The notes under the pieces: generated by a model
The model's database searches: none
What the model was told of the DNA's origin: nothing
Seen by the model: only the letters and a program-made list of their open reading frames with translations
Assembly (NCBI RefSeq): GCF_001483135.1
Contig: NZ_LNAL01000003.1
Span: 620,001 to 684,000, forward strand
Reading direction: 5' to 3'
From: Solirubrum puertoriconensis
GTDB taxonomy: Bacteria; Bacteroidota; Bacteroidia; Cytophagales; Hymenobacteraceae
Length of the DNA stretch: 64,000 nt
Program-made: the position numbers and the translations under genes
In this document: one piece after another, positions 1 through 64,000 of the stretch
Position numbering within the stretch: position 1 is the first letter of the stretch
How the letters are laid out: every line of letters starts with the position of its first letter

Positions 1-603
1 GTCGGAGGCAGCACCGCCGGCGGCGTAGAGGTGGCCGGTTGCCAGCACCGGCAAGCCATTGGCTTTGTGCTGCCACACTTGCTCGCACTCGGCTACGCGG
101 GCGTAGTGGTCGGCAATGCCTTGTTTGATGCGGGCCTCGCGCTCTTCGGCGGTTTCGCCAGGCAGGGAGAGGCGCACGTCACGGTCGCGCAGGAAGGGTA
201 CGGCGCACACCACCAGCGCGGGTTGGCCGGTGGCATCGTCGAGTATCAGCACCTGGTCGTCGAAGCAATCGGGCACGCAGCCCACCACGTGCACGCGCAA
301 GTGGCGTAGCAGGCGGGCCGGGGCGTTGAGCGTAGCCGGCGAGTCGTGGTTGCCGCCTACAATTACCACGTCGCGGCAGTTGGTTTGGCGCAGCTGCACC
401 AAAAAGGAGTAGTACAGCTCGAGCGCGGCGCTTGAGGGCGAGCCGGTGTCGAATACGTCGCCGGCTAGTACCAGCACTTCTACCTGCCGCTCCTGCACAG
501 TGCACACCAGCCACTCCAGAAAATGGCGGTGCTCCTCGGTGCGCTCGTGGCCGCTGATAAAGCGTTGGCCCAGGTGCCAATCGGCGGTGTGCAGGACTCT
601 CAT
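1..603 (-). CDS. sbcD: Exonuclease subunit SbcD (3' end beyond window)
   Basis: SbcD is the Mn-dependent metallophosphoesterase subunit of the SbcCD (Mre11-Rad50 type) nuclease, which opens hairpins and processes DNA ends. The visible 201 residues show the phosphoesterase motifs in order: HTADWHLG (5-12), GDVFD (48-52), GNHDSP (84-89) and ATGHLYA (188-194), which carry the metal-binding Asp, His and Asn residues. The start ATG at 603 places the first motif right at the N-terminus, as is usual for SbcD. The reading frame is open to base 1, so roughly the C-terminal half is missing; sbcC would be expected further downstream on this strand but is outside the window. A TATTTTTG box at 631-638 may be its promoter. 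The family call is secure. Confidence 0.93.
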   Translation of the reverse strand, partial: MRVLHTADWHLGQRFISGHERTEEHRHFLEWLVCTVQERQVEVLVLAGDVFDTGSPSSAALELYYSFLVQLRQTNCRDVVIVGGNHDSPATLNAPARLLRHLRVHVVGCVPDCFDDQVLILDDATGQPALVVCAVPFLRDRDVRLSLPGETAEEREARIKQGIADHYARVAECEQVWQHKANGLPVLATGHLYAAGGAASD

Positions 604-630
604 GCAGGTGGTGGAAGAAGTAATGAACAC

Positions 631-638
631 CAAAAATA
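631..638 (-). promoter_or_regulatory. Possible -7 element for sbcD
   Basis: On the minus strand this reads TATTTTTG, an exact match to the Bacteroidota -7 consensus TAnnTTTG, and it lies about 28 bases before the sbcD ATG. The nearest upstream TTG is about 26 bases away, longer than the usual 19, so the -33 element is weak. Confidence 0.35.
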
Positions 639-814
639 ACGCTTCGGGTGCCGAAATTGCTCCGCAAATTGTCGGCGTAAACAACGATTAGCTAGTTGTA
701 AACTTGGTTACAAATAACAACCTGTAAACTAGTTTATTAAATGGTGGGTTGGTCGGCTGAGTGTACTGTGCAGCCGAAATACTGCGTAGTGTGCTCGATT
801 TGTAGCCCGTAAAA

Positions 815-850
815 CAACACAGCCCCGGCAGTAGAGCCGGGGCTGTGTTG
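815..850 (-). terminator. Rho-independent terminator of the persulfide dioxygenase-like gene
   Basis: A perfect 15-bp inverted repeat (815-829 with 836-850) has a 6-base loop. On the minus strand the stem is followed by TTTT. It sits 20 bases past the stop codon at 871. Confidence 0.85.
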
Positions 851-870
851 GCTTTGAGCATCAGGCAAGC

Positions 871-2244
871 TTAGTGCACTGCTTGCTTCTGAAACTCGGT
901 TATGGCTTCGCCTAGGTCGTACACGGGTACGTTGGGCAGCACAGCCTTGAGAATGCTGCTGCCCGCGGCCGAGCGGTAGCCACCGGCGCAGTGCACCAGC
1001 ACGGGCTTGTCGGCGGGTACTTCGTGGGCACGCTCGCGCAGCTCGGGCAGCGGAATGAGCAGGGCATTGTCGAACACCGGCTGCTTAGCCTCAGTGCGGT
1101 TGCGGATATCGACGATGGTGAACTGCTCGGGGTGCTGGCGCACTCGCTCCACATCAACCTCGGGCGAGGTAGCAGGCAGCTCGCGCGGGGTAAGCAGGGC
1201 CCCTGTGATGTTGCTTTCGTAACCAATTTTGGCGGTTTTCCGGATTACCGTATCGAGGGCAATCTGCGAATCGGCCACCAGGTAAAACTGCTCTTTCGGA
1301 CCTAGGATGGAGCCAAGCCACGTCTCGAACTTGCCACCGTCCATCAGGTTAATTGCGCCGGGCAAGTGGCCTTGGCGGAACTGCGCCGCTGGGCGGGTAT
1401 CGATGATGGGAATGCCGGCTTCGAGCGGAGCACCGCTTTGCAGGTGCGGCACAGAGCGCACGGAGTCTTCGAAGGCGGGCGCGCCTTGCTTGTTGATTTG
1501 CACGTCGCGGCCGAAGTACTTGGGCGCGAAGGGCTGGTCTTCGAGCAGTACACGCACAAATTCGTCGCGCGACATAGGCTGCAGCGCGTAGTTTGTCTTC
1601 AACTCTTTGCCGATGGTCGAGTCGAGGTCGGTGGAAGTGGTTTTGCCGCACAAAGAGCCCGGACCGTGCGCCGGATACACCTTGGTGGTGGGCGGCAAGG
1701 TCATTAGCTTGTTGCGGGTGCTGTCGTACATCTGCGCGGCTAGCTCCTCTCGCTTGTGGCCGCCTATGGCTTCGTCTTCGCGCAGGTCGGGGCGGCCTAC
1801 ATCGCCCACAAACAGCGTGTCGCCCGTGAATACAGCGCGGGTGCCGCCCAGCTCGTCAATTAGTAAAATGCAGATGGAGTCGGGCGAGTGGCCAGGCGTA
1901 TTAATGGCGTGCAGCTCAACTTGCCCCACGGTAATCCGGTCGCCCTCGTCGAAGGGCTTGTGCGGGTACGTGGCCTTTACCAGCTTGCTCACGTAAATGG
2001 TGGCGCCGGTTTCCTCAGCAATTTCCAGGTGCGACGAGACGAAGTCGGCGTGGGGGTGCGTCTCGATGACGGCCACAATCTTGGCGTCCTGCTCGTCGGC
2101 GAAGTCGTAATACGGTTGTGGGTCGCGGGCCGGGTCGATGACGGCCATGCGGCCGCCGCTAAGCACGGCGTAAGAGGCGTGGGCCAACCCTTTGTCGTAG
2201 AACTGGTGTATCCTGAAGGGTTGTGAGGAAGGCAGGGGACTCAT
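871..2244 (-). CDS. MBL-fold persulfide dioxygenase-like protein with two rhodanese domains
   Basis: This 457-residue cytoplasmic protein joins a metallo-beta-lactamase domain of the ETHE1/persulfide dioxygenase type to two C-terminal rhodanese domains. The metal motif THPHADFVSSH lies at about residues 62-72, followed by TPGHSPDS and FTGDTLFVGDVGRPD, which are typical of the ETHE1/CstB branch. The first rhodanese domain (about 270-360) has no cysteine at its active-site loop, while the second keeps it in HCAGGYRS (Cys419). Such fusions oxidise glutathione- or CoA-persulfide and handle sulfane sulfur. The start at 2244 (MSPLPSSQPF) was chosen because the 63 in-frame codons above it are compositionally unlike the family. 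It stands alone with its own terminator; no sulfide:quinone reductase is nearby. The exact thiol substrate cannot be read from the sequence. Confidence 0.88.
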   Translation of the reverse strand: MSPLPSSQPFRIHQFYDKGLAHASYAVLSGGRMAVIDPARDPQPYYDFADEQDAKIVAVIETHPHADFVSSHLEIAEETGATIYVSKLVKATYPHKPFDEGDRITVGQVELHAINTPGHSPDSICILLIDELGGTRAVFTGDTLFVGDVGRPDLREDEAIGGHKREELAAQMYDSTRNKLMTLPPTTKVYPAHGPGSLCGKTTSTDLDSTIGKELKTNYALQPMSRDEFVRVLLEDQPFAPKYFGRDVQINKQGAPAFEDSVRSVPHLQSGAPLEAGIPIIDTRPAAQFRQGHLPGAINLMDGGKFETWLGSILGPKEQFYLVADSQIALDTVIRKTAKIGYESNITGALLTPRELPATSPEVDVERVRQHPEQFTIVDIRNRTEAKQPVFDNALLIPLPELRERAHEVPADKPVLVHCAGGYRSAAGSSILKAVLPNVPVYDLGEAITEFQKQAVH

Positions 2245-2379
2245 GGATGTAGAGTAAGTTGACAACTGCCGGGCCTCGCTGGCCCGGCCGCCGACGGAGG
2301 GCTTGCCAAATGCAAGCACCGAGCCGTTTGGGCGTAAGCTGACAGCATGGCCGCTCGAAGAGCAAGGGGCTGACATTGT

Positions 2380-2387
2380 CAAATATA
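2380..2387 (-). promoter_or_regulatory. Possible -7 element in the 2245-2660 gap
   Basis: The minus strand reads TATATTTG, an exact TAnnTTTG match, about 136 bases upstream of the MBL/rhodanese start; no TTG is found at 19-bp spacing. The rest of this 416-base gap holds one CCTAGG (about 2547) and the terminator at 2599-2631. I see no credible gene in it. Confidence 0.35.
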
Positions 2388-2598
2388 ACAATCCGAGAAT
2401 CCTATCGGCCGGCTGCTGTATCGAAATTTGCACCAGCTAAGCATTAGTACGCACGTAAATAGTTGCTTATCAGTGGGTGCTAAGCATAAATTCCCCTTAA
2501 GGCAGATTATTGCACCCATAGTGGCCTCCCCAACAGCCCAGCAGCACCTAGGTGGCGCAATGGCAGAGGTGGCCGCCGATGAGCTGGGTGCGCAAGCA

Positions 2599-2631
2599 AA
2601 AAAGCCGCTCCTAAGATAGGAGCGGCTTTTT
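2599..2631 (-). terminator. Terminator of the Spy-like gene
   Basis: Perfect 14-bp inverted repeat (2599-2612 with 2618-2631), 5-base loop and A/T tracts on both sides. It lies 30 bases past the stop codon at 2661 on the minus strand and could act in both directions. Confidence 0.85.
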
Positions 2632-2660
2632 GAGGAAGTGGAGATGGGTGGAGCAGTGCC

Positions 2661-3170
2661 TTAGCTGGCTTTCACCTTGGCCTTATCCTTTTCGCCTTTC
2701 ACCTTGAGCTTGTCGCCCTTGGCTTTCACTTTGGCTTCTTTCATTTCCTCGCGGCGCTCCATGCGGTTTTCCAGTTGGTCTTCGCGCTTGGCTTGGTACT
2801 GCGCAAACTGCTCGGGCGTGAGTACGCCGCGCAATTGCTCATCGGTGCGGGTGCGGGTTTCCTGCATTTTCTGACCTAGGGCCTGGCGCTCGGTGCTGCC
2901 GGGCGTCATTTGGCCGCGCAGGGTTTCCATTTCGTTGGCTTGCGCCAGGAAGATGGTGCGTACCTTGGTTTGCTGATCGGCCGTGAGGCTGAGCTGCTTA
3001 GTGAGGCGCTGGGTTTGCAGATCGGCGCGCTGCTCGGGCGAAAAGCGGCCTTGGCCACGGCCCATGCCTGGTCCTTGTTGCGCCGAAGCCGGCGCGGTAG
3101 CAGTATTTTGGGCTTGAGCGGTGGTAAAGCCGAGGGTAGCAACCGTCAGCAGCAGAAGCATCTTTTTCAT
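2661..3170 (-). CDS. Periplasmic Spy/CpxP-like (LTXXQ-type) protein
   Basis: A 169-residue exported protein. Residues 1-20 form a signal peptide ending in AQA. A Gly/Gln/Arg-rich linker (PGMGRGQGRF) leads to a helical region with two LTxxQ-like segments, LSLTADQQ and LTPEQFAQY, characteristic of the Spy/CpxP fold (DUF4890-like in Bacteroidota). The C-terminus is a long charged helix made almost only of Lys, Glu, Ala and Val (about residues 130-169). Family members are ATP-independent periplasmic chaperones or stress sensors, sometimes metal-linked; which applies here cannot be decided. The ATG at 3170 gives the canonical MKK signal-peptide start; 14 upstream in-frame codons were discarded. 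Confidence 0.8.
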   Translation of the reverse strand: MKKMLLLLTVATLGFTTAQAQNTATAPASAQQGPGMGRGQGRFSPEQRADLQTQRLTKQLSLTADQQTKVRTIFLAQANEMETLRGQMTPGSTERQALGQKMQETRTRTDEQLRGVLTPEQFAQYQAKREDQLENRMERREEMKEAKVKAKGDKLKVKGEKDKAKVKAS

Positions 3171-3380
3171 GGAAGGAGTGTCTGTAATGAAATCTGCTTG
3201 CTTAGAGGGCAAACAGGCTAGGTGGTTTAATCGACCCCAAGTAACCTAGGGCAACTTCCGGGCCAAGCTAGCAGCAAGCCGGATTCTGCCTATATTCGGG
3301 CCCCGACGTGTCCGTTTGCGGCCCGGTGCGGTATTCCACGACCAACTTCTCTCTAATATTCTCCCCATTCACTCTCACTA

Positions 3381-4934
3381 ATGGCAAACATTTTCGCCAA
3401 AAAACCGCTCGCTCAGCTGTTGGGCGAAGCCAATGCCTCCGGCGAAGGCGCTCTTAAGCGCACCCTGGGCGCGGCTAACCTGGTGGCACTCGGCGTCGGG
3501 GCTATCATCGGGGCTGGCCTGTTTGTGCGTACCGCTGCAGCGGCCGCGCAGGCTTCGGGCCCGGGCGTTACCCTAGCATTCATCGTGGCCGCCATTGGTT
3601 GCGCATTTGCAGGCCTGTGCTACGCCGAGTTTGCGGCGATGATTCCGATTGCCGGTTCGGCCTACACCTACGCCTACACCACCATGGGCGAGTTTGTGGC
3701 TTGGGTTATCGGTTGGGCACTGATTATGGAATACGCCCTAGGTGCGGCCACCGTATCCATTGCCTGGAGCGAATACCTGAACAAGCTCTTACAGGTTTTT
3801 GGGACGGAAGTCCCGTACAGCCTGAGCCACTCGCCGTTTGAAGGCGGTATCATCAACCTGCCGGCATTGGCGATTGTAGTGGTGCTGAGCCTGCTGCTCA
3901 TCAAAGGCACGCAAGAGTCGGCAACCCTGAACGCGTTTCTGGTGGTGCTGAAGGTTGCGGTGGTTCTGGTGTTCATTGCAGTGGGTTGGCAGTACATCAA
4001 CCCCGCTAACCACACGCCCTACCTGATTCCCGAAAATGCCGAACCCGTAATTAGCGGTGGCAAAATTGTGCGCGAATACACCGAGTGGAACAAGCACGGC
4101 CTGGGCGGTATCCTGGGCGGCGCGGCCATCGTGTTCTTTGCTTTCATTGGTTTCGACGCCGTTTCGACGGCTGCACAGGAGGCCAAGAACCCCAAGCGCG
4201 ACATGCCCATTGGCATCCTTGGCTCGCTGGCTGTCTGCACCATTCTTTACATCCTATTTGGCCACGTGCTTACGGGTGTTGCCAACTGGCGCGAGTTTGC
4301 CGACCCGGCCAAGGGCGGCGAGGCATCGGTAACGTATGCCATCGAAACCTACATGACGGACTTCAAGTGGCTGGGCACGGCCGTTACGGGCGCCATTCTG
4401 TTTGGCTTTACCTCGGTAATCCTGGTAATGCTCATGGGCCAGTCGCGCGTGTTTTTCTCCATGGCCAACGACGGCCTGATGCCGAAAGCTTTTTCCGAAC
4501 TGCACCCCAAGTTCCGCACGCCCTACAAGTCTAACCTAGCGCTGCTGGTATTTGTGGGTGCGTTTGCTGCCTTCGTGCCCGGTTCGCTTGCCGGCGACCT
4601 TACCTCGTTCGGTACGCTGCTGGCTTTCGTGCTGGTATCGGCTGGTGTGTGGCTGATGCGCCGCTCCAACCCCGAGCAGCCCCGTCCGTTCCGGGCGCCG
4701 CTATCCTCGGCTGCGTTTCCGCTGGTGCCTTTCCTGGGTGCGGCTATCTGCCTAGGCATGATTGTGGCCCTGGATTCCAATACCCTGAAGCTAGCTTTGG
4801 GCTGGATGATCCTCGGCTTTATCGTGTACTTCATCTACGGCAAGCGCAACTCGAAGCTGCAGCAAGGTATTGTGGTAGTACCCACCGAAATGGAGGAACA
4901 AGCCTTCATTGAGCCCGATCCCAAAAACGCCTAG
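3381..4934 (+). CDS. APC-superfamily amino acid permease (CAT type)
   Basis: A 517-residue inner-membrane amino acid transporter. Near residue 35 the sequence VGAIIGAGLFV matches the unwound TM1 substrate-binding motif of the APC superfamily, and GFDAVSTAAQEAKNPKRDMP (about 255-275) matches TM6 and the following loop of cationic amino acid transporters such as YfnA. About 12-14 hydrophobic segments can be counted. The start ATG follows a short leader and gives a hydrophilic N-terminus of about 25 residues before TM1. It is monocistronic, followed by a terminator, and convergent with the small gene at 4997. The stop codon TAG lies inside a CCTAGG. Substrate specificity is not visible. Confidence 0.9.
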   Translation: MANIFAKKPLAQLLGEANASGEGALKRTLGAANLVALGVGAIIGAGLFVRTAAAAAQASGPGVTLAFIVAAIGCAFAGLCYAEFAAMIPIAGSAYTYAYTTMGEFVAWVIGWALIMEYALGAATVSIAWSEYLNKLLQVFGTEVPYSLSHSPFEGGIINLPALAIVVVLSLLLIKGTQESATLNAFLVVLKVAVVLVFIAVGWQYINPANHTPYLIPENAEPVISGGKIVREYTEWNKHGLGGILGGAAIVFFAFIGFDAVSTAAQEAKNPKRDMPIGILGSLAVCTILYILFGHVLTGVANWREFADPAKGGEASVTYAIETYMTDFKWLGTAVTGAILFGFTSVILVMLMGQSRVFFSMANDGLMPKAFSELHPKFRTPYKSNLALLVFVGAFAAFVPGSLAGDLTSFGTLLAFVLVSAGVWLMRRSNPEQPRPFRAPLSSAAFPLVPFLGAAICLGMIVALDSNTLKLALGWMILGFIVYFIYGKRNSKLQQGIVVVPTEMEEQAFIEPDPKNA

Positions 4935-4956
4935 GTTCTTTTCCTAGTCACTTACG

Positions 4957-4990
4957 AAAAGCCCTGCCGATAACCCGGCGGGGCTTTTTT
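4957..4990. terminator. Bidirectional terminator between convergent genes
   Basis: A 13-bp stem with one mismatch (AAAAGCCC-TGCCG pairing with CGGC-GGGGCTTTT) is followed by six T on the plus strand and a T run on the minus strand. It lies between the permease and the DUF2945 gene. Confidence 0.8.
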
Positions 4991-4996
4991 GTTTGG

Positions 4997-5209
4997 CTAC
5001 TTACCGGCCGGCTGCACTTCGCTTTTCAGCTTAAGCACCCGGTCGCCGTTTTCTTGCACAATCAAAAAAGCCGGGTTGTCGGGAGTGCCTTTGCGGGTTA
5101 TTTCGGAGCCCTTAAAGGTGCGGGAAACCGGTTCTTTGAAGGTTTGCTCGATTTTGCCGGTTGCTGTACCGGTGCCGTATTTCCAGGAAACGCGGGTGCC
5201 TTTGCGCAT
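4997..5209 (-). CDS. DUF2945 (HVA1/Tudor-like) small protein
   Basis: A 70-residue basic protein, MRKGTRVSWKYGTGTATGKI at its start, with the short beta-strand pattern and the segment SEITRKGTPDNPAFLIVQEN typical of DUF2945, also called the hypervirulence-associated TUDOR-domain family. These proteins are small, cytoplasmic and of unknown role. It is complete and has no operon partner: the permease is convergent and the amidohydrolase is divergent. Confidence 0.75.
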   Translation of the reverse strand: MRKGTRVSWKYGTGTATGKIEQTFKEPVSRTFKGSEITRKGTPDNPAFLIVQENGDRVLKLKSEVQPAGK

Positions 5210-5357
5210 AATTGTCGGGATGAAAGTGAGTTGGCAATGATGTACTTACGCACGGGGCCAAAACTCGGCTTTGCGCGGCTGCAACCCTTGTAATCACAGC
5301 AGTTTCTTTGGCTACCTTTAGTGGGTTCACTCACCTCTTTTCCACCGCTTTTTTCGC

Positions 5358-8300
5358 ATGCGAAACCATTTACGCCTGCTGGGCTTGGTGTTCGGGCTGG
5401 CAGCAGTTAGTCCGGTCTGGGCGCAGGTAACGTACCCGCGCAACGGCGTGTACGACGAACGCCCCGGCCTCTTTGCCTTCACGCACGCCACCATCTTTAC
5501 CGACTACAAAACCCGCCTCGACGACGCCACGCTCGTTATCCGCGACGGGAAAGTAGAGGCGGTGGGCAAAAACCTGAAAGTGCCCGCCGGTGCGGTAGTG
5601 CAGGACATGCGCGGCCGCCATATCTACCCGGCTTTTGTGGAGGCTTACTCCAACTACGGCCTGCCCGAAGTAAAGCCCGCCGATAACCGTGGCCGCCGTG
5701 CGCAGGGGCCGCAGTTCGAAAGCACCAAAGCCGGTGCCTACGACTGGAATCAGGCCGTGCACCCCGAGGTAAACGCCGCCGAGCTGTTTAAGGTGAACGA
5801 CGAGCAGGCCGAGCAGCTGCGCAAGCTGGGCTTTGGGACTGTGCTCACGCACCAAAACGACGGCATTGCGCGCGGTACGGGCGCACTAGTGGCCCTGAGT
5901 TCAGGCCGCAAAGAAGCCGAAGTGCTGCTGCTCGACCGGGCTGCTGCCGCATACTCGTTCGATAAAGGCACCAGCACGCAGGATTACCCTTCGTCGCTCA
6001 TGGGCAGCATTGCCCTGCTGCGCCAAACCTACCTCGACGCCGACTGGAACCAGCGCAACCCGCAAAAAGAGCAAAACCTCTCGCTGCGGGCCCTAAACGA
6101 ACAGCGCCGCCTGCCCCAAATTTTTGAGGTGCGTGATAAACAAAGCCTGCTGCGTGCCGACCGCGTGGGCGACGAGTTCGGTCAGCAATACATCGTTAAA
6201 GGCCGCGGCGACGAGTACCAGCGCATTGAGGATATAAAAGCCACCAAGGCGCCGCTGATCCTCACGCTGAACTTCCCTGATGCCTACCAGGTAGATGACA
6301 TTTACGATGCCACGCGCATCGCCCTCGAAGACCTGAAGCACTGGGAAATGGCCCCGGCCAACGCGGCGCTGCTGCAGAAAGCCGGCGTGCGTTTCGCCCT
6401 GTCGTCGGCCGACCTGAAGGACAAAAAGAAGTTCTGGACGAACTTGCGCACGGCCGTGCGCTACGGCTTGCCCGAAGAAGAAGCCCTGCGTGCCCTCACG
6501 GCCACCCCCGCCGAGCTGCTGAAAGTGCAGGATAGGGTAGGGGCCTTGAAGCCCGGCATGGAAGCTAACTTCCTAGTGACCTCAGCGCGCTTGTTTGCCG
6601 ACGACAACGTGCTGCTCGACAATTGGGTGCAAGGCCGCCGCTACAAGCTGAGCGAGGTGCCCACCGATTACCGCGGTGTGTACGCGCTACAGATCGGCCA
6701 GCAGCCCGAGGTACGCATGCTGGTAGCCGGCAAGCCCGAAGCGCCCGAGCTGAAAGTTGCCTTGGCACCTAAGGATACCGTACGCGGCAGCCTGAGCGTA
6801 ACCGGCGACCTGGCAACCATTGTGTTCAGCCAGAAGGGCAAAGCCAAAGGCCAAACCGTGCGCCTAAGTGGCTACTACACCGCCGAGGGGCGCGTGTTTC
6901 AGGGCGAAGGCCAGATGCCCGATGCCAGCCAGGTGAAATGGACCGCCCGCCGCCTCGAGGAAGCCAGCCGCGCCGCCAAGCGCGACTCGACCAAAGCCCC
7001 CGAAGCTCCGCAATTGGGCGGTATGATGTACCCCTTTGTGGCGTACGGTCGCACCGAGGTGCCTAAGCAGGAGGTGGTATTAATCAAAAACGCCACCGTT
7101 TGGACCAACGAAAAGGACGGCCGCTTGGAGGGTGCCGACGTGCTCCTGAAAGACGGTAAGATTGCCAAAGTGGGCAAGGGCTTGGTAGCGCCCAGCGGTG
7201 CCCGCACCATCGACGGCACCGGCAAACACCTCACGCCCGGCATCATTGATGAACACTCGCACATTGCCATTAGCGAAGGCGTAAACGAAGGCACCCAATC
7301 GGTTACCTCCGAGGTGCGCGTGAGCGACGTGGTAGATGCCGAGGACGTAGACGTGTACCGCGACCTGGCCGGTGGGGTAGTAGCGGCGCAGTTGCTGCAC
7401 GGCTCGGCCAACGCCATTGGCGGCCAATCGGCCGTAATTAAGCTGCGCTGGGGCATGCCCGGTGAGCAGTATAAAATTCAGGGCACGCCGGGCTTCATCA
7501 AGTTTGCCCTAGGTGAAAACGTGAAGCAAGCCAACTGGGGCGACCTGAACGTAACGCGCTTCCCCCAATCGCGCATGGGCGTGGAGCAGGTGTTCGTGGA
7601 TGCCTTTACCCGCGCCAAGGAATACCAGCAGGAGTGGGCCGCCTTCAACAAACTCGGCAAGGGCAAGCAAAAGAAGGTTGGCGCCCCGCGCCGCGACCTG
7701 GAGCTGGATGCCTTGGTTGAAATCCTGGAAGGCAAGCGCAACATCACTTGCCACAGCTATGTGCAGAGCGAGATTAACATGCTCCTAAACGTGGCCGAGC
7801 GCATGGGTTTCAAAGTGAATACCTTCACGCACATTCTGGAGGGCTACAAAGTGGCCGACAAGATGAAGGCGCACGGGGCTACGGCTTCCACGTTCTCCGA
7901 CTGGTGGGCCTACAAAAACGAGGTGCGCGATGCCATTCCGTACAACGCCGCTATCATGACGAAGGTGGGCCTGAACGTGTGCATTAACTCCGACGACGCC
8001 GAGATGTCGCGCCGCCTCAACCAAGAAGCTGCTAAAACCATTAAATACGGCGGGCTTTCGGAGGAAGAAGCCTTGAAGCTGGTTACGCTGAACCCCGCCC
8101 GCGCCCTGAAGCTCGACAAGCAGATGGGCTCGATTAAGGAAGGCAAAGATGCCGACGTGGTGCTCTGGACGGCCAACCCGCTGAGCATTTACGCCAAAGC
8201 CGAGCGCACCTTCGTGGATGGCCGGCAGATGTTTGATCTGGAAAGCGACCTGCAACTGCGCCAGCTGATGAAGCAAGAACGCCAGCGCCTGGTGCAGAAG

Positions 8301-8408
8301 ATGATTGATGCCAAGAAAGGCGGTGCGCCCACTCAGATGGGCGTGCAGCGCCAAACCGGCCACTTTCACTGCGACACGGTAGGCGAAGACAAAGACCTGG
8401 ATCAGTAA
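5358..8408 (+). CDS. Secreted tandem amidohydrolase-family protein (one degenerate, one intact domain)
   Basis: A 1016-residue exported protein with a signal peptide ending in VWAQ (about residues 1-22). It contains two amidohydrolase-superfamily units. In the first (about 35-420) the position of the metal-binding HxH holds YSN (IYPAFVEAYSNYGL, about residues 89-102), so it probably cannot bind metal. A non-catalytic beta-rich segment follows (about 450-560). The second unit (about 590-980) keeps PGIIDEHSH with His633 and His635, a later HSY segment (NITCHSYVQ) and a catalytic Asp in INSDDAEM, so it looks active. Related proteins are annotated as imidazolonepropionase-like or dipeptidase-like; the substrate is unknown. 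It is followed after 58 bases by a second, degenerate paralogue. A TACCTTTA box at 5313-5320 with TTG 22 bases upstream is a weak promoter candidate. Confidence 0.85.
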   Translation: MRNHLRLLGLVFGLAAVSPVWAQVTYPRNGVYDERPGLFAFTHATIFTDYKTRLDDATLVIRDGKVEAVGKNLKVPAGAVVQDMRGRHIYPAFVEAYSNYGLPEVKPADNRGRRAQGPQFESTKAGAYDWNQAVHPEVNAAELFKVNDEQAEQLRKLGFGTVLTHQNDGIARGTGALVALSSGRKEAEVLLLDRAAAAYSFDKGTSTQDYPSSLMGSIALLRQTYLDADWNQRNPQKEQNLSLRALNEQRRLPQIFEVRDKQSLLRADRVGDEFGQQYIVKGRGDEYQRIEDIKATKAPLILTLNFPDAYQVDDIYDATRIALEDLKHWEMAPANAALLQKAGVRFALSSADLKDKKKFWTNLRTAVRYGLPEEEALRALTATPAELLKVQDRVGALKPGMEANFLVTSARLFADDNVLLDNWVQGRRYKLSEVPTDYRGVYALQIGQQPEVRMLVAGKPEAPELKVALAPKDTVRGSLSVTGDLATIVFSQKGKAKGQTVRLSGYYTAEGRVFQGEGQMPDASQVKWTARRLEEASRAAKRDSTKAPEAPQLGGMMYPFVAYGRTEVPKQEVVLIKNATVWTNEKDGRLEGADVLLKDGKIAKVGKGLVAPSGARTIDGTGKHLTPGIIDEHSHIAISEGVNEGTQSVTSEVRVSDVVDAEDVDVYRDLAGGVVAAQLLHGSANAIGGQSAVIKLRWGMPGEQYKIQGTPGFIKFALGENVKQANWGDLNVTRFPQSRMGVEQVFVDAFTRAKEYQQEWAAFNKLGKGKQKKVGAPRRDLELDALVEILEGKRNITCHSYVQSEINMLLNVAERMGFKVNTFTHILEGYKVADKMKAHGATASTFSDWWAYKNEVRDAIPYNAAIMTKVGLNVCINSDDAEMSRRLNQEAAKTIKYGGLSEEEALKLVTLNPARALKLDKQMGSIKEGKDADVVLWTANPLSIYAKAERTFVDGRQMFDLESDLQLRQLMKQERQRLVQKMIDAKKGGAPTQMGVQRQTGHFHCDTVGEDKDLDQ

Positions 8409-8466
8409 GCCCTGGAAGGCGCTCCAGCTCGTGCGGCGCTACCTCAACTTATCAGACAAACAAGCC

Positions 8467-9783
8467 ATGCGCTTTACGCATAAACTCTTTACCCTAGGCG
8501 TTGCCCTAGGTGCCACTGCAACTTCAGCCCTGGCGCAGGTGCCCACGCCGGCACCGCCGCAAGCCAAGCCCGTGCTGCTGGTGGGCGGCACGCTGCACGT
8601 AGGCAACGGCACCGTAGTGAACGATGCCGCCGTAGCTTTCGATAAAGGCCGCATTACCTACGTAGGTGCCCAAAACGGCTTTGCTGCCGACAAGGCCGCC
8701 TACGAGGTAGTGGATGTGAAAGGCCAGCACATTTACCCCGGCCTGATTTTGCCGAACACCACCCTAGGTCTGACGGAAGTGGACGCCGTGCGCGCTACCG
8801 TCGACTCGCGCGAGGTGGGCGTGTTCAACCCTAACGTGCGCGCCCTGATTGCCTACAACACCGACTCCGACATCATCCCGACGCTGCGCACCAACGGCGT
8901 GCTGCTGGCCCAGGTAACCCCCAGGGGCGGCATGATTTCGGGGCAAAGCTCGGTGGTGCAGCTCGATGCCTGGAACTGGCAGGACGCCGCCGTGAAGGCC
9001 GATGACGGCTTGCACCTGAACTGGCCCGGCATGGTGCTGAAGCTCAGTGCTACCGAAGATGCCCAAGCCGTGCAAAAACGCCAGGACACGCGCGAGCAGC
9101 AACTCCGCGACCTGGAAAGCCTGTTGAGCGAAGCGGCCGCCTACCAGCAACTACCCAAAGGCCGCAAAGAAAACCTGCGCCTTACGGCCCTGGGTGGCTT
9201 GTTCGACGGCTCCAAGACGCTGTTCATCCACGTCGACTACGGCAAGGAGATTATCGAGGCGGTGCGCTTTGCCAAGCGCCTGGGCGTGCAAAAGGTGTCG
9301 GTAGTAGGCGCCCGCGACGCTTGGATGGCCCTCGACTTTCTGAAGCAGAACAACGTAGGCGTGGTGCTTTCGCGCATCCATGCCTTGCCGCGCCGCGCCG
9401 ACGACGACTACGACTTGCCCTACAAGCTGCCGTACATTTTGCAGCAGGCCGGCATTCCGTTCTGCCTCGATTACCAAGGCGACATGGAAATACCCGGCTC
9501 GCGCAACTTGGCCTTTATTGCCGGCACGGCGGCCAATTTCGGCCTGAGCAAGGAGGAAGCCCTAACGGCCGTAACCCTGAGCCCCGCCCGTATGATGGGC
9601 CTCGATAAGGACTACGGCAGCCTGGAGCAAGGCAAGAGTGCCACCTTGGTGGTAAGCACCGGCGACCTGCTTGATATGCGTTCCAACAACGTAACGCGCG
9701 CTTATATCGACGGCCGGTCCTTTAGCCTCGAGAACAAGCAGCTGTACCTCAACCGCAAGTTTAGCGGCAAGTACGGTTTGTAG
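8467..9783 (+). CDS. Secreted amidohydrolase-family paralogue lacking the HxH metal motif
   Basis: A 438-residue exported protein; the signal peptide MRFTHKLFTLGVALGATATS ends near SALAQ. The fold landmarks are present: an N-terminal beta-sandwich (LLVGGTLHVGNGTVVNDAAV), the barrel entry QHIYPGLILPN at about residue 88, and the C-terminal LSPARMMGLDKDYGSLEQGK. However, the metal-binding HxH is replaced by LPNTT, and no other obvious catalytic set is seen. It resembles the first half of the preceding protein. The two genes are probably co-transcribed, and this one may be a structural or binding partner of the active enzyme. The ATG at 8467 was preferred over a GTG at 8431 because it begins a clean signal peptide. 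Function is inferred from fold only. Confidence 0.8.
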   Translation: MRFTHKLFTLGVALGATATSALAQVPTPAPPQAKPVLLVGGTLHVGNGTVVNDAAVAFDKGRITYVGAQNGFAADKAAYEVVDVKGQHIYPGLILPNTTLGLTEVDAVRATVDSREVGVFNPNVRALIAYNTDSDIIPTLRTNGVLLAQVTPRGGMISGQSSVVQLDAWNWQDAAVKADDGLHLNWPGMVLKLSATEDAQAVQKRQDTREQQLRDLESLLSEAAAYQQLPKGRKENLRLTALGGLFDGSKTLFIHVDYGKEIIEAVRFAKRLGVQKVSVVGARDAWMALDFLKQNNVGVVLSRIHALPRRADDDYDLPYKLPYILQQAGIPFCLDYQGDMEIPGSRNLAFIAGTAANFGLSKEEALTAVTLSPARMMGLDKDYGSLEQGKSATLVVSTGDLLDMRSNNVTRAYIDGRSFSLENKQLYLNRKFSGKYGL

Positions 9784-9789
9784 CGTAGC

Positions 9790-9821
9790 CCTCCCGCTCG
9801 ACAGGTATGCCGAGCGGGAGG
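9790..9821 (+). terminator. Terminator-like hairpin after the amidohydrolase pair
   Basis: An 11-bp perfect stem (9790-9800 with 9811-9821) and a 10-base loop, 6 bases after the stop codon. There is no T run, so termination would be weak or factor-assisted. Confidence 0.5.
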
Positions 9822-9869
9822 CTCGCTTGAGCTGAATATCTTCTGCTAATCATACCTGAGCTTGGATCG

Positions 9870-9901
9870 ATCCGCAGCGGTAAGTATTTACCGCTGCGGA
9901 T
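9870..9901. repeat. Perfect 14-bp inverted repeat with GTAT loop
   Basis: Arms 9870-9883 and 9888-9901 are exact complements around a 4-base loop. There is no T run on either side, and the nearest start codon (10141) is 240 bases away. The 9784-10140 gap also holds a 12-bp palindrome GTGCAATTGCAC (9953-9964) and two CCTAGG sites. I see no gene in it. Role unknown. Confidence 0.6.
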
Positions 9902-10140
9902 TGCGTATTTACCACCTAGGTGACGCGCAAAACTTGCTTGTATATTGTCAGGGTGCAATTGCACTGATAATTTACTGACAGTCAGGTATGGAGTCTGAAG
10001 GTCGCATTGCCCGCTATTACTTCCCTACTGTTGCCCTCCCGATTGTATCGTACTTTGCGGTGCTATCCTGCTGAGTCCGCAGCGCAACAAGCTTTCGTAT
10101 AAATACCCGCATGTTTGGCAATAGCCTAGGTGACCCTTCC

Positions 10141-10842
10141 ATGAGCAACAATTCCGGAGCCGTGAGCCAAGCCTCGACCAATGTTTTGCAGGTGCTCCTG
10201 GTCGACGACCACCCATTGGTAATCGAAGGCATAAAAGCCTTGCTGAAAGACATCCCGGATATACAGGTGGTAGCAACAGCCAGCGGGGGCGGCGACGCCC
10301 TGCTGCGTTTGCAGGAAAACCCCGCCATCCGGGTGGCAATTATCGATTTGAACATGCCCGGCATGACGGGTGTGGAGTTGATGCGTTCTATCCGGACGGC
10401 GCACCCCTCGGTGTGCAGTTTGGCCTTGTCGGTCTTTCACGATCATAGCTCCGTAACCGATGTCATGGAGGCGGGCGGCTCGGGCTACGTGCTCAAGAAC
10501 ACCACCAAGCCCGAACTCACCGATGCCATTCGGCAGGTGGCGGCGGGGCGTACCTTCTTCAGCCCCGAAGTGGGAGCAGCGCTGCTGCAGAACCTGCACC
10601 GCAACGGCAACAACCACAGCGAAGCTCGCGAGGAGCGCCCCGTGGAGCTAACCGCCCGCGAGATGGAGATACTGCAGTTGATTGCGCGCGAGTACCCCAA
10701 TGCCTTAATTGCCGAGAAGCTGTTTATCAGCGAGCGAACGGTGGAGACGCACCGCAAAAACATCCTCACCAAAACCAACTCCAAGTCAGTGGTCGGGCTT
10801 ATTCAGTACGCACTTAAGCACAAGCTCATCAACAATTCCTAG
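10141..10842 (+). CDS. Orphan NarL/FixJ-type response regulator
   Basis: A 233-residue two-domain regulator. The receiver domain spans about residues 16-135, with the acidic pair in VDDHP (21-25), the phosphoacceptor Asp69 in IIDLNMPG and Lys in YVLKNTTKPEL. The LuxR-type helix-turn-helix covers about 165-228 (LTAREMEILQLIAREYPNAL, then SERTVETHRKNI). It would bind DNA as a dimer after phosphorylation. No histidine kinase lies nearby, so its sensor is unknown. An alternative start at 10111 adds 10 residues; 10141 was chosen because it still leaves a normal N-terminus and avoids translating a CCTAGG. Its TAG stop sits inside a CCTAGG and a strong terminator follows. Confidence 0.9.
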   Translation: MSNNSGAVSQASTNVLQVLLVDDHPLVIEGIKALLKDIPDIQVVATASGGGDALLRLQENPAIRVAIIDLNMPGMTGVELMRSIRTAHPSVCSLALSVFHDHSSVTDVMEAGGSGYVLKNTTKPELTDAIRQVAAGRTFFSPEVGAALLQNLHRNGNNHSEAREERPVELTAREMEILQLIAREYPNALIAEKLFISERTVETHRKNILTKTNSKSVVGLIQYALKHKLINNS

Positions 10843-10874
10843 GTGCGCCTAGGGTCTTTTCGAAAGAGCGAGCG

Positions 10875-10906
10875 AACCTCCCGGCAGCAGTGCCGGGAGG
10901 TTTTTT
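10875..10906 (+). terminator. Rho-independent terminator of the response regulator gene
   Basis: Perfect 12-bp stem (10875-10886 with 10891-10902), tetraloop GCAG and a run of six T from 10901. Confidence 0.92.
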
Positions 10907-11147
10907 GCTTTAAGCGAGCTTAAGTAGGATAAAAATAGTTTTTGATCCGAAACTCAACCATAGTCTATGAGGTGCCGTATTGCGTCTGCGAACACTGTCT
11001 AGGTATCTACAGCTTGTGTTGTATCCGAGCTGGTACTGAGTCAGTTGGTACGTGCTAATACGGATATTAAATTCCGTAATGCTACGGATGGTGTCGCAAC
11101 AAAATATTCTGTTATCTTAGCATCGTTCAATTAATTAAAATTTAATT

Positions 11148-11155
11148 TATACTTG
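11148..11155 (+). promoter_or_regulatory. Candidate promoter of the small ORF, inside an AT-rich gap
   Basis: TATACTTG differs from TAnnTTTG at one base and ends a 40-base stretch that is almost pure A/T (11121-11160), which stands out against the 60% GC surroundings. The rest of the 10907-11230 gap shows no gene. The transcript leader would be about 70 bases. Confidence 0.4.
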
Positions 11156-11230
11156 TAAACGACTTCTTGCTTAGCTTACGCTTCTTCACACCCAACCTCT
11201 TTTCCAACAACCTTAAACACGAGAACGAAC

Positions 11231-11431
11231 ATGGCTTCAAAGATCCTCTCCTTCATCTGCCACGTCCCCGGTGTAATCCCTGGCGCCTACCCGGCTGTTC
11301 CTACCTCGAGCAGCGCTCCGGCCAAAACCGCAGAGCGTCAGCCCGTCGACGCCAACAGCGGTGGACACTTCACGGCCATCTATGAGAATGACAAATTTGT
11401 GCGCTTCAAGTACATACACAACCAAGCATGA
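11231..11431 (+). CDS. Small protein of unknown function (66 residues)
   Basis: A free-standing 66-residue ORF, bounded by an AT-rich upstream region with a possible promoter and by a good terminator 40 bases after its stop. The N-terminus (MASKILSFICHVPGVIPGAY) is moderately hydrophobic with one Cys and several Pro, followed by a Ser/Ala/Pro linker and a polar, aromatic C-terminus (FTAIYENDKFVRFKYIHNQA). It is not a clear signal peptide or membrane helix. I do not recognise a family. The gene-like surroundings argue that it is expressed; a secreted peptide or small regulator are possibilities without direct support. Confidence 0.55.
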   Translation: MASKILSFICHVPGVIPGAYPAVPTSSSAPAKTAERQPVDANSGGHFTAIYENDKFVRFKYIHNQA

Positions 11432-11471
11432 GAACACACTGACGCTATTTGCCTCTGGCAACTCCCACGCG

Positions 11472-11513
11472 CATCGCCCACTTGGCTAAGCTAGGTGGGC
11501 GATGTTGCTTTTG
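11472..11513 (+). terminator. Terminator of the 66-residue ORF
   Basis: A long stem (11472-11488 with 11492-11504; ten perfect outer pairs, then inner pairs with two G-U wobbles) is followed by GTTGCTTTT. Confidence 0.75.
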
Positions 11514-11579
11514 CCCCAAACACCATAGGCACGGATTTCGCCTAACTTGCACACCAGACCAAGTGTGCTGTTTAGCCTT

Positions 11580-13643
11580 ATGCCGATTGCCTCTGTAATG
11601 TTGCGTAGCTGTGTGGTGCTGTTGTGGATGTGTGCAATGCTGGGCCACCGCCAAGCGGCTGCGCAAAACGCCCCAACGCCCACCGAGGGTACTTTTTACG
11701 GGGTAGTGGCCCGGGCCAGCGGACGGGCGCTCGAGGTAAAAGGTGCTTCGGCCGAAGCCGGGGCAAGCGTGGTGCAGTGGGAGTTTACCCAGGCCCAAAG
11801 CCAGCAGTGGCGCTTTGTGCGCATCAGCCCGGGCAGCGAGTGGTACCGCATTGAGGCGCGCCACAGCGGCAAGTGCCTCACCCTCGAACGCCCCGACGAA
11901 AACGCCCCCGTGGTGCAGCGCCCCTACACCGGTAGCCTGTATCAGCAATGGAAGCTGGTAGCGGCTGGCCCAGTGGGTTGCGCTCAAATCGTAAGCCGCG
12001 GCAACGATTTTTGCCTGGCTGTGCCCAATACCGATAAGCTGAACGGCACCGGCGTGGTGGGCCAGCGCGCCCAAACCAAAGCCACGCAGCAGTGGCGCAT
12101 GTTTCCGTTGCGGCTGCAAGTGGCCGAAACCGCCCGCACCTTTGGTACGCCCGCGCCCCTAGGTGCCGCCATCAATACGCCGTCGAACGAGCTGCACCCG
12201 GTGCTCACGGCCGATGGCAAAACCATGTTTTTCGTGCGTACGCGCTTTGCTGGCAACACCGAAGGCAACACCGAATCGGGCGACGTATGGACAAGCCAAA
12301 CCACCGACAACGGCCAGACCTGGAGCCAGGCTACCCGCCTCGATGCTCTTAACTCGCCGCAGCACAACGGGGTGCAAGCCGTATTAAGCGGCGGCAATGC
12401 CCTGCTGGTGCGCGGCTGGTACCAGTCCGACGGTACTTCCAAGGACGAGGGCGTTTCCAAAGCCCGGCGCATAGGCAATGCCTGGGGCAAAATGGAGTCG
12501 GTGGAAATCCTGAACTACTACACCACCGGCACCTCGTCGACGTTTTACATGACGCCCGACGAAAAAGTGCTGCTGATGAGCCTTGAGCGGGCCGATGGGC
12601 AAGGCGCCAACGACTTATACATCAGCCAGCCCGACCGCGATGGTGGCTGGACAGAGCCGCGCAGCCTGGGCGGAACGGTGAATTCGCCTGGTTTCGACTT
12701 TGCACCCTGGCTCGCGCCCGATGGCAAAACGCTGTACTTCGCCTCGTACGGCCACGCCGGTTACGGCAGCGCCGACATTTTCGTGTGCGAACGACTTGAC
12801 GACACCTGGACGCGCTGGACGGAGCCCCGCAACCTAGGGCCCGTGGTAAACGGGCCTGGTTTCGATGCCTACTTTCAGCTGGGCCCCGATGGCAAATCGG
12901 CTTATTGGGCCGCGGCGCGTACCACCAACGGTCCCGCCGACATAGTACGCGCGGCCGCGGGCCTTACGCCCGCCCCCGATACGGTAGTGGCCCAGGCACC
13001 CGTAGCGGCCGTTGTGCCCGTAGCTACTGCCCCGCCGCGCGGCTTTGTGCAAGGCCGCGTGCTCGATGCCCGCACGCGCAAACCCGTGGTGGCCGAGGTA
13101 AAAGCCCAGCGCCTAGGTGGCGACATCGTATTCAATGCCACGGGCCGCACCGATGCTTCGGGCGGCAATTACCAGTTTAGCTTGCCCGCGGGCCGCTACC
13201 GCGTGGCCGCTACCGCAGGTGGTTTTCTTACCGTAACCGATACCATCACGGTTTCGGGGCCGCTGACGATGGATTTGCTCGTGATGCCTGCTGCCGTAGG
13301 CTCACGCCTTGAACTGCCCACCATCATTTTCGCCCAGGGCAAGGCCAACCTGCTGGGTACTTCGTACGCCGAGCTGAACCGCCTGGCTCGCACGCTGCAG
13401 GACAACACCTCGGTGGAAATCCGCCTTGAAGGCCACACCGATAATCAAGGCGACGCCAAGCTGAACGTGAAGCTTTCGGAAGAGCGCGTGGCCGAGGTAA
13501 AACGTTACCTCGTGACCCGGGGCGTGGCCGCCGAGCGCATCAGCACCGTCGGGTACGGCGGTACCAAGCCCCGCGCCAGCAACGAGCGCGAAGAAACCCG
13601 CCGCCTCAACCGTCGCGTGGAGTTCACCATTACCAAGCAGTAG
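11580..13643 (+). CDS. Exported RICIN / PD40 propeller / OmpA fusion protein
   Basis: A 687-residue cell-envelope protein with an uncommon domain order. After a signal peptide (about 1-29) comes a ricin-type beta-trefoil lectin region (about 36-175) with repeated QQW motifs (SQQWRFV, YQQWKLV, TQQWRMF). Next is a PD40/TolB-like propeller (about 190-450) with repeated PDGKTLYFAS-type blades, then a carboxypeptidase-regulatory-like domain (about 488-565, GFVQGRVLDARTRKPVVAEV). Last is an OmpA C-terminal domain (about 577-687) with the peptidoglycan-binding signature EGHTDNQGDAKLNVKLSEER. It is probably periplasmic or outer-membrane associated, tethered to peptidoglycan by OmpA, with the lectin domain binding glycans. 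PD40-CarbReg-OmpA proteins are common in Bacteroidota; the N-terminal RICIN domain is the unusual part. ATG 11580 is preferred over a TTG at 11547. Confidence 0.87.
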   Translation: MPIASVMLRSCVVLLWMCAMLGHRQAAAQNAPTPTEGTFYGVVARASGRALEVKGASAEAGASVVQWEFTQAQSQQWRFVRISPGSEWYRIEARHSGKCLTLERPDENAPVVQRPYTGSLYQQWKLVAAGPVGCAQIVSRGNDFCLAVPNTDKLNGTGVVGQRAQTKATQQWRMFPLRLQVAETARTFGTPAPLGAAINTPSNELHPVLTADGKTMFFVRTRFAGNTEGNTESGDVWTSQTTDNGQTWSQATRLDALNSPQHNGVQAVLSGGNALLVRGWYQSDGTSKDEGVSKARRIGNAWGKMESVEILNYYTTGTSSTFYMTPDEKVLLMSLERADGQGANDLYISQPDRDGGWTEPRSLGGTVNSPGFDFAPWLAPDGKTLYFASYGHAGYGSADIFVCERLDDTWTRWTEPRNLGPVVNGPGFDAYFQLGPDGKSAYWAAARTTNGPADIVRAAAGLTPAPDTVVAQAPVAAVVPVATAPPRGFVQGRVLDARTRKPVVAEVKAQRLGGDIVFNATGRTDASGGNYQFSLPAGRYRVAATAGGFLTVTDTITVSGPLTMDLLVMPAAVGSRLELPTIIFAQGKANLLGTSYAELNRLARTLQDNTSVEIRLEGHTDNQGDAKLNVKLSEERVAEVKRYLVTRGVAAERISTVGYGGTKPRASNEREETRRLNRRVEFTITKQ

Positions 13644-13823
13644 GGTGCTGGTTGTCAGTGGCTAGTTGCCGGTTGTTGGGGCTGATGCAGTAGGTGGCTT
13701 GCACGAACAAACGCTGCCGGGCTGTGGAATTGCCAACGGCTCGGCTGCCGCTTGCGTAGCGGCATAAAGCCCCGCGTACCATCGAAGCGTTTGCACTAAC
13801 CACTGCCATCTGATAACTCCCCC

Positions 13824-14741
13824 ATGAAAGCCACCATTCAGCGCGAAGTGTCGTTGCCGAAGCTGCCTTCTGCCTCGGGTATTGAGGTAGTGGGCGACTT
13901 AGCGTACATCATCGGCGACGACGCCCCCTTTCTGTACTGCCTCAGTGCCCGCGACATGGTGGCCGGCAACCCGGTGCAGTTGTTCGAAACGGCGCATTTC
14001 AGCTCCGGCCGCATTCCCAAAGACCTCAAGCCCGACCTGGAATGCCTCACGGCTGTGGCGCTGCCCGATGGGCAAAAGGGCCTACTGGTGATGGGTTCAG
14101 GCGCTACCACCGCGCGCGAGGTAGGATTTTGGGTTACGCTCGGGGCCGGCACCCCGCCCGCGGCTACGGTGTATCCGCTTTCGCTTACGCCGTTGTACAA
14201 CGCCTTAAAGCCCTTGCTGCCCAAAGGCATTGCGCTGAACCTGGAAGCCGCCGCAGCTACCGCCGACACGCTCTTTCTGATGCAGCGCAGCGTAGGCACC
14301 GATGCTGGCAACCTGGTGTTTCGCTGCTCCCTAGGCGCCGCCATGGATTTTGTGCAGCACCGCACTGCGCAGGTTCCGCGCATCGAGGTGCAGCGCTATG
14401 CCTTGCCGCACATCAACGGCAAACCGTCGGGTTTGTCGGGCGCTTCGGTGCACAAAAATTTGCTGTTCGTTTCGGCTTCAGTGGAAGATACCACCGACCC
14501 CGTGGCCGACGGCGAGGTGCTCGGCAGCTTCGTGGGCATCATCGACCCGAAGCAGCAGAGCCGCAATGCCGTGCCTACCCGCATGGCGCAGCTGGTGCAG
14601 CCCAACGGCAAACCTTACTTGGGCAAAGTTGAGAGCATAACCGTGCGGCGCGAACTCGCCCGCGGCCGCTACGAACTGCTGCTGGTTACCGACGATGACA
14701 AAGGCGGCTCCACAGCCGTGGAGGTAGAGCTAACCACCTAG
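13824..14741 (+). CDS. Beta-propeller-like protein of unknown function
   Basis: A 305-residue protein with no signal peptide and a repetitive beta-strand pattern (GIEVVGDLAYIIGDDAPFLY, CLTAVALPDGQKGLLVMGSG, GNLVFRCSLG, GKVESITVRRELARGRYELL), suggesting a six- or seven-bladed propeller. It resembles a Hymenobacter-enriched family that I believe is catalogued as DUF6929, but I am not certain. There is no obvious catalytic set. It is flanked by a 180-base gap upstream and by a convergent small gene. Its TAG stop lies within a CCTAGG. Confidence 0.65.
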   Translation: MKATIQREVSLPKLPSASGIEVVGDLAYIIGDDAPFLYCLSARDMVAGNPVQLFETAHFSSGRIPKDLKPDLECLTAVALPDGQKGLLVMGSGATTAREVGFWVTLGAGTPPAATVYPLSLTPLYNALKPLLPKGIALNLEAAAATADTLFLMQRSVGTDAGNLVFRCSLGAAMDFVQHRTAQVPRIEVQRYALPHINGKPSGLSGASVHKNLLFVSASVEDTTDPVADGEVLGSFVGIIDPKQQSRNAVPTRMAQLVQPNGKPYLGKVESITVRRELARGRYELLLVTDDDKGGSTAVEVELTT

Positions 14742-14782
14742 GGTACTAGGCTGGCAACAGGCAAAATCACCTAGGCAGCCGG

Positions 14783-15004
14783 CTACTCGTCCAGTTTGGA
14801 TGCAGGGGCCACCTTGCGCAACTGCCGGCCCAGCACCACTGCCGGGCCGCTGGCAAACCGCACTAGCATGGAGCCGTTGCGCCCGCGTATGCACTTGCCG
14901 CGGCTATCGAGCACGGGCTGGCACAATTGGCCGATGAGGCCCGAAGCCATGAGGCGGCTAAGCCGGTCGCCTAGGTAACGGTAGGTGGTGAGAGGTGCGC
15001 TCAT
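14783..15004 (-). CDS. Small conserved-looking hypothetical protein (73 residues)
   Basis: A 73-residue basic protein starting MSAPLTTYRYLGDRLSRL, with two Cys (GQLCQPVLDSRGKCIRGRNG) and a tail rich in Arg/Lys. The sequence has the compact beta-strand pattern of a small SH3-like or DNA-associated protein, but no family is certain. It lies just downstream of the M28 peptidase terminator and is convergent with the propeller gene. The ATG at 15004 was chosen over a start 3 codons upstream. Confidence 0.55.
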   Translation of the reverse strand: MSAPLTTYRYLGDRLSRLMASGLIGQLCQPVLDSRGKCIRGRNGSMLVRFASGPAVVLGRQLRKVAPASKLDE

Positions 15005-15014
15005 GAATAGCAAA

Positions 15015-15047
15015 GCCCCCCATCAGCCTGAGGTGCCGATGCGGGGC
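15015..15047 (-). terminator. Terminator of the M28 peptidase gene
   Basis: A 10-bp stem with one mismatch (15015-15024 with 15038-15047), followed on the minus strand by TTTG. It lies 20 bases past the stop codon at 15068. Confidence 0.6.
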
Positions 15048-15067
15048 CTGCTGTGTTTACTGCTGCA

Positions 15068-16573
15068 CTAACGTTCCAGTTTCGCGCCTGGGTCAACGCT
15101 TGGGCGCTCCGGAGTGTTGCTGACGGCCCAGCCCGTGGCGTACATCCAGCGCGTCATGCGGGCGAGCTTGGTGATGTCGATGCGCGAGGCTTCGTCGCGG
15201 GGCGTGTGGTAATCGGGGTGGAGCAACGTGGTGAAGAACAAGCCCGGAATGCCCGCGCGCACGTAAGGCAAATGGTCGCTGCGGAAGTACCAGCCTTCGG
15301 GGTGCTTGGGGTCGTCCCAGGTGTTGTCGAGCTTGAACTTAGTGAACTGGTTGTTGGCTTGCAAGGCCATGTTCACCAAGGCCGTGGAGTTGCGGTGCGG
15401 CGGCACCGAGCCCAGCAAAGCTGCCGAGTCGGGCGCGTTGCGGCCAATCATATCGCCGTTCAGCACGGCTACAATCGAGTTTTTGGGCACCGTGGGGTGC
15501 TCGGCGTACCAGCGCGAACCCAGCAGGCCGCGCTCTTCGGCGCCGTGCCACACAAACAGCGCCGAGCGACGGCCGGGGTTCTGTTTCCAGGCCCGCCCAA
15601 TGGCCAGCATGGCCACGCTCACGGTAGCGTTGTCGTCGGCGCCGTTCCAGATAGAGTCGCCCTGCAGGGCCGGGCCTACGCCGTCGTGGTCGTGGTGCCC
15701 GCTGAACAACACGTGCTCGGCCCGCAGAGCAGCGTCGGAGCCAGGCGCGCGGGCTATTACGTTGATGGATGGATAGATGTAGCTGTCGACTCCCAAACTC
15801 GCCTTAAGCGTGGCTTTCGAGCGAAGCCGCGCACCTAGGGCTTGGCGCACCAGCAGCAGGGGGGCAGCCGGTGGGGTAGCTGGAGTGGTGGTAGCCGGCA
15901 GGTTGTAGGTACCGTCTTCGTAGCGGAAGCCTACAAAGCCCAACTGCGGCTCGGCAGTAGCATCGGCCACCAGCACAATGCCCGCTACGCCCTTGCTGCG
16001 CAAAGCGGCACCCTGCTGACCTAGGGCCGATAAAATGTACCGAAAGCCCCACAGGCTCATCTTGGGTGCGGGCAGCGGTGTAGGCGGCAGCAGGTTCATG
16101 GCCACGATCTTGCCGCGTAAGTCACGCTTGGTGGTGTCGGCCATGGAATTCAGCCACACCACTGGTCCATCGAGGCGCGCCTCCACGGGGTTAGTCACCC
16201 AGGCATCCTGCCACAGCGCTATAACTTGCCCGTTGAGCTGCACCCGGCTATCGGCCGATACGGCCACTCGGCGCAACGGGTAAAACTGAAAGTAAGTACC
16301 ATCGGCACCGGCAGGCTCGAGGCCGGCTTCGCGGGCGCGGTCGGCTACCCACACGGCCGCGCGTAGCTCGTCTTCGCGGCCGGCGCGGCGCCCGCGCAGG
16401 CTGTCGCTGGCCAGTTCAAACAAGTCGCGGCGCAGCTCGTCTTCGCGAATGGCACCAAACGCAGGTGGCTCGGTAGGCGAGGTACTAGCCTTGGAAGAGG
16501 CACCTGGCGGCCGTGTGCCGCAGGCCGTCAGCAAGCTGAGCGCGGCGGCTAGCAAGAGTAAAAAGTAGTTCAT
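15068..16573 (-). CDS. M28-family metallopeptidase lipoprotein
   Basis: A 501-residue lipoprotein; residues 1-17 form a hydrophobic signal and LLTAC places the lipid-bearing Cys at 18. The zinc site of family M28 is present: His in SGHHDHDG (about 289-296), Asp in NGADDNATV, the Glu pair in HGAEERGLLG, Asp in NGDMIGRN and the final His in LHPDYHTPRDE. A PA-like insert (about 120-270) sits before the catalytic core, as in aminopeptidases of the S/Y class. It probably removes N-terminal residues from peptides at the outer or inner membrane. The ATG at 16573 gives the lipoprotein signal; 28 upstream codons were discarded. Confidence 0.88.
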   Translation of the reverse strand: MNYFLLLLAAALSLLTACGTRPPGASSKASTSPTEPPAFGAIREDELRRDLFELASDSLRGRRAGREDELRAAVWVADRAREAGLEPAGADGTYFQFYPLRRVAVSADSRVQLNGQVIALWQDAWVTNPVEARLDGPVVWLNSMADTTKRDLRGKIVAMNLLPPTPLPAPKMSLWGFRYILSALGQQGAALRSKGVAGIVLVADATAEPQLGFVGFRYEDGTYNLPATTTPATPPAAPLLLVRQALGARLRSKATLKASLGVDSYIYPSINVIARAPGSDAALRAEHVLFSGHHDHDGVGPALQGDSIWNGADDNATVSVAMLAIGRAWKQNPGRRSALFVWHGAEERGLLGSRWYAEHPTVPKNSIVAVLNGDMIGRNAPDSAALLGSVPPHRNSTALVNMALQANNQFTKFKLDNTWDDPKHPEGWYFRSDHLPYVRAGIPGLFFTTLLHPDYHTPRDEASRIDITKLARMTRWMYATGWAVSNTPERPSVDPGAKLER

Positions 16574-16716
16574 AGGGATGGTGAAGTGGATATGGGGTGT
16601 CATCAAAAGGTACCTTAGGTGCCTTAACAGGCATACAGTATAGCCATGCCTAGGCACCAGTGCTGCGTGCCAAGCTACTGCTATAAAGAGTACATAGGGA
16701 GCGACGCAGCAGGTTG

Positions 16717-18045
16717 TTACACGCGCTGTAGCTCTAGTACGCCGGGAACCTCCGTTTTGCTCGGCAGCTCACCGGTGCGGGCAAAGGTGGTCCAGAGCGC
16801 GCGCACTTGCCGGCCGGCTTCCGCAACTTCTTCCCACGGCACATCACCTAGCAGTGGCACCGCTTCCCACGTTTCGCGCGTGCCTAGCAGCAAGGGCAAA
16901 TCGATGGTGTGCGCGGCACCGAACAGGCTGCCGCGGGGGCTGAAGGTTACGTTAAACAGGTACGCGCGGCCACCCGCTTGAGCATGCCGCCGCGCGAAGG
17001 CAGCGGCCGGAGCCACGTAGATACGCCGCGAGCCTTCCGCCACGAGTTGGCGAGTGAGGGTTCGGCCGAGCAGCGGCACCCGCTCAATCCGGCGAAACTT
17101 CGGATCGATAACGGCAAAAAAGCGCAGTTCCTCCGCCGTCGCCCCGATAAGCACATCGATGTTGGGTGCTGCCAACTGCCATGCTTGCGCTACAGACGCC
17201 TCGGGTGGTAGCGGGTAGGCACCGTACTGCGTGCCAAAGGGCATTCCGCTTTTCAGCCCAGCCCACCGTGCCGCCCGCCAAGCTTTTACCTCCATAGCCA
17301 ACACCTCATCGGCGCTGGCAGTAGCTGCTATGGTGCCCACCGCCGCGGCCATGGCCTGCGTCATGCGGGAGCGGTTGGGAGCTAGACCAAGCGGCGCGCT
17401 GTGCAGTATTACGCGCCCGAACAACCCTGCGGCACCCTCCGCAACCATGAGGTGCGCGGCCGCGTCGCCGCCCGATGAGTGGCCCAGCAAGGTTACGCAC
17501 GCCGGGTTGCCGCCAAAGCCGGCAATGTTGCGTTGCACCCAGCGTAGCGCCGCCATCAGGTCGAGCAGGCCTAGGTTCGCCGGAGTATCAGCCCGACCTA
17601 GGAAGCCAAACAAGCCTAGCCGATAGGTAACCGCTACCACCACCACGCGCTGTTCGCTAACGAGCGAAACGGGGTCGTAGAAGGCCAAGTCGCCGGCGCC
17701 GCTCACGTATGAGCCGCCGTGTATCCACACGATTACGGGTAGCTGCTCACCCGGGCGCGCATCGGCTGGTGCCGTAACGGTCAGCCGCAGGCAGTCTTCG
17801 CTGTAGGTGCGGCCGGCCAGTACCGGACCTAGGGCCTGGTTCAAAAGCGAATCGACTACCTGCGGGCACGCCGGCCCCGGGCTGGTGGCCTGGATAGGCG
17901 CAGCGGAAGCCGGCTCGTCAACTGGCGGCTGAAAACGAGTAGCCCGAGCATAGCGGATACCGCTGGCTCGCACCACCGCACCATCGTAATAGCCGACGAT
18001 GGTGCCGGCTGGCGTATGAAAGTGAGCAGGAGAAAGCGTGGACAT
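16717..18045 (-). CDS. Type-B carboxylesterase family protein
   Basis: A 442-residue alpha/beta hydrolase of the carboxylesterase type B family. The EDCL signature is present as SEDCLRLTV (about 80-88), the oxyanion-hole segment as VIVWIHGGSYVSG, and the nucleophile elbow as GHSSGG near residue 190 where most type-B enzymes have GESAGG. The likely catalytic His is in GAAHTIDLPLLLG. No signal peptide is seen, and the chain is shorter than the 500-550 residues usual for the family, with a reduced cap region. Substrate unknown; hydrolysis of simple esters is likely. It is separated by 140 bases from the downstream peptidase gene. Confidence 0.85.
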   Translation of the reverse strand: MSTLSPAHFHTPAGTIVGYYDGAVVRASGIRYARATRFQPPVDEPASAAPIQATSPGPACPQVVDSLLNQALGPVLAGRTYSEDCLRLTVTAPADARPGEQLPVIVWIHGGSYVSGAGDLAFYDPVSLVSEQRVVVVAVTYRLGLFGFLGRADTPANLGLLDLMAALRWVQRNIAGFGGNPACVTLLGHSSGGDAAAHLMVAEGAAGLFGRVILHSAPLGLAPNRSRMTQAMAAAVGTIAATASADEVLAMEVKAWRAARWAGLKSGMPFGTQYGAYPLPPEASVAQAWQLAAPNIDVLIGATAEELRFFAVIDPKFRRIERVPLLGRTLTRQLVAEGSRRIYVAPAAAFARRHAQAGGRAYLFNVTFSPRGSLFGAAHTIDLPLLLGTRETWEAVPLLGDVPWEEVAEAGRQVRALWTTFARTGELPSKTEVPGVLELQRV

Positions 18046-18122
18046 GCAGAAAGTGGCAGCAGAGCCAAGCTTTACGTTAGCCCGCGCAGCACGGACGAGC
18101 TAGGCCGAGGTATAGAAAAACA

Positions 18123-18156
18123 AAAAGCCCTTCGGCAGCAGTGCCGAAGGGCTTTT
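18123..18156 (-). terminator. Terminator of tRNA-Leu
   Basis: Perfect 15-bp stem (18123-18137 with 18142-18156), tetraloop, then a T-rich run on the minus strand. It begins directly after the tRNA 3' end. Confidence 0.9.
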
Positions 18157-18159
18157 GAG

Positions 18160-18241
18160 TACCCAGAGCCGGGGTCGAACCGGCACACCTTGCGGTATTG
18201 GTGTTTGAGACCAACGCGTCTACCGATTCCGCCATCTGGGC
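18160..18241 (-). tRNA. tRNA-Leu (anticodon CAA)
   Basis: The minus strand folds as a class II tRNA of 82 bases. The acceptor stem is GCCCAGA with TCTGGGT, the D-arm contains GGCGGAATCGGTAGACGC, the anticodon stem-loop has loop CTCAAAC (anticodon CAA, complement at 18205-18207), a short variable arm follows, and the T-arm is GCCGGTTCGACCCCGGC. The discriminator base is A and CCA is not encoded. It reads Leu codon TTG. Confidence 0.95.
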
Positions 18242-18259
18242 TTGTCTCGTTCCCACGAC

Positions 18260-18796
18260 TCAGGAACGGGTAGCAAACTTAGAGAGACTTTCGCGAATGC
18301 GCAAGAGGTAGCGGCGTTTCAAATAATAAGTACGCACCTGCTGCAAGGCCGCTGCGCGTTCCTCTGCGGGCAATCCAGTGTAGCCCTGGAGTACCGGCCG
18401 AATGGCGGTTTCTATTTCATTTTCAATTCGATCTACCTCGGTTTGTACCCGCGTGGCTACCTCGGTATCAGGCTCAAATTCCAGCTCCATCAGCTGCTCG
18501 TTGAGGTCCATAACTTCCATTAAAAAATCTGCCGGAAGCTCTTGTTTGCCTTCTTCGAGCAGGCCGTGGCGCTGCAAAATGTACTGCAGGCGCTGGTCGT
18601 AGCTCGAAAGGGTACGGTAGGCGTTGGTGTTTTGCGTGGAGAGCTCCAGCATTTGCTGCTGCTGCTCGGGCGCAGCCGTGGCATGAAAGTCGGGGTGATA
18701 CTCGCGGCTGAGGGCGTAGTATTTTGTTTTAAGGGCCTTTTCGTCGGGCAAAAAGCTTTCGGGAAGACCGTAGAAGGCAAAGTAGTCGGGCTGCAT
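18260..18796 (-). CDS. hscB: Iron-sulfur cluster co-chaperone HscB
   Basis: A 178-residue J-protein. The J domain covers about residues 1-75 with the HPD triad at 34-36 (REYHPDFH), followed by the HscB C-terminal three-helix domain (about 95-170: PADFLMEVMDLNEQLMELEF) that binds the scaffold IscU. HscB recruits the Hsp70 partner to release nascent Fe-S clusters. The ATG at 18796 starts MQPDYFAFYGLP, the normal family N-terminus. No other isc or suf genes are adjacent; the gene lies just upstream of the tRNA on the same strand. Confidence 0.88.
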   Translation of the reverse strand: MQPDYFAFYGLPESFLPDEKALKTKYYALSREYHPDFHATAAPEQQQQMLELSTQNTNAYRTLSSYDQRLQYILQRHGLLEEGKQELPADFLMEVMDLNEQLMELEFEPDTEVATRVQTEVDRIENEIETAIRPVLQGYTGLPAEERAAALQQVRTYYLKRRYLLRIRESLSKFATRS

Positions 18797-18894
18797 AAGG
18801 CAAAGCGCACGGCTGCGGCCGCACGAAACGGTGAACGGAAGCCGGTAATGCACCAGCTGTGCCGGGCAACAACGGGCTCCTGGGTTTGGTTTGG

Positions 18895-19221
18895 CTACAG
18901 CACCGAATCGGGGGGTGGGAGCTGGGCGCTGTTGGCCGTTACCGGGTTTACGGAAAACGCGACGGGCGGGGCGGCGAACAGGCGCTTGGTAGCCGGCCAC
19001 ACCTCGCCAAACAGCGCAGATCGGCGGTAGGCATCGAGGTGCTCGGCCGAATCCCAGTGGCTGTGGGTGCAAAACACGTTGGGGGCGTCGGCATCTTGCC
19101 ACAGCTCCATGTGGCGGCAGCCGGGTTGTTGCCGAATCCGGTCTTCGGAAGCCCGAAACACGTTCAGAAAATCGGTAACGGCTTCGGGCCGAAACGTCAT
19201 GCGTACAATGCGAACCAGCAT
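18895..19221 (-). CDS. Antibiotic biosynthesis monooxygenase (ABM) domain protein
   Basis: A 108-residue single-domain protein of the dimeric alpha-beta-barrel ABM family. The start MLVRIVRMTFRPEAV is the first strand, LNVFRASEDRIRQQPGCRHM the helix and following strand, and NVFCTHSHWDSAEHLDAYRRS the typical second half. Family members include small monooxygenases and heme-degrading enzymes; no heme-ligand Asn pattern is certain, so function is open. The ATG at 19221 is taken rather than one 10 codons upstream. It lies 45 bases after the SAM hydrolase gene and may be co-transcribed with it. Confidence 0.78.
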   Translation of the reverse strand: MLVRIVRMTFRPEAVTDFLNVFRASEDRIRQQPGCRHMELWQDADAPNVFCTHSHWDSAEHLDAYRRSALFGEVWPATKRLFAAPPVAFSVNPVTANSAQLPPPDSVL

Positions 19222-19266
19222 AGCTATTACTAGTTGATAAAGGTGGAGCAACCTAGGGCTTGTTAG

Positions 19267-20040
19267 CTACTCCTGTGCAAACCGCACATCCACCTGCGAA
19301 TCGAAGTGCAAGCCGAGCAGTTCGGAGGCATTGCCCTGGTTTACGCCGATGCACAAAGCCCCCTCGCTGTTGAACACGCACACTGCGTCGCCGGGGTCGG
19401 CGGTTTGGTAGTGCGTGGCAATGTGGCGCACGGTTTCGCGGGCGAAGTGAATGGAGTAGGGGCGGTCGTGGCCGACGGCCTCAATGGCTGCGCGGGTGAT
19501 GTTGGTAATGAGGTTGCCGTAGTGGTCGACGTGCACCACGTGGCCGGTAATGCGGTGATCTTGCAGGCGCAGCTGGCGGTTGAGCAGCTGGTACAGCTCG
19601 GTAGTGAGCGGCCCTAGGTCGGTGAGGGCGCCGCCTTTGGCTAGGTGCGCGGCCGCGGGCACCAGCACCTCGCGGGTGGGGGAGGCGGGCCACTCAGCTG
19701 GTTGCGGCAATTGCACCAGGTCGTCGGGGCGGCCGTCGGTGAGCAGCGTCAGGATGCCATTGTCGGCGGCTACAAAGTAGTGCCCGCGCCACGAGGCAGC
19801 CAGCCAACCGCGGCGGCCGGCGCCGTGGTCTTCAACACCAATCAGGTGTACCGTACCCTCGGGAAAATCAGCGAAAACCGAACCTAGCACGTGTACGGCT
19901 TGCGCGATGTTGAACGGCTCGATGGCGTGCGTAATGTCGAGCACGGGCACGGCCGGCGCTAGGCGCAGTAGCTGCGCTTTTACCGCGGCCACGTAATGGT
20001 CGCGGTAGCCAAAGTCCGAAAGGAACGTTATCAGGCCCAT
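19267..20040 (-). CDS. SAM hydroxide adenosyltransferase (SAM hydrolase, DUF62 family)
   Basis: A 257-residue cytoplasmic enzyme that splits S-adenosylmethionine to adenosine and methionine, related to fluorinase/chlorinase. The N-terminus MGLITFLSDFGYRDHYVAAV contains the conserved DFG followed by Asp and Tyr. DITHAIEPFNIAQ, ADNGILTLL and the C-terminal HVDHYGNLITNI are further family signatures. The ATG at 20040 gives exactly the family N-terminus. It is divergent from phoH, and a TACTTTTG box lies upstream on the minus strand. Confidence 0.9.
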   Translation of the reverse strand: MGLITFLSDFGYRDHYVAAVKAQLLRLAPAVPVLDITHAIEPFNIAQAVHVLGSVFADFPEGTVHLIGVEDHGAGRRGWLAASWRGHYFVAADNGILTLLTDGRPDDLVQLPQPAEWPASPTREVLVPAAAHLAKGGALTDLGPLTTELYQLLNRQLRLQDHRITGHVVHVDHYGNLITNITRAAIEAVGHDRPYSIHFARETVRHIATHYQTADPGDAVCVFNSEGALCIGVNQGNASELLGLHFDSQVDVRFAQE

Positions 20041-20093
20041 TGACCGTTTTTGAGAAGAATGCGTACTATTGTTTAAACCCACTGCGGAGGCGG

Positions 20094-20101
20094 CAAAAGT
20101 A
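20094..20101 (-). promoter_or_regulatory. Candidate -7 element of the SAM hydrolase gene
   Basis: The minus strand reads TACTTTTG, an exact TAnnTTTG match about 54 bases before the ATG. A TTG at the expected 19-bp distance is absent, so only the -7 box is supported. Confidence 0.45.
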
Positions 20102-20188
20102 GGCAATCGGCCCCGACTGACCGCTCAGCAAGTTGGCCGCTTTTCTTCTCTCTCCACTGCGCCATCGGCGTTTTCACATCTATCTAGC

Positions 20189-21268
20189 TTGGTCGAAAAA
20201 GTCATTACGCTTGAGAACGTTTCGCTAGTCGACTTCTTAGGCCCCGACAACCAAAATATCCGCCAGCTGGCGGCTGCCTTCCCCGGCAGTAAAATCATTT
20301 CGCGCGGAAACGAGATTAAGATTCAGGGCCAAACGGCCGTTATCCAGCGCATCAACGACATCCTATCGTCGCTGCTCGAGCATTACCACCAGTACGGCCA
20401 GGTAACGGACAAAACCGTGGCGCAGTACGTGGGCTCGTCGGATGAGGAACTGGAGGACGCCCGCCTTGCCTCGTCGCCCGACGTGATTTTGTTTGGCGCG
20501 AAAGGGGGCATCATCAAGGCCAAAACGGCCAACCAGCAGCGCTTGGTTGATGCCGTGAACAAAAACGACCTCGTGTTTGCCCTCGGGCCGGCCGGTACGG
20601 GCAAAACGTACATTTCGGTGGCCTTGGCCGTGCGTGCCCTCAAAAACAAAGAGGTCAAGAAAATCATCATTTCGCGCCCCGTGGTGGAAGCCGGTGAGAA
20701 CCTAGGCTTTTTGCCCGGCGACATGAAGGAGAAAGTTGACCCCTACCTGCGCCCGATTTACGACGCGCTGGAGGACATGCTGCCGCCCGAGAAGTTTAAG
20801 TTCTACCTCGAGAACAAGACCATTGAGATTGCGCCGCTGGCGTACATGCGCGGCCGCACGCTCAACCACGCCTTTGTGCTGCTCGACGAAGCCCAGAACA
20901 CCACGCCTTCGCAGCTGAAGATGTTTCTGACTCGTATGGGCCCGAACGCCAAAGTGATGGTGAACGGCGACCGTAGCCAAGTAGACTTGCCCACGAAGAT
21001 TAAATCGGGCTTGTTCCAAGCTTTGGATATTCTGCAAGACGTGCCTGGTATTGGTTTCGTGGAAATGTCGGCCGAAGACGTAGTGCGCCACCGCTTGGTG
21101 AAGCAGATTGTAATGGCCTACGACAAGCACGACGCCGACCAGCAACGTGCGCAAGCCGAGCGCCCGGTGCGCCCCGCGCGCTACTACCAGCCCGGGCAGC
21201 GCCCCGCCGAAGCCGATGGCGACGACCGCCCGGTGCAGGAACTGCCCGTAAACCAAGAGCAGGCCTAG
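20189..21268 (+). CDS. phoH: PhoH-family ATPase (TTG start)
   Basis: A 359-residue cytoplasmic P-loop protein, PhoH/PhoL type, associated with RNA metabolism. An N-terminal KH-like region (about 1-75; FLGPDNQNIRQLAAAFPGSK) precedes the ATPase core with Walker A GPAGTGKT (133-140) and Walker B VLLDEAQN (about 230-237); GDRSQVDLP is the sensor segment. The C-terminus (about 310-359) is a Pro/Arg/Gln-rich tail. No ATG occurs in frame before the conserved region, so TTG at 20189 is the only start that gives the family N-terminus VEKVITLENVSLVDFLG. The stop is TAG inside CCTAGG. Confidence 0.9.
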   Translation: MVEKVITLENVSLVDFLGPDNQNIRQLAAAFPGSKIISRGNEIKIQGQTAVIQRINDILSSLLEHYHQYGQVTDKTVAQYVGSSDEELEDARLASSPDVILFGAKGGIIKAKTANQQRLVDAVNKNDLVFALGPAGTGKTYISVALAVRALKNKEVKKIIISRPVVEAGENLGFLPGDMKEKVDPYLRPIYDALEDMLPPEKFKFYLENKTIEIAPLAYMRGRTLNHAFVLLDEAQNTTPSQLKMFLTRMGPNAKVMVNGDRSQVDLPTKIKSGLFQALDILQDVPGIGFVEMSAEDVVRHRLVKQIVMAYDKHDADQQRAQAERPVRPARYYQPGQRPAEADGDDRPVQELPVNQEQA

Positions 21269-21291
21269 GTAACGCTGGCTAATATTATTCG

Positions 21292-21320
21292 ACGGCGCGG
21301 TAGCTTTGCTGCCGCGCCGT
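21292..21320 (+). terminator. Terminator hairpin of phoH containing a TAGCTTTG box
   Basis: A 13-bp stem (21292-21304 with 21308-21320, one G-T wobble) is followed by TGTGCTTTT. TAGCTTTG at 21301-21308 lies in the apex and exactly matches the TAnnTTTG -7 consensus, about 40 bases before the next ATG, so the same bases might serve as the promoter of the GNAT gene. No TTG is found 19 bases upstream. Confidence 0.6.
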
Positions 21321-21347
21321 TGTGCTTTTCTGAACCTTATCCTCGAT

Positions 21348-21800
21348 ATGATTACCGCCCACCGCATTACCGCTCCCGCCGAACTTCAGCAGGCCTTTGC
21401 TATTCGTGAAAAGGTGTTTGTGGAAGGTCAGAACGTGCCGCGCGAGCTGGAGCACGACGCGCACGACCAAGCCGGAGCCACGCACTATTTGGCCCAAGCA
21501 GCCGATGGCACACCCTGCGGCGCGGCCCGCTGGCGCCGCACCGAAGGCGGCGTGAAGCTCGAACGTTTTGCCGTGCTCGAGGAATACCGCAACCAGCAGG
21601 TAGGCAGTGCTATCCTGAAAGCCGTGCTACGCGATGTGCAGGCTATGCACCCCGAAGCCACGGTGTACCTGAACGCGCAACTGCGCGCAGTGCCTTTTTA
21701 CGAGCGCCACGGCTTTGAGAAAGTAGGCGAGCAGTTTACCGAAGCCGACATTCAGCACTACAAAATGGAGTGGCGCAATGCCGCTGCCGCGGGGTTGTAA
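21348..21800 (+). CDS. GNAT-family N-acetyltransferase
   Basis: A 150-residue acetyltransferase. The acetyl-CoA binding region is ERFAVLEEYRNQQVGSAILK (about 72-91), where RNQQVGSA corresponds to the Q/RxxGxG/A loop. FREKVFV-type strand AIREKVFVEGQNVP and the C-terminal LNAQLRAVPFYERHGFEKVG match the YjcF/ElaA-like subgroup. It probably acetylates a small amine or protein N-terminus; the acceptor is unknown. The ATG at 21348 lies 79 bases after phoH. Confidence 0.88.
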   Translation: MITAHRITAPAELQQAFAIREKVFVEGQNVPRELEHDAHDQAGATHYLAQAADGTPCGAARWRRTEGGVKLERFAVLEEYRNQQVGSAILKAVLRDVQAMHPEATVYLNAQLRAVPFYERHGFEKVGEQFTEADIQHYKMEWRNAAAAGL

Positions 21801-21901
21801 TACGCAACCGAAGCCATCCTTAGCCACCTCAAGTGTGCCTCGTCCGTACAAACCTGCCTAGGCAAACCGTACGCGTGAGGCATTCTTAGTTAAAGGCAGC
21901 T

Positions 21902-24175
21902 ATGGCAGTTCGCTCCACCACCATTTCGTGGGCTACGCACCCTGCGGTGCGGCTGGTATTGGCCCTGGTTTTGGGTATCGTCATCTGGTTTTACTGGGGC
22001 GCAAGCTTGCCGGAACTGCTGCCTTGGCTGGCTGCGGCCGAGGTATTGTACCTAGGTGCTAACCTGTGGGCGGCACGGGCCAGCACCCCCGGTGCGCACG
22101 ATGCTGCGGGGCTGCTGGCCCTAGGCGTGGTGGTACTGGCCGGCACTACCATAGCGCAGCAAGCCACCGAAAGCCGCCGCTCCGAGCACCTCTATCACCA
22201 AGGTTCCATCGAGTTTTACCGCGCCGTGGTCGACGACTACACCGTGGTGCGGCCGAATACTTACGCCACCACGCTGCGCGTATCGGCCGTGCGGGTGGCG
22301 GGGCAGTGGCGGCATGCCTTAGGTGGCGTGCGGGTATCGGTGCCGCGCTACGAGGCCAACGCCCAGGAGCCTCGTTACGGGCAGGTGTGGCTAGTGCGCG
22401 GTGCCCCAACTCCGGCCAAAGCCCCGCTCAACCCCGGCGAGTTCGACTACCGGCGCTACCTCGGCTACCACCAAATCTACCATCAGCAGTTCGTGCACCC
22501 CGATCAGTACCGCGTGCTGGCCGTGCAGCCGCCCAACTGGTTGCGTTACTACAGCATGCAGGCCGCCAAACACCTGGAAGGTGTTTTCAGGCGCTACGTT
22601 ACGGCTAAGCGCGAATTTGCCATTGCCGATGCCTTGGTGCTCGGCCTGAAAGACGAGGTCGACAGCGACACGAAGCAGGCTTATGCCAACACCGGCACCA
22701 CGCACATTATGGCCGTTTCGGGGCTGCAGGTGGGCTTGCTGTTTGGCGTACTGCAGCTGATCCTAGGCCGGTTTTTCGGCAACACGCGCGGGTTTCGGGT
22801 ATGGTCGGCAGGGGTGGGGTTGCTGGTCATTTGGGCCTACGCCTTCCTCACGGGATTATCGGCGTCGGTGCTGCGGGCGGCGGTAATGTTTTCGTTTGTG
22901 GCGGGCGCGCGGGCCGTAGGCCGGCAAAGCAATATGTACAACACGCTGGCGGTAGCTGCTTTTTGCTTGCTGCTCTACGACCCGTACCTTCTCGTTGATG
23001 TGGGTTTTCAGCTCTCGTTTCTGGCCGTGCTCAGCATTGTGTACCTGCAGCCGCGCATTGCTGCCTGGATAGACGCCCAGGAGTGGACCGCGCGCAAAAT
23101 TCGACCGTGGCAACCGCGCTGGCAGCAAAAGCTCTTAGGTGCCGCGGGTTGGGCACTGGATGCGGTGTGGCAAGCGGTGGCGCTTTCGTTGGCGGCGCAG
23201 GTGGCTACGTTTCCGCTGGGTTTATTCTACTTCCATCAGTTCCCGCTCAGCTTCCTGCTCTCCAACCTAGTAGCGGTACCCTTGTCGTCGCTGGCACTTT
23301 ACGTGGGCCTGGGGCTGCAAGCCGTGGCTTTTCTGGCTGAAGGCGCCGTGCGGCTAACGGGCTTGCAGGCGCTGCTGTGTCTGCCGCGCAGCTTAGGGTG
23401 GGTGTTCGAAAAGCTCATCTGGCTGTTCAATGAATACATTGTGTGGGTGGGCCAGGCTATGCCGGGCGCATTGGTGACGGGAATTCACCTCACGCCGCCC
23501 CAAACCTGGTTGCTGTATTTGCTTATTGCATTGCTGCTGGCCTTTGTGGCGTGGCGGCGTTTGGTGTGGCTAGGTGCCGCAGCGCTGGTGTTGCTGGTGT
23601 TCTCGGGCAGTAGGGTTACGGCGGCGCGGGCTGTGGCAACCGATAAGCGGCTCATTATTTATAGCATACCCAGGCGCTCAGCGTTGGGCTTGCACGATGG
23701 TGCCTCGGCCCTCATTATCACCCCCGATTCGATGCCGCTCAACCACACCGAGCAAACCTACCGGGTACTGCCGGGCCTCATCGAGCGTGGCAACCGGCAG
23801 GTGCGCTACGTGGCGGGGTGGCCGCCACAACTGGCCGTGCGCCACCTAGGGCAGGGTGGGCCCGTGTTGCTTAGCTGGCACGGCAAGCGCGTGGCCTACG
23901 TTAGCCAGCGCCTCTGGAAAGGGCAACAGCCGGTGCCCGTCGATATGGTAGTGCTGCGTCGCAACGCCCGCGTGTGGCCCGAGCAGTTGCTGGCTACCTT
24001 CGGACCAAGGGCCTTGGTGGTGTTCGATTCGTCGTGCCGCTCGTGGTATGTAGAGCGTCTGTCGGCGGCGCTGCAAAAGGTTGGCTTGCGCGTGCATGAT
24101 GTAACAGCGCAAGGTGCTGTGGTACAGCGGGTAGCAAGTGCACCGATGAAAGAGCAAGTTGTACTATCCAACTAA
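21902..24175 (+). CDS. comEC: ComEC/Rec2-family DNA-uptake channel protein
   Basis: A 757-residue inner-membrane protein. The N-terminus has two or three TM segments and a soluble DUF4131 domain (about 90-215; NPGEFDYRRYLGYHQIYHQQ). The competence domain (about 235-520) carries the signature HIMAVSGLQVGLLFGVL, where most homologues have SGLHVG, so one conserved His is Gln here. The C-terminal 170 residues sit where other ComEC proteins have a metallo-beta-lactamase domain. Only its opening strand is recognisable (SALGLHDGASALII); the HxHxDH metal site is missing. It would transport single-stranded DNA during transformation. No other competence genes are near. Confidence 0.87.
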   Translation: MAVRSTTISWATHPAVRLVLALVLGIVIWFYWGASLPELLPWLAAAEVLYLGANLWAARASTPGAHDAAGLLALGVVVLAGTTIAQQATESRRSEHLYHQGSIEFYRAVVDDYTVVRPNTYATTLRVSAVRVAGQWRHALGGVRVSVPRYEANAQEPRYGQVWLVRGAPTPAKAPLNPGEFDYRRYLGYHQIYHQQFVHPDQYRVLAVQPPNWLRYYSMQAAKHLEGVFRRYVTAKREFAIADALVLGLKDEVDSDTKQAYANTGTTHIMAVSGLQVGLLFGVLQLILGRFFGNTRGFRVWSAGVGLLVIWAYAFLTGLSASVLRAAVMFSFVAGARAVGRQSNMYNTLAVAAFCLLLYDPYLLVDVGFQLSFLAVLSIVYLQPRIAAWIDAQEWTARKIRPWQPRWQQKLLGAAGWALDAVWQAVALSLAAQVATFPLGLFYFHQFPLSFLLSNLVAVPLSSLALYVGLGLQAVAFLAEGAVRLTGLQALLCLPRSLGWVFEKLIWLFNEYIVWVGQAMPGALVTGIHLTPPQTWLLYLLIALLLAFVAWRRLVWLGAAALVLLVFSGSRVTAARAVATDKRLIIYSIPRRSALGLHDGASALIITPDSMPLNHTEQTYRVLPGLIERGNRQVRYVAGWPPQLAVRHLGQGGPVLLSWHGKRVAYVSQRLWKGQQPVPVDMVVLRRNARVWPEQLLATFGPRALVVFDSSCRSWYVERLSAALQKVGLRVHDVTAQGAVVQRVASAPMKEQVVLSN

Positions 24176-24249
24176 GTTTGGCAGCACCCCGTCCAAACTC
24201 ATTATTCCTTCGTACATTCTCTCAAAGCGACGCCCCGACATAGTCGATT

Positions 24250-24278
24250 TTGTTGTCGCATCATTTTTGTTAGGTTTG
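24250..24278 (+). promoter_or_regulatory. Promoter of the enoyl-CoA hydratase gene
   Basis: TTG (24250-24252), an 18-base spacer and TAGGTTTG (24271-24278) fit the Bacteroidota primary-sigma consensus TTG-N19-TAnnTTTG. The transcript leader would be about 115 bases. Confidence 0.65.
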
Positions 24279-24399
24279 ACCTGAGCCCGTTTGGGCCACC
24301 GCCGCGCACCGGGCCTGTATGGCTCCGCTCTTGGGTACCGTGCCTCAGAACAACGCGCCGCCAAGGCCTTCCACCACACCCCATACGCAACGACGACTC

Positions 24400-25209
24400 A
24401 TGGAAGATATGGCTACCCAGGAGCTAGAGGCGTTACAGTACATTCGCTACGAGGCGAATGATGCCATTGGCTACATCACGCTCAATCGCCCCGAAAAACG
24501 CAACGCCCTCAGCTCGGAGCTCGTAACCGAGCTGAAGCATGCTTTTGAATACGCCGAAAACGACCCCCACTGCAAAGTGGTGGTGCTGCGTGCCGAGGGG
24601 CCAGCCTTCTGCGCCGGTGCCGACTTGGCCTACATTCAGGAGCTACAAAATTTTGGCTACACCGATAACCTGGCCGATTCGACGCATCTGATGCAGTTGT
24701 TTCACCAGATTTACACGCTCAAGAAAATTGTGATTGCGCAGGTGCAGGGCCATGCCTTGGCAGGCGGCTGCGGCTTGGCTACGCTCTGCGATTTTTCGTT
24801 TGCCGTACCCGAAGCCAAGTTCGGCTACACCGAGGTGAAAATTGGTTTCCTGCCAGCCATCGTGAGCGTTTTCTTGCTGCGCAAAATAGGGGAGGCCCGC
24901 ACCAAGCAGTTGCTGCTTACGGGCGAGGTATTTTCGGCTGAGAAAGCGGCGGCGTACAACCTGATTAACGAAGTAGTGCCTGCCGAGCAGCTCGCCGACC
25001 ACGTGCACCGTTTTGCTCGCAAGCTGTGCGTCGAAAACTCGGGGCAGAGCATGGAAATCACCAAAGAAATGATTGCCCGCATTCCGGAGCTCCCGCTCGA
25101 AGAAAGCTTGCGCTACGCCGCGCGGCTAAATGCTGAAGCGCGTGGTTCCGAAGATTGCCGCCGGGGCATTTCTGCTTTCCTCAACAAAGAAAAAATTACC
25201 TGGAACTAG
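24400..25209 (+). CDS. Enoyl-CoA hydratase/isomerase family protein
   Basis: A 269-residue crotonase-fold enzyme. The first oxyanion-hole strand is PAFCAGADLAYIQEL (about 68-82) and the second is GHALAGGCGLATLCDFSFAV (about 117-136). The usual first catalytic Glu position in the second segment holds Gly (GGCGLA rather than GGGxELA), while the second Glu is kept in FGYTEVKIGFLPAIV. This pattern is frequent in Bacteroidota homologues of methylglutaconyl-CoA hydratase of leucine degradation, but isomerase activity is equally possible. ATG 24400 is preferred; 27 upstream codons lack family similarity. It stands alone with a good promoter upstream and a long hairpin downstream. Confidence 0.85.
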   Translation: MEDMATQELEALQYIRYEANDAIGYITLNRPEKRNALSSELVTELKHAFEYAENDPHCKVVVLRAEGPAFCAGADLAYIQELQNFGYTDNLADSTHLMQLFHQIYTLKKIVIAQVQGHALAGGCGLATLCDFSFAVPEAKFGYTEVKIGFLPAIVSVFLLRKIGEARTKQLLLTGEVFSAEKAAAYNLINEVVPAEQLADHVHRFARKLCVENSGQSMEITKEMIARIPELPLEESLRYAARLNAEARGSEDCRRGISAFLNKEKITWN

Positions 25210-25232
25210 CGCCTAGGTAATCACAGCTACGC

Positions 25233-25309
25233 GACGCGCGGCATTCTGCTTACGGGCACTCGGGTGTAATTAAGCCTACCACCCGCTTGCCAGCAGAACG
25301 CCGCGCGTC
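25233..25309. repeat. Long imperfect inverted repeat (extended hairpin)
   Basis: Arms 25233-25250 and 25292-25309 pair over 18 bases with one mismatch; the 41-base loop contains further pairing (CGGGTG with CACCCG). It lies 23 bases after the stop of the hydratase gene, so it may terminate that transcript, but no T run follows and it is larger than the other terminators here. Confidence 0.6.
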
Positions 25310-25352
25310 GTTGCTGTAGTGGCGGACCTGACATTGGCTTTGAATAGCATAC

Positions 25353-25370
25353 TTTAATGCGGGTTTAATA
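25353..25370 (+). promoter_or_regulatory. Candidate operator: TTTAAT direct repeats with 11-bp period upstream of crtZ
   Basis: TTTAAT occurs at 25353-25358 and 25364-25369, exactly 11 bp apart, the same periodicity described for CarH operators. The octamer TTTAATGC at 25353 recurs as one arm of the inverted repeat at 26903-26922 in front of the sigma-factor gene. The repeats lie 50-66 bases before the crtZ ATG. Operator function is inference. Confidence 0.4.
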
Positions 25371-25418
25371 ACCTGGCAGATAAACCAAACAACAACTACC
25401 CTCAGCGGTTAGCATACC

Positions 25419-25916
25419 ATGACTCCTTTGGCCGGCGCGGCTCTTGTGGCCCTTACCTTTTTGGGAATGGAATTCGTGGCGTGGTTCATGCACAAATTTG
25501 TGCTGCATGGCCCGCTGTGGTTTTTGCACCGCTCGCACCACGTACGGCACCCGCACCATTTTGAGCGCAACGACTTCTTTTTTCTGTTTTACGGCGGGCT
25601 GTCGATGCTTTTTATGGTGTACGGCGGCCCCGAAAAAGACTGGCGCTACTGGGTAGGCATGGGCATTGCCGTGTACGGCACGCTGTATTTCTTCGTGCAC
25701 GATGTGCTCATACATCGGCGGTTGCCTTTCTGGAAACGCACCAACAACGCCTATTTGCGCGCCCTGAACATGGCACACAAAATGCACCACAAAACCACCG
25801 GCCGCGATGGTAGCGAGGAGTTTGGCTTGCTGTGGGTTTCGCCCAAATATTTTGCCTTAGCACGCCGCAAGTCGCAAGCCAATCGGCCTGCTGCCTCGCA
25901 AAGCCACACCACCTAA
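25419..25916 (+). CDS. crtZ: Beta-carotene 3-hydroxylase CrtZ
   Basis: A 165-residue membrane di-iron hydroxylase that adds 3-OH groups to beta-ionone rings (beta-carotene to zeaxanthin, or canthaxanthin to astaxanthin). All histidine boxes of the CrtZ family are present: HKFVLH (25-30), HRSHH (37-41), HDVLIH (94-99) and HKMHH (120-124), interleaved with four hydrophobic helices. The length is normal for bacterial CrtZ. It is followed after 29 bases by the CarH-like regulator and probably forms an operon with it. Candidate operator repeats lie upstream. Confidence 0.92.
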   Translation: MTPLAGAALVALTFLGMEFVAWFMHKFVLHGPLWFLHRSHHVRHPHHFERNDFFFLFYGGLSMLFMVYGGPEKDWRYWVGMGIAVYGTLYFFVHDVLIHRRLPFWKRTNNAYLRALNMAHKMHHKTTGRDGSEEFGLLWVSPKYFALARRKSQANRPAASQSHTT

Positions 25917-25945
25917 CCTATTGTCATTTCTATTTCTTCTGTTCC

Positions 25946-26863
25946 GTGGGCCAGTTTTCAATTAAGGATCTGGAAAGCCTCTCCGGTATTAAGGCACATA
26001 CCATCCGGATGTGGGAGCAGCGCTACGGGGTGCTGCGCCCCGAACGCACGGCTACCAACATTCGCACGTACTGCGATTCGGATCTGCGGCGGTTGCTGAA
26101 CGTGGCCACACTGTGCGAAAGGGGGCACCGCATTTCGCAAGTGGCGAGCCTTTCGGAGCAGGAGCTGTGCCAAGCCGTAGCCGCTTGCTGCAGCGACCCG
26201 CACCTCTACAACCCACAAATTACCGCTCTGCTCACGGCCACCATGGATATGGACGAGCCCAAGCTAAGCCATGTAATTGCCAAGGCGGCCGAAGAAATTG
26301 GCTTCGAGCAAACGATGATGCACATCGTGTATCCGTTTTTGTACCGCATTGGGGTGCTGTGGCAAACTGGCAGCCTCAATCCGGCGCAGGAGCACCTGGC
26401 TTCGCACCTGTTGCGGCAAAAGTTGCTGGCCGCAGCCGACGCACTGCCGCCCGTTCAGGCCGAAAACGCTACGCGCTGGGTGCTGTTTTTGCCCGAAGGC
26501 GAGCTGCACGAGCTAGCGCTACTGTTTATGAACTACCTGCTGCGGGTGCGACAGCATCATGTGTTGTACCTAGGGCAAAACCTGCCTGTGCGCGAGCTGG
26601 GTGCCGTGTGCGGCTGCTACAAGCCCCATTATGTATCCTCGGTGCTGACTACTGTGCCCGAGCGCGACCGGCTGCCGCAGTTTCTGGAGGAGCTTAGCTC
26701 ATTGTGCCCCAGCTCGGAGTTCGTGCTCTACGGCCCGGTACTGCAGTCCGAGGCCGAAATGCCCCCGCGCTTCCGACGCATGCAGCGCATGACGGATTTC
26801 ATTGCGTTTGTTCAGCTACTCACTTTAACAGAGTCAGTAGCGGTAAACAGCACTGCCGAATAA
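25946..26863 (+). CDS. MerR-family regulator with CarH-type B12-binding region
   Basis: A 305-residue regulator with GTG start (VGQFSIKDLESLSGIKAHTI), the only start giving the family N-terminus. A MerR winged helix-turn-helix spans about 4-70. The helical cobalamin domain (about 85-170) contains the light-sensor motif W-x9-EH as Trp139, Glu149 and His150 (WQTGSLNPAQEH), matching Trp131/Glu141/His142 of Thermus CarH. The Rossmann part (about 178-290) has GELHELA with His188 at the position of the axial His177; the Gly of DxHxxG is Ala here. CarH binds adenosylcobalamin in the dark, represses carotenoid genes and is disassembled by light. Its location beside crtZ and before the sigma/crtI/crtB genes fits that role. 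Photoreception itself is inferred. Confidence 0.82.
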   Translation: MGQFSIKDLESLSGIKAHTIRMWEQRYGVLRPERTATNIRTYCDSDLRRLLNVATLCERGHRISQVASLSEQELCQAVAACCSDPHLYNPQITALLTATMDMDEPKLSHVIAKAAEEIGFEQTMMHIVYPFLYRIGVLWQTGSLNPAQEHLASHLLRQKLLAAADALPPVQAENATRWVLFLPEGELHELALLFMNYLLRVRQHHVLYLGQNLPVRELGAVCGCYKPHYVSSVLTTVPERDRLPQFLEELSSLCPSSEFVLYGPVLQSEAEMPPRFRRMQRMTDFIAFVQLLTLTESVAVNSTAE

Positions 26864-26902
26864 AACACATCTTGTTCGTAACTGTTTTGTTTTCAGCTGG
26901 TT

Positions 26903-26922
26903 GCATTAAAGTGGTTTAATGC
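26903..26922. promoter_or_regulatory. Inverted repeat GCATTAAA-GTGG-TTTAATGC
   Basis: A perfect 8-bp dyad with a 4-base centre, 40 bases after the regulator stop. One arm matches TTTAATGC upstream of crtZ (25353). It could be an operator for the CarH-like protein; there is no T run for a terminator. A nested stem (26937-26942 with 26964-26969, and 26952-26956 with 26959-26963) follows. Confidence 0.4.
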
Positions 26923-26977
26923 TGCTTGCTCATCTACTTACCTAAGGGGCGCGATGTTCATCGGGTAAGCAAGTGTG

Positions 26978-27064
26978 TTCACCGAGTTTTTGAGGCGATT
27001 CACCGAAAGCGCGAAAAAAAGGTAGCGCAGGCTCGTATGCTTATGAAGTAGTTTCGTATGTTTG
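26978..27064 (+). promoter_or_regulatory. Phased direct repeats and -7 box upstream of the ECF sigma gene
   Basis: Two different direct repeats each recur at exactly 21 bp: TTCACCGA at 26978 and 26999, and TCGTATG(C/T)TT at 27033 and 27054. The second copy of the latter overlaps TATGTTTG (27057-27064), an exact TAnnTTTG -7 box, giving a leader of about 28 bases to the ATG at 27099. No -33 TTG is seen, so activation or an alternative sigma factor may be needed. Confidence 0.5.
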
Positions 27065-27098
27065 TTTAGCTTTCGGTCATTAAAAGTTAAACAGACGT

Positions 27099-27614
27099 AT
27101 GACCTCTTTGGAATTTACAGCCCAAGTACAGAAGATATCCTACTCGCTTCGGCCCGTGGCGATGAACCTCACCCGCGATGCCGATGATGCCAAGGACTTG
27201 GTGCAAGAGACGCTGCTCAAGGCCCTGCTGAACAAAGAGAAGTTCAAGGCAGGAACCAACCTGAAGGCGTGGCTCTACACCATAATGCGCAACACGTTTA
27301 TCAACAACTACAATAAGATAACGAAGCGCAACAGTCACATTGACACCACCGAGTACTTCCAGTACTTCAATACCGATGAGAACTACATCACGCACAACGG
27401 CGCACAGTCGGACTTCGTGGTGACGGACATCAACGAAGCCATTGCGCACCTCGGCCACGAGTATCGCACGCCCTTCATGATGTACTACATCGGCTACAAA
27501 TACCAGGAAATTGCGGAGAAGCTGCAGATTCCGATTGGTACCGTTAAAAACCGCATTCACATAGCCCGCAAGGAGCTTAAGAGTGCGCTTAAGGTCTACG
27601 CTCCCGGCGCGTAG
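27099..27614 (+). CDS. ECF-type RNA polymerase sigma factor of the carotenoid locus
   Basis: A 171-residue sigma-70 family protein with region 2 (about 10-80; DADDAKDLVQETLLKALLNK and the promoter-melting/-10 helix TNLKAWLYTIMRNTFINNYN) and region 4 (about 110-165; helix-turn-helix KYQEIAEKLQIPIGTVKNRI). No anti-sigma gene is adjacent. ECF factors sit in carotenoid clusters of other bacteria, where they drive light-induced crt genes (CarQ, LitS), and this gene directly precedes crtI. Direct repeats and a -7 box lie in front. Its regulon is inferred from position. Confidence 0.88.
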   Translation: MTSLEFTAQVQKISYSLRPVAMNLTRDADDAKDLVQETLLKALLNKEKFKAGTNLKAWLYTIMRNTFINNYNKITKRNSHIDTTEYFQYFNTDENYITHNGAQSDFVVTDINEAIAHLGHEYRTPFMMYYIGYKYQEIAEKLQIPIGTVKNRIHIARKELKSALKVYAPGA

Positions 27615-27647
27615 GGGGAAGGAGTAATCGAGTCGGGAGCGTGCACG

Positions 27648-27690
27648 GGCCGCAAGCTGCAACCCCAAACGGGGGTCGTAGCTTGCGGCC
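27648..27690 (+). terminator. Hairpin between the sigma-factor gene and crtI
   Basis: Perfect 11-bp outer stem (27648-27658 with 27680-27690) and an inner ACCCC/GGGGG pairing, followed by TTT. It may terminate or attenuate read-through into crtI, whose start is 95 bases further on. Confidence 0.6.
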
Positions 27691-27785
27691 TTTACCGTGT
27701 GCGCGGGCTGCCAATAACCCGCCTCCTAAACAAAGTGGGCACACATTCGGTAGCTTGCTACCATCCATCAACATCTACATACCGT

Positions 27786-29288
27786 TTGAGTACCTCTGCC
27801 CAACCCAGTAAGAAAGTAATCGTGATAGGGGCTGGCTTTGCCGGTTTGGCTGCTGCGGCCTCGTTGGCGCAGCGCGGCTACCGCGTAACGGTGCTCGAAA
27901 AAAACGACGGCCCCGGCGGGCGGGCGCGCGTTTTCAAAACCCAGGGTTTCACCTTTGATATGGGCCCCAGCTGGTACTGGATGCCCGATGTGTTTGAGCA
28001 GTTTTTTGCCCGCTTTGGCCACACACCAGCCGATTACTACAACCTTGTTCGCCTCGATCCGTCGTACCGTGTGGTGTTCGGCCACAACGACTACCTCGAT
28101 GTGCCGGCCAACATGGAGGCGCTGCGCCGCATGTTTGAGCAGCTTGAGCCCGGCGCTGGCCGTCGCCTCGACGACTTCCTGAGTCAGGCGGGCTATAAGT
28201 ACCAGGTTGGCATGAGCAAGTTCGTGAACAAGCCCGGCCGCTCGGTGCTGGAGTTTGCCGATCCGCGCCTGCTGGTTGATGCCGTGCGGCTCGATTTGCT
28301 CCAGAACATGCACACCCACGTGCGGCGCTTTTTCCGGCACCCCAAGCTGGTAGAGCTGATGGAATTTCCGGTTCTGTTTTTGGGTGCTACGCCCCAAAAC
28401 ACGCCCGCACTGTACTCGCTCATGAACTACGCCGACTTGGCCCTAGGTACTTGGTACCCCATGGGCGGCATGCACGAAATAGTGCGCGGCATGGTGCGCG
28501 TGGCCGAGGAGCAGGGCGTAGAGTTCCGGTACAACCAAGAGGTAGAACAAATTGAGGTACAAAACGGCCGCGCCACTGGCGTGCGCACCAGCAGCGGCCT
28601 GGTAGCAGCCGATGTGGTAGTAGCCGGCGCCGATTACCACCACGTGGAGCAGCACCTGCTGGCGCCCGAGCACCGGCACTACTCGCCCAAGTACTGGGAT
28701 ACGCGCACCATGGCGCCGTCGTCGTTACTGTTTTACGTAGGCCTGAACAAGCGCCTACAAAACGTGCGGCACCACAACCTGTTCTTCGACGAAGACTTTA
28801 ACCACCACGCCCACGAGATTTACGAAGCGCCGCGCTGGCCCACCAAACCGCTGTTCTACGCCTCGGTGCCGAGCGTAACCGACCCCTCGGTAGCGCCTGA
28901 GGGCTGCGAAAACCTCTTCTTGCTGATACCCGTGGCCCCCGGCCTAGGTGGCGACGACGAGGCCACCCGCCAGCGGTACTACGATATCGTGATGACGCGC
29001 CTCGAGCAACACACCGGCCAGAGCGTGCGCGATGCCGTGGTGTACTGCCGCAGCTACGCCCACCGCGACTTCATCGACGATTACCATGCTTTCAAGGGCA
29101 ACGCCTACGGGCTGGCCAACACCTTACGCCAAACCGCCATTCTGAAGCCTACGCTCAAAAGCCCCAAAGTCAGCAACCTCTACTTCACGGGGCAGCTTAC
29201 GGTGCCCGGCCCAGGTGTGCCGCCTTCGCTTATTTCGGGGCAGGTAGTGGCTGGCGAAGTTGAAAAAGAAAATGCGCTTGTGAGTTGA
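27786..29288 (+). CDS. crtI: Phytoene desaturase CrtI
   Basis: A 500-residue FAD-dependent desaturase converting phytoene to lycopene (or neurosporene) at the membrane. The N-terminal dinucleotide fold is KVIVIGAGFAGLAAAASLAQ (about 9-28), followed by VLEKNDGPGGRARVFKTQGF and MGPSWYWMPDVFE. The C-terminal carotenoid-desaturase signature is NLYFTGQLTVPGPGVPPSLI. No ATG is in frame before the Rossmann motif. TTG at 27786 gives a nine-residue lead (STSAQPSKK) and is the likely start, although a GTG at 27699 is possible. crtB follows after 101 bases. Confidence 0.92.
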   Translation: MSTSAQPSKKVIVIGAGFAGLAAAASLAQRGYRVTVLEKNDGPGGRARVFKTQGFTFDMGPSWYWMPDVFEQFFARFGHTPADYYNLVRLDPSYRVVFGHNDYLDVPANMEALRRMFEQLEPGAGRRLDDFLSQAGYKYQVGMSKFVNKPGRSVLEFADPRLLVDAVRLDLLQNMHTHVRRFFRHPKLVELMEFPVLFLGATPQNTPALYSLMNYADLALGTWYPMGGMHEIVRGMVRVAEEQGVEFRYNQEVEQIEVQNGRATGVRTSSGLVAADVVVAGADYHHVEQHLLAPEHRHYSPKYWDTRTMAPSSLLFYVGLNKRLQNVRHHNLFFDEDFNHHAHEIYEAPRWPTKPLFYASVPSVTDPSVAPEGCENLFLLIPVAPGLGGDDEATRQRYYDIVMTRLEQHTGQSVRDAVVYCRSYAHRDFIDDYHAFKGNAYGLANTLRQTAILKPTLKSPKVSNLYFTGQLTVPGPGVPPSLISGQVVAGEVEKENALVS

Positions 29289-29389
29289 TAATAAGTAAAT
29301 TACTAAGAAAAGAAGCTTGCCGCGTAGGCGCCAATCCTGCCGATGAGGCTCTTCTTGCGTAGTGCCAAGTACCACACCATATCCAAACC

Positions 29390-30271
29390 ATGGCCACTCT
29401 TCCACCCGCTGTTTCGCCGCCGCCCGTTGCGGATCACGTGGCCCTCTTCGACCAGGCCAGCCTAGGTTGTAGCAAGCTCATCACCAAGCGCTACAGCACC
29501 TCGTTTACGCTGGGCATTCGCAGCCTCGATGCCCGCTTTCACGAAGCCATTTATGCCGTATATGGCTTCGTGCGCTGGGCCGATGAAATCGTGGACACCT
29601 TCCACGACCGCGACAAAGCTGCCTTGTTGCGCGAGTTTCGCGCCGAAACTCACCGCGCCATCGACGAGCAATTCAGCATGAACCCCGTGCTGCACGCCTT
29701 TCAGCTGGCCGTGCGCCGCTACGGCATCGACCGCGAGTTTATCGATGCGTTTTTGCACAGCATGGCCATGGACCTCGAGGACATCTGCTACAACGAGCAG
29801 CTCTACAACGAGTACATCTACGGCTCGGCCGAGGTGGTAGGCCTGATGTGCCTGCGCGTATTTTGCGAGGGCGACGATGCCTTATTCGAGCGCCTACGCA
29901 ACCCCGCCCGCCGCCTAGGGGCTGCGTTTCAGAAGATCAACTTCCTGCGCGATTTGCGCTCCGACTACGAGGACCGCGGCCGCGTGTACTTCCCGGATGT
30001 ATGCTACGAGCAGTTCGACAATGCTTGCAAGCGCCGCATCGAGGCCGATATCAAAGCCGATTTCGATGCCGGTTACGCGGGCATTGTGCAACTGCCGCGT
30101 TCGGCCCGCTTAGGGGTGTACTTGGCCTACGTGTACTACCTCAAGCTATTTTCCACCATTCGGGAGCTGCCGGCCCAGCGCATTTTGGCCGGGCGCGTGC
30201 GCGTGCCCGATAACACGAAACTTCTGCTGCTGCTTGGGTCGTACTTTCGGTACCGCCTGCGGGCCATCTAA
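29390..30271 (+). CDS. crtB: Phytoene synthase CrtB
   Basis: A 293-residue squalene/phytoene synthase family enzyme that condenses two geranylgeranyl diphosphates to phytoene. The two Mg-binding motifs are DEIVD (65-69) and DLRSD (188-192) within INFLRDLRSDYEDRGRVYFP, both intact. The substrate-pocket helix KRYSTSFTLGIRSL lies near the N-terminus, as in CrtB. It forms a tight set with crtI upstream and the unknown exported protein 24 bases downstream. Confidence 0.93.
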   Translation: MATLPPAVSPPPVADHVALFDQASLGCSKLITKRYSTSFTLGIRSLDARFHEAIYAVYGFVRWADEIVDTFHDRDKAALLREFRAETHRAIDEQFSMNPVLHAFQLAVRRYGIDREFIDAFLHSMAMDLEDICYNEQLYNEYIYGSAEVVGLMCLRVFCEGDDALFERLRNPARRLGAAFQKINFLRDLRSDYEDRGRVYFPDVCYEQFDNACKRRIEADIKADFDAGYAGIVQLPRSARLGVYLAYVYYLKLFSTIRELPAQRILAGRVRVPDNTKLLLLLGSYFRYRLRAI

Positions 30272-30295
30272 GGCCCCGGAGCCAGTGCCCCGCCC

Positions 30296-30835
30296 GTGAA
30301 ACTGCTGTTCTGCCTGCTCCTAACCTTGCTTGCCACTGTGCTTCCAGCTACCGATACCGACGCCCAATCGCCGTACGCTTTGCCCGCATTGCGCCGCCAC
30401 TACCGCCAGGCAGCCAACGACGAAGAGGCCAGCCGCCGGTTTCATTTGCTGATGCGCAATTACACCGGGCGCGACGCCGTGGTGCTGGCCTACAAGGCCG
30501 CTTCCGAAGCCATTATGGCCAAGCATACGGGAGGTGTGTTCGACAAGCTCGATCGGGTGAAAGCAGCCAGCCAGCAGTTTGATGCCGCCGTGGCCCTCAA
30601 TCCCAAGCACCCCGAAGTTCGTTTTCTGCGCTTCAGCATCGAGAGCAACTTGCCCAAGTTCCTCGGTGCCAGCAAGCACCTCGACGAAGACCGCATCTTG
30701 CTGGTGCAGGCTTTGCTTCGCCATCCTAAGTCGGGCCTCGATGCCGAAGCGTTTCGCATCGTGCGCGATTTCATGCTTACCCACAACCACATTGGTGGTC
30801 AGGAAGCCGATAGATTGCGACAGCTGCCCGAATAA
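30296..30835 (+). CDS. Exported protein of unknown function in the carotenoid operon
   Basis: A 179-residue protein with GTG start (VKLLFCLLLTLLATVLP) and a signal peptide ending near TDAQS. The mature part is helical and TPR-like (HYRQAANDEEASRRFHLLMR, VLAYKAASEAIMAKHTGG, AASQQFDAAVALNPKHPEVR), and one repeat has the TPR-like ALNP turn. It lies 24 bases after crtB, clearly in the same transcription unit. I do not recognise a defined family. A periplasmic scaffold is a guess; no catalytic motif is visible. Confidence 0.7.
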   Translation: MKLLFCLLLTLLATVLPATDTDAQSPYALPALRRHYRQAANDEEASRRFHLLMRNYTGRDAVVLAYKAASEAIMAKHTGGVFDKLDRVKAASQQFDAAVALNPKHPEVRFLRFSIESNLPKFLGASKHLDEDRILLVQALLRHPKSGLDAEAFRIVRDFMLTHNHIGGQEADRLRQLPE

Positions 30836-30849
30836 CCCGCGCAGTACCA

Positions 30850-30898
30850 GGAGTATGCTATATTAATGCAGGATTCCACACCTTCTGCAGCATACTCC
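30850..30898. repeat. Nested inverted repeat between the exported protein gene and ispH
   Basis: Perfect 10-bp arms GGAGTATGCT/AGCATACTCC (30850-30859, 30889-30898) enclose a second dyad TGCAG/CTGCA. There is no T run. It may be a weak terminator or a processing site before ispH. Confidence 0.5.
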
Positions 30899-30939
30899 GC
30901 CGCAACCTTCTGCCCGGATCATTGGTTACCGAGACAGAT

Positions 30940-31788
30940 ATGCCGCTCAACCTAAGTGTACGCATCGACCCTAACTCCGGCTTCTGCTTCGGGGTGATCT
31001 ACGCCATTCAGATGGCCGAAGACATTCTCGACGAGCAGGGCTACTTGTATTGCCTTGGCGACATCGTGCACAACGATGAAGAAGTAGAGCGCCTCGAAAA
31101 GCGCGGCCTACGCATCATCGACTACGAAACCCTAGGGGGCCTGCACGACGAAAAGGTGCTGATACGCGCCCACGGCGAGCCGCCCAGCACCTACCAAACG
31201 GCGCTGCAAAACAATCTCACGCTCATCGATGCCTCGTGCCCGGTGGTGCTGAAGCTGCAAAACCGCATCAAGAGCAGCTACGACCGTAAGGAGCGAATAT
31301 TTATCTATGGCAAGCACGGCCACGCCGAGGTGCGCGGGCTGCTGGGCCAAACCCGCGGCGATGCCGTGGTGTTTGAAAACCTGGATGAACTGCTGCGCCA
31401 CGAGTTGCCGCCGAACATCACGCTTTACAGCCAAACCACCAAGAGCACCGACAGCTTCTACCGCATCAAAGGCGAGTTGGAGGGCAGGGGATACCAGGTA
31501 GCCGCCAACGATACCATTTGCCGCCAGGTATCGAACCGCGACCAGGAGCTGCGCCGCTTTGCCGCCGAGTACGACCAAATTGTGTTTGTATCGGGCACGA
31601 AGAGCTCGAACGGCAAGGTGCTGTACCAGGTGTGCAAAAACACCAACGACAACACGCATTTCATATCCAAAGTAGAGGAGCTGCGGCCCGAGTGGTTTAA
31701 GCCGGGCCAAACCGTAGGCATTTGCGGCGCCACCAGCACGCCCATGTGGCTGATGGAGGACGTGCGCGACGCCCTGCTGCGGTTGTAA
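30940..31788 (+). CDS. ispH: 4-Hydroxy-3-methylbut-2-enyl diphosphate reductase IspH
   Basis: A 282-residue [4Fe-4S] enzyme catalysing the last step of the MEP isoprenoid pathway (HMBPP to IPP and DMAPP). The three cluster cysteines are Cys16 (SGFCFGV), Cys100 (DASCPVV) and Cys194 (NDTICRQ), equivalent to Cys12/96/197 of the E. coli enzyme. HNDEEVERL and the GTKSSNGKVLY/CGATSTP segments are also conserved. ATG 30940 is chosen over a TTG six codons upstream. Its place inside the crt locus supplies isoprenoid precursors and suggests coordinated expression. Confidence 0.93.
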   Translation: MPLNLSVRIDPNSGFCFGVIYAIQMAEDILDEQGYLYCLGDIVHNDEEVERLEKRGLRIIDYETLGGLHDEKVLIRAHGEPPSTYQTALQNNLTLIDASCPVVLKLQNRIKSSYDRKERIFIYGKHGHAEVRGLLGQTRGDAVVFENLDELLRHELPPNITLYSQTTKSTDSFYRIKGELEGRGYQVAANDTICRQVSNRDQELRRFAAEYDQIVFVSGTKSSNGKVLYQVCKNTNDNTHFISKVEELRPEWFKPGQTVGICGATSTPMWLMEDVRDALLRL

Positions 31789-31860
31789 GCACCTAGGGGC
31801 TTGGCCCGGGTGCAGCAACGCGCTCGGCCAGCCTAGGTAGCTTTTCGTTGTATTACAGTT

Positions 31861-32610
31861 ATGAACCAGCCCCAAGCGCAACATTTCGCAGTGTCGACCG
31901 CTTACCAGCGTGTTCGGCCCAAACCGTTGGGCTACAAGGGCGTGGCCATGGCAGTGCTAATTGTGGCAACGTGGGCGGCGTTGCTGACGTACCTGCTGGC
32001 CTACTACGAGCCCGATTGGCACACGCCGTGGCCGTACTTGCTGGCCTTGGTGCAAACGCACCTCTACACCGGGCTGTTTATTACTGCGCACGATGCCATG
32101 CACGGAGTGGTCAGCAGCAACCGCCGCCTCAACAACACCCTAGGTACCGTAGCCGCGTTGTTGTTTGCCTACAACTGGTTTCCGAGGCTGCTGCCGCGGC
32201 ACCACGCGCACCACCGGCACGTAGCCACCCCCGACGACCCTGATTTTCACGACGGCAAGCACCCCAGCTTTGTGCTGTGGCTGCTGCGCTTTGCGCGTAA
32301 TTACATTACGGTTTGGCAGGTGCTGCTAATGGCCGCCACATTCAACGTGCTGAAGCTGTTTTTTCCGGCAGCCAACGTTATTGCCTTCTGGATGCTGCCC
32401 TCGGTGCTGGCTACGGTGCAGCTATTTTACTTTGGCACATACTTGCCCCACCGTGGCGAGCATGCCCCCGACAACGTGCACAAATCGCGCAGCCAGTTGC
32501 CGCACCACGTGTGGGCGTTTGTGAGCTGCTACTTTTTTGGCTACCACTACGAGCATCACGATCAGCCGTATTTGCCGTGGTGGCGGTTGTGGCGGGCCAA
32601 GCAAGCCTAG
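31861..32610 (+). CDS. crtW: Beta-carotene ketolase CrtW
   Basis: A 249-residue membrane di-iron enzyme of the fatty-acid-desaturase/ketolase superfamily. The histidine boxes are HDAMH (77-81), HHAHHRH (114-120) and HYEHH (229-233), and the segments TPDDPDFHDG, FGTYLPHRGEH and HDQPYLPWWRLW are diagnostic of bacterial CrtW rather than of a lipid desaturase. It adds 4-keto groups to beta-ionone rings; with CrtZ it can give adonixanthin or astaxanthin. Its TAG stop lies in a CCTAGG that also forms one arm of the downstream hairpin. Confidence 0.9.
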   Translation: MNQPQAQHFAVSTAYQRVRPKPLGYKGVAMAVLIVATWAALLTYLLAYYEPDWHTPWPYLLALVQTHLYTGLFITAHDAMHGVVSSNRRLNNTLGTVAALLFAYNWFPRLLPRHHAHHRHVATPDDPDFHDGKHPSFVLWLLRFARNYITVWQVLLMAATFNVLKLFFPAANVIAFWMLPSVLATVQLFYFGTYLPHRGEHAPDNVHKSRSQLPHHVWAFVSCYFFGYHYEHHDQPYLPWWRLWRAKQA

Positions 32611-32644
32611 GTGCTGCGCTGGTGCAGGCAAGTAGGCACCTAGG
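32607..32644. terminator. Terminator-like hairpin with CCTAGG arms
   Basis: CCTAGGTGC (32607-32615) pairs perfectly with GCACCTAGG (32636-32644) between convergent crtW and the LytTR gene. There is no T run, so strength is uncertain. Confidence 0.5.
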
Positions 32645-32655
32645 GAACTAATGGG

Positions 32656-33396
32656 CTAGTGCTGCCGCCGAATAAGGGCGCGGTTTACAATGCGCTCCGT
32701 AACCTTGTCGCGGTACGTTTGGCCTAGGGGCAGCGCGTGGCCACCCACCCGTACTTCCTGGTTGCTCACCGACTCGATGCGCGCCGAGTTGACGAGGTAG
32801 GAGCGGTGCGTGCGCACAAACATGCCGGGCGGCAGCTGCTCCTCAATGTTTTTGAGGTTGACAAGCGTAAGGTGCGTACGGCCGTCGACGGTATTGATTT
32901 TGGTGAAATCTTTCAGGGCCTCGATGTACAGCACCTCGCGGTAGTGCAAGCGTACAAACTGCGAATCGGTACGGATGAAGAACGAGCCCCAGCCCGATAG
33001 TGCATCGCCCGACTCAACGGCTGCAGGCACCTGCGCGGTGCGCAGCAATCCGGCAATCTTGTTCACGGCTTTCAGAAACCGATCGAGCGAGATGGGCTTC
33101 AGCAGAAAGTCGCACACATCGAGGTTAAAGCCCTCCATGGCGTACTGCGGGTACGAGGTCATGAGCACCACCAGCGGCGGCTCGCGTAACGAGCGCACCA
33201 GGTCGAGGCCCGAGAGGTGTGGCATCGTCACGTCAGAAAACAGCACTTGCACCTGATGATCGAGCAGATACCGGTGGGCTTCGAGCGGATCGGTAAAGGT
33301 GGCTTTCACCTCCAGCACCTCCGTCATGGCCGCATAGGCCTGTAGCAAATCCAACACCAGCGGGTCGTCGTCGAGAAGCAAGCAGGTAATCTTCAT
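32656..33396 (-). CDS. LytTR-family response regulator
   Basis: A 246-residue regulator with a receiver domain (1-120; acidic pair LLLDDDP, phosphoacceptor Asp55 in LFSDVTMPHLSG, Lys in DFLLKPISLDRF) and a LytTR DNA-binding domain (about 140-240; VRLHYREVLYIEALKDFTKI, FVRTHRSYLVNSARIESVSN). In Bacteroidota the partner is usually a LytS-like kinase encoded next door, but none is seen here. It is convergent with crtW, so a link to carotenoid genes is positional only. Confidence 0.9.
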   Translation of the reverse strand: MKITCLLLDDDPLVLDLLQAYAAMTEVLEVKATFTDPLEAHRYLLDHQVQVLFSDVTMPHLSGLDLVRSLREPPLVVLMTSYPQYAMEGFNLDVCDFLLKPISLDRFLKAVNKIAGLLRTAQVPAAVESGDALSGWGSFFIRTDSQFVRLHYREVLYIEALKDFTKINTVDGRTHLTLVNLKNIEEQLPPGMFVRTHRSYLVNSARIESVSNQEVRVGGHALPLGQTYRDKVTERIVNRALIRRQH

Positions 33397-33654
33397 GACT
33401 TGGTTGGGTAGGGGTGTTGGGGTGAATATAGCGAGTTGAAATATTGTGTGCTAAAAATTATTGAAAGAAAACAATGCTGGCATACTCCAACTGCATCCTG
33501 ATCTACCACCATTGCGGTTTCCTCTATTTTAATAATTAGATAGCTCGTGCGGGTGCAACCTTTTGCGGGATTACTGCAGGTTTGTGCCAACTACTCGGCT
33601 GAAAGTGTGTACATTACTGTATGCCGCTTACTGCTCTCTTTCACACCTGTTGCT

Positions 33655-34224
33655 ATGTCTCGTTTTGTTGCTGCCACACCGCTGGCCCAGCCCCTTGTGC
33701 TGGGAGTGGCCTTTACCATTCCGCGCCACGATCGTGCGCGTAGCATGCGAACGGGCGTAAGCGCCCGATCCATCAAGTTGCGTATCGATCCAGCTCTGGA
33801 CTTACTGTTTGTCTCTGAAATAACCCTACCCTCCAACCTTGATTGTTTAGCCGCGCTTACCTCGCCCAACGTGGTAGCCGTGAGCCTGCGTAGCGCCAGT
33901 CTCGAGCTGTTGCCCGAAGCGCCTTGTACCGGCCCGCACCGCGGGCCTACGCTGAACGCGCTTTCCAGCGGTCATTGCTTTGTAACCGCTCACGACCGCA
34001 AAGCGCACATTGCCTCTTTCGGCGAGCGGCAAGTGCACCCCGATTGGATTGACATGCAGGTGCAAGGCCACATCAACCTCCTCGATTACCTCCGCGCCGA
34101 TTGGTTTACCGTGGAGCTTTCGGGAACACACCGCCGGCGCCTGAGCAAACCGTTGCCCCTGCGCTTGCTGCTAACCTTCGATGTGGAGGAGCTGACCCAC
34201 TCCAACCCGCCACTTGCCGCCTAG
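33655..34224 (+). CDS. Hypothetical protein (189 residues)
   Basis: A 189-residue protein starting MSRFVAATPLAQPLVLGVAF. It has no signal peptide, membrane helix or motif that I recognise; the middle is beta-rich (SIKLRIDPALDLLFVSEITL, AVSLRSASLELLPEAPCTGP) and the C-terminus basic then hydrophobic. The upstream 258 bases (33397-33654) contain an AT-rich stretch around 33430-33540 that may hold divergent promoters. The codon pattern is like the neighbours, and it ends in TAG inside CCTAGG next to a strong terminator, which supports it being a real gene. Function unknown. Confidence 0.6.
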   Translation: MSRFVAATPLAQPLVLGVAFTIPRHDRARSMRTGVSARSIKLRIDPALDLLFVSEITLPSNLDCLAALTSPNVVAVSLRSASLELLPEAPCTGPHRGPTLNALSSGHCFVTAHDRKAHIASFGERQVHPDWIDMQVQGHINLLDYLRADWFTVELSGTHRRRLSKPLPLRLLLTFDVEELTHSNPPLAA

Positions 34225-34231
34225 GCCCGCT

Positions 34232-34279
34232 GCCCACAAAAAAGGCGGCCTAGGTACCTAGGCCGCCTTTTTTGTGGGC
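34232..34279. terminator. Bidirectional terminator: perfect 48-bp palindrome
   Basis: Arms 34232-34255 and 34256-34279 are exact complements with no spacer. Each side carries a run of six A or T, so it terminates both the 33655 gene (+) and the HMA gene (-). Two CCTAGG motifs lie at its centre, separated by two bases. Confidence 0.88.
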
Positions 34280-34297
34280 TGTTACTGCGTGCTGAGC

Positions 34298-34681
34298 TTA
34301 CTCGGTGGTATGCACGCTGTTGGTTTTTTTGCAGCACTCGGGCAGGCGCTCGTACGCCTTGGCATTGGCGGTTTTCGTGTCGGCGTCGTAGCCGGTTGCC
34401 ACTACGGCCGAGCGCAACGCATCGGCGTTGGTTTTATCGGTGCGGTAGGTAACCGTAAGCATTTGCGTGGGCACGTTGAGCACGGCAGCTTGCACACCTT
34501 TTTCGTAGGCCAAGGCCTTTTCGAGGCGGGCCTTGCACATATCGCACACGGCCGAGGTTTTGATGTTCACCTGCTCGGTGCCGGCTTTTTGCTTGGCCTT
34601 GGGCTTGGTGTCCTGGGCTTGCGAAAACTTGGTGCCAACTAGGGCCAGCAGGCCAAAGGAAAGTGCGCGGAGGGTTTTCAT
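34298..34681 (-). CDS. Periplasmic heavy-metal-associated (HMA) domain protein
   Basis: A 127-residue exported protein. The signal peptide (1-22) ends in SQAQ, then a Lys-rich linker, then an HMA ferredoxin-like domain with metal-binding CDMC (Cys46, Cys49) in KTSAVCDMCKARLEKALAYE. ALRSAVVATGYDADT is the second helix. A second Cys pair lies near the C-terminus (PECCKK, Cys116/117), which is outside the canonical HMA fold. It probably binds or passes Cu(I) or another soft metal in the periplasm. It is the last gene of a set with the TonB receptor (52-base gap) and the HYC_CC_PP gene. Confidence 0.85.
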   Translation of the reverse strand: MKTLRALSFGLLALVGTKFSQAQDTKPKAKQKAGTEQVNIKTSAVCDMCKARLEKALAYEKGVQAAVLNVPTQMLTVTYRTDKTNADALRSAVVATGYDADTKTANAKAYERLPECCKKTNSVHTTE

Positions 34682-34733
34682 GATCAGAGAAGGAAGAGAG
34701 GAGGAGAGAAGTTTCAATGGTATTCGAGTAGCG

Positions 34734-37082
34734 CTACTCGAGGCGGAAGCGCATGCCTAGGTAAGTCAAACGCCCGTAAATAGGACCCCAGTTCATGGCA
34801 GCATCAAACATGGGGCCGAAAGGTTGAGCGGCGGCATCGATGGGGTTGCGCTGGCGGTAGTTGGTCAGGTTCTCGACGCCGGCATACACATCGAAGCGCT
34901 TGAAGGCGCGGGTAAGCTGCGCATTTAGCGTGGCAAAGCGCGGCGAGTAGCGTAGCACCGGACCGGCGGCGCTCCCGCCATCGTGCTGGTGCGCTAAGCC
35001 GGGCGCGTAGGGTCGCTTGCCGTACCATTGAGCCGTGAGGTCGGCGCGCCACTTGTCGTAGGCGCTGGCGTAGCCCACGTTGGCAAACAAGCGGTGCTGC
35101 GGCGTAAGCGGCTTGGGCAATAAGCGGTTGCCGTAGTTGGTTTTCACATCAAGCCACTTGTAAGCTGCTTTGGCGTGCAGTCCTTTCACGGGCTCTACCT
35201 GCACCTCGGCCTGGAAGCTGCGCGAAAACGAGCGGCCGCCCGGCGCCAGGTTGCCGATGATGAGCATCGAAGGCAGCGAGTACGGGTCGGCTACCACCTG
35301 GTTTTGGAAGGTTGTGTAGTAGTAATCGGCCACGAAGGTTGCCTGCCGCCCAGCCACCGTGAAGTACTGCGACAACGAGCCGCCCACGTTCCAGGCCCGT
35401 TCGGGCTGCAGGTTGTCGGCAATGCTGAAGGGGCGGCTGCTTACCAGCATGCCCGAGTTTTCGGCAATGGGGTTGGCCACACGGTAGCCGCGGCCAGCGG
35501 CCAAACGCAGCACGGTGCTGGTGGTGGGGTCGTATTTTACGTTCAGGCGCGGCGTCAGGAACCAGCCGTACAGGTTGTGGTAATCGGCACGGGCACCGGC
35601 TACTACCGTGAGGTTACGCGAGTTCTGGTAGGTGTACTCGGCAAAAGCGCCGGGCACGCGCTCGGTGCGGGCCCGCAGTTCGCGTTGGCGGGTTTGCGCG
35701 GGCGTTTCGGCCGCGTTCGGGCCGGTGCGCAGGTACTCCTGGTAGTCGTCGTAGAGGTAGCTGGCACCTAGGCGGTACACGTGCGAGGTGTTGCCAATGG
35801 CGCTCTGAAACAGCAGCGTAGCCAAGCCGGTGCGCTGCGTACCATCATACTGGCGCTGCGGGCGGAACAAGTTGCCCTCTTGCAGCACCACATCGAACGG
35901 CAAGCCGTAGGTGCTGCCCCCAAACGTGGAGTTGAACTTGTGGCTAGTGCCCGAAAGCAGCAGGCCGAGGCTCTGATAGGGCTTGCTAGGCCAGGTGTAC
36001 GAGGTTTTGTTGTAGGCCGTGTAGCGGTTGGTTTCCTGCGTGATGCCGTAGTTGGGGTTGCCCACTTCTCCTTCCCGAAAACCAACCTGGCCACCTAGGC
36101 GGGTTTCGCGCAGTGCGCCCACGCCCAACTCGCTCACAATGGCTTTGCCCGACTTATACTTCCACTTGTTCATCACGTTGTACTGCGTGGCCAAGGGCAA
36201 GTCCATGAAACCGTCTTTGTTGCGGTCGATGCGGTTGCCTAGGTGGTCGGCGTGCAGCAGCAGCGCGGTGCTCAGCTTGGGGTTGATGCGAGCCGAGGTG
36301 TTGAGGTTCAGGTCGAATTTGCCAAAGTCGTTGACGTAGGCATTGAACAGCAGGCGGTCGGTAGCGTCGGGCTCCTTCAGCCGCACGTTCACTTGCCCCG
36401 AAATCGATTCGTAACCGTTCACCACCGAGCCCATGCCCTTGATGATGTCGATGTTCTCGATCCAAGGGCCGGCTAGGTAGTTTAGGCGGTATGGCGACGA
36501 CAAACCGCGCAGCGCCGGCAGGTTATCTACCGTCAGCAGCGAGTACGAGCCATCTAGGCCTAGCATCTGAATCTGCTTGGCACCCGATGCCGCGTCGGTG
36601 GTCGATACTTCTACCGAAGCATTGGTCTCGAAGCTTTCGGCCAGGTTGCAGCACGCCGATTTAGTTAGGTCTTGCGCGCTGATTACCTGCGTGTTGGTGG
36701 GCGTGAGCGAGGAATAGCTAGGAGCACGCTCCGTAATTACCACTTCCTGCAGCTCGGCGCTGCCTTTGAGGGGCACGCGTACGTAGCCAGCCGCCTGCAC
36801 CGTGTCGGGGCGGTAGCCCAGGGCATTTACTACCAAGCGGCCTGAGGTGGCCTTGGTAGAGTAGGGCAGCACGAACAAGCCTTTGTTGTCGGTGGTGGTG
36901 GCTTGGTCGGTACCGAGCCAGCGCACAATGGCGCCGGGCAACGCGGCGCGGGTGGCGCTGTCGGTTACCTCGCCGCGCACGGGTTGCGGCGCGGCAGATG
37001 ATTGGGCGAAAGCGGCCGGCGCAGTACCCAGCACTAGCACGGGTACAACGCGCAGGGCGCGGCTTCGCAACAAAGCAAACAT
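34734..37082 (-). CDS. TonB-dependent outer-membrane receptor (metal-locus type)
   Basis: A 782-residue receptor with signal peptide (1-26, ending in AFAQ), an N-terminal carboxypeptidase-regulatory-like domain (about 33-112; VRGEVTDSATRAALPGAIVR), a plug (about 125-235; GLDGSYSLLTVDNLPALRG, GYESISGQVNV) and a 22-strand barrel to the C-terminal LTYLGMRFRLE. A distinctive Cys pair in the plug (LTKSACCNLAESFETN) is typical of receptors that sit next to HMA-domain proteins. The likely cargo is a metal or metal chelate, with copper the favoured guess from its neighbours. It lies between HYC_CC_PP and HMA genes on the same strand. Confidence 0.9.
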   Translation of the reverse strand: MFALLRSRALRVVPVLVLGTAPAAFAQSSAAPQPVRGEVTDSATRAALPGAIVRWLGTDQATTTDNKGLFVLPYSTKATSGRLVVNALGYRPDTVQAAGYVRVPLKGSAELQEVVITERAPSYSSLTPTNTQVISAQDLTKSACCNLAESFETNASVEVSTTDAASGAKQIQMLGLDGSYSLLTVDNLPALRGLSSPYRLNYLAGPWIENIDIIKGMGSVVNGYESISGQVNVRLKEPDATDRLLFNAYVNDFGKFDLNLNTSARINPKLSTALLLHADHLGNRIDRNKDGFMDLPLATQYNVMNKWKYKSGKAIVSELGVGALRETRLGGQVGFREGEVGNPNYGITQETNRYTAYNKTSYTWPSKPYQSLGLLLSGTSHKFNSTFGGSTYGLPFDVVLQEGNLFRPQRQYDGTQRTGLATLLFQSAIGNTSHVYRLGASYLYDDYQEYLRTGPNAAETPAQTRQRELRARTERVPGAFAEYTYQNSRNLTVVAGARADYHNLYGWFLTPRLNVKYDPTTSTVLRLAAGRGYRVANPIAENSGMLVSSRPFSIADNLQPERAWNVGGSLSQYFTVAGRQATFVADYYYTTFQNQVVADPYSLPSMLIIGNLAPGGRSFSRSFQAEVQVEPVKGLHAKAAYKWLDVKTNYGNRLLPKPLTPQHRLFANVGYASAYDKWRADLTAQWYGKRPYAPGLAHQHDGGSAAGPVLRYSPRFATLNAQLTRAFKRFDVYAGVENLTNYRQRNPIDAAAQPFGPMFDAAMNWGPIYGRLTYLGMRFRLE

Positions 37083-37183
37083 AAAGTCAGGAGGTTAGGC
37101 CTTCGGGAAAGATGGTAAACGGCCGCGCAGGGCCATACCCGCAAGCACCGCACGGTGCCAGCATTGCCGAAAAAGAGCCTAAC

Positions 37184-37645
37184 CTAGACGTTGAGCGTGC
37201 ACTTGAAGGCCAGTAGGGCCCTGCCCGTTCGAAGGGGGGGAGATGAATCGGCCGCGTGCCAGGTAAGCTGGGGCGCTACGACTGCTGCCGGCGCCTGTGG
37301 TGCCCACACGGGCTGCGGCAGCACGGCCAGCAAGGCCGGCGCCACCACCTTCAGCAGCGGACCCGAAGATGCCGAGGTATCTACCTTGTGGTGGTGAGCA
37401 CTGAAGTCGCAGCAGCCGTCCTCCACTGCGGCTTTGGCAACGGCTGCTGGTTTGTCGCAGCCGGGAGCCTTTGCTACCGCTTCTTTGGGGGCGCACACGT
37501 GGTGCGGCGTCAGTACAACGGCCCGTTGGGTTTGGCCACTAGCAAAGCAGGTGTGCTGCTGCACCGTGAGACCCACCGACGAGGTGAGCACCAGCAGGGC
37601 CAGCCACAAGCTAGTAAGGCGCAGCAACAACGAGCGTTTCTTCAC
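37184..37645 (-). CDS. HYC_CC_PP-family protein
   Basis: A 153-residue exported protein with GTG start (VKKRSLLLRLTSLWLALLVL), signal peptide to about residue 28 and the three motif blocks that name this Bacteroidota family: H-x-C as His31-Thr-Cys33, the Cys pair Cys78/Cys79 (EDGCCDF) and Pro136-Pro137 (DSSPPLRTGRALL). A His-rich stretch (SAHHHKVDT) follows the Cys pair. The Cys/His content suggests metal binding in the periplasm. The family usually accompanies TonB receptors and HMA proteins, as here. A TATCTTTG box (37650-37657, minus) lies only 4 bases before the GTG, so the transcript may be nearly leaderless. Confidence 0.82.
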   Translation of the reverse strand: MKKRSLLLRLTSLWLALLVLTSSVGLTVQQHTCFASGQTQRAVVLTPHHVCAPKEAVAKAPGCDKPAAVAKAAVEDGCCDFSAHHHKVDTSASSGPLLKVVAPALLAVLPQPVWAPQAPAAVVAPQLTWHAADSSPPLRTGRALLAFKCTLNV

Positions 37646-37833
37646 AGCACAAAGATACGCAGTTAGCCCGAGCTTGGGCCGTACACATTAATGCTTGGGC
37701 AGTACATGATTTAGGCCTTGCCCTAGGTGTTATTGGTACTCGGCTGCCAATTTGGCAAGCAGCTGTAGCTGCTACCACCTTTTGTCCCAACCGCAGCTCA
37801 GATGCTAAAAAAAAGCCCTTGACTAGCTCTAAA

Positions 37834-37871
37834 TGGGGTTTTTTACCGGTGGTAGAAAATGGTAAATGGTG
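37834..37871 (+). promoter_or_regulatory. Candidate MraZ binding boxes
   Basis: TGG repeats precede the mraZ promoter: TGGGG at 37834, TGGTA at 37850 and 37860 (10 bp apart) and TGGTG at 37867. MraZ proteins bind short direct TGGG- or GTGG-type repeats upstream of their own gene, so these are the probable autoregulatory sites. The rest of the 37646-37963 gap holds a CCTAGG at about 37722 and no gene. Confidence 0.6.
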
Positions 37872-37872
37872 G

Positions 37873-37902
37873 TTGCCTTTTCAAGGGGCTTGCGTACTTT
37901 TG
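37873..37902 (+). promoter_or_regulatory. dcw-cluster promoter upstream of mraZ
   Basis: TTG (37873-37875), a 19-base spacer and TACTTTTG (37895-37902) match the Bacteroidota primary-sigma consensus exactly. The leader to the mraZ ATG is about 55 bases, and the TGG boxes abut the -33 element. Confidence 0.82.
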
Positions 37903-37963
37903 CTTACCGACCTCGTGCGCTTACCCCACCTTCAAAGCTACGGCTTCTTTTTGCACCTAATCT

Positions 37964-38437
37964 ATGAACCTGCTCTCCGGCGAATACGAATGCAAGCTCG
38001 ACCCGAAAGGGCGGCTCGTGTTGCCGGCGAAGGTAAAGGCTAACTTGCCCGAGCAGTCGGGCAACCAACTGGTGCTGGTGCGAGGGTTTGAGCCGTGCCT
38101 GGTGCTGTACCCTAGGTCGGCGTGGCGCGTGATTCACGAGAAGGTGATGGCCCTCGACGAGTTCAACGAAGAGTACCGCCAGTTTCAGCGTAACTTCTTC
38201 CGGGGCATGACGGAGGTGGAGCTCGACAACATCGGGCGCTTTGGCTTGCCGCGCACTATGCTGCGCTATGCCGGCATCGAGAAGGAGGCCATTATTGTGG
38301 GCCTGGGCAACCGATGCGAAATCTGGGACCCTACCCGCTACGACGAGTACCTGATTAAAGACCAGCAGAGCTTCTCAAAGCTGGCGCAGAAATTTCTTAC
38401 CAATGAAACCCCGCCGGCGGGCGGATTGGCCGCATAA
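37964..38437 (+). CDS. mraZ: Transcriptional regulator MraZ
   Basis: A 157-residue DNA-binding protein with two AbrB-like SpoVT/MraZ repeats (about 5-50 with LDPKGRLVLPAKVKANL, and 75-125 with LDNIGRFGLPRTMLRYAGIE). It is the first gene of the division and cell-wall cluster and normally represses the cluster, itself included, through TGG-type repeats, which are visible upstream. rsmH starts 2 bases after its stop, so the two are translationally coupled. Confidence 0.95.
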   Translation: MNLLSGEYECKLDPKGRLVLPAKVKANLPEQSGNQLVLVRGFEPCLVLYPRSAWRVIHEKVMALDEFNEEYRQFQRNFFRGMTEVELDNIGRFGLPRTMLRYAGIEKEAIIVGLGNRCEIWDPTRYDEYLIKDQQSFSKLAQKFLTNETPPAGGLAA

Positions 38438-38439
38438 GC

Positions 38440-39396
38440 ATGGAAACTCCCAACGCGACCTACCACCGCCCCGTGATGCTGCAGGAGTGCCTCGATGGCC
38501 TCGATCTGCAGCTCAATGGCCGCTACGTCGATGTTACTTTCGGCGGTGGCGGGCACTCGTGGGCTATTCTGGAGCGCCTAGGTCCGGAAGGCCATTTGTA
38601 CTCTTTCGACCAGGATGCCGACGCCGAGCGCCAGGCCCAGCGCCTGCTCGCGGGCCCACGGGCCGATCGGTTCACGTTCATTCGCGCCAATTTTGGCGAG
38701 CTGCAAGCCGAGCTGGAGCGCCGCAGCGCTGCCCCCGTCGATGGGCTGCTCGCCGACCTAGGCGTGTCGTCGTATCAGTTCGATACGCCGGAGCGCGGCT
38801 TTAGCACCCGTTTCGATGGCCCGCTCGATATGCGCATGAACCCCGACGAAGGCCCCACCGCCGCCGACGTGGTAAACGAATACGGCGAAGCCGAACTGCA
38901 CCGCATTTTTGGCATGTACGGCGAGGTAACCAACGCCCGCACCTTGGCCAAAGCCGTGGTACAGAGCCGGGGCGGCCGGGGTATCGAAACCATTGCTGAC
39001 CTGAAAAAGGCCATTGCCAGCTGCACCCCGCGCGGCAAGGAAAACAAGTACTTGGCGCAGGTATTTCAGGCTTTGCGCATCGAAGTAAACAACGAGCTGA
39101 CGGTGCTGGAGGCCATGCTGGAGCAAGCCGCCCAAGTGCTGCGGCCGGGCGGGCGCCTGGTGGTCATGTCGTACCACTCGCTCGAAGACCGGCTGGTGAA
39201 GAATTACCTAGGCACGGGCAAGTTCTTCGGGGAGGTAGATAAAGACCTTTTCGGCAACCCGCAGAAACCCTTTGAGGTGCTCATGCGCAAACCCGTCACG
39301 GCTTCGGAAGAGGAACTGCAGCTGAACAACCGCGCCCGCAGCGCCAAGCTGCGCGTGGGCGTGCGCAACGACTTCGTTATCAAACCTAAGCACTAA
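38440..39396 (+). CDS. rsmH: 16S rRNA (cytosine-1402-N4) methyltransferase RsmH
   Basis: A 318-residue SAM-dependent methyltransferase, also called MraW. It starts METPNATYHRPVMLQECLDG, with the HxPVM motif. The SAM-binding motif I is YVDVTFGGGGHSWAIL, the catalytic region DLGVSSYQFDTPERGFSTRF, and the late motif VMSYHSLEDRLVKNYL. It modifies C1402 in the ribosomal P site. It is the second gene of the dcw operon; ftsL follows after 6 bases. Confidence 0.95.
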   Translation: METPNATYHRPVMLQECLDGLDLQLNGRYVDVTFGGGGHSWAILERLGPEGHLYSFDQDADAERQAQRLLAGPRADRFTFIRANFGELQAELERRSAAPVDGLLADLGVSSYQFDTPERGFSTRFDGPLDMRMNPDEGPTAADVVNEYGEAELHRIFGMYGEVTNARTLAKAVVQSRGGRGIETIADLKKAIASCTPRGKENKYLAQVFQALRIEVNNELTVLEAMLEQAAQVLRPGGRLVVMSYHSLEDRLVKNYLGTGKFFGEVDKDLFGNPQKPFEVLMRKPVTASEEELQLNNRARSAKLRVGVRNDFVIKPKH

Positions 39397-39402
39397 TCCG
39401 GC

Positions 39403-40029
39403 GTGGCTGTTAATACTATTCGTCCGACTACGCACCAACCGCGGCAAAACACGCCGCGCGAGGTAGTGCCGCCGGTGCTCGAGCCCGAGGAGCTGCCCGA
39501 GCCGGAGCCCACGCCCGAACCCAAGCGTACGCGCCCGGAGCGGGAACCTGAGCCGCGTCGGCAATCGACGTGGAGCATTTTTTCGGTAGTTGAGAAAGTA
39601 GTAAACGTCGACGGGCTGTTCCGCGACGGCGTGCCCGTGCGCTTCTTGCCGCACATGCTGTTCGTAATGTTCCTGATTTTGGTGTACATCGGCAACACGC
39701 ACTACGCCACACGCATGAACCGCAGCATTCAGAAGCTGAAGGTCGAAACCGAGGACCTGCGCGCCGATTACACCACCCTGAAATCGGATTACATGGAGGC
39801 CAGCAAGCAAAGCGAAGTGGCGCGCAAAGTGGCCGCTTACGGCTTGGTTGAAAGCTCGTCGCCGCCCTTCCGCATTACCGTGCCGGCCGGTGGCCTCGAC
39901 GAAGCCGAACTCGACCGCTTGCCGGTACTAACCGCCGATTCGTTGGCTGCCCGCGCCGCGCGCGACTCGGCCGCTGCCAACACGGCGACCCCGCCACCCA
40001 CTCCGCCCACCGAAGAAGAGCAACACTAG
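39403..40029 (+). CDS. ftsL: FtsL-like cell-division protein
   Basis: A 208-residue bitopic protein with GTG start. The cytoplasmic N-terminus (1-80) is rich in Pro and Glu (EPEELPEPEPTPEPKRTRPE), one TM helix covers about 81-98 (FLPHMLFVMFLILVYIGN), and a periplasmic coiled coil follows (about 105-140). The C-terminal 50 residues are a Pro/Thr/Ala-rich tail. FtsL forms the FtsQLB subcomplex; the fast-evolving sequence is recognised by topology and position between rsmH and ftsI. The long Pro-rich cytoplasmic extension is longer than in E. coli FtsL (121 residues). Confidence 0.82.
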   Translation: MAVNTIRPTTHQPRQNTPREVVPPVLEPEELPEPEPTPEPKRTRPEREPEPRRQSTWSIFSVVEKVVNVDGLFRDGVPVRFLPHMLFVMFLILVYIGNTHYATRMNRSIQKLKVETEDLRADYTTLKSDYMEASKQSEVARKVAAYGLVESSSPPFRITVPAGGLDEAELDRLPVLTADSLAARAARDSAAANTATPPPTPPTEEEQH

Positions 40030-40038
40030 CGCACAGGC

Positions 40039-42339
40039 ATGAGCAAGCAGGGTAGCGTTAAGAAATCCATCGTTACAAGAGTACGGCTCGCCTTTTTGGG
40101 CGTGCTGTTGTTTTCGTGCGCCATCGTCTGGAAAATTCAGCGCATTCAGTACCAGGAAGGGGAGCGGTGGCGTGCCCTGGAGCAGGAGCGCCGCATTGTG
40201 TACCAGCCAGTATTTGCCACGCGCGGCAACATTTTCTCCGATAACGAAAGCATCATGGCTACCTCGCTGCCCTTCTACCGGGTGGCTTGGGACCCCTCGG
40301 TGGTAAGCGACGAGCTGTTCAACCGCAAAGCCGATTCGCTGGCTTTGCTGCTGTCGCGCTTTTTCGGCGACCGTAGCAAGGACGAATACCTGCGCAAGCT
40401 GAAAAACGCGCACAACCCCAAAGCGCGGGTCCGTTACGTACGCCTCAACTCGCGGCAGATCAACTTTCAGGAAAAGAAGCTGCTGGCGACCTGGCCCATC
40501 TTCCGGGCTGGCAAAAACCGCGGCGGTGTAATCTTTGAGAAGGTGGATAAGCGTTTCCGTCCGTTTGGCGGCCTGGCGCAGCGCACCATTGGCTTTATCA
40601 ACGAAGAAAAGCACGGCGCTGGCCTCGAGTACACTTTCAACAAGCAACTGGCCGGCAAGGATGGTGAGGCACTGTTCGAGCGCCTACCCGGTGGCCTGAA
40701 ACCCGTGTACGACGCGGCCGAGGTAAAGCCGCTCGATGGTTACGACATCAAGACCACCATCGACATCAACTTGCAGGACGTAGCCGAAAACGCCCTGCTG
40801 CGCAGCCTGATGGATAACAACGCGCAGTATGGTACGGTAATTCTGATGGAGGTGAAAACCGGCGAAATCAAGGCCGTGGCCAACCTAGGGAAAGTAGCCG
40901 ATGGCGTGTACCGCGAGGATTACAATTACGCCATTGCCGACCAAGGCCGTACCGAGCCGGGCTCTACCTTTAAGCTGGCCTCGATGATGGCCCTGTTTGA
41001 AGACAACCCCGAGCTCGACCTGAACGACTCCGTAAACACCGGCCGCACGGGCTCGATGAAAATTGCCGGCGCCGTGAAAACTGACTCGCATCCCTACGGT
41101 AAGATTTCGGTGCAGCAGGTGTTCGAGAAGTCGTCGAACATTGGCGTGGCGAAGTTGGTGAACGACCACTTCAGCCCCGAGCCCAACAAGTACACCGACT
41201 ACCTAAAGAAGTTTGGCCTGCACCAGCCCCTAGGTTTTCAAATGAGCGGGGAGGCCCGACCATACATCAAAGACCCCCAGGACCGTTCATGGAGCCGTAC
41301 CTCGCTCTCTACGATGAGCATTGGCTACGAGCTTAAACTGGCGCCGCTGCAAACGTTGGCTTTCTACAACGCCGTGGCCAACAACGGCGTGAAGGTGCAG
41401 CCCATTATTGTGCGCGAGATAAAGCAGGCCGATCAGGTACTGGAGCACTTCGAAACCAAGGTGCTGAACCCCAAAATCTGCTCCGATGCTACGCTAGCTA
41501 AAGTTAAGGCTATGATGGAAGGCGTGGTGGAAAACGGTACGGCCCGCGGCATTCGCACGCTCGATTACAAAATTGCCGGCAAAACCGGCACGGCTTGGAA
41601 GTTTAAGAACGGGCGCTATACCAAAACCTATTCCACGAGCTTCTGCGGCTACTTCCCGGCCGATAAGCCCAAGTACTCTTGCATTGTGGTGGTCGATTCG
41701 CCCAAGAACGGCCGCATTTACGGTGCCGACGTAGCCGCGCCGGTGTTCCGCGAAGTAGCCGATAAAGCCATGGCCCGCGACCAAGCCAGCCAGCGCCCCT
41801 TGCTGGCCCGTGCGCCGCTGCGCAAAGCCTTGGTGCCTGCCGCTCATACGGGCCTGCAAGAAGACCTGCAATTGGTTTGCAGCCGCCTAGGTGTCAGCAA
41901 CCACGCCGAGGGCTCCTCGGCCGATGAGTGGGTGCGGGCCGATACGCAGCAAGGCATTAAGGCACTGCAATGGCAGCCCATGTCGGTGCGCCGGGGCCGG
42001 GTGCCCAATGTGGCTGGCCTAACCCGCCGCGACGCGCTCTTTATGCTCGAAAACCGCGGCCTGCGTGTGCGCACAATAGGCACGGGCCGCGTTACCCGGC
42101 AATCGTTGCCGGCTGGTGCTCCGGTGCAACGCGGCGCCACAATCATCCTGGAACTCAAAGACCCGACCTTGGTAGCCAAGGCTGCCTTGCCAGTGCTGCC
42201 TTATGCGCCACCTAGGCCTACCGTGGCCCCCGAGCCCACGGTAATACCCGAACCGGTTTCGGCCAGCGGCCAACCCATTGCCCGGCCCGAGGGCCAAGGC
42301 ACGCTGTACCCTGGCCTAAAGCCTGCGCGCTCCCGCTAA
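40039..42339 (+). CDS. ftsI: Division transpeptidase FtsI (PBP3) with PASTA domain
   Basis: A 766-residue class B penicillin-binding protein. The TM anchor lies at about 14-31, the PBP dimer domain at 50-230 (FATRGNIFSDNES) and the transpeptidase domain at 265-620. The active-site triads are S309-TF-K312 (EPGSTFKLAS), S365-S-N367 (KSSNIGVAKL) and K515-T-G517 (AGKTGTAWK). A PASTA domain follows at about 655-715 (GRVPNVAGLTRRDALFMLEN), then a Pro-rich tail. It cross-links septal peptidoglycan with FtsW. The PASTA module resembles SpoVD/PBP2x forms and is normal for Bacteroidota. Confidence 0.94.
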   Translation: MSKQGSVKKSIVTRVRLAFLGVLLFSCAIVWKIQRIQYQEGERWRALEQERRIVYQPVFATRGNIFSDNESIMATSLPFYRVAWDPSVVSDELFNRKADSLALLLSRFFGDRSKDEYLRKLKNAHNPKARVRYVRLNSRQINFQEKKLLATWPIFRAGKNRGGVIFEKVDKRFRPFGGLAQRTIGFINEEKHGAGLEYTFNKQLAGKDGEALFERLPGGLKPVYDAAEVKPLDGYDIKTTIDINLQDVAENALLRSLMDNNAQYGTVILMEVKTGEIKAVANLGKVADGVYREDYNYAIADQGRTEPGSTFKLASMMALFEDNPELDLNDSVNTGRTGSMKIAGAVKTDSHPYGKISVQQVFEKSSNIGVAKLVNDHFSPEPNKYTDYLKKFGLHQPLGFQMSGEARPYIKDPQDRSWSRTSLSTMSIGYELKLAPLQTLAFYNAVANNGVKVQPIIVREIKQADQVLEHFETKVLNPKICSDATLAKVKAMMEGVVENGTARGIRTLDYKIAGKTGTAWKFKNGRYTKTYSTSFCGYFPADKPKYSCIVVVDSPKNGRIYGADVAAPVFREVADKAMARDQASQRPLLARAPLRKALVPAAHTGLQEDLQLVCSRLGVSNHAEGSSADEWVRADTQQGIKALQWQPMSVRRGRVPNVAGLTRRDALFMLENRGLRVRTIGTGRVTRQSLPAGAPVQRGATIILELKDPTLVAKAALPVLPYAPPRPTVAPEPTVIPEPVSASGQPIARPEGQGTLYPGLKPARSR

Positions 42340-42397
42340 TTGCTAGCCTCGAACGCGCCAAACTAACTCCGTCGAACCTCCCGCCGCTCCACTGCTC

Positions 42398-43888
42398 TTG
42401 ACTCCGCTAACCTCCGCTCCCCAACATCAGCTTCGCGATTTACTCACCAACGTAAACGTGCTCGAACAGCACGGTTCGGTTGATGTGCTCGTCGCCAACC
42501 TTACGCTCGATTCGCGCCAGGCGGCAGCCGGTACAGCCTTTTTTGCGCTGCGCGGCGTGCAGGCCGATGGTCATCAGTTTATCGGCAAGGCAGTTGACCT
42601 AGGCGCAGCCGTGGTGGTATGCGAAGAATTGCCGGCCGAGTTGAGCGAGCAGGTAACGTATGTGCGGGTAGCAGACAGCGCCGAGGCCATGGGCTACATG
42701 GCAGCCGCTTTCTACGGGCATCCTTCGAAGCAGCTGAAGCTGGTAGGTGTAACGGGTACCAACGGCAAAACCACTACCGCTACGCTGCTACACAAGCTAT
42801 TTACGGCGCGTGGTTACAAGGCGGGCATGCTCTCGACGGTGCAAAACCAGATTGGCGAGGAGGTAATCCCCGCTACGCACACCACGCCCGATGCCATTCG
42901 GCTGAATGAGTTGCTGGCCCGCATGGTAGCGGCTCGGTGCACGCATGCCTTTATGGAGGTAAGCTCGCACTCGGTGGTGCAGCACCGCGTAACGGGCCTG
43001 CACTTTGCCGGTGGCATTTTCACCAACCTCACCCACGACCACCTCGATTACCACGGCACTTTCGACAACTACATAAAGGCTAAAAAGGGCTTCTTCGACA
43101 TGCTGCCCGCTTCGGCCTTCGCCCTCACCAACGCCGACGACAAGCGCGGCATGGTGATGCTGCAGAATACCAAGGCCAGCAAAGCCACTTACTCCATGCG
43201 CAGCCTTGCCACCGTGCGCGGCCGCCTGATCGAGAACAGCGTGGAAGGGCTTCTGCTCGAAGTAGACAGCCACGAAGTGCAGTTCCGCCTGATTGGGGTG
43301 TTCAACGCCTACAACCTGCTGGCCGTGTATGGTGCAGCTACGCTGCTGGGCGAAGACCCCGAAGAAACCCTGACGGTGCTTTCGGGCCTTACCTCAGCGC
43401 CGGGCCGCTTCGAGCCGATTGTATCGCCCCGCAAGCGCGTGGTAGGCATCGTTGATTACGCCCATACGCCCGACGCCCTGGAAAACGTGTTGACCACCAT
43501 TGCCGAAATCCGTCGGCCCGACCAGCAGGTGATTACGGTGGTGGGCTGCGGCGGCAACCGCGATGCGGCCAAGCGCCCCGTAATGGCCGATCTAGCCTGT
43601 CGCTTGTCCGACCGGGCTGTGCTCACCTCCGACAACCCACGTTTCGAAGACCCGAACGAAATCCTAAAGCAAATGCAAGCGGGCGTACGGCCCTCCGACG
43701 CGGGCAAGTACCTCACTGTGCCCGACCGCCGCGAGGCTATCAAGACTGCTTGCGCCATTGCGCGCCCCAACGACATTGTGCTGGTAGCCGGCAAAGGGCA
43801 CGAAACCTATCAGGAGATACAAGGCCAGCGCACCGCTTTCGACGACCGCGAAGTACTGCGCGAAGCATACGAACTGCTGAGCTTGTAA
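42398..43888 (+). CDS. murE: UDP-MurNAc-tripeptide synthetase MurE (meso-DAP adding)
   Basis: A 496-residue Mur ligase with TTG start (no in-frame ATG occurs before the conserved region). The ATP loop is VTGTNGKTTTATLL (about 116-129), and the carbamylated-Lys and His regions are NLTHDHLDYHGTFDNYIKAK. The specificity motif DNPR occurs at 412-415 (TSDNPRFED), which indicates meso-diaminopimelate rather than Lys. It adds the third residue of the stem peptide. The 155-base gap before mraY is the place where murF is found in many other dcw clusters; it is absent here. Confidence 0.94.
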   Translation: MTPLTSAPQHQLRDLLTNVNVLEQHGSVDVLVANLTLDSRQAAAGTAFFALRGVQADGHQFIGKAVDLGAAVVVCEELPAELSEQVTYVRVADSAEAMGYMAAAFYGHPSKQLKLVGVTGTNGKTTTATLLHKLFTARGYKAGMLSTVQNQIGEEVIPATHTTPDAIRLNELLARMVAARCTHAFMEVSSHSVVQHRVTGLHFAGGIFTNLTHDHLDYHGTFDNYIKAKKGFFDMLPASAFALTNADDKRGMVMLQNTKASKATYSMRSLATVRGRLIENSVEGLLLEVDSHEVQFRLIGVFNAYNLLAVYGAATLLGEDPEETLTVLSGLTSAPGRFEPIVSPRKRVVGIVDYAHTPDALENVLTTIAEIRRPDQQVITVVGCGGNRDAAKRPVMADLACRLSDRAVLTSDNPRFEDPNEILKQMQAGVRPSDAGKYLTVPDRREAIKTACAIARPNDIVLVAGKGHETYQEIQGQRTAFDDREVLREAYELLSL

Positions 43889-44043
43889 TTGCAGATTAGA
43901 AGCAACCAGCTAGTAAAGTAGGGTTTTCAGCCTGCTCCGATTAGCACAAAATCACTACAAACGCAACGTTTGACCGCACCCGAAAAAGCCGAAATTTTGC
44001 TGCTTCACCGCGATTGAACTGGCTGCCGCTCCAGCCCCCACTA

Positions 44044-45264
44044 ATGCTCTACTACCTCTTCGATTTTTTGCACCGTCATTACAACGTTCCGGGTACGGGT
44101 GTATTCCAGTATACTTCGTTCCGGGCTGCAATGGCAGTGGTTACATCGCTCATCATCGCGCAGCTGTTCGGCAAACGGCTTATTGCCATTCTGCGCCGCA
44201 AGCAAATCGGCGAAACCGTGCGCGACCTAGGTCTGCAGGGCCAGTTGGAAAAAAAGGGTACCCCAACCATGGGCGGCCTAATCATTCTGTTGGCGATTCT
44301 GGTACCCACGCTGCTATTCGCCAAGCTCGATAATATTTACGTTATCCTGATGATCCTGAGCACGGTGTGGCTTGGCTTGATCGGCTTCGTGGACGACTAC
44401 ATCAAAGTAGTAAAGAAGGACAAGGAGGGTTTGGCTGGTCGTTTTAAGTTGCTGGGCCAACTCGGCCTGGGTCTCACGGTGGGTTGGGTGCTGTTCTTCA
44501 GCCACGACGTGACAGTGCGCCAGTACCTGCTATCGAACGGACAGATTTCGGCCGTGGACGCCAGCCGCGTGTACCAGGACGTGAAGCTGATGATTACCAC
44601 TATTCCGTTTGCTAAAAACAACGAGCTGAACTACGGCGACTTGTTTGCAACGGCCGGTGACTTCTTCAACGAGTACTACGCCTTCTTCTACATACCCATC
44701 GTGATAATCATCATCATGGCGGTATCAAACGGCGCCAACATTACCGACGGCCTCGACGGCCTCGCAGCGGGTACTTCGGCCATTATCGGCACCACGCTGG
44801 GTATCTTCGCCTTCGTATCGGGTAACGCCGTGCTGGCCGATTACCTCGACATCATGTTCATTCCGAACGTGGGCGAGCTGACAATTTTCTGTACGGCTTT
44901 CGTGGGGGCGTGCGTGGGTTTTTTGTGGTACAACTCGTACCCGGCGCAGGTATTTATGGGCGACACCGGCTCGTTGGCCATTGGCGGAATCATCGCGGTG
45001 CTGGCCCTTATCGTGCGCAAGGAATTGCTCATCCCGGTGCTCTGCGGCATCTTCCTAGTCGAAAACTTATCGGTGATGGTGCAGGTGAGCTACTTCAAAT
45101 ACACCAAGCGCAAGTACGGCGAAGGCCGCCGCTTGCTGCGCATGTCGCCGTTGCACCACCACTACCAAAAGTTGGGCTACCACGAGTCAAAAATCGTGTC
45201 GCGCTTCTGGATTGTCGGCATTATGCTGGCCGTGCTCACGCTGGTAACCCTCAAACTGCGCTAA
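44044..45264 (+). CDS. mraY: Phospho-MurNAc-pentapeptide translocase MraY
   Basis: A 406-residue integral membrane enzyme with about ten TM helices that makes lipid I from UDP-MurNAc-pentapeptide and undecaprenyl phosphate. Conserved segments are [32 protein letters not shown] (catalytic Asp pair), [15 protein letters not shown] and [18 protein letters not shown] (HHH motif). The ATG at 44044 gives [20 protein letters not shown]; a TTG 10 codons upstream was discarded. The chain has an insert in the 170-220 region relative to E. coli MraY (360 residues), as in other Bacteroidota. murD starts 4 bases later. Confidence 0.95.
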
Positions 45265-45268
45265 CGCA

Positions 45269-46654
45269 ATGGCTACATCAGGCGAAGGTAAAAAGCTGGT
45301 TGTCCTAGGTTCGGGCGAGAGCGGGGTAGGGGCTGCACTGCTGGCGCAAGCCAAAGGCTATGACGTGTTCGTATCGGATGGCGGTGCGCTGAAACCGCAG
45401 TACCGCGAAAAGCTGCAGGCAGCTGGTATTCGGTTTGAGGAAGGCACGCACACCATGGAGGAAGTGCTGTCGGCTACGGAAATCGTGAAGAGCCCGGGCA
45501 TACCGGAGAAAGCGCCGATAATGAAAGCCGTGCGCGAAAAAGGCATTAGTGTCATTTCCGAAATTGACCTAGCCAGCCGTTACACCAAAGCCAAAAGCAT
45601 TGGTATTACGGGCACCAACGGCAAAACCACTACCACGCTGCTTACCTACCACCTGCTAAAAGAGGCTGGCTACAGAGTAGGCCTGGCGGGCAACGTGGGG
45701 CATTCGTTTGCCGAGCAGGTAATCAAGGATGAGTTCGATTGGTACGTGCTGGAGTTAAGCTCTTTTCAGCTCGACGACACCTACGACTACACGCCTACCG
45801 TAGCGGTGCTGATGAACATTACGCCCGACCACCTCGACCGCTACGATTACTCGCTGGAAAAGTACGCCCAATCGAAGCTGCGCCTCACGCGCAACTTGGA
45901 TAGCAGCAGCTATTTCATCTTCAACGCCGACGACCGCATAATCGAACAGGAATACCAATCGGTGTTTGTCGAAACTAACGATTTGCCGTTTACCCTTGCC
46001 CAGCACTCCGAGCGGCCTTGCGCAGCCTTCTTCACCTCCGAAACTACCCTGCGTCTCACTTTGCCGCACGTGCAGGAAGAGGGCTACGAGGAAGTAAGCA
46101 TTGCCCGCTCCCCACTGATTGGCCAGCACAACCGTCAAAACCAGGCGGCCGCCATTATGGCCGCGCGCGTGGCGGGCGTTTCGGTAGAGCAGATTGAAAC
46201 TGCACTGCCTAGGTTTCACAACGCCGACCACCGCCTGCAGCCCGTGGGCGAAATCAACGGTGCGCGTTTCATCAACGACTCCAAAGCCACCAATGTGGAG
46301 GCGGCTTGGTACGCGCTCGACGGCGTAAAGGCGCCACTGATTTGGATTGCAGGTGGTACCGATAAGGGCAACGATTACAGCACGCTTGTGCCGCTAGCCC
46401 GCGACAAAGTAAAAACGCTCATTTGCCTAGGTGTGGATAACGCCAAGCTGCGCCAGGTGTTCGAGGAGGTGGTGCCGCAGGTAGAGGAAACACAGGATGT
46501 TCGGGAAGCCGTGCGTCGCGCTGCTGAGCTAGCTTCTCCCGGTGATGTGGTGCTGCTTTCGCCGGCCTGCGCTTCGTTCGATTTGTTTAAGAATTACGAG
46601 GACCGCGGACGGCAATTCGCGCAAGCGGTAGCTGAGTTGGAGGCCAAAGCATAA
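45269..46654 (+). CDS. murD: UDP-MurNAc-alanine-D-glutamate ligase MurD
   Basis: A 461-residue cytoplasmic Mur ligase adding D-Glu as the second residue of the stem peptide. The N-terminal Rossmann domain starts KLVVLGSGESGVGAALLA, the ATP loop is ITGTNGKTTTTLLTY (about 112-126), the ligase His/Asn region is MNITPDHLDRYDYSLEKYAQ, and the C-terminal domain has NDSKATNVEAAWYAL and LLSPACASFDLFKNYEDRG. It lies 4 bases after mraY. Confidence 0.95.
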   Translation: MATSGEGKKLVVLGSGESGVGAALLAQAKGYDVFVSDGGALKPQYREKLQAAGIRFEEGTHTMEEVLSATEIVKSPGIPEKAPIMKAVREKGISVISEIDLASRYTKAKSIGITGTNGKTTTTLLTYHLLKEAGYRVGLAGNVGHSFAEQVIKDEFDWYVLELSSFQLDDTYDYTPTVAVLMNITPDHLDRYDYSLEKYAQSKLRLTRNLDSSSYFIFNADDRIIEQEYQSVFVETNDLPFTLAQHSERPCAAFFTSETTLRLTLPHVQEEGYEEVSIARSPLIGQHNRQNQAAAIMAARVAGVSVEQIETALPRFHNADHRLQPVGEINGARFINDSKATNVEAAWYALDGVKAPLIWIAGGTDKGNDYSTLVPLARDKVKTLICLGVDNAKLRQVFEEVVPQVEETQDVREAVRRAAELASPGDVVLLSPACASFDLFKNYEDRGRQFAQAVAELEAKA

Positions 46655-46724
46655 AAGCTGTAACAGAAGGCATTCAAGCAAGACTCCGCACCACGCACTT
46701 AGTCAAAATCAAACGTAACCACCC

Positions 46725-47906
46725 ATGGAACCCATCAAAAACTGGCTGCAGCGCAACCTGAAGGGCGACCCAATCTTGTGGGCCATTGTGCTGATGTTTT
46801 CAGTCATCAGCATTTTGGTGGTGTACTCGGCTACGGGTACGTTGGCTTACAAGAAGATGGGCGGTAATACCGAGTACTTTCTAATCAAACACGCAGGTTT
46901 GATTTTCGTGGGGCTATTCTCTGCTTGGGTGGCGCACCTCGTCGATTACCGCCACTACTCGCGGTTGTCGCTGTGGGCGCTGCTGGCATCTGTGCCGTTG
47001 CTCTTGTTCACCTATTTCTTCGGCGGTACTACTGTAAACGACGCCTCGCGTTGGCTTACTATTCCGGTAATCAACCAAACGTTCCAACCTTCCGACTTGG
47101 CCAAACTGGCGCTCATTTCGCACTTGGCCAGCATGCTTTCGCGCCGGCAGCAGTACATCGAGAACTTCAAAACTACGCTGCTGCCCGTAATGATTTGGGT
47201 GGGGGTTATCTGCGGCATCATTGTGCTGTCGAACGCCTCTACGGCCCTACTGCTGTTCTTCACCTGCTTGCTGCTGATGTTTATCGGCCGCGTGCCCATG
47301 AAGCACATGCTGCTGACGGTGGTAATCGTGGTATCCCTAGGTGGCGTGGCGCTTACGGCTGGCCAGCGCTGGGGCACGGTGCAGAAACGTATCGAGTCGT
47401 TTACCGATAAGTCGAAGCCGGTGCCGTTTCAGCTCGAGCATAGCTACATCGCCATTGCTACGGGCGGCCTCACCGGCAAAGGTCCCGGCCAAAGCACCGA
47501 ACGCAACATCCTGCCACACCCCTACTCCGACTTTATCTACGCCGTGATTATCGAAGAGTACGGCTTCCTTGGAGGTATCGGGATTTTGTTTCTGTACTTG
47601 GCTTTTTTGTACCGGGGGCTGATTACCGTAATGCGCAGTTACGGCGCTTTCGGAGGACTTCTTTCGGCAGGGCTGAGCTTTAGCTTGGTGCTGCAGGCCA
47701 TGGTAAACATGGGCGTAGCCGTGGGCCTAGGTCCGATTACGGGCTTGCCGCTGCCCATGCTCAGTATGGGTGGTACTTCGCTTATTTTCACCGGTATTAG
47801 CATCGGTATTATCTTGAGCGTGAGCCGAGGCGAGCGGGAGCTTCGGCCCATGACCGGGGAGCCCGAAGACGCGCCCCGCATTCCGAAACAAACCGCAATG
47901 GCGTAA
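46725..47906 (+). CDS. ftsW: Septal peptidoglycan polymerase FtsW
   Basis: A 393-residue SEDS-family membrane glycosyltransferase with about ten TM helices. Signature segments are GGTTVNDASRWLTIPVINQT (extracellular loop, with the W-L region), FQPSDLAKLALI, and PHPYSDFIYAVIIEEYGFLG, which carries the catalytic Asp and the conserved Glu. GLPLPMLSMGGTSLI is near the C-terminus. It polymerises lipid II with FtsI. It sits 70 bases after murD and 53 before murG. Confidence 0.94.
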   Translation: MEPIKNWLQRNLKGDPILWAIVLMFSVISILVVYSATGTLAYKKMGGNTEYFLIKHAGLIFVGLFSAWVAHLVDYRHYSRLSLWALLASVPLLLFTYFFGGTTVNDASRWLTIPVINQTFQPSDLAKLALISHLASMLSRRQQYIENFKTTLLPVMIWVGVICGIIVLSNASTALLLFFTCLLLMFIGRVPMKHMLLTVVIVVSLGGVALTAGQRWGTVQKRIESFTDKSKPVPFQLEHSYIAIATGGLTGKGPGQSTERNILPHPYSDFIYAVIIEEYGFLGGIGILFLYLAFLYRGLITVMRSYGAFGGLLSAGLSFSLVLQAMVNMGVAVGLGPITGLPLPMLSMGGTSLIFTGISIGIILSVSRGERELRPMTGEPEDAPRIPKQTAMA

Positions 47907-47959
47907 CCGGTTCGCTTACCCAAACCGTTGCCAGTCTCGGCTAATTTCCGCAGAACACC

Positions 47960-49114
47960 ATGCCAAATTCGGCTGCCCATATCGAGCCCAATCTGAATGC
48001 CTCTTGCCGCGTCATCATCAGCGGTGGGGGTACGGGTGGGCATATTTTTCCGGCTGTAGCCATTGCCAATGAGTTGCGCCTCCGCCGCCCCGATGCCGAC
48101 ATCCTGTTTGTGGGCGCCAATGGCCGCATGGAAATGACGCGCGTACCCGAAGCCGGCTACCGTATTGTTGGCCTCGACATTTCGGGGCTGCAGCGCCGCC
48201 TCACGCCACAAAACCTGCTGTTCCCGGTAAAGGTATTTCGGGCGGTGCGCAAGGCAGGCAAGCTGCTCGAGCGTTTCCGGCCCGATGCCGTGGTAGGTGT
48301 GGGTGGTTACGCCTCGGCACCGGTGCTGTTGGCCGCTACCTCACGCGCTATTCCGGCACTAATTCAGGAGCAAAACTCCTATGCTGGCCTCGTGAATAAG
48401 CTACTTGCTCGGCGTGTTGATAAGATTTGCGTGGCCTACGAAGGCATGGAGCGTTTCTTCCCGCAAGATCGGCTGGTGCTCACGGGCAACCCCGTACGCA
48501 GCGAAATAGCCGGTGGCAGCCGTGAGGAGGCTTTTAAGTTCTTCGGGCTCGACCCCGCGCGGCCGGTGCTGCTGGTGGTAGGCGGCAGCCTAGGTGCCCG
48601 CACGCTCAACCAAGCTACGGCAGCAGCGTTGCCGCGCCTGCGCGAGGCCGGCGTGCAGCTACTCTGGCAAACGGGCAAGCTGTACTACCCCAATGCGCAG
48701 CAAGAAGCCGCGCCTTTCGCCGCCGCTGGCCTGCATGCGCTGGAGTTCATCAAGCGCATGGACCTGGCCTACGCCGCCGCCGATGTAGTTATTAGCCGCG
48801 CCGGTGCGCTGTCGGTTTCGGAGTTGTGCCTTACGGGGAAGCCATGCGTGCTGGTGCCTTCGCCGAACGTAGCCGAAGACCACCAAACAAAAAATGCGCA
48901 GGCATTGTCCTCGCGCTCTGCGGCTTTGCTGGTAACCGATGCCGAGGCCCCGCAAAAGCTCTACGATGTGGCCTTGGATTTGCTGCGCGACCACGCCCGG
49001 CAAGCCGAGTTGCGCCGCAACATTCAGCCCTTGGCTCGTCCCGATGCAACCACAACCATCGTCGATGAGCTGGAAATCTTAATCGACCGCCAACGCGCCC
49101 TCGCAACCCGATGA
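47960..49114 (+). CDS. murG: Lipid II synthase MurG
   Basis: A 384-residue membrane-associated GT-B glycosyltransferase that adds GlcNAc to lipid I. The N-terminal G-loop is ISGGGTGGHIFPAVAIANEL (about 20-39), the second is VGVGGYASAPVLLAA, and the UDP-GlcNAc signature is ISRAGALSVSELCLTGKPCV. An N-terminal extension of about 15 residues precedes the first strand. Its last codons overlap the murC start by 4 bases (ATGA), implying translational coupling. Confidence 0.95.
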   Translation: MPNSAAHIEPNLNASCRVIISGGGTGGHIFPAVAIANELRLRRPDADILFVGANGRMEMTRVPEAGYRIVGLDISGLQRRLTPQNLLFPVKVFRAVRKAGKLLERFRPDAVVGVGGYASAPVLLAATSRAIPALIQEQNSYAGLVNKLLARRVDKICVAYEGMERFFPQDRLVLTGNPVRSEIAGGSREEAFKFFGLDPARPVLLVVGGSLGARTLNQATAAALPRLREAGVQLLWQTGKLYYPNAQQEAAPFAAAGLHALEFIKRMDLAYAAADVVISRAGALSVSELCLTGKPCVLVPSPNVAEDHQTKNAQALSSRSAALLVTDAEAPQKLYDVALDLLRDHARQAELRRNIQPLARPDATTTIVDELEILIDRQRALATR

Positions 49115-50556
49115 ACCCTGTAGCTCAGTTTCCCTACGTCTATTTCCTAGGTATAGGAGGCATCGGCATGTCGGCGCTGGCGCGCTGGTTCCGGGCCAAC
49201 GGCCACATCGTGTGGGGCTATGATAAAACGCGTACGCCGCTCACCGAGGCACTGCAGCACGAGGGCATTCACGTGCACTACAACGACGATCCGCTGAGCA
49301 TCCCGACCGAAGTTCGGGTGAATCCCGACAAAACGTTAGTGATTCTGACCCCAGCCATGCCTAAAAACCACCAGGAGTGGGCATGGCTGCGCGAGAACAA
49401 CTTCAATATTCAGAAGCGAAGCCAGGTGTTGGGCCTGCTCACGCAGGGCCGTCGCACGGTAGCTGTGGCGGGTACACACGGCAAAACCACCACTAGCAGC
49501 ATGGTGGCGCATCTGCTGCACTATGCGCAAGTACCGGCTGGCGCGTTCCTAGGTGGCATTTCCGTTAACCTTGATTCGAACTTGCTGCTCCCGCCCGCCC
49601 AGGCTGGGCCTGAGGTTCCGGTGGTGGTAGAGGCCGACGAGTACGACCGTTCGTTTCTGACGCTGCACCCCGATGTGGCCATTGTAACGAGCACCGACGC
49701 TGACCACCTCGATATTTACGGGGAGCAATCGGCTCTAGTCGAGTCGTTTAGGCAGTTCGTTAGCCAAATAAAACCCGGGGGCACGCTGTTGCTCAACCAC
49801 ACCGCCGACCAAAGCCTGTCGACGGCCGTGCAGCCCGGTGTGCGGGTGCTGCGCTACGGCCTCACGCCCGAGCAAGGCCCTGATCTGCACACCGGCCACA
49901 TTCAGGCGCAAGGCCACAAGTTTCACTTCGATTTGCTGGCGCCTGGCCTAGGTGATGTAAGCGTACCTGGGCTTGAGCTGCCAGTGCCTGGTTACCACAA
50001 CGTTGAGAACCTACTGGCTGCCTCCGCCGCCGCAAGCATGGTAGGCTTGCCATGGGGAAAATTGCCCGAAGCTGTGGCTGCCTACCGCGGGGTGCATCGC
50101 CGCTTCGAGTTCGTGCTGACGAAAGGGGAGGAGCACGCTTTTATCGACGATTACGCGCACCACCCGCGCGAAATCGAGGCGCTCCTACGCTCGGTGCGTG
50201 CCCTGTATCCGGGCAAGCGCATTCGGGCGGTTTTCCAGCCGCACCTCTATACCCGCACCCGCGACTTTGCCGATGGGTTTGCGCAAAGCTTAAGCCTGGC
50301 CGACGAGGTTATCCTGCTGCCCATTTACCCCGCGCGCGAGTTGCCCATCGAAGGCGTCGAGTCCGATATCATCTTCGAAAAGCTCACGACCGCCCGCAAA
50401 GCGCTGCTGTCGAAGGAACGCCTGCTGCAAGTAGAAAGCGCCTACGGCGACGACGATTTTGAGGTGCTGGCTACCATTGGCGCGGGCGACATCGACCAGC
50501 TTGTCCCGGAATTGAAAAAAATTCTGAAGAAAAAGTGGTATGGCGCTGAAGCGTAA
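49111..50556 (+). CDS. murC: UDP-MurNAc-L-alanine ligase MurC
   Basis: A 481-residue Mur ligase that adds L-Ala as the first residue of the stem peptide. Domain 1 starts YVYFLGIGGIGMSALARWFR, the ATP loop is VAGTHGKTTTSSMVAHLL (about 125-142), the middle domain has VVEADEYDRSFLTLHPDVAI and STDADHLDIYG, and domain 3 contains DDYAHHPREIEALL and FQPHLYTRTRDF. It overlaps murG by 4 bases and ftsQ by 17 bases. Confidence 0.95.
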   Translation: MNPVAQFPYVYFLGIGGIGMSALARWFRANGHIVWGYDKTRTPLTEALQHEGIHVHYNDDPLSIPTEVRVNPDKTLVILTPAMPKNHQEWAWLRENNFNIQKRSQVLGLLTQGRRTVAVAGTHGKTTTSSMVAHLLHYAQVPAGAFLGGISVNLDSNLLLPPAQAGPEVPVVVEADEYDRSFLTLHPDVAIVTSTDADHLDIYGEQSALVESFRQFVSQIKPGGTLLLNHTADQSLSTAVQPGVRVLRYGLTPEQGPDLHTGHIQAQGHKFHFDLLAPGLGDVSVPGLELPVPGYHNVENLLAASAAASMVGLPWGKLPEAVAAYRGVHRRFEFVLTKGEEHAFIDDYAHHPREIEALLRSVRALYPGKRIRAVFQPHLYTRTRDFADGFAQSLSLADEVILLPIYPARELPIEGVESDIIFEKLTTARKALLSKERLLQVESAYGDDDFEVLATIGAGDIDQLVPELKKILKKKWYGAEA

Positions 50557-51304
50557 GGCAAAAAATGTACTTTTCGTTATTGGTAGTCTTCTGCTAATGA
50601 CGGCTTTAACGGTGTTTGCGTCGGTGCGGCAGTCAAACCGACCAGTGGGCTCCGTCATCGTTACAATCGGCAACGAGTTCAATAATTTCTTCATAAGCGA
50701 ACAGCAAGTGACGGCACTGCTCACGCGCAACGGTAATCAGCAGCTAGAAGGCGCCGAGCCGCAGAATCTCGATCTGCGTGCGCTAGAAGGCCGTCTGAAA
50801 ACCCATCCGTTTGTGAAGGATGCCCAAGTGTACCGCGACCTAGGCGGCAACCTCCACGCCGATGTGCGGCAAAATCGTCCGATTGCCCGCTTGGTGCACC
50901 CCGATTCCGACAAAGACCTGTACGTGGATGCCGATGGCCAAACCTTGCCGTTGTCGGCGCTTTACTCGGCCCGTGTGGTGCCTATTGCCCGCGTAGGAGG
51001 TGCCCCGCTAAATGCCCAGTTCTTTCAGGATTCTACCGGATACCGTTACCTCGAGTTCCTTCGCTACGTCGATGAGCATCCGTTTTGGCGTGCTCAGGTG
51101 GCCGAAGTATTTGTGTCGCCAAATGGCAAGCTGGTTTTCACGCAGCAAGTCGGCGACCAGCGCGTAGAATTTGGATATCCTGAGAATATTTCGGAAAAAT
51201 TCGCGAAACTCATGGTATTTTACCGCCAAATTCCGCCAGCTTTAGGATGGGATACGTACCACCGGGTTAATGTGGAATTTCAGAACCAAATAATTTGCGA
51301 ATAG
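50540..51304 (+). CDS. ftsQ: Cell-division protein FtsQ
   Basis: A 254-residue bitopic protein: a short basic N-terminus, one TM helix (about 8-27, NVLFVIGSLLLMTALTVFAS), a divergent POTRA-like domain (about 35-110; LRALEGRLKTHPFVKDAQVY) and a beta domain with YVDADGQTLPLSALYSARVV. It forms the FtsQLB complex that signals to FtsWI. Identification rests on topology, the HPFVKDAQV motif and its position between murC and ftsA. It overlaps the end of murC by 17 bases. Confidence 0.9.
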   Translation: MALKRKAKNVLFVIGSLLLMTALTVFASVRQSNRPVGSVIVTIGNEFNNFFISEQQVTALLTRNGNQQLEGAEPQNLDLRALEGRLKTHPFVKDAQVYRDLGGNLHADVRQNRPIARLVHPDSDKDLYVDADGQTLPLSALYSARVVPIARVGGAPLNAQFFQDSTGYRYLEFLRYVDEHPFWRAQVAEVFVSPNGKLVFTQQVGDQRVEFGYPENISEKFAKLMVFYRQIPPALGWDTYHRVNVEFQNQIICE

Positions 51305-51387
51305 CTTGCTGTTGAAACTCTCTGATTTTCCGGCATTTTGCTTTCTACTGTCCCTCAACACCGCTTTACCCGCCAGCCTTTACCTCC

Positions 51388-52767
51388 ATGCAGCACGATA
51401 AAATAGTTGTAGGCCTCGACATTGGCACCACCAAAATTTGCGCCTTGGTGGGCCGAAAAAATGAATTCGGTAAACTCGAAATTCTCGGCATGGGTAAAGC
51501 CGTGTCGGAAGGCGTGGTACGGGGTATTGTTTCGAATATTGATAAAACTGTTGACGCAATTAAACGTGCAATTCGGCAGGCCGAAGAACAATCCGGAATT
51601 AACATCGGAATTGTTAATGTAGGTATTGCTGGCCAGCACATTAAGTCGCTGCAACACAACGGCTCTATTACGCGTGCCTCGGCTGATAGCGAGATTACGC
51701 AGGAAGACGTGATGCGCCTTACCAACGATATGTATCGTTTGGTGACGCCTCCCGGCTCGGAGATTATTCACGTAATGCCCCAAGATTACAAGGTGGATTA
51801 CGAGGAGAATATCATGGATCCGGTAGGAATGTCGGGTGTGCGTTTGGAAGGCAACTTCCACATCATCACAGCCCAGAGCACGGCCATCAACAACATTAAC
51901 AAGTGCGTTACCAAGGCTGGTCTCGAAATCGATAATCTGATTCTGGAGCCGCTGGCATCGTCGATGTCGGTGCTGTCGGATGAAGAGAAGGAGGCTGGCG
52001 TGGCCCTGATCGATATTGGCGGTGGTACTACCGACCTGGCCATCTTCAAGGACGGTATTATCCGCCACGCGGCCGTGCTGCCGTTTGGGGGCAACATCAT
52101 CACCTCCGACATCAAGCAAGGCTGCTTGGTAATGCAAAATCAGGCCGAGCAGCTGAAGGTGAAGTTCGGCAAAGCCATTGCCGAAGAAGCCTCGGAATAC
52201 GAAATTGTGAGCATTCCGGGCCTGCGCGACCGTGCACCAAAGGAAATCAGCCTGAAGAACCTGGCCTACATCATCGAGGCTCGTATGGAGGAGATTCTGG
52301 AGCTGGTGTATGCCGAAATCCAACGCACGGGCTACGAGAAGAGCTTGGCTGCTGGTATTGTGCTGACGGGTGGCGGCTCGCAGTTGCAAAATCTGGTGCA
52401 GCTGACGGAGTACATCACCGGCATGGATACCCGCATTGGATATCCCAACGAGCACCTTGGCAAGTCGCGCATCGAGGCGGTGAAGTCGCCGATGTACGCT
52501 ACCACCGTTGGCTTGGTATTGTCTGGCTACCGCTCCCTCGATGAGCGGGGCTCGCGCCAGCAGTACGACGAGTACACCATGACGCGCCCCCACGAGGCTC
52601 CGGTTCGGCAGAACACCACGCCGGCAGCCCAAGCGGGCCAGCCTCAGCCGCAGGCCAAGCAGCCGGAGCAACCCAAGCAGCCAAGCAAGGCCGCTGGTTT
52701 CTTCCGCGACATTCTGACCAAGACAAAAGGTCTGCTGATTGACGATTTTGACGACAAACAGTACTAA
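51388..52767 (+). CDS. ftsA: Cell-division ATPase FtsA
   Basis: A 459-residue actin-fold protein that tethers FtsZ to the membrane. Nucleotide-binding segments are VVGLDIGTTKICALVGRKN (about 6-24, phosphate 1), GVALIDIGGGTTDLAIFKDG (phosphate 2) and AGIVLTGGGSQLQNLVQL (adenosine). The 1C domain (about 85-165) replaces actin subdomain 1B. After a Gln/Pro-rich linker the C-terminus ends in AAGFFRDILTKTKGLLIDDF, the amphipathic membrane-targeting helix. The DNA is free of CCTAGG across the whole gene, unlike its neighbours. Confidence 0.95.
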   Translation: MQHDKIVVGLDIGTTKICALVGRKNEFGKLEILGMGKAVSEGVVRGIVSNIDKTVDAIKRAIRQAEEQSGINIGIVNVGIAGQHIKSLQHNGSITRASADSEITQEDVMRLTNDMYRLVTPPGSEIIHVMPQDYKVDYEENIMDPVGMSGVRLEGNFHIITAQSTAINNINKCVTKAGLEIDNLILEPLASSMSVLSDEEKEAGVALIDIGGGTTDLAIFKDGIIRHAAVLPFGGNIITSDIKQGCLVMQNQAEQLKVKFGKAIAEEASEYEIVSIPGLRDRAPKEISLKNLAYIIEARMEEILELVYAEIQRTGYEKSLAAGIVLTGGGSQLQNLVQLTEYITGMDTRIGYPNEHLGKSRIEAVKSPMYATTVGLVLSGYRSLDERGSRQQYDEYTMTRPHEAPVRQNTTPAAQAGQPQPQAKQPEQPKQPSKAAGFFRDILTKTKGLLIDDFDDKQY

Positions 52768-52774
52768 GTCAGTG

Positions 52775-52889
52775 AACAATGATCAATTGACAATGAGCAA
52801 AGTAGAAGCGAGCTTGCGGTAGCTGCCGAGTTCGTGCGTAAATTGCTCTCCGCTCAATTGCTCATTGATCATTGTGAATTGATCATTGA
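52775..52889. repeat. Palindromic intergenic element between ftsA and ftsZ
   Basis: The left arm (52775-52800) is a run of TGATCAATTG/CAATG units ending in ATGAGCAA. The right arm (52858-52889) begins TTGCTCATTG and ends AATTGATCATTG, so the ends are inverted copies of each other with one 7-base insertion. ATTGATCATTG itself is repeated at 52864 and 52878. The 57-base centre is ordinary GC-rich sequence. It looks like a small non-coding mobile element or a repeat-derived regulatory hairpin. Confidence 0.55.
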
Positions 52890-52900
52890 CCCAACCTGCC

Positions 52901-54490
52901 ATGGATTTCAAATTTGATATCACGCCCCAAAGCAAGTCCATCATCAAGGTGATTGGTGTGGGTGGCGGCGGCTCCAATGCCGTCAACCACATGTACTCGC
53001 AGGGGATAAAAGATGTAGAGTTCGTTATCTGCAACACCGATAAGCAGGCGTTGCAGAGCTCATCCGTACCGAACCGCCTGCAAATTGGCGTTGATCTGAC
53101 GGAAGGCCTAGGTGCCGGTGCCAACCCCGAGCGTGGCAAGCAAGCTGCTATCGAAAGCCGCGAGCAAATTCGGGAGCTGCTGAGCAACGGCACCAAAATG
53201 GTATTTATTACGGCTGGTATGGGCGGTGGCACCGGCACGGGTGCCGCGCCGGTAATTGCCAAGGTTGCCAAGGAGCTGGGTATTCTGACGGTAGGCATTG
53301 TAACGGCCCCGTTCATGTTTGAGGGCCGCAAAAAGCGCCAGCAAGCCGAAATGGGTATCCGCGACCTGAGCGATAACTGCGACACGGTACTGGTTATCCT
53401 CAACGATAAGCTGCGCGAGATGTACGGCAACTTGCCCATCCGTTCGGCTTTCGCCAAGGCCGATAACGTGTTGAGTACCGCTGCTAAGTCGATTGCCGAG
53501 ATTATTACCGTAACGGCCGACGTGAACGTGGACTTTGAAGACGTGAAAACCGTCATGAAGGACTCGGGTGCAGCTGTAATGGGCTCGAGCATTACCGAAG
53601 GCGAGAACCGCGCCCGCCGCGCCGCCGAGGAGGCTTTGGCTTCGCCGTTGCTGAACAACACCGACATCCACGGCGCACAGAAAATTCTGCTCTCCATCAT
53701 GTCGGGCGACCAAGCCGAACTGGAAATGGACGAACTGACCGAAATCACGGAGTACATCCAAGCCAAAGCCGGCCAGGATGCCGAGGTTATCTTCGGTCAC
53801 GGCATCGACGGTACATTGGGCCAGAGCATCCGCGTGACGGTAATTGCCACGGGCTTTGCCCGCGAAGCGCACAGCATTACCATCATGAACAGCTTGTCGC
53901 GTGAGGTTGAGCCCTTCGCTAAGCCTGAGCCGGTAGTGGTGCCCGATCCGCAGATTAACCTGTTCGACAAAGACCGCCACGAGCCCATCGGCATGCGCCC
54001 GGTAGTGCCTACTCCCGCTCCGGTTGTAGTGCCGCCCGCCCCGATTGTGCCTACACCGGTAGCTACCGTAGAGTACCCGCCCGTAACGCCGCCTGCGGCT
54101 CCTGAGCCGCCGCAAGCTCGCTTCGATCTGGAGCAGTCGCCTTCGCCGTTTGTCCCGCCCGTGGTATACCCAACGTCTTCGGCGCCTGAGCCGCTGCAGG
54201 TGGTGCAGCACGTGCCCGCCGCACCGGCCGAGCCGTTGACGCAAGCAGTGCCGGCTCGTCCGTCGTTGGATGCCCGCGCCGAAGAGCGCCGCCGCCGCCT
54301 CATGGAGCTAAGCAATGGCTTGTCGTCGGACGCGGTGAAAGAGCAACTGGAAGTACCTGCATACCTGCGCCGTCAGGTTAAGCTGGAGCCGGTGCAGCCG
54401 TCGTCGGAGCGCAACATTTCGCGTTTCAACCTCTCCGACGACAACGAACTGCTCGGCGACAACCGCTTCTTGCACGATAACGTGGACTAA
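52901..54490 (+). CDS. ftsZ: Cell-division GTPase FtsZ
   Basis: A 529-residue tubulin homologue. The GTP-binding segments are IGVGGGGSNAVNHMYSQGIK (about 17-36), the tubulin signature GGGTGTGAAPVIAKVAKELG, and NDKLREMYGNLP. After the globular part (to about 320) comes a Pro-rich linker of about 150 residues, then the conserved C-terminal peptide EVPAYLRRQ (about 486-494), then an extra tail ending LHDNVD that is typical of Bacteroidota. ATG 52901 was preferred over a TTG five codons upstream. It closes the dcw cluster and is followed by a strong terminator. Confidence 0.96.
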   Translation: MDFKFDITPQSKSIIKVIGVGGGGSNAVNHMYSQGIKDVEFVICNTDKQALQSSSVPNRLQIGVDLTEGLGAGANPERGKQAAIESREQIRELLSNGTKMVFITAGMGGGTGTGAAPVIAKVAKELGILTVGIVTAPFMFEGRKKRQQAEMGIRDLSDNCDTVLVILNDKLREMYGNLPIRSAFAKADNVLSTAAKSIAEIITVTADVNVDFEDVKTVMKDSGAAVMGSSITEGENRARRAAEEALASPLLNNTDIHGAQKILLSIMSGDQAELEMDELTEITEYIQAKAGQDAEVIFGHGIDGTLGQSIRVTVIATGFAREAHSITIMNSLSREVEPFAKPEPVVVPDPQINLFDKDRHEPIGMRPVVPTPAPVVVPPAPIVPTPVATVEYPPVTPPAAPEPPQARFDLEQSPSPFVPPVVYPTSSAPEPLQVVQHVPAAPAEPLTQAVPARPSLDARAEERRRRLMELSNGLSSDAVKEQLEVPAYLRRQVKLEPVQPSSERNISRFNLSDDNELLGDNRFLHDNVD

Positions 54491-54511
54491 CCTAGGTACT
54501 GCACCTAGTTT

Positions 54512-54553
54512 AAAGCAAAAGCCCCGCTGGTATGCCATCGGGGCTTTTGCTTT
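54512..54553. terminator. Terminator closing the dcw cluster
   Basis: Perfect 15-bp stem (54512-54526 with 54539-54553) with T runs on both strands, 22 bases after ftsZ. It can also end the convergent peroxidase gene (stop at 54586). Confidence 0.9.
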
Positions 54554-54585
54554 ATTGTGCCTTCTCGTTAGTATGCGCACGGCAC

Positions 54586-55692
54586 CTAGGGCGTGGGCGG
54601 CGAAAACTGCGGGTTGTTGACGAACGTGGAATCCGTCAGGGTTTTCAAAAAGGCAATGATCTGACGCTTTTCGGTAGTCGAAAGAATCATGCGGCCCGAC
54701 GGGTGATTGGGGCTGTTGCCTAGGTTCGGATCAATGTTTGGGCTGTTCAGCTGAACATGGTCGCTGTAGTGGTCGAGCACCTGCTCCAAAGTGTTGAAGC
54801 GGCCATCGTGCATGTAGGGCGCCGTAAGGGCAATATTGCGCAGGGTAGGGGCTTTGAAGCGGCCCATATCGATGGGTAACCCGGTAACGCCGCCGCGCCC
54901 TAGGTCGGTAAATGCCTGATCGAGGCCGTTATTGAAAAACGTGTTGTAAGGCCCTGAAAACGTAGGCGGCACGTGGCAGTGAAAGCACTCGGCACCGCGG
55001 GTAGTGCCCGTGGCATGCGTGCGGAACAAGGCGAAACCCTGCACCTCATCAGGGCTAAATACTGACGGATTGGTCAGGAATCGGTCGTACTTAGAGCCGG
55101 CCGAAATAAGGGTGCGCTGAAACTGCGCCAAGGCTTTCAGCACGTTGTCTTCGGTGATAGTGGCCGAACCGAATGCCTTGCGGAATAGTGGCGGGTAGGT
55201 GCTGGTTTGCTGCAGCTTACGCACGCCATCGGCCAACGACTGGTGCATCTCCACCGGGTTTTCGATGGGGATGCGAGCTTGTTGCTCCAGCCCCGAGGCG
55301 GCGCCATCCCACATCAGATCCTTCTCCCAGAGCACGTTGGCTAGCGACATGCTGCTTCGGCGGTTGCGTTGCCCGCCTATACCTACGGCCAAGGCCTGAT
55401 CGTCGGCAAATGCCTTGCTTTGCTGGTGGCACGAGCCGCACGACACAGTGCCGTTGCCGGAGAGTTGCTTTTCGTAGAACAGTGCCCGCCCCAACGCCAC
55501 GCCTTCTTCGGTGAGCGGGTTGTCGGGTGTTGCAGGAATGCGCGGAAAGCCCCTAGGTGCCGTAAGCTCCAGCGGAGTTGGGGCACCTAGGGGCTCTTCT
55601 GCATCTTTATCGGGCTTGCAGTTGGCAGCAATCAGCAGCAACCCTGCCCAAAGCAGTTGGCGGTAGTAACGATGCAACGCGGCGAGGTGCAC
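54586..55692 (-). CDS. Diheme cytochrome-c-peroxidase/MauG-family lipoprotein (first copy)
   Basis: A 368-residue protein with GTG start. A signal with lipobox LIAANC sets the lipid-bearing Cys at 25. Two heme-attachment sites are present: CGSCH (85-89) and CFHCH (about 235). FYEKQLSGNGTVSCGSCHQQ, LMWDGAASGLEQQ, NPVEM and APYMHDGRFNTLEQVLDHY are shared with the MbnH/MauG group, with Met or Tyr as possible distal heme ligands. It acts in the periplasm, either reducing peroxide or oxidising a protein partner. It is 197 bases downstream of the MbnP-MbnH-barrel operon on the same strand. The stop TAG is part of a CCTAGG. Confidence 0.88.
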   Translation of the reverse strand: MHLAALHRYYRQLLWAGLLLIAANCKPDKDAEEPLGAPTPLELTAPRGFPRIPATPDNPLTEEGVALGRALFYEKQLSGNGTVSCGSCHQQSKAFADDQALAVGIGGQRNRRSSMSLANVLWEKDLMWDGAASGLEQQARIPIENPVEMHQSLADGVRKLQQTSTYPPLFRKAFGSATITEDNVLKALAQFQRTLISAGSKYDRFLTNPSVFSPDEVQGFALFRTHATGTTRGAECFHCHVPPTFSGPYNTFFNNGLDQAFTDLGRGGVTGLPIDMGRFKAPTLRNIALTAPYMHDGRFNTLEQVLDHYSDHVQLNSPNIDPNLGNSPNHPSGRMILSTTEKRQIIAFLKTLTDSTFVNNPQFSPPTP

Positions 55693-55889
55693 AATGCGTA
55701 GGCTGAAGGTGGTAGCTGAAATTACGCCTTTTCAGCCGAAGAACCGTTTGCCCAGGAGCTTAGTTCGAGGCTGGAGGCTGCTGTTGCTAACTGCTGTAGG
55801 TACTCCGCTAGGATGCTCACGAATACTCTGCCGCAGTTCGAGCCGAAGGTTTAACGCCTAACCTGCGCACTTGGTACCCGCCAGTAGGG

Positions 55890-56882
55890 CTACTTTATCA
55901 AATAGCGCTGCTGCCGGAAGCTGTAGCCAACGGCCACCACCAGTCGTCCGGCACTGGCGGGGTGGTCGGTGGTAGCGGTGTACACCGGAAACTGCGCACT
56001 GGCATTAAGCGACACGTTTTTGTAGTATACATCGAGCCCAGGGCCAAGGAGAGCATTGTTCATGGCATGCTCGCCGGTAAGCACGCCTTCGAAAGTTTCG
56101 CCGCGGGTTTTCTCGTAGTAGAATTGCGCCGATGGGTACAACTGCCAGTTTTCGCCCATAGGCAGGCGGTAGAACAAGTTGGCGAACGAGGCCACACTAG
56201 GTGAGAAGCCCTCGGCATAGCGGTTGCGTGTGGCCCGGCGGTAGCTGCTGTTCAAGCTCAGTCCTAGGTTGCGGTAGCTGCCAATATAGTTGAGGTACAC
56301 AAAGCCATCGGTGGTGCCCGAGCCTGGCTGCGTAAGCGAATCGTAGCGGCGGCCGCGGCTGTCGCGGCGGGTGTTGTCGCCAGTAGGCAGCTTGGCTCCA
56401 CCGCCTATAATGAGCCGACTTTGTACCCCCGCCGTTTCAATGTTGCGGATGAGGTGATACCCGACAAATACCGTTACGTCGCCTACCCCCGAAAGCGTGA
56501 GTTGCCGGCCGTTGCTTTGGCTGGTATTCATCACGTAGGGTACAAAGGCATTCAGCTCGAGGCGTTGCGCCAAAAAGTGCTTGGCGCGCAGCTCCACCAC
56601 CCGAAAGGCCTCGAAGTCGGTAGCATCGCCGAGGTGCGAGTGGCGGTAGTTGTCGTCGGTGTTGAGCGTGCTCGGGAAAAGTGGCCGGGCGCCATCGGGA
56701 AAGAAGCGAGGCTGCTGCCCTAGGTGCTGATAGCCGTTGAACACGCGGTAGCGGTGCATCAGCGACACGCTACTCTGGTTATCGTAGGGCGTAATGCCCA
56801 TAAAACAGCCGCAGATGTCGCAGGCCGCGGCATCGAATGCCAGCGCGCCAGCCAACCCGGCGGTGGCTAGTAGTTTTTTCAT
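55890..56882 (-). CDS. Outer-membrane beta-barrel protein of the MbnP locus
   Basis: A 330-residue exported protein with signal peptide to about residue 19. The mature N-terminus is ACDICGCFMGITPYDNQS, a CxxCxC cluster (Cys21, Cys24, Cys26) well suited to binding a soft metal. The remainder is a series of amphipathic strands with aromatic girdles (LELNAFVPYVMNTS, RLIIGGGAKLPTGDN, GRLVVAVGYSFRQQRY), as in outer-membrane porin-like barrels. It lies 18 bases after the MbnH-like gene in the same operon and probably moves copper or a copper carrier across the outer membrane; this role is inferred. Confidence 0.78.
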   Translation of the reverse strand: MKKLLATAGLAGALAFDAAACDICGCFMGITPYDNQSSVSLMHRYRVFNGYQHLGQQPRFFPDGARPLFPSTLNTDDNYRHSHLGDATDFEAFRVVELRAKHFLAQRLELNAFVPYVMNTSQSNGRQLTLSGVGDVTVFVGYHLIRNIETAGVQSRLIIGGGAKLPTGDNTRRDSRGRRYDSLTQPGSGTTDGFVYLNYIGSYRNLGLSLNSSYRRATRNRYAEGFSPSVASFANLFYRLPMGENWQLYPSAQFYYEKTRGETFEGVLTGEHAMNNALLGPGLDVYYKNVSLNASAQFPVYTATTDHPASAGRLVVAVGYSFRQQRYLIK

Positions 56883-56900
56883 CAACTAAGAAAGGCGAGC

Positions 56901-57956
56901 TTAACGGGGCTCGGCCAGTTGAGGGTTCTTAAGAAATTGCTCGTCGGTGAGCGTCAGCAGAAAGGCCTGCAGCTCGCTCTTCTGCTGGGCCGTAAGCGGT
57001 ATACCCAGGCGGCCATTGGGGCGACGGAACTGCGGATCGAGCGTAGCCGATTCGACCATGCCGGTGTCGTAATGATCGAGCACCTGCTCCAAAGTGTTGA
57101 AGCGGCCATCGTGCATGTAGGGTGCCGTGCGGGCCACGTTGCGCAAGCTGGGCACCTTAAACAAGCCCCGATCGGCGGGGCGGCTGGTAATGTGCGCCCG
57201 GCCAGAGTCGGCTGCGAATTGGCGGTCGAGGCCGTTGTTGCGAAACGACTCATCCGTAAACAAATCCGTAGCGTGGCAGCTGGCGCAGTTAGCTTTGAAC
57301 ACCGATAGCCCGCGCAGCTCTTGCGCCGTGAGCGTGCCGCCACTTTCGCCGCGCACGTAATGGTCGTAGCGTGAGTTGGCCGAAGTAAAGCCCGCCATAA
57401 ACTGCGCCAGCGCCTTCAGGAACTGCTGCGAGCCAATGGTCCCAGTGCCGTACACCTTGGCAAACCGCTGGCGGTAGTCGGCATCGTCGTTCAGTTTTCG
57501 CAGCACGTTAGGCAGCGTCTCGTCCATCTCCACGGGGTTGGTGATGGGCGCCAACGGCAGCACCTCAAGGTTCGATACGCCGCCATCCCACATCAGCGAG
57601 CGGCGCCACCGCAAGTTCTGCAGCGCCGGGGCGTTGCGGGTACCTAGGCGGTTGTCGACGCCGTGGCTGAGCGTGTGACCCGAGTGGGCAAACGCCACAA
57701 ACTGCTGGTGGCACGAGCCGCACGATACGCTGCCATCGCGCGAAAGGCGCGGATCGTAGAACAGCTTGCGACCCAGCTCAAAGGCCTCGCGGTTGGGCGG
57801 GTTCTGATCGAGTGCGTACGCCGGCGCCGAAAAATTACCGGGCAAGGTGCTTCCGGGCAACCCGGGGGTGGGCTGCACATCAGCGTCGGGTTGGCAACTG
57901 GCCACAAGCAGCCCCGCCAGCACGGCGGCCAACGGAGCTGCAACCAAGCGTTTCAT
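56901..57956 (-). CDS. MbnH-like diheme cytochrome-c peroxidase-family lipoprotein
   Basis: A 351-residue lipoprotein (lipobox LVASC, Cys21). Heme sites are CGSCH (79-83) and CASCH (about 228-232). Shared family segments are FYDPRLSRDGSVSCGSCHQQ, LMWDGGVSNLEV, NPVEMDETL and APYMHDGRFNTLEQVLDHYD. MbnH of methanotrophs is a diheme enzyme that oxidises a Trp of its partner MbnP to kynurenine, which creates a copper site. Here the gene follows mbnP after 13 bases, the same pairing. It is a close paralogue of the protein encoded at 54586-55692. Confidence 0.85.
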   Translation of the reverse strand: MKRLVAAPLAAVLAGLLVASCQPDADVQPTPGLPGSTLPGNFSAPAYALDQNPPNREAFELGRKLFYDPRLSRDGSVSCGSCHQQFVAFAHSGHTLSHGVDNRLGTRNAPALQNLRWRRSLMWDGGVSNLEVLPLAPITNPVEMDETLPNVLRKLNDDADYRQRFAKVYGTGTIGSQQFLKALAQFMAGFTSANSRYDHYVRGESGGTLTAQELRGLSVFKANCASCHATDLFTDESFRNNGLDRQFAADSGRAHITSRPADRGLFKVPSLRNVARTAPYMHDGRFNTLEQVLDHYDTGMVESATLDPQFRRPNGRLGIPLTAQQKSELQAFLLTLTDEQFLKNPQLAEPR

Positions 57957-57969
57957 AACAGCCTGCGGG

Positions 57970-58743
57970 TTAGTCGGCGTGCACGTGGTCGATGCGGAAC
58001 ATGCCCGCGGCGTAGTTGTTGGCCACCTTCACCGAGCTAGGCCCGCCCATGGTGTTCGATAACTCCGCGAAACGAATCACATTAGGTCCGGTAAAGAGCT
58101 TCAGTACGTCGGCTTTGTAGTGCACGGCGGGCGCTTTCTCGGCTCGCACCTTCAGCACCGTGCCTTGGGGCAGCGGCGGCGACACCGAGCGGATGGTGTT
58201 ATTGGGCGACTTAAACCCGCCGATATGAAACACCAGTTGCCCGTTGGCGGCCTGCGGCGAAGTGCCTTCCAGCTTTAGGAAAATGTAGCCCGAGTTCCAC
58301 GTCCAGAACATGTCGTTCAGCGGGTCGAGGGCTCCGGTTTGTGCGCCCGATACGTTGCGGGTACTATCAACACCAATGGTGAAGGTAATCTTGGTGTAGT
58401 CGCCGGTAGGTACTTCTTGCAGCGTAAAGGTGCGCGTGCTGGTTTGGTCGTGCTTTACGAGGTGGTAGCTTTCGGGCTCGGCCCACTCGCTGCCATCGGC
58501 TTTCGTGAGCTTAATGTTGCTGATGTAGTAGTTCAGCTTGCTCAAGGTAAACGCGTCGCCGTTGGTGCTGGTGTACGCCTGACCTAGGGTAAGGGCCTGT
58601 GTGCCCACTACGTTTTCAAACTCCAAATCCAACTCTCCTTTGTTGGGCTGGGCTTTGTCGTCGTCGTCGCAGGCGGTAAAAGATAGCGTAGCAATGCCGA
58701 GTAACAGAGCTAACAGGGCAGAAGAAAGGGTACGGAAAAGCAT
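57970..58743 (-). CDS. MbnP-family copper-binding lipoprotein
   Basis: A 257-residue lipoprotein (LSFTACDDDD, Cys25) with an immunoglobulin-like beta-sandwich. The family hallmark is MFWTWNSGYIFLKLEG (about 145-160), holding the Trp pair from which kynurenine forms, together with LSKLNYYISNIKLTKADGS (about 67-85) and a His-rich end (FRIDHVHAD). In characterised MbnP, copper binding depends on Trp oxidation by MbnH. The neighbouring MbnH-like and barrel genes lie 13 and about 1090 bases further along the same strand. No methanobactin precursor gene is in the window. Confidence 0.85.
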   Translation of the reverse strand: MLFRTLSSALLALLLGIATLSFTACDDDDKAQPNKGELDLEFENVVGTQALTLGQAYTSTNGDAFTLSKLNYYISNIKLTKADGSEWAEPESYHLVKHDQTSTRTFTLQEVPTGDYTKITFTIGVDSTRNVSGAQTGALDPLNDMFWTWNSGYIFLKLEGTSPQAANGQLVFHIGGFKSPNNTIRSVSPPLPQGTVLKVRAEKAPAVHYKADVLKLFTGPNVIRFAELSNTMGGPSSVKVANNYAAGMFRIDHVHAD

Positions 58744-58856
58744 GTAACAGTGCGGCTGTTAAGTACTGATTGAAGAAGCCATGAAGGCACAAATAGCTTT
58801 ACCACGTAGCTGCTCCACCTCGGAGCGCAACGCGGCAGTGCTTACTGTAAATTCAA

Positions 58857-59231
58857 TCAGCCCAGCAGCGGCGGATGAAAAATGCTCCCCGACCACGTGT
58901 AGGAGTAAGCCGCAACCAAGCGAGGCCATGCTATGCGCACGGCCAGCGGCAATACCGCTGACTCAGCCGCGAAGCAGGGTAGGGGCAGCACGGCGTCGTA
59001 CTTTACCTTGCCGGTGCTACCCGGGGCTTTGCTCTCCTGATCGGTGGTTTTAGCTAACTGCTTGCGCAAGTGGCATTGCCCATGGCAACGCATCTGCGGC
59101 TTATCCTTGTTGACGCAGAATAGCTGCGTAATGCGTTCCTTGTGCAGAGCATAATCCAGCACCAACACCTCCCGGCTGAACGACTGCAGCAGGATGAGCC
59201 CAGTGAGGAATATGGCCAGGAGCTTGTGCAC
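58857..59231 (-). CDS. Small Cys-rich exported protein upstream of MbnP
   Basis: A 124-residue protein with GTG start and a signal or anchor helix (MHKLLAIFLTGLILLQSFSR). The hallmark is CVNKDKPQMRCHGQCHLRKQ with Cys39, Cys49 and Cys53, a pattern I associate with small Bacteroidota proteins next to copper and TonB genes (C-x-N-x-D-K-P-x4-C-x-G-x-C). The C-terminal half is less ordered and includes a hydrophobic stretch. It is 113 bases upstream of mbnP on the same strand. A periplasmic metal-binding role is plausible; no family name is certain. Confidence 0.65.
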   Translation of the reverse strand: MHKLLAIFLTGLILLQSFSREVLVLDYALHKERITQLFCVNKDKPQMRCHGQCHLRKQLAKTTDQESKAPGSTGKVKYDAVLPLPCFAAESAVLPLAVRIAWPRLVAAYSYTWSGSIFHPPLLG

Positions 59232-59304
59232 AATGGGTAGCGGCTTGGGCCAAAGGTACGGAACGCGGCTAGCTTCGGGTGCTCAACTGCAACGCACAAC
59301 CTGC

Positions 59305-59832
59305 CTAAAATCGGATAAGCTCCTCGGCTTGTTGGCGCAATAATTCTTGGAATAGTGGGTGCTTCAGCTCACCCTCACGGGTTAAGTGCTCATCTATGTT
59401 GGGCAGGCGCACGCGCAGCGGCAGCACCGCCGTGCCTAGGTACATCAGTACGTCGCTCAGGTGCGTGAGGGCCAACAAACCACCCTGCGTACCCGACGAT
59501 AAGCCTACCAGCGCCGCTTTCTTGTTGCGTATGCCACCAGGGTAGGGCAGCCCGTCGATAAACGCCTTCAGCACGCCGGGGAAAGAGCAGTTGTACTCGG
59601 GCACCACAAACACCAGTTTTTCGGCCTGGCTGGCCATGTTAGCCAGCCGGTTGAACTCGTCGTTGCGGCCAGCATGATCGTATAGCGCCGTGGAAATGAA
59701 ATCGACGGGCAGCTCGGCTAAGTCGAGTACCTGCGCTTCAGCGCCTAGGCTCTGTAGGGTGGCAGTGTACAAATCACACAGGCGGCGCGCCCGCGAACGG
59801 GGCCGGTTGGTACCGGCGACAATGGTAATCAT
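59305..59832 (-). CDS. NADPH-dependent FMN reductase family protein
   Basis: A 175-residue flavodoxin-like enzyme. The FMN phosphate loop is VAGTNRPRSRARRLCDLY (about 5-22), the second flavin loop FVVPEYNCSFPGVLKAFIDG (about 77-96), and a Gly-rich strand VGLSSGTQGGLLALTH follows. It reduces FMN, quinones or azo compounds with NAD(P)H. The ATG at 59832 gives the family N-terminus MITIVAGTNRP. It lies between the Cys-rich gene and sdhB but has separate signals on both sides. Confidence 0.88.
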   Translation of the reverse strand: MITIVAGTNRPRSRARRLCDLYTATLQSLGAEAQVLDLAELPVDFISTALYDHAGRNDEFNRLANMASQAEKLVFVVPEYNCSFPGVLKAFIDGLPYPGGIRNKKAALVGLSSGTQGGLLALTHLSDVLMYLGTAVLPLRVRLPNIDEHLTREGELKHPLFQELLRQQAEELIRF

Positions 59833-59921
59833 CCGATCAGAAGCAAAACGGTAGCGCCGGGCGCTGCTGCGCCCTAGGTTGAGGGGCGCGGCCGCGTAGG
59901 GCAGGCAGGGTAAGAACAAAA

Positions 59922-59953
59922 GAAAAGCGAAACGGATGGCCGTTTCGCTTTTC
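59922..59953 (-). terminator. Terminator of the sdhCAB operon
   Basis: Perfect 14-bp stem (59922-59935 with 59940-59953), loop ATGG, followed on the minus strand by TCTTTTGTTCTT. It lies about 30 bases past the sdhB stop. Confidence 0.88.
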
Positions 59954-59981
59954 CGCTTTCGCAGCACTTAACTATTAAGTG

Positions 59982-60767
59982 CTACGCAAGGTTATTCGAA
60001 GTTGCTTTTGCGTTCAGGAACTCGCGGTTCAGAATGGCAATGTTCTCGAGGGAGATGCCTACCGGGCATTCAGCCGCGCACGAACCGATGTTCGAGCAAG
60101 CGCCGAAGCCTTCCTTGTCCATCTGAGCCACCATGTTCTCAACGCGGGTTTTGCGCTCCACCTGGCCTTGGGGCAGCAGTGCTAGCTGCGACACCTTAGC
60201 CGACACGAACAGCATAGCCGAAGCGTTTTTGCAAGCTGCTACGCAAGCACCGCAACCAATGCAGGTAGCCGCGTCGAAGGCACGGTCGGCAATGTTCTTC
60301 GGAATCGGAATTTCGTTGGCATCGGGTACCCCACCGGTGTTTACCGACACGTAGCCACCTGCCTGAATAATCCGGTCGAAGGCCGAGCGGTCAACGCTCA
60401 GGTCTTTGTTTACGGGGAAAGCAGCTGCACGCCAAGGCTCGATGACGATGGTGTCACCGTCGCTGAACTTGCGCATGTGCAACTGGCAGGTAGTAGTGCC
60501 CGGCTCGGGGCCGTGAGCCCGGCCGTTGATGAACAAGTTGCACGAACCGCAAATACCCTCGCGGCAGTCGTGGTCGAAGGCAACCGGCTCCTCGCCTTTG
60601 TGCAGGAGGTTCTCGTTGAGCACGTCAAGCATCTCCAGGAACGACATCTCCGGTGAGATATCTTTTACCTGGTAGTCAACCAGCTGCCCGTCGCTCTGGC
60701 GGCTGCGCTGCCGCCACACACGCAGGGTGAGGTTCATGGGTTTGGCATTCGGGTTATTACCGGCCAT
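59982..60767 (-). CDS. sdhB: Succinate dehydrogenase iron-sulfur subunit SdhB
   Basis: A 261-residue subunit of complex II. The [2Fe-2S] cluster ligands are Cys68, Cys73, Cys76 (CREGICGSC) and Cys94. The [4Fe-4S] and [3Fe-4S] ligands lie in [14 protein letters not shown] and [15 protein letters not shown]. It passes electrons from the FAD of SdhA to the quinone site in SdhC. It is the last gene of the sdhCAB operon, 94 bases after sdhA. Confidence 0.95.
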
Positions 60768-60861
60768 TTTATTTCTGAGGTATTAGATCTTAGGAACTTA
60801 GGTAGTAGGGCAAGGGAAGGGTTTCACTAATCTAAACCCCAACTCCCTAAGCCCTGTAACC

Positions 60862-62796
60862 TTATTTGTAGCTACGCTGCGTAAGCTTCACGTTTTCGAA
60901 GGCCAGATCCTCCTTGTGGAGTGCTTCGGGCACGTTGTCGCCCTGATACTCCCAAGCAGCCACGTAGGCAAAGTTCTCGTCGTCGCGAAGGGCTTCGCCT
61001 TCGGGCGTCTGGTACTCTTCGCGGAAGTGACCACCGCAGCTTTCGTCGCGGTTCAAGGCATCGTCAACCATCAGCTCGCCCAGCTCCAGGAAGTCGGCTA
61101 CACGGCCGGCAGCTTCCAAGGTCTGGTTGAGCTCCTCGTTAACACCAACTACCTTCAAATCGGTCCAGAACTCCTTGCGCAGCTGCTGAATTGCTTGCTT
61201 GGCGTAACGCAGGCCCTCTGCCGTACGTGCCATGCCGCAGTACTCCCACATGATATGACCTAGGGCCTTGTGGAATTCAGTAGGCGTACGGGTGCCGTTG
61301 ATGCTGATGAGCTTGTTGATTCGCTCACGTACCTGAGCTTCGGCTTCCTGGAAGGCAGCGTGCTCCGTGGTTACAGGCTTGGGCGCCGTTTGGGCCAAGT
61401 AATCGCCTAGGGTGTAGGGGATTACAAAGTAGCCGTCAGCTAGGCCCTGCATCAGAGCCGAAGCACCTAGGCGGTTAGCGCCGTGGTCGGAGAAGTTGCA
61501 TTCGCCCAGAGCATACAGGCCAGGTACGGTGGTTTGCAGGTTGTAATCAACCCACAGGCCGCCCATGGTGTAGTGCACCGCCGGGTAAATGCGCATCGGC
61601 TGCTGGTAGGGGTCTTCGCCGGTAATCTTTTCGTACATGGCAAACAGGTTGCCGTACTTCTGGCTTACCCAATCGGCGCCATTGCGCTTGATTGCATCGG
61701 CGAAGTCGAGGAATACGGCAAGGCCTGATTGACCTACGCCACGTCCCTCGTCGCACATCATCTTGGCGTTGCGCGAGGCTACGTCGCGGGGCACCAAGTT
61801 ACCGAAAGCCGGGTACTTGCGCTCCAGGAAGTAGTCGCGGTCCTCTTCGGCAATATCTGCCACGCGGATCTGACCAGCGCGCAGGCGCTCAGCCATTTCC
61901 ACCGTTTTGGGCACCCACACGCGGCCGTCGTTACGCAGCGACTCCGACATCAGTGTCAGCTTCGATTGGTAGTCGCCCGATACCGGAATACAGGTGGGGT
62001 GAATTTGCGTGAAGCAAGGGTTAGCGAAGTAAGCACCCTTCTTGTGCGCACGCCAAGCGGCGGTAGCGTTCGAGTACTTAGCGTTGGTGCTCAGGTAGAA
62101 CACGTTGCCGTAGCCACCGGTGCAGAGCAATACGGCATGGGCCGCGTGCGTCTGGATTTCGCCGGTAATCAGGTTACGCGTTACGATGCCGCGGGCCTGG
62201 CCGTCAACCACCACCAGATCGAGCATCTCGGTGCGGGTGTACATCTTCACCTTACCGTAAGCAATCTGGCGCGAGAGGGCCGAGTAAGCACCTAGCAGCA
62301 ACTGCTGGCCGGTTTGACCGCGGGCGTAGAACGTACGGCTAACCTGCGCACCACCGAACGAGCGGTTGGCCAGCAATCCGCCGTACTCGCGAGCGAAGGG
62401 TACGCCCTGTGCCACGCATTGGTCAATGATGTTTACCGATACCTGGGCCAAACGGTACACGTTGGCTTCGCGGGCGCGGTAGTCACCACCTTTAATCGTA
62501 TCGTAGAACAGACGGTACACCGAATCGCCGTCGTTCTGGTAGTTTTTAGCAGCGTTGATACCACCCTGCGCAGCGATGGAGTGTGCGCGACGGGGCGAAT
62601 CGTGGAAGGAAAAGGCTTTTACGTTGTAGCCCAGCTCGGCTAACGAAGCCGCCGCCGAAGCACCGGCCAGGCCCGTGCCCACCACAATTACGTCGTACTT
62701 CCGCTTGTTAGCCGGGTTTACGAGCTTAACGTTGAACTTGTGCTTCTCCCACTTTTCGGCCAACGGGCCTTCAGGAATCTTAGCTTCCAGCTTCAT
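60862..62796 (-). CDS. sdhA: Succinate dehydrogenase flavoprotein subunit SdhA
   Basis: A 644-residue flavoprotein. The FAD fold is [20 protein letters not shown] (about 34-53), the covalent flavin His is His72 in [13 protein letters not shown], and the active-site loop has [38 protein letters not shown] and [17 protein letters not shown] are the C-terminal landmarks. It oxidises succinate to fumarate in the TCA cycle; the B-type operon makes menaquinone the likely acceptor. ATG 62796 is taken over a TTG three codons upstream. sdhC ends 14 bases upstream. Confidence 0.95.
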
Positions 62797-62810
62797 AGGG
62801 TGCAAACTGG

Positions 62811-63488
62811 TTAGAATTGCTTAAAGAAGAAGTACAACGGCATCGCAGCAAAACCAGCGCACACGATAATCGAGAAAGCGTAGCCGAAGTACGTAATAAA
62901 GGGCGTGTACTTGCGGTGGGTCAGGCCCAACGTCTGGAACGCGCTCTTGAAGCCGTGGATGAGGTGGAAGGCCAATGCGGCCTGCGCCAGCACATACAGC
63001 ACTACATACCACCACTGCTGAAACGAGCTAACCACCAGCGTGTAGAGGTCGTCGTTGTTATTGATGTCCGGATCCAGCTCGCCAAAGCGGGCCCGGTAGA
63101 AGAAGTTGTAGAGGTGTACCAGCAGGAAGATCAGGATGATGGTGCCGAGCAGGCCCATGTTGCGCGACTGCCAGGGCGAGTTCTGCTCGTTGTGGTTTAC
63201 TGCGTAGCCCTGAGCCCCACGCGCCGTTTTGTTGCGACTGGTGAGCATAATGGACTCGTAGATGTGAAAAACAAAGCCTGCTACCAGCACCCATTCAATG
63301 GTGCGGATGACAGGATTTGTACCCATAAAGTGGGAGTAGATATTAAAAGCAGCGCCGCCGTCGTTCTTAAACAACTGGAGGTTGCCGACTAGGTGAATCA
63401 CCAGAAAGGAACACAGGAACAGACCCGTGACAGCCATGATGATTTTACGGCCGATACTGCTGGAAAGCGCTTTGCTAAGCCAACTCAT
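62811..63488 (-). CDS. sdhC: Succinate dehydrogenase cytochrome b558 subunit SdhC
   Basis: A 225-residue membrane anchor with five TM helices and two heme b groups in the b558 family. Probable heme His ligands lie in [13 protein letters not shown] (TM1), [11 protein letters not shown] (TM2), [14 protein letters not shown] (TM3) and [18 protein letters not shown] (TM4). It starts [20 protein letters not shown]. It is the first gene of sdhCAB, preceded by an excellent promoter. Confidence 0.93.
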
Positions 63489-63529
63489 ACGTGAACGAAA
63501 GGGTGAGAAAATGGTCGGTTGTACCGGCC

Positions 63530-63559
63530 AAAGGTACTGCCCGACCCGGTACGAAACAA
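63530..63559 (-). promoter_or_regulatory. sdhCAB promoter
   Basis: On the minus strand TTG (63557-63559), a 19-base spacer and TACCTTTG (63530-63537) match the Bacteroidota consensus exactly. The leader to the sdhC ATG is about 35 bases. The remaining bases to 63736 show one CCTAGG (about 63606) and no gene. Confidence 0.82.
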
Positions 63560-63736
63560 TGTAACATAAGCCGAACAGTAATTAAGCCCGGAAGCAAGCC
63601 AAACCACCTAGGCTGTTGAACCGTTACACACATCGTACTATTGTACTAACCCATCCTGTACGGTTTTTGTTAGGTTGCTCGAGGATTTTTCCTCATCTTC
63701 TTTGCCACTCTCCGACGCTTCTAACGGATTAGCTAT

Positions 63737-64000
63737 ATGATGCTTCCGCTACCTTATTGCCGACCTCTGCGGAAGGTCGTGTCTTCTTTGCTGGTATTTG
63801 TGCTTTGGCTGATGGCAAGCCAAGCCATGGCCACCCACATCCGGGCCGGCGACATACAGGCGCGCGCCGATCCGAACAACCCGCTCCGGATTATTTTCCA
63901 GATGATCATCTACACTGACTCCCGCTCGGCGGCGTCGGCTGATGAAACGGAAACTATATTTTATGGTGATGGCACTACCAGCGGCGTAAATGCTATTACT
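63737..64000 (+). CDS. Large secreted protein, N-terminal fragment (probable T9SS-sorted adhesin)
   Basis: Only the first 88 residues are visible. A signal peptide (about 1-32, MMLPLPYCRPLRKVVSSLLV onward, ending in SQAMA) is followed by THIRAGDIQARADPNNPLRI and FQMIIYTDSRSAA. The opening THIRAGDI is a recurrent start of very large Bacteroidota proteins with PKD/gliding-motility type C-terminal sorting domains exported by the type IX system. The C-terminus lies outside the window, so the sorting domain is not seen. An alternative ATG is the next codon (63740). Confidence 0.7.
   Translation, partial: MMLPLPYCRPLRKVVSSLLVFVLWLMASQAMATHIRAGDIQARADPNNPLRIIFQMIIYTDSRSAASADETETIFYGDGTTSGVNAIT

Follow-up and report, generated by a model that had tools for sequence, protein, structure and literature searches.

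The genes for a HYC_CC_PP-like protein (hereafter HYC), a TonB-dependent receptor and a single-domain HMA protein form a conserved unit in Solirubrum puertoriconensis and its relatives (Table 1; the window is the whole analysed stretch of 64,000 nucleotides). According to gene neighbourhoods in 35 named relatives, HYC lies upstream of the receptor in 33 and HMA downstream of it in 34. On balance, we lean towards reading this unit as a copper-responsive outer-membrane uptake operon, in which the receptor would deliver to the HMA protein and expression would be set by HYC in cis. The receptor would take up copper, as the ion or a chelate, its plug Cys-Cys pair would pass the metal to the periplasmic HMA protein, and the latter, with its CxMC motif and C-terminal Cys-Cys, would buffer or forward it. 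HYC would act as an exported nascent chain. With the ribosome at the Pro-Pro, about 54 residues past the Cys-Cys of this chain, the Cys-Cys would encounter copper, and the encounter would decide the expression of the receptor gene behind an intergenic hairpin. Copper as the metal, import as the direction, the Cys-Cys hand-over, ribosome stalling and the sign of regulation are putative elements of this scheme.

Table 1. Features of the HYC–receptor–HMA locus, with positions in the window.
Feature	Position	Strand	Remark
HYC_CC_PP-like leader ORF, 153 aa, GTG start	37184..37645	-	proposed nascent-chain copper sensor
TonB-dependent receptor, 782 aa, CarbopepD_reg_2 + plug + barrel	34734..37082	-	
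Single-domain HMA protein, 127 aa, exported-looking	34298..34681	-	counted from ATG at 34681
-7 promoter box TATCTTTG, TAnnTTTG type (presumed)	37650..37657	-	12 nt before HYC GTG start
HYC Cys78-Cys79	37409..37414	-	invariant in alignment; proposed metal site
HYC Pro136-Pro137	37235..37240	-	proposed stall site; 16 residues after PP
RNA hairpin, HYC stop to receptor start	37094..37183	-	closing stem GUUAGGCU/GGCCUAAC
Receptor plug Cys144-Cys145, sole receptor cysteines	36648..36653	-	
CDMC metal motif of HMA domain	34535..34546	-	
HMA protein C-terminal Cys-Cys	34331..34336	-	

The receptor and its HMA partner

The initial annotation had described three genes on one strand, each encoding an exported protein with paired cysteines, and had proposed that they form a metal unit. 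The coordinates are borne out, all three genes being on the minus strand, and the motifs sit where claimed (CDMC and the C-terminal CC in HMA, ACC in the plug, HxC and GCC in HYC); the pairs are non-random, being invariant or nearly so across aligned relatives of all three proteins. Export was read from the N-termini. Conserved neighbours, gene fusions and the paired cysteines support the notion of a metal unit.

By its Plug (43.5 bits over 23.9) and barrel (85 over 27) domains in Pfam, the window receptor is a TonB-dependent transporter; it also carries a CarbopepD_reg_2 domain (36 bits over 32.2), and the barrel of its AlphaFold model and a Foldseek search point to TonB receptors, FepA, FpvA and PirA among them. 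Both of its cysteines, the only two present, are conserved in each of 36 sequences, and the plug Cys-Cys is also present in all 40 further sequences from the phylum. The side that the pair faces, periplasm or outside, is unreadable in the model because the plug (residues 110–191) has a pLDDT below 50. In an alignment to the colicin I receptor profile, CC falls opposite VQ in RKPVQNLKDVLKEV, a position that we take to be on the periplasmic side.

Across the phylum, 112 of 296 genomes match the receptor at E ≤ 1e-80, and 76 receptors of at least 536 bits were kept, setting aside a match of 469 bits that contains a stop and matches of no more than 416 bits. At least 55 of the 76 receptors have HMA within 5 kb (HMA counts were drawn from the best 150 matches and are lower bounds), 45 have HYC at that distance, and at least 59 have one or the other, the nearest partner always being on the same strand; for 17 receptors neither is among the matches listed. 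At the level of whole genomes, receptor and HYC occur together in 54 of the 76 receptor genomes, a figure that was set aside because shared descent confounds it. A link to heme-copper oxidases proved uninformative, COX1 being present in 75 of the 76 receptor genomes but also in 283 of 296 overall. The receptor is found in anaerobes as well, namely Prevotella (L034) and Parabacteroides (L130), whose uncertain need for copper counts against a copper-uptake reading.

The HMA domain scores 34.6 bits over a Pfam cut-off of 24.8. The ATG at 34681 is most likely the start, because conservation is poor in the stretch before it, which belongs to an ORF with a TTG start at 34717. In 16 aligned sequences, C45, C48 and C116 never vary and C115 hardly does. 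Seven ORFs, viewed over their first 360 residues, carry HMA at the N-terminus of the receptor, in four cases as tandem domains and in some with His-rich linkers; because of these fusions, found in several genomes, receptor and HMA protein very likely act together.

HYC and its nearly fixed spacing

The window HYC carries the HxC, CC and PP motifs in order (the set was read from the family name and the alignment) and shares them with the NCBIfam family HYC_CC_PP (NF047658), although its score of 23.9 bits is below the curated cut-off of 28; the profile is matched at E ≤ 0.01 by all 23 aligned HYC sequences, that is, the window copy and 22 relatives. C33, C51, C78 and C79 are invariant in this alignment (n = 23). 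The family had been described as specific to Bacteroidota, a claim that was loosely tested: at E ≤ 0.001 one of 14 control genomes matched, a Bacteroides, and at E ≤ 1 three of 14 did, including two weak matches outside the phylum. DUF2946 is absent from the Pfam matches of the window HYC at E ≤ 1 and is not matched by the 23 aligned sequences at E ≤ 10, which gave three stray weak matches to other families. The name HYC_CC_PP was not found in the literature searched.

Cys-Cys and Pro-Pro are 56 residues apart in the window protein, 52–60 apart in 31 of 31 HYC sequences with both motifs and 50–58 apart in 57 of 61 others. The typical distance of about 54 residues is nearly fixed (standard deviations of 1.7 and 3.3, versus 9.1 for the HxC-to-CC distance). 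Common descent alone could keep such a spacing. In 60 of 75 HYC proteins, no more than 20 residues separate Pro-Pro from the C-terminus. Many relatives are shorter than the window copy, with Pro-Pro mostly starting 17–18 residues from the end; one (L027) has SPL instead of SPP. The predicted structure comprises a hydrophobic N-terminal helix (residues 3–36) and is mostly unstructured beyond it, with a mean pLDDT of 55.7 and no confident fold, which is a weak test. In 73 of 75 cases, the gene after HYC shares its strand, and in 63 of 75 it encodes the receptor, HMA or Cus components; in the window, the receptor begins 101 nt after HYC.

The company of HYC genes and the metal

Among 60 fetched HYC regions, Cus pump genes occur in 31, the present receptor beside HYC in 18 and CopA in seven. 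Receptor and Cus genes occur together within 6 kb of HYC in none of the 60, of which four were unclassified, our own profile having found no HYC in them; by their gene rows, two of these (L070 and L094) have HYC beside the receptor and two (L125 and L128) beside Cus genes. All 22 full-length RND pumps of the HYC regions have the Cu(I)/Ag(I) triad of methionines, as do 24 of 25 pumps over all fetched loci, split CusA ORFs from nine loci having been left out of the scoring; one such pump scores 998 bits against Escherichia coli CusA versus 575 against ZneA. In one genome (G238), receptor and HMA genes are followed by a copper-type P-ATPase, CopA (TIGR01511, 583 bits over 397). The initial annotation had allowed for Cu(I) or Zn(II), a choice that can now be narrowed: because HYC otherwise adjoins Cu(I)/Ag(I)-type Cus operons and a receptor–HMA–CopA series exists in one genome, the metal is most likely copper.

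Promoter box and intergenic RNA

The box TATCTTTG, which we assign to the TAnnTTTG-type -7 promoter consensus, has counterparts 12–13 nt before an in-frame HYC start in 26 of 32 relatives. As it is only 12 nt from the GTG start in the window, the HYC mRNA would seem to be leaderless or nearly so. A scan for promoters and terminators gave nothing above shuffled sequences.

Among close relatives, the HYC–receptor spacers are more structured than controls, with a mean folding z of -2.6 and 23 of 32 below -2, versus control means of -0.25, -0.02 and -0.83, although 5 of 26 receptor–HMA control spacers are below -2 as well. A closing helix is present in 27 of 31 spacers versus 11.9 expected, and five of 10 stem pairs show changes on both sides in eight sequences, the same eight from which the stem was derived. 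Phylum-wide, the structure excess of spacers between HYC and a receptor or HMA gene is modest (mean z -1.38, 11 of 40 below -2). Folding z values cover spacers of at least 30 nt, and start-accessibility and closing-helix counts those of at least 50 nt. Around the receptor start, folding shows neither clear occlusion nor clear exposure (mean unpaired 0.40, versus 0.37 in the hairpin), and these values leave a sequestered start unsupported. Rho-type attenuation was rejected: C minus G in HYC is 0.041, not above the receptor (0.059) or HMA (0.078), and hence no CruR-like Rho site is visible.

Alternative explanations

HYC had originally been envisaged as a second periplasmic carrier in a metal relay, and a stable carrier beside HMA and the receptor would account for its exported-looking N-terminus, its four invariant cysteines and the adjoining metal genes. 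We consider this role quite unlikely, since HYC directly precedes importer and exporter genes alike, keeps a nearly constant CC-to-PP distance while its N-terminal spacing varies, is predicted to be mostly unstructured past the first helix (again, a weak test) and is followed by RNA structure after its stop codon. Its place, the CC-to-PP distance, the C-terminal Pro-Pro and the downstream RNA fit a cis-acting sensor better; of the relay, the putative receptor–HMA hand-over is retained, in keeping with neighbours, fusions and paired cysteines. The hairpin and Pro-Pro might instead be incidental to an ordinary operon governed by a transcriptional copper regulator elsewhere, as the receptor start that is not clearly sequestered and the modest phylum-wide structure excess would allow; this is somewhat unlikely, given that close relatives surpass the controls in structure excess, closing helix and covariation and that the spacing is kept across divergent proteins. 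HYC is probably a cis-acting nascent-chain sensor, judging by its resemblance to known ones.

As for the cargo, HMA domains are not metal-specific, and the HMA protein and plug CC could handle another thiophilic metal (zinc, mercury or silver) or a metal chelate. The window motif, SAVCDMC, lacks a Met that the homologues of Prevotella L034 and G238 carry two residues ahead of the first Cys, and the top NCBIfam matches, which are of MerT/CopZ- and MerTP-like kinds, all fall far short of the cut-off. Nevertheless, the invariable Cu(I)/Ag(I) triad of the full-length pumps in HYC regions, the receptor–HMA–CopA series of G238 and the MxCxxC motif of those same two homologues make a cargo other than copper unlikely. 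The direction of transport, left open initially, now divides: TonB-dependent receptors import, so import is implied for the receptor, but HYC itself is neutral. A protective role, in which receptor and HMA protein would trap or sequester copper instead of supplying the cell with it, is highly improbable: the anaerobic carriers, the efflux systems that are the other company of the HYC family and one plasmid receptor near a CusA/CzcA pump would agree with resistance or scavenging, but TonB-dependent receptors import, receptor and Cus genes are never both within 6 kb of HYC (the four unclassified regions notwithstanding), and the pump near the plasmid receptor lacks the Met triad.

Comparison with known systems

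The features of HYC resemble those of CutF/CruR-type nascent-chain copper sensors. The Bordetella CruR–BfrG/CrtA–BP2921 operon, as far as the available portions of PMC9426467 and PMC12914433 describe it, likewise begins with a short leader ORF with Cys and Pro-Pro motifs, exported as HYC appears to be, followed by a TonB-dependent transporter gene after 162 bp (101 here); the leader is likewise predicted to be poorly structured, and the spacing from Cys motif to Pro-Pro is kept. On the same account, CruR differs in having DUF2946, CXXC, RAPP three residues before its end and a 45-residue spacing, whereas HYC shows HxC...CC...SPP, about 54 residues and no DUF2946 match; by these features it falls outside the CruR type. 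CrtA, in those portions, is without conserved cysteines and has a PepSY_TM gene downstream in most cases, and the window receptor, with its invariant plug CC and HMA gene downstream, is not of this type.

CutF of cutFOG in Rhodobacter capsulatus, as portrayed in the accessible part of PMC9973294, is, like the exported-looking HYC, a Cys leader with a C-terminal Pro-Pro, followed by a hairpin and copper genes. Its motif, however, is CxxxC rather than CC, its target is a multicopper oxidase and its hairpin hides the Shine-Dalgarno site, a hiding not seen here. The survey in that part of the paper counts many CutF-like proteins in Bacteroidota, with RND outer-membrane and TonB-like neighbours among others. 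The window HYC falls outside its rules (fewer than 150 aa, PP in the last 15 residues), having 153 aa and 16 residues after PP, yet a same-strand gene of putative copper homeostasis lies within 1,000 nt downstream and a stem-loop separates the leader ORF from the next gene, both being CutF-like traits.

OprC, a TonB-dependent receptor too, uses a cysteine of its plug to bind copper, according to the available text of PMC8610252. However, a motif search found neither CxxxM nor HxM of the OprC site in the window receptor, a Met four residues after either plug Cys is absent from the 36 named-set and 40 phylum receptor sequences, and the OprC type was rejected on these motifs; OprC ranks 45 in the receptor fold search. 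For Bizionia argentinensis, another member of Bacteroidota, an OprC-like TonB receptor has been proposed to take up copper, and the genome lists HMA proteins too; in the portion of PMC11213822 at hand it is described with the OprC motif, unlike the window receptor. The zinc-linked TonB receptors of Riemerella, as given in the accessible part of PMC11960050, could not be mapped onto the present family. A study of the receptor–HMA unit was not found among the matches listed, as judged by titles and the starts of abstracts in a search that mostly excluded subscription journals.

More broadly, and more tentatively, HYC_CC_PP proteins may be Bacteroidota-wide copper-sensing nascent chains, unrelated to DUF2946 at the profile level and translated from leaderless or near-leaderless mRNAs, whose ruler of about 54 residues sets Cus export as well as a new family of TonB receptors with an HMA acceptor as partner or part. 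If so, one ruler would set opposite arms of copper traffic, export and uptake, and a named family of unknown role would gain a function. Few receptors are known for outer-membrane copper entry in Gram-negative bacteria, and these would be joined by a family from Bacteroidota that comes with its own periplasmic acceptor. Nascent-chain metal sensing, known in Bordetella and Rhodobacter, would then extend to a phylum with other translation-start rules.

A conserved receptor–HMA–HYC locus

The HMA protein (HMA), TonB-dependent receptor and HYC_CC_PP-like ORF (HYC), described in the initial annotation as a same-strand locus, are indeed all encoded on the minus strand, flanked on one side by mraZ, on the opposite strand, and on the other, past an unnamed ORF, by a LytTR response regulator.

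Features of the locus and its surroundings (window positions)
Feature	Position	Strand	Remark
HYC_CC_PP-like ORF	37184-37645	minus	
TonB-dependent receptor	34734-37082	minus	
HMA protein	34298-34681	minus	
Unnamed ORF	33547-34224	plus	between three-gene locus and LytTR response regulator
Promoter box TAnnTTTG	37650-37657		12 nt before HYC start
Fatty-acid-desaturase-family gene	31861-32610		

The window genome is Hymenobacter-like, and the nearest named loci of its receptor are those of Hymenobacter. The order HYC–receptor–HMA is conserved among 35 named relatives: HYC is present in 33 (32 by script, L022 by re-reading; the HYC region of L033 is partly masked) and was not seen at Prevotella L034, and HMA is present in 34 (32 by script, L003 and L034 by reading; the contig of L031 ends 282 bases past the receptor). 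The IspH- and phytoene-synthase-like ORFs beside the desaturase gene presumably belong to isoprenoid/carotenoid metabolism.

Across a phylum sample of 296 genomes, HYC_CC_PP matches were found in 91 and receptor profile matches in 112 (E ≤ 1e-80). Among the 76 receptors retained for counting (≥536 bits, one per genome), HMA lies within 5 kb in at least 55, HYC in 45, both in at least 41 and either in at least 59, the nearest partner being always on the receptor's strand. Five of the 17 receptors without a listed partner were opened: three adjoin a HYC-like ORF (L140, L142 and L147; own profile), L139 is an HMA fusion, and neither HMA nor HYC was found at L145. Parabacteroides and Prevotella also carry receptor and HMA. 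A further TonB receptor match in the window genome is more distant (376 bits; G000:C8:735854-738112, surroundings fetched as L153).

Seven receptors carry HMA domains before the plug in the same ORF (first 360 residues of each), four of them two such domains, with His-rich linkers in some; search results added an eighth fusion, in genome G095. We therefore infer that HMA acts on the receptor's periplasmic side. The tandem HMA-HMA-receptor fusions L136-L139 are preceded by a short Cys-rich ORF with C-terminal IWQPPKI(A/G), its Pro-Pro five residues from the end, and three of the four by an upstream pair clustering as histidine kinase and response regulator.

Conservation in the locus proteins is focused on cysteines. 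The only two cysteines of the window receptor, C144-C145 of the plug motif SACCNLAESFETN, are kept in 36/36 sequences and in 40/40 further receptors sampled phylum-wide and on plasmids. Both CxxC cysteines and the last C-terminal cysteine are invariant in 16 aligned HMA proteins, and the penultimate, the other of the C-terminal pair, nearly so; in Prevotella L034 and genome G238, HMA carries MxCxxC without this pair. Of the AlphaFold receptor model the barrel is usable and the plug is not; Foldseek returned general TonB receptors, with OprC at rank 45.

Copper as the likely metal

We fetched 60 regions around HYC, of 123 places listed, picked to spread over families, some containing two HYC places. 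Cus-type pump genes lie no more than 6 kb from HYC in 31 regions, the receptor in 18 and CopA in 7; receptor and Cus occur together at this distance in none of the 60 (four unclassified). One such pump scores 998 bits against E. coli CusA and 575 against ZneA, annotated CzcA-like. Three methionines aligning with the Cu(I)/Ag(I) site of CusA are kept in 22/22 full-length pumps of HYC regions and in 24/25 over all fetched loci, the exception being the plasmid pump of L133, which adjoins a receptor. In G238, the receptor is followed by HMA and a copper-type P-ATPase. Given the Cus and CopA company of HYC, the methionine triad and the gene row of G238, copper is our best guess for the metal. COX1 is too widespread among the genomes for testing a respiratory role of the receptor, and had no match in receptor-bearing G238.

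The CusA-type pump close to HYC_CC_PP is divided between two neighbouring ORFs, one of about 420-470 aa and one of about 630-700 aa, at nine loci (L076, L079, L083, L116, L117, L118, L120, L121 and L122). At L117 (8827-9399) and nine further copper loci a protein of ~190 aa recurs whose start, with CxxC, resembles HMA by eye and which also has an AraC-type HTH; it is possibly a fused metal sensor.

HYC as a proposed leader

The gene after HYC is on the same strand in 73/75 cases and is receptor, HMA or Cus in 63/75; no more than 20 residues separate the Pro-Pro motif (PP) from the C-terminus in 60/75. In sequences with both motifs, the spacing between Cys-Cys (CC) and PP is 52-60 in all 31 close relatives; among 61 others, 57 fall at 50-58 (range 50-69). 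In the sequences where the first Cys motif is also placeable, this distance has a standard deviation of 1.7 (set of 31) and 3.3 (set of 45), and that from the first Cys motif to CC one of 9.1 in both. The predicted HYC structure comprises an N-terminal helix only.

The promoter box recurs 12 nt (13 in two loci) ahead of an in-frame HYC start codon in 26/32 relatives; its density is 2.8e-4 per nt, and none was found 8-20 nt ahead of the start in the other six (L001, L003, L004, L006, L010 and L031). Bacteroidota promoter geometry and the box position would place the transcript start at or very near this codon, suggesting a leaderless mRNA with a GTG or ATG start.

The HYC–receptor spacer forms a more stable fold than its dinucleotide-shuffled versions do (mean z -2.6, 23/32 below -2; -2.10 in the window); controls gave -0.25 upstream of HYC (1/32), -0.02 within the receptor gene (1/35) and -0.83 in the receptor–HMA spacer (5/26). 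A closing helix, starting no more than 15 nt from the HYC stop and covering at least half the spacer, is found in 27/31 spacers versus 11.9 expected. In eight Hymenobacter sequences, from which the stem was itself derived, its ten pairs form in 88.8% of cells, five of them with both partners changed; 4/500 shuffles reached the covariation score. Phylum-wide, mean z over the 100 nt that follow HYC is -2.96 where Cus genes come next (19/23 below -2), -1.38 for receptor or HMA (11/40) and -2.03 for other genes (6/12), against -0.31 in controls (7/75). The spacer structure does not clearly hide the receptor start, and a ribosome stalled at PP would probably not reach the stem, since PP lies ~50 nt before the stop codon.

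Comparison with known systems

The initial annotation envisaged a relay passing metal from the receptor through HMA and HYC_CC_PP as periplasmic carriers. That idea appears half right: order, fusions and cysteines support the receptor–HMA link, but the leader-like spacing and gene position of HYC fit a cis-acting sensor better than a carrier. In our best reading, receptor and HMA would be a pair importing copper, controlled by HYC as a leader that would sense copper in cis. According to PMC9426467 (CruR) and PMC9973294 (CutF), both are short exported proteins encoded just upstream of copper genes, whose cysteines meet copper on the ribosome and which act through a C-terminal Pro-Pro. HYC is like them in kind; as profile comparison does not place it in DUF2946 and it misses the CutF survey's strict limits on length and Pro-Pro position (PMC9973294), we claim a resemblance in probable working rather than membership. 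The system is known in kind from CruR-CrtA and CutF, and new in its parts.
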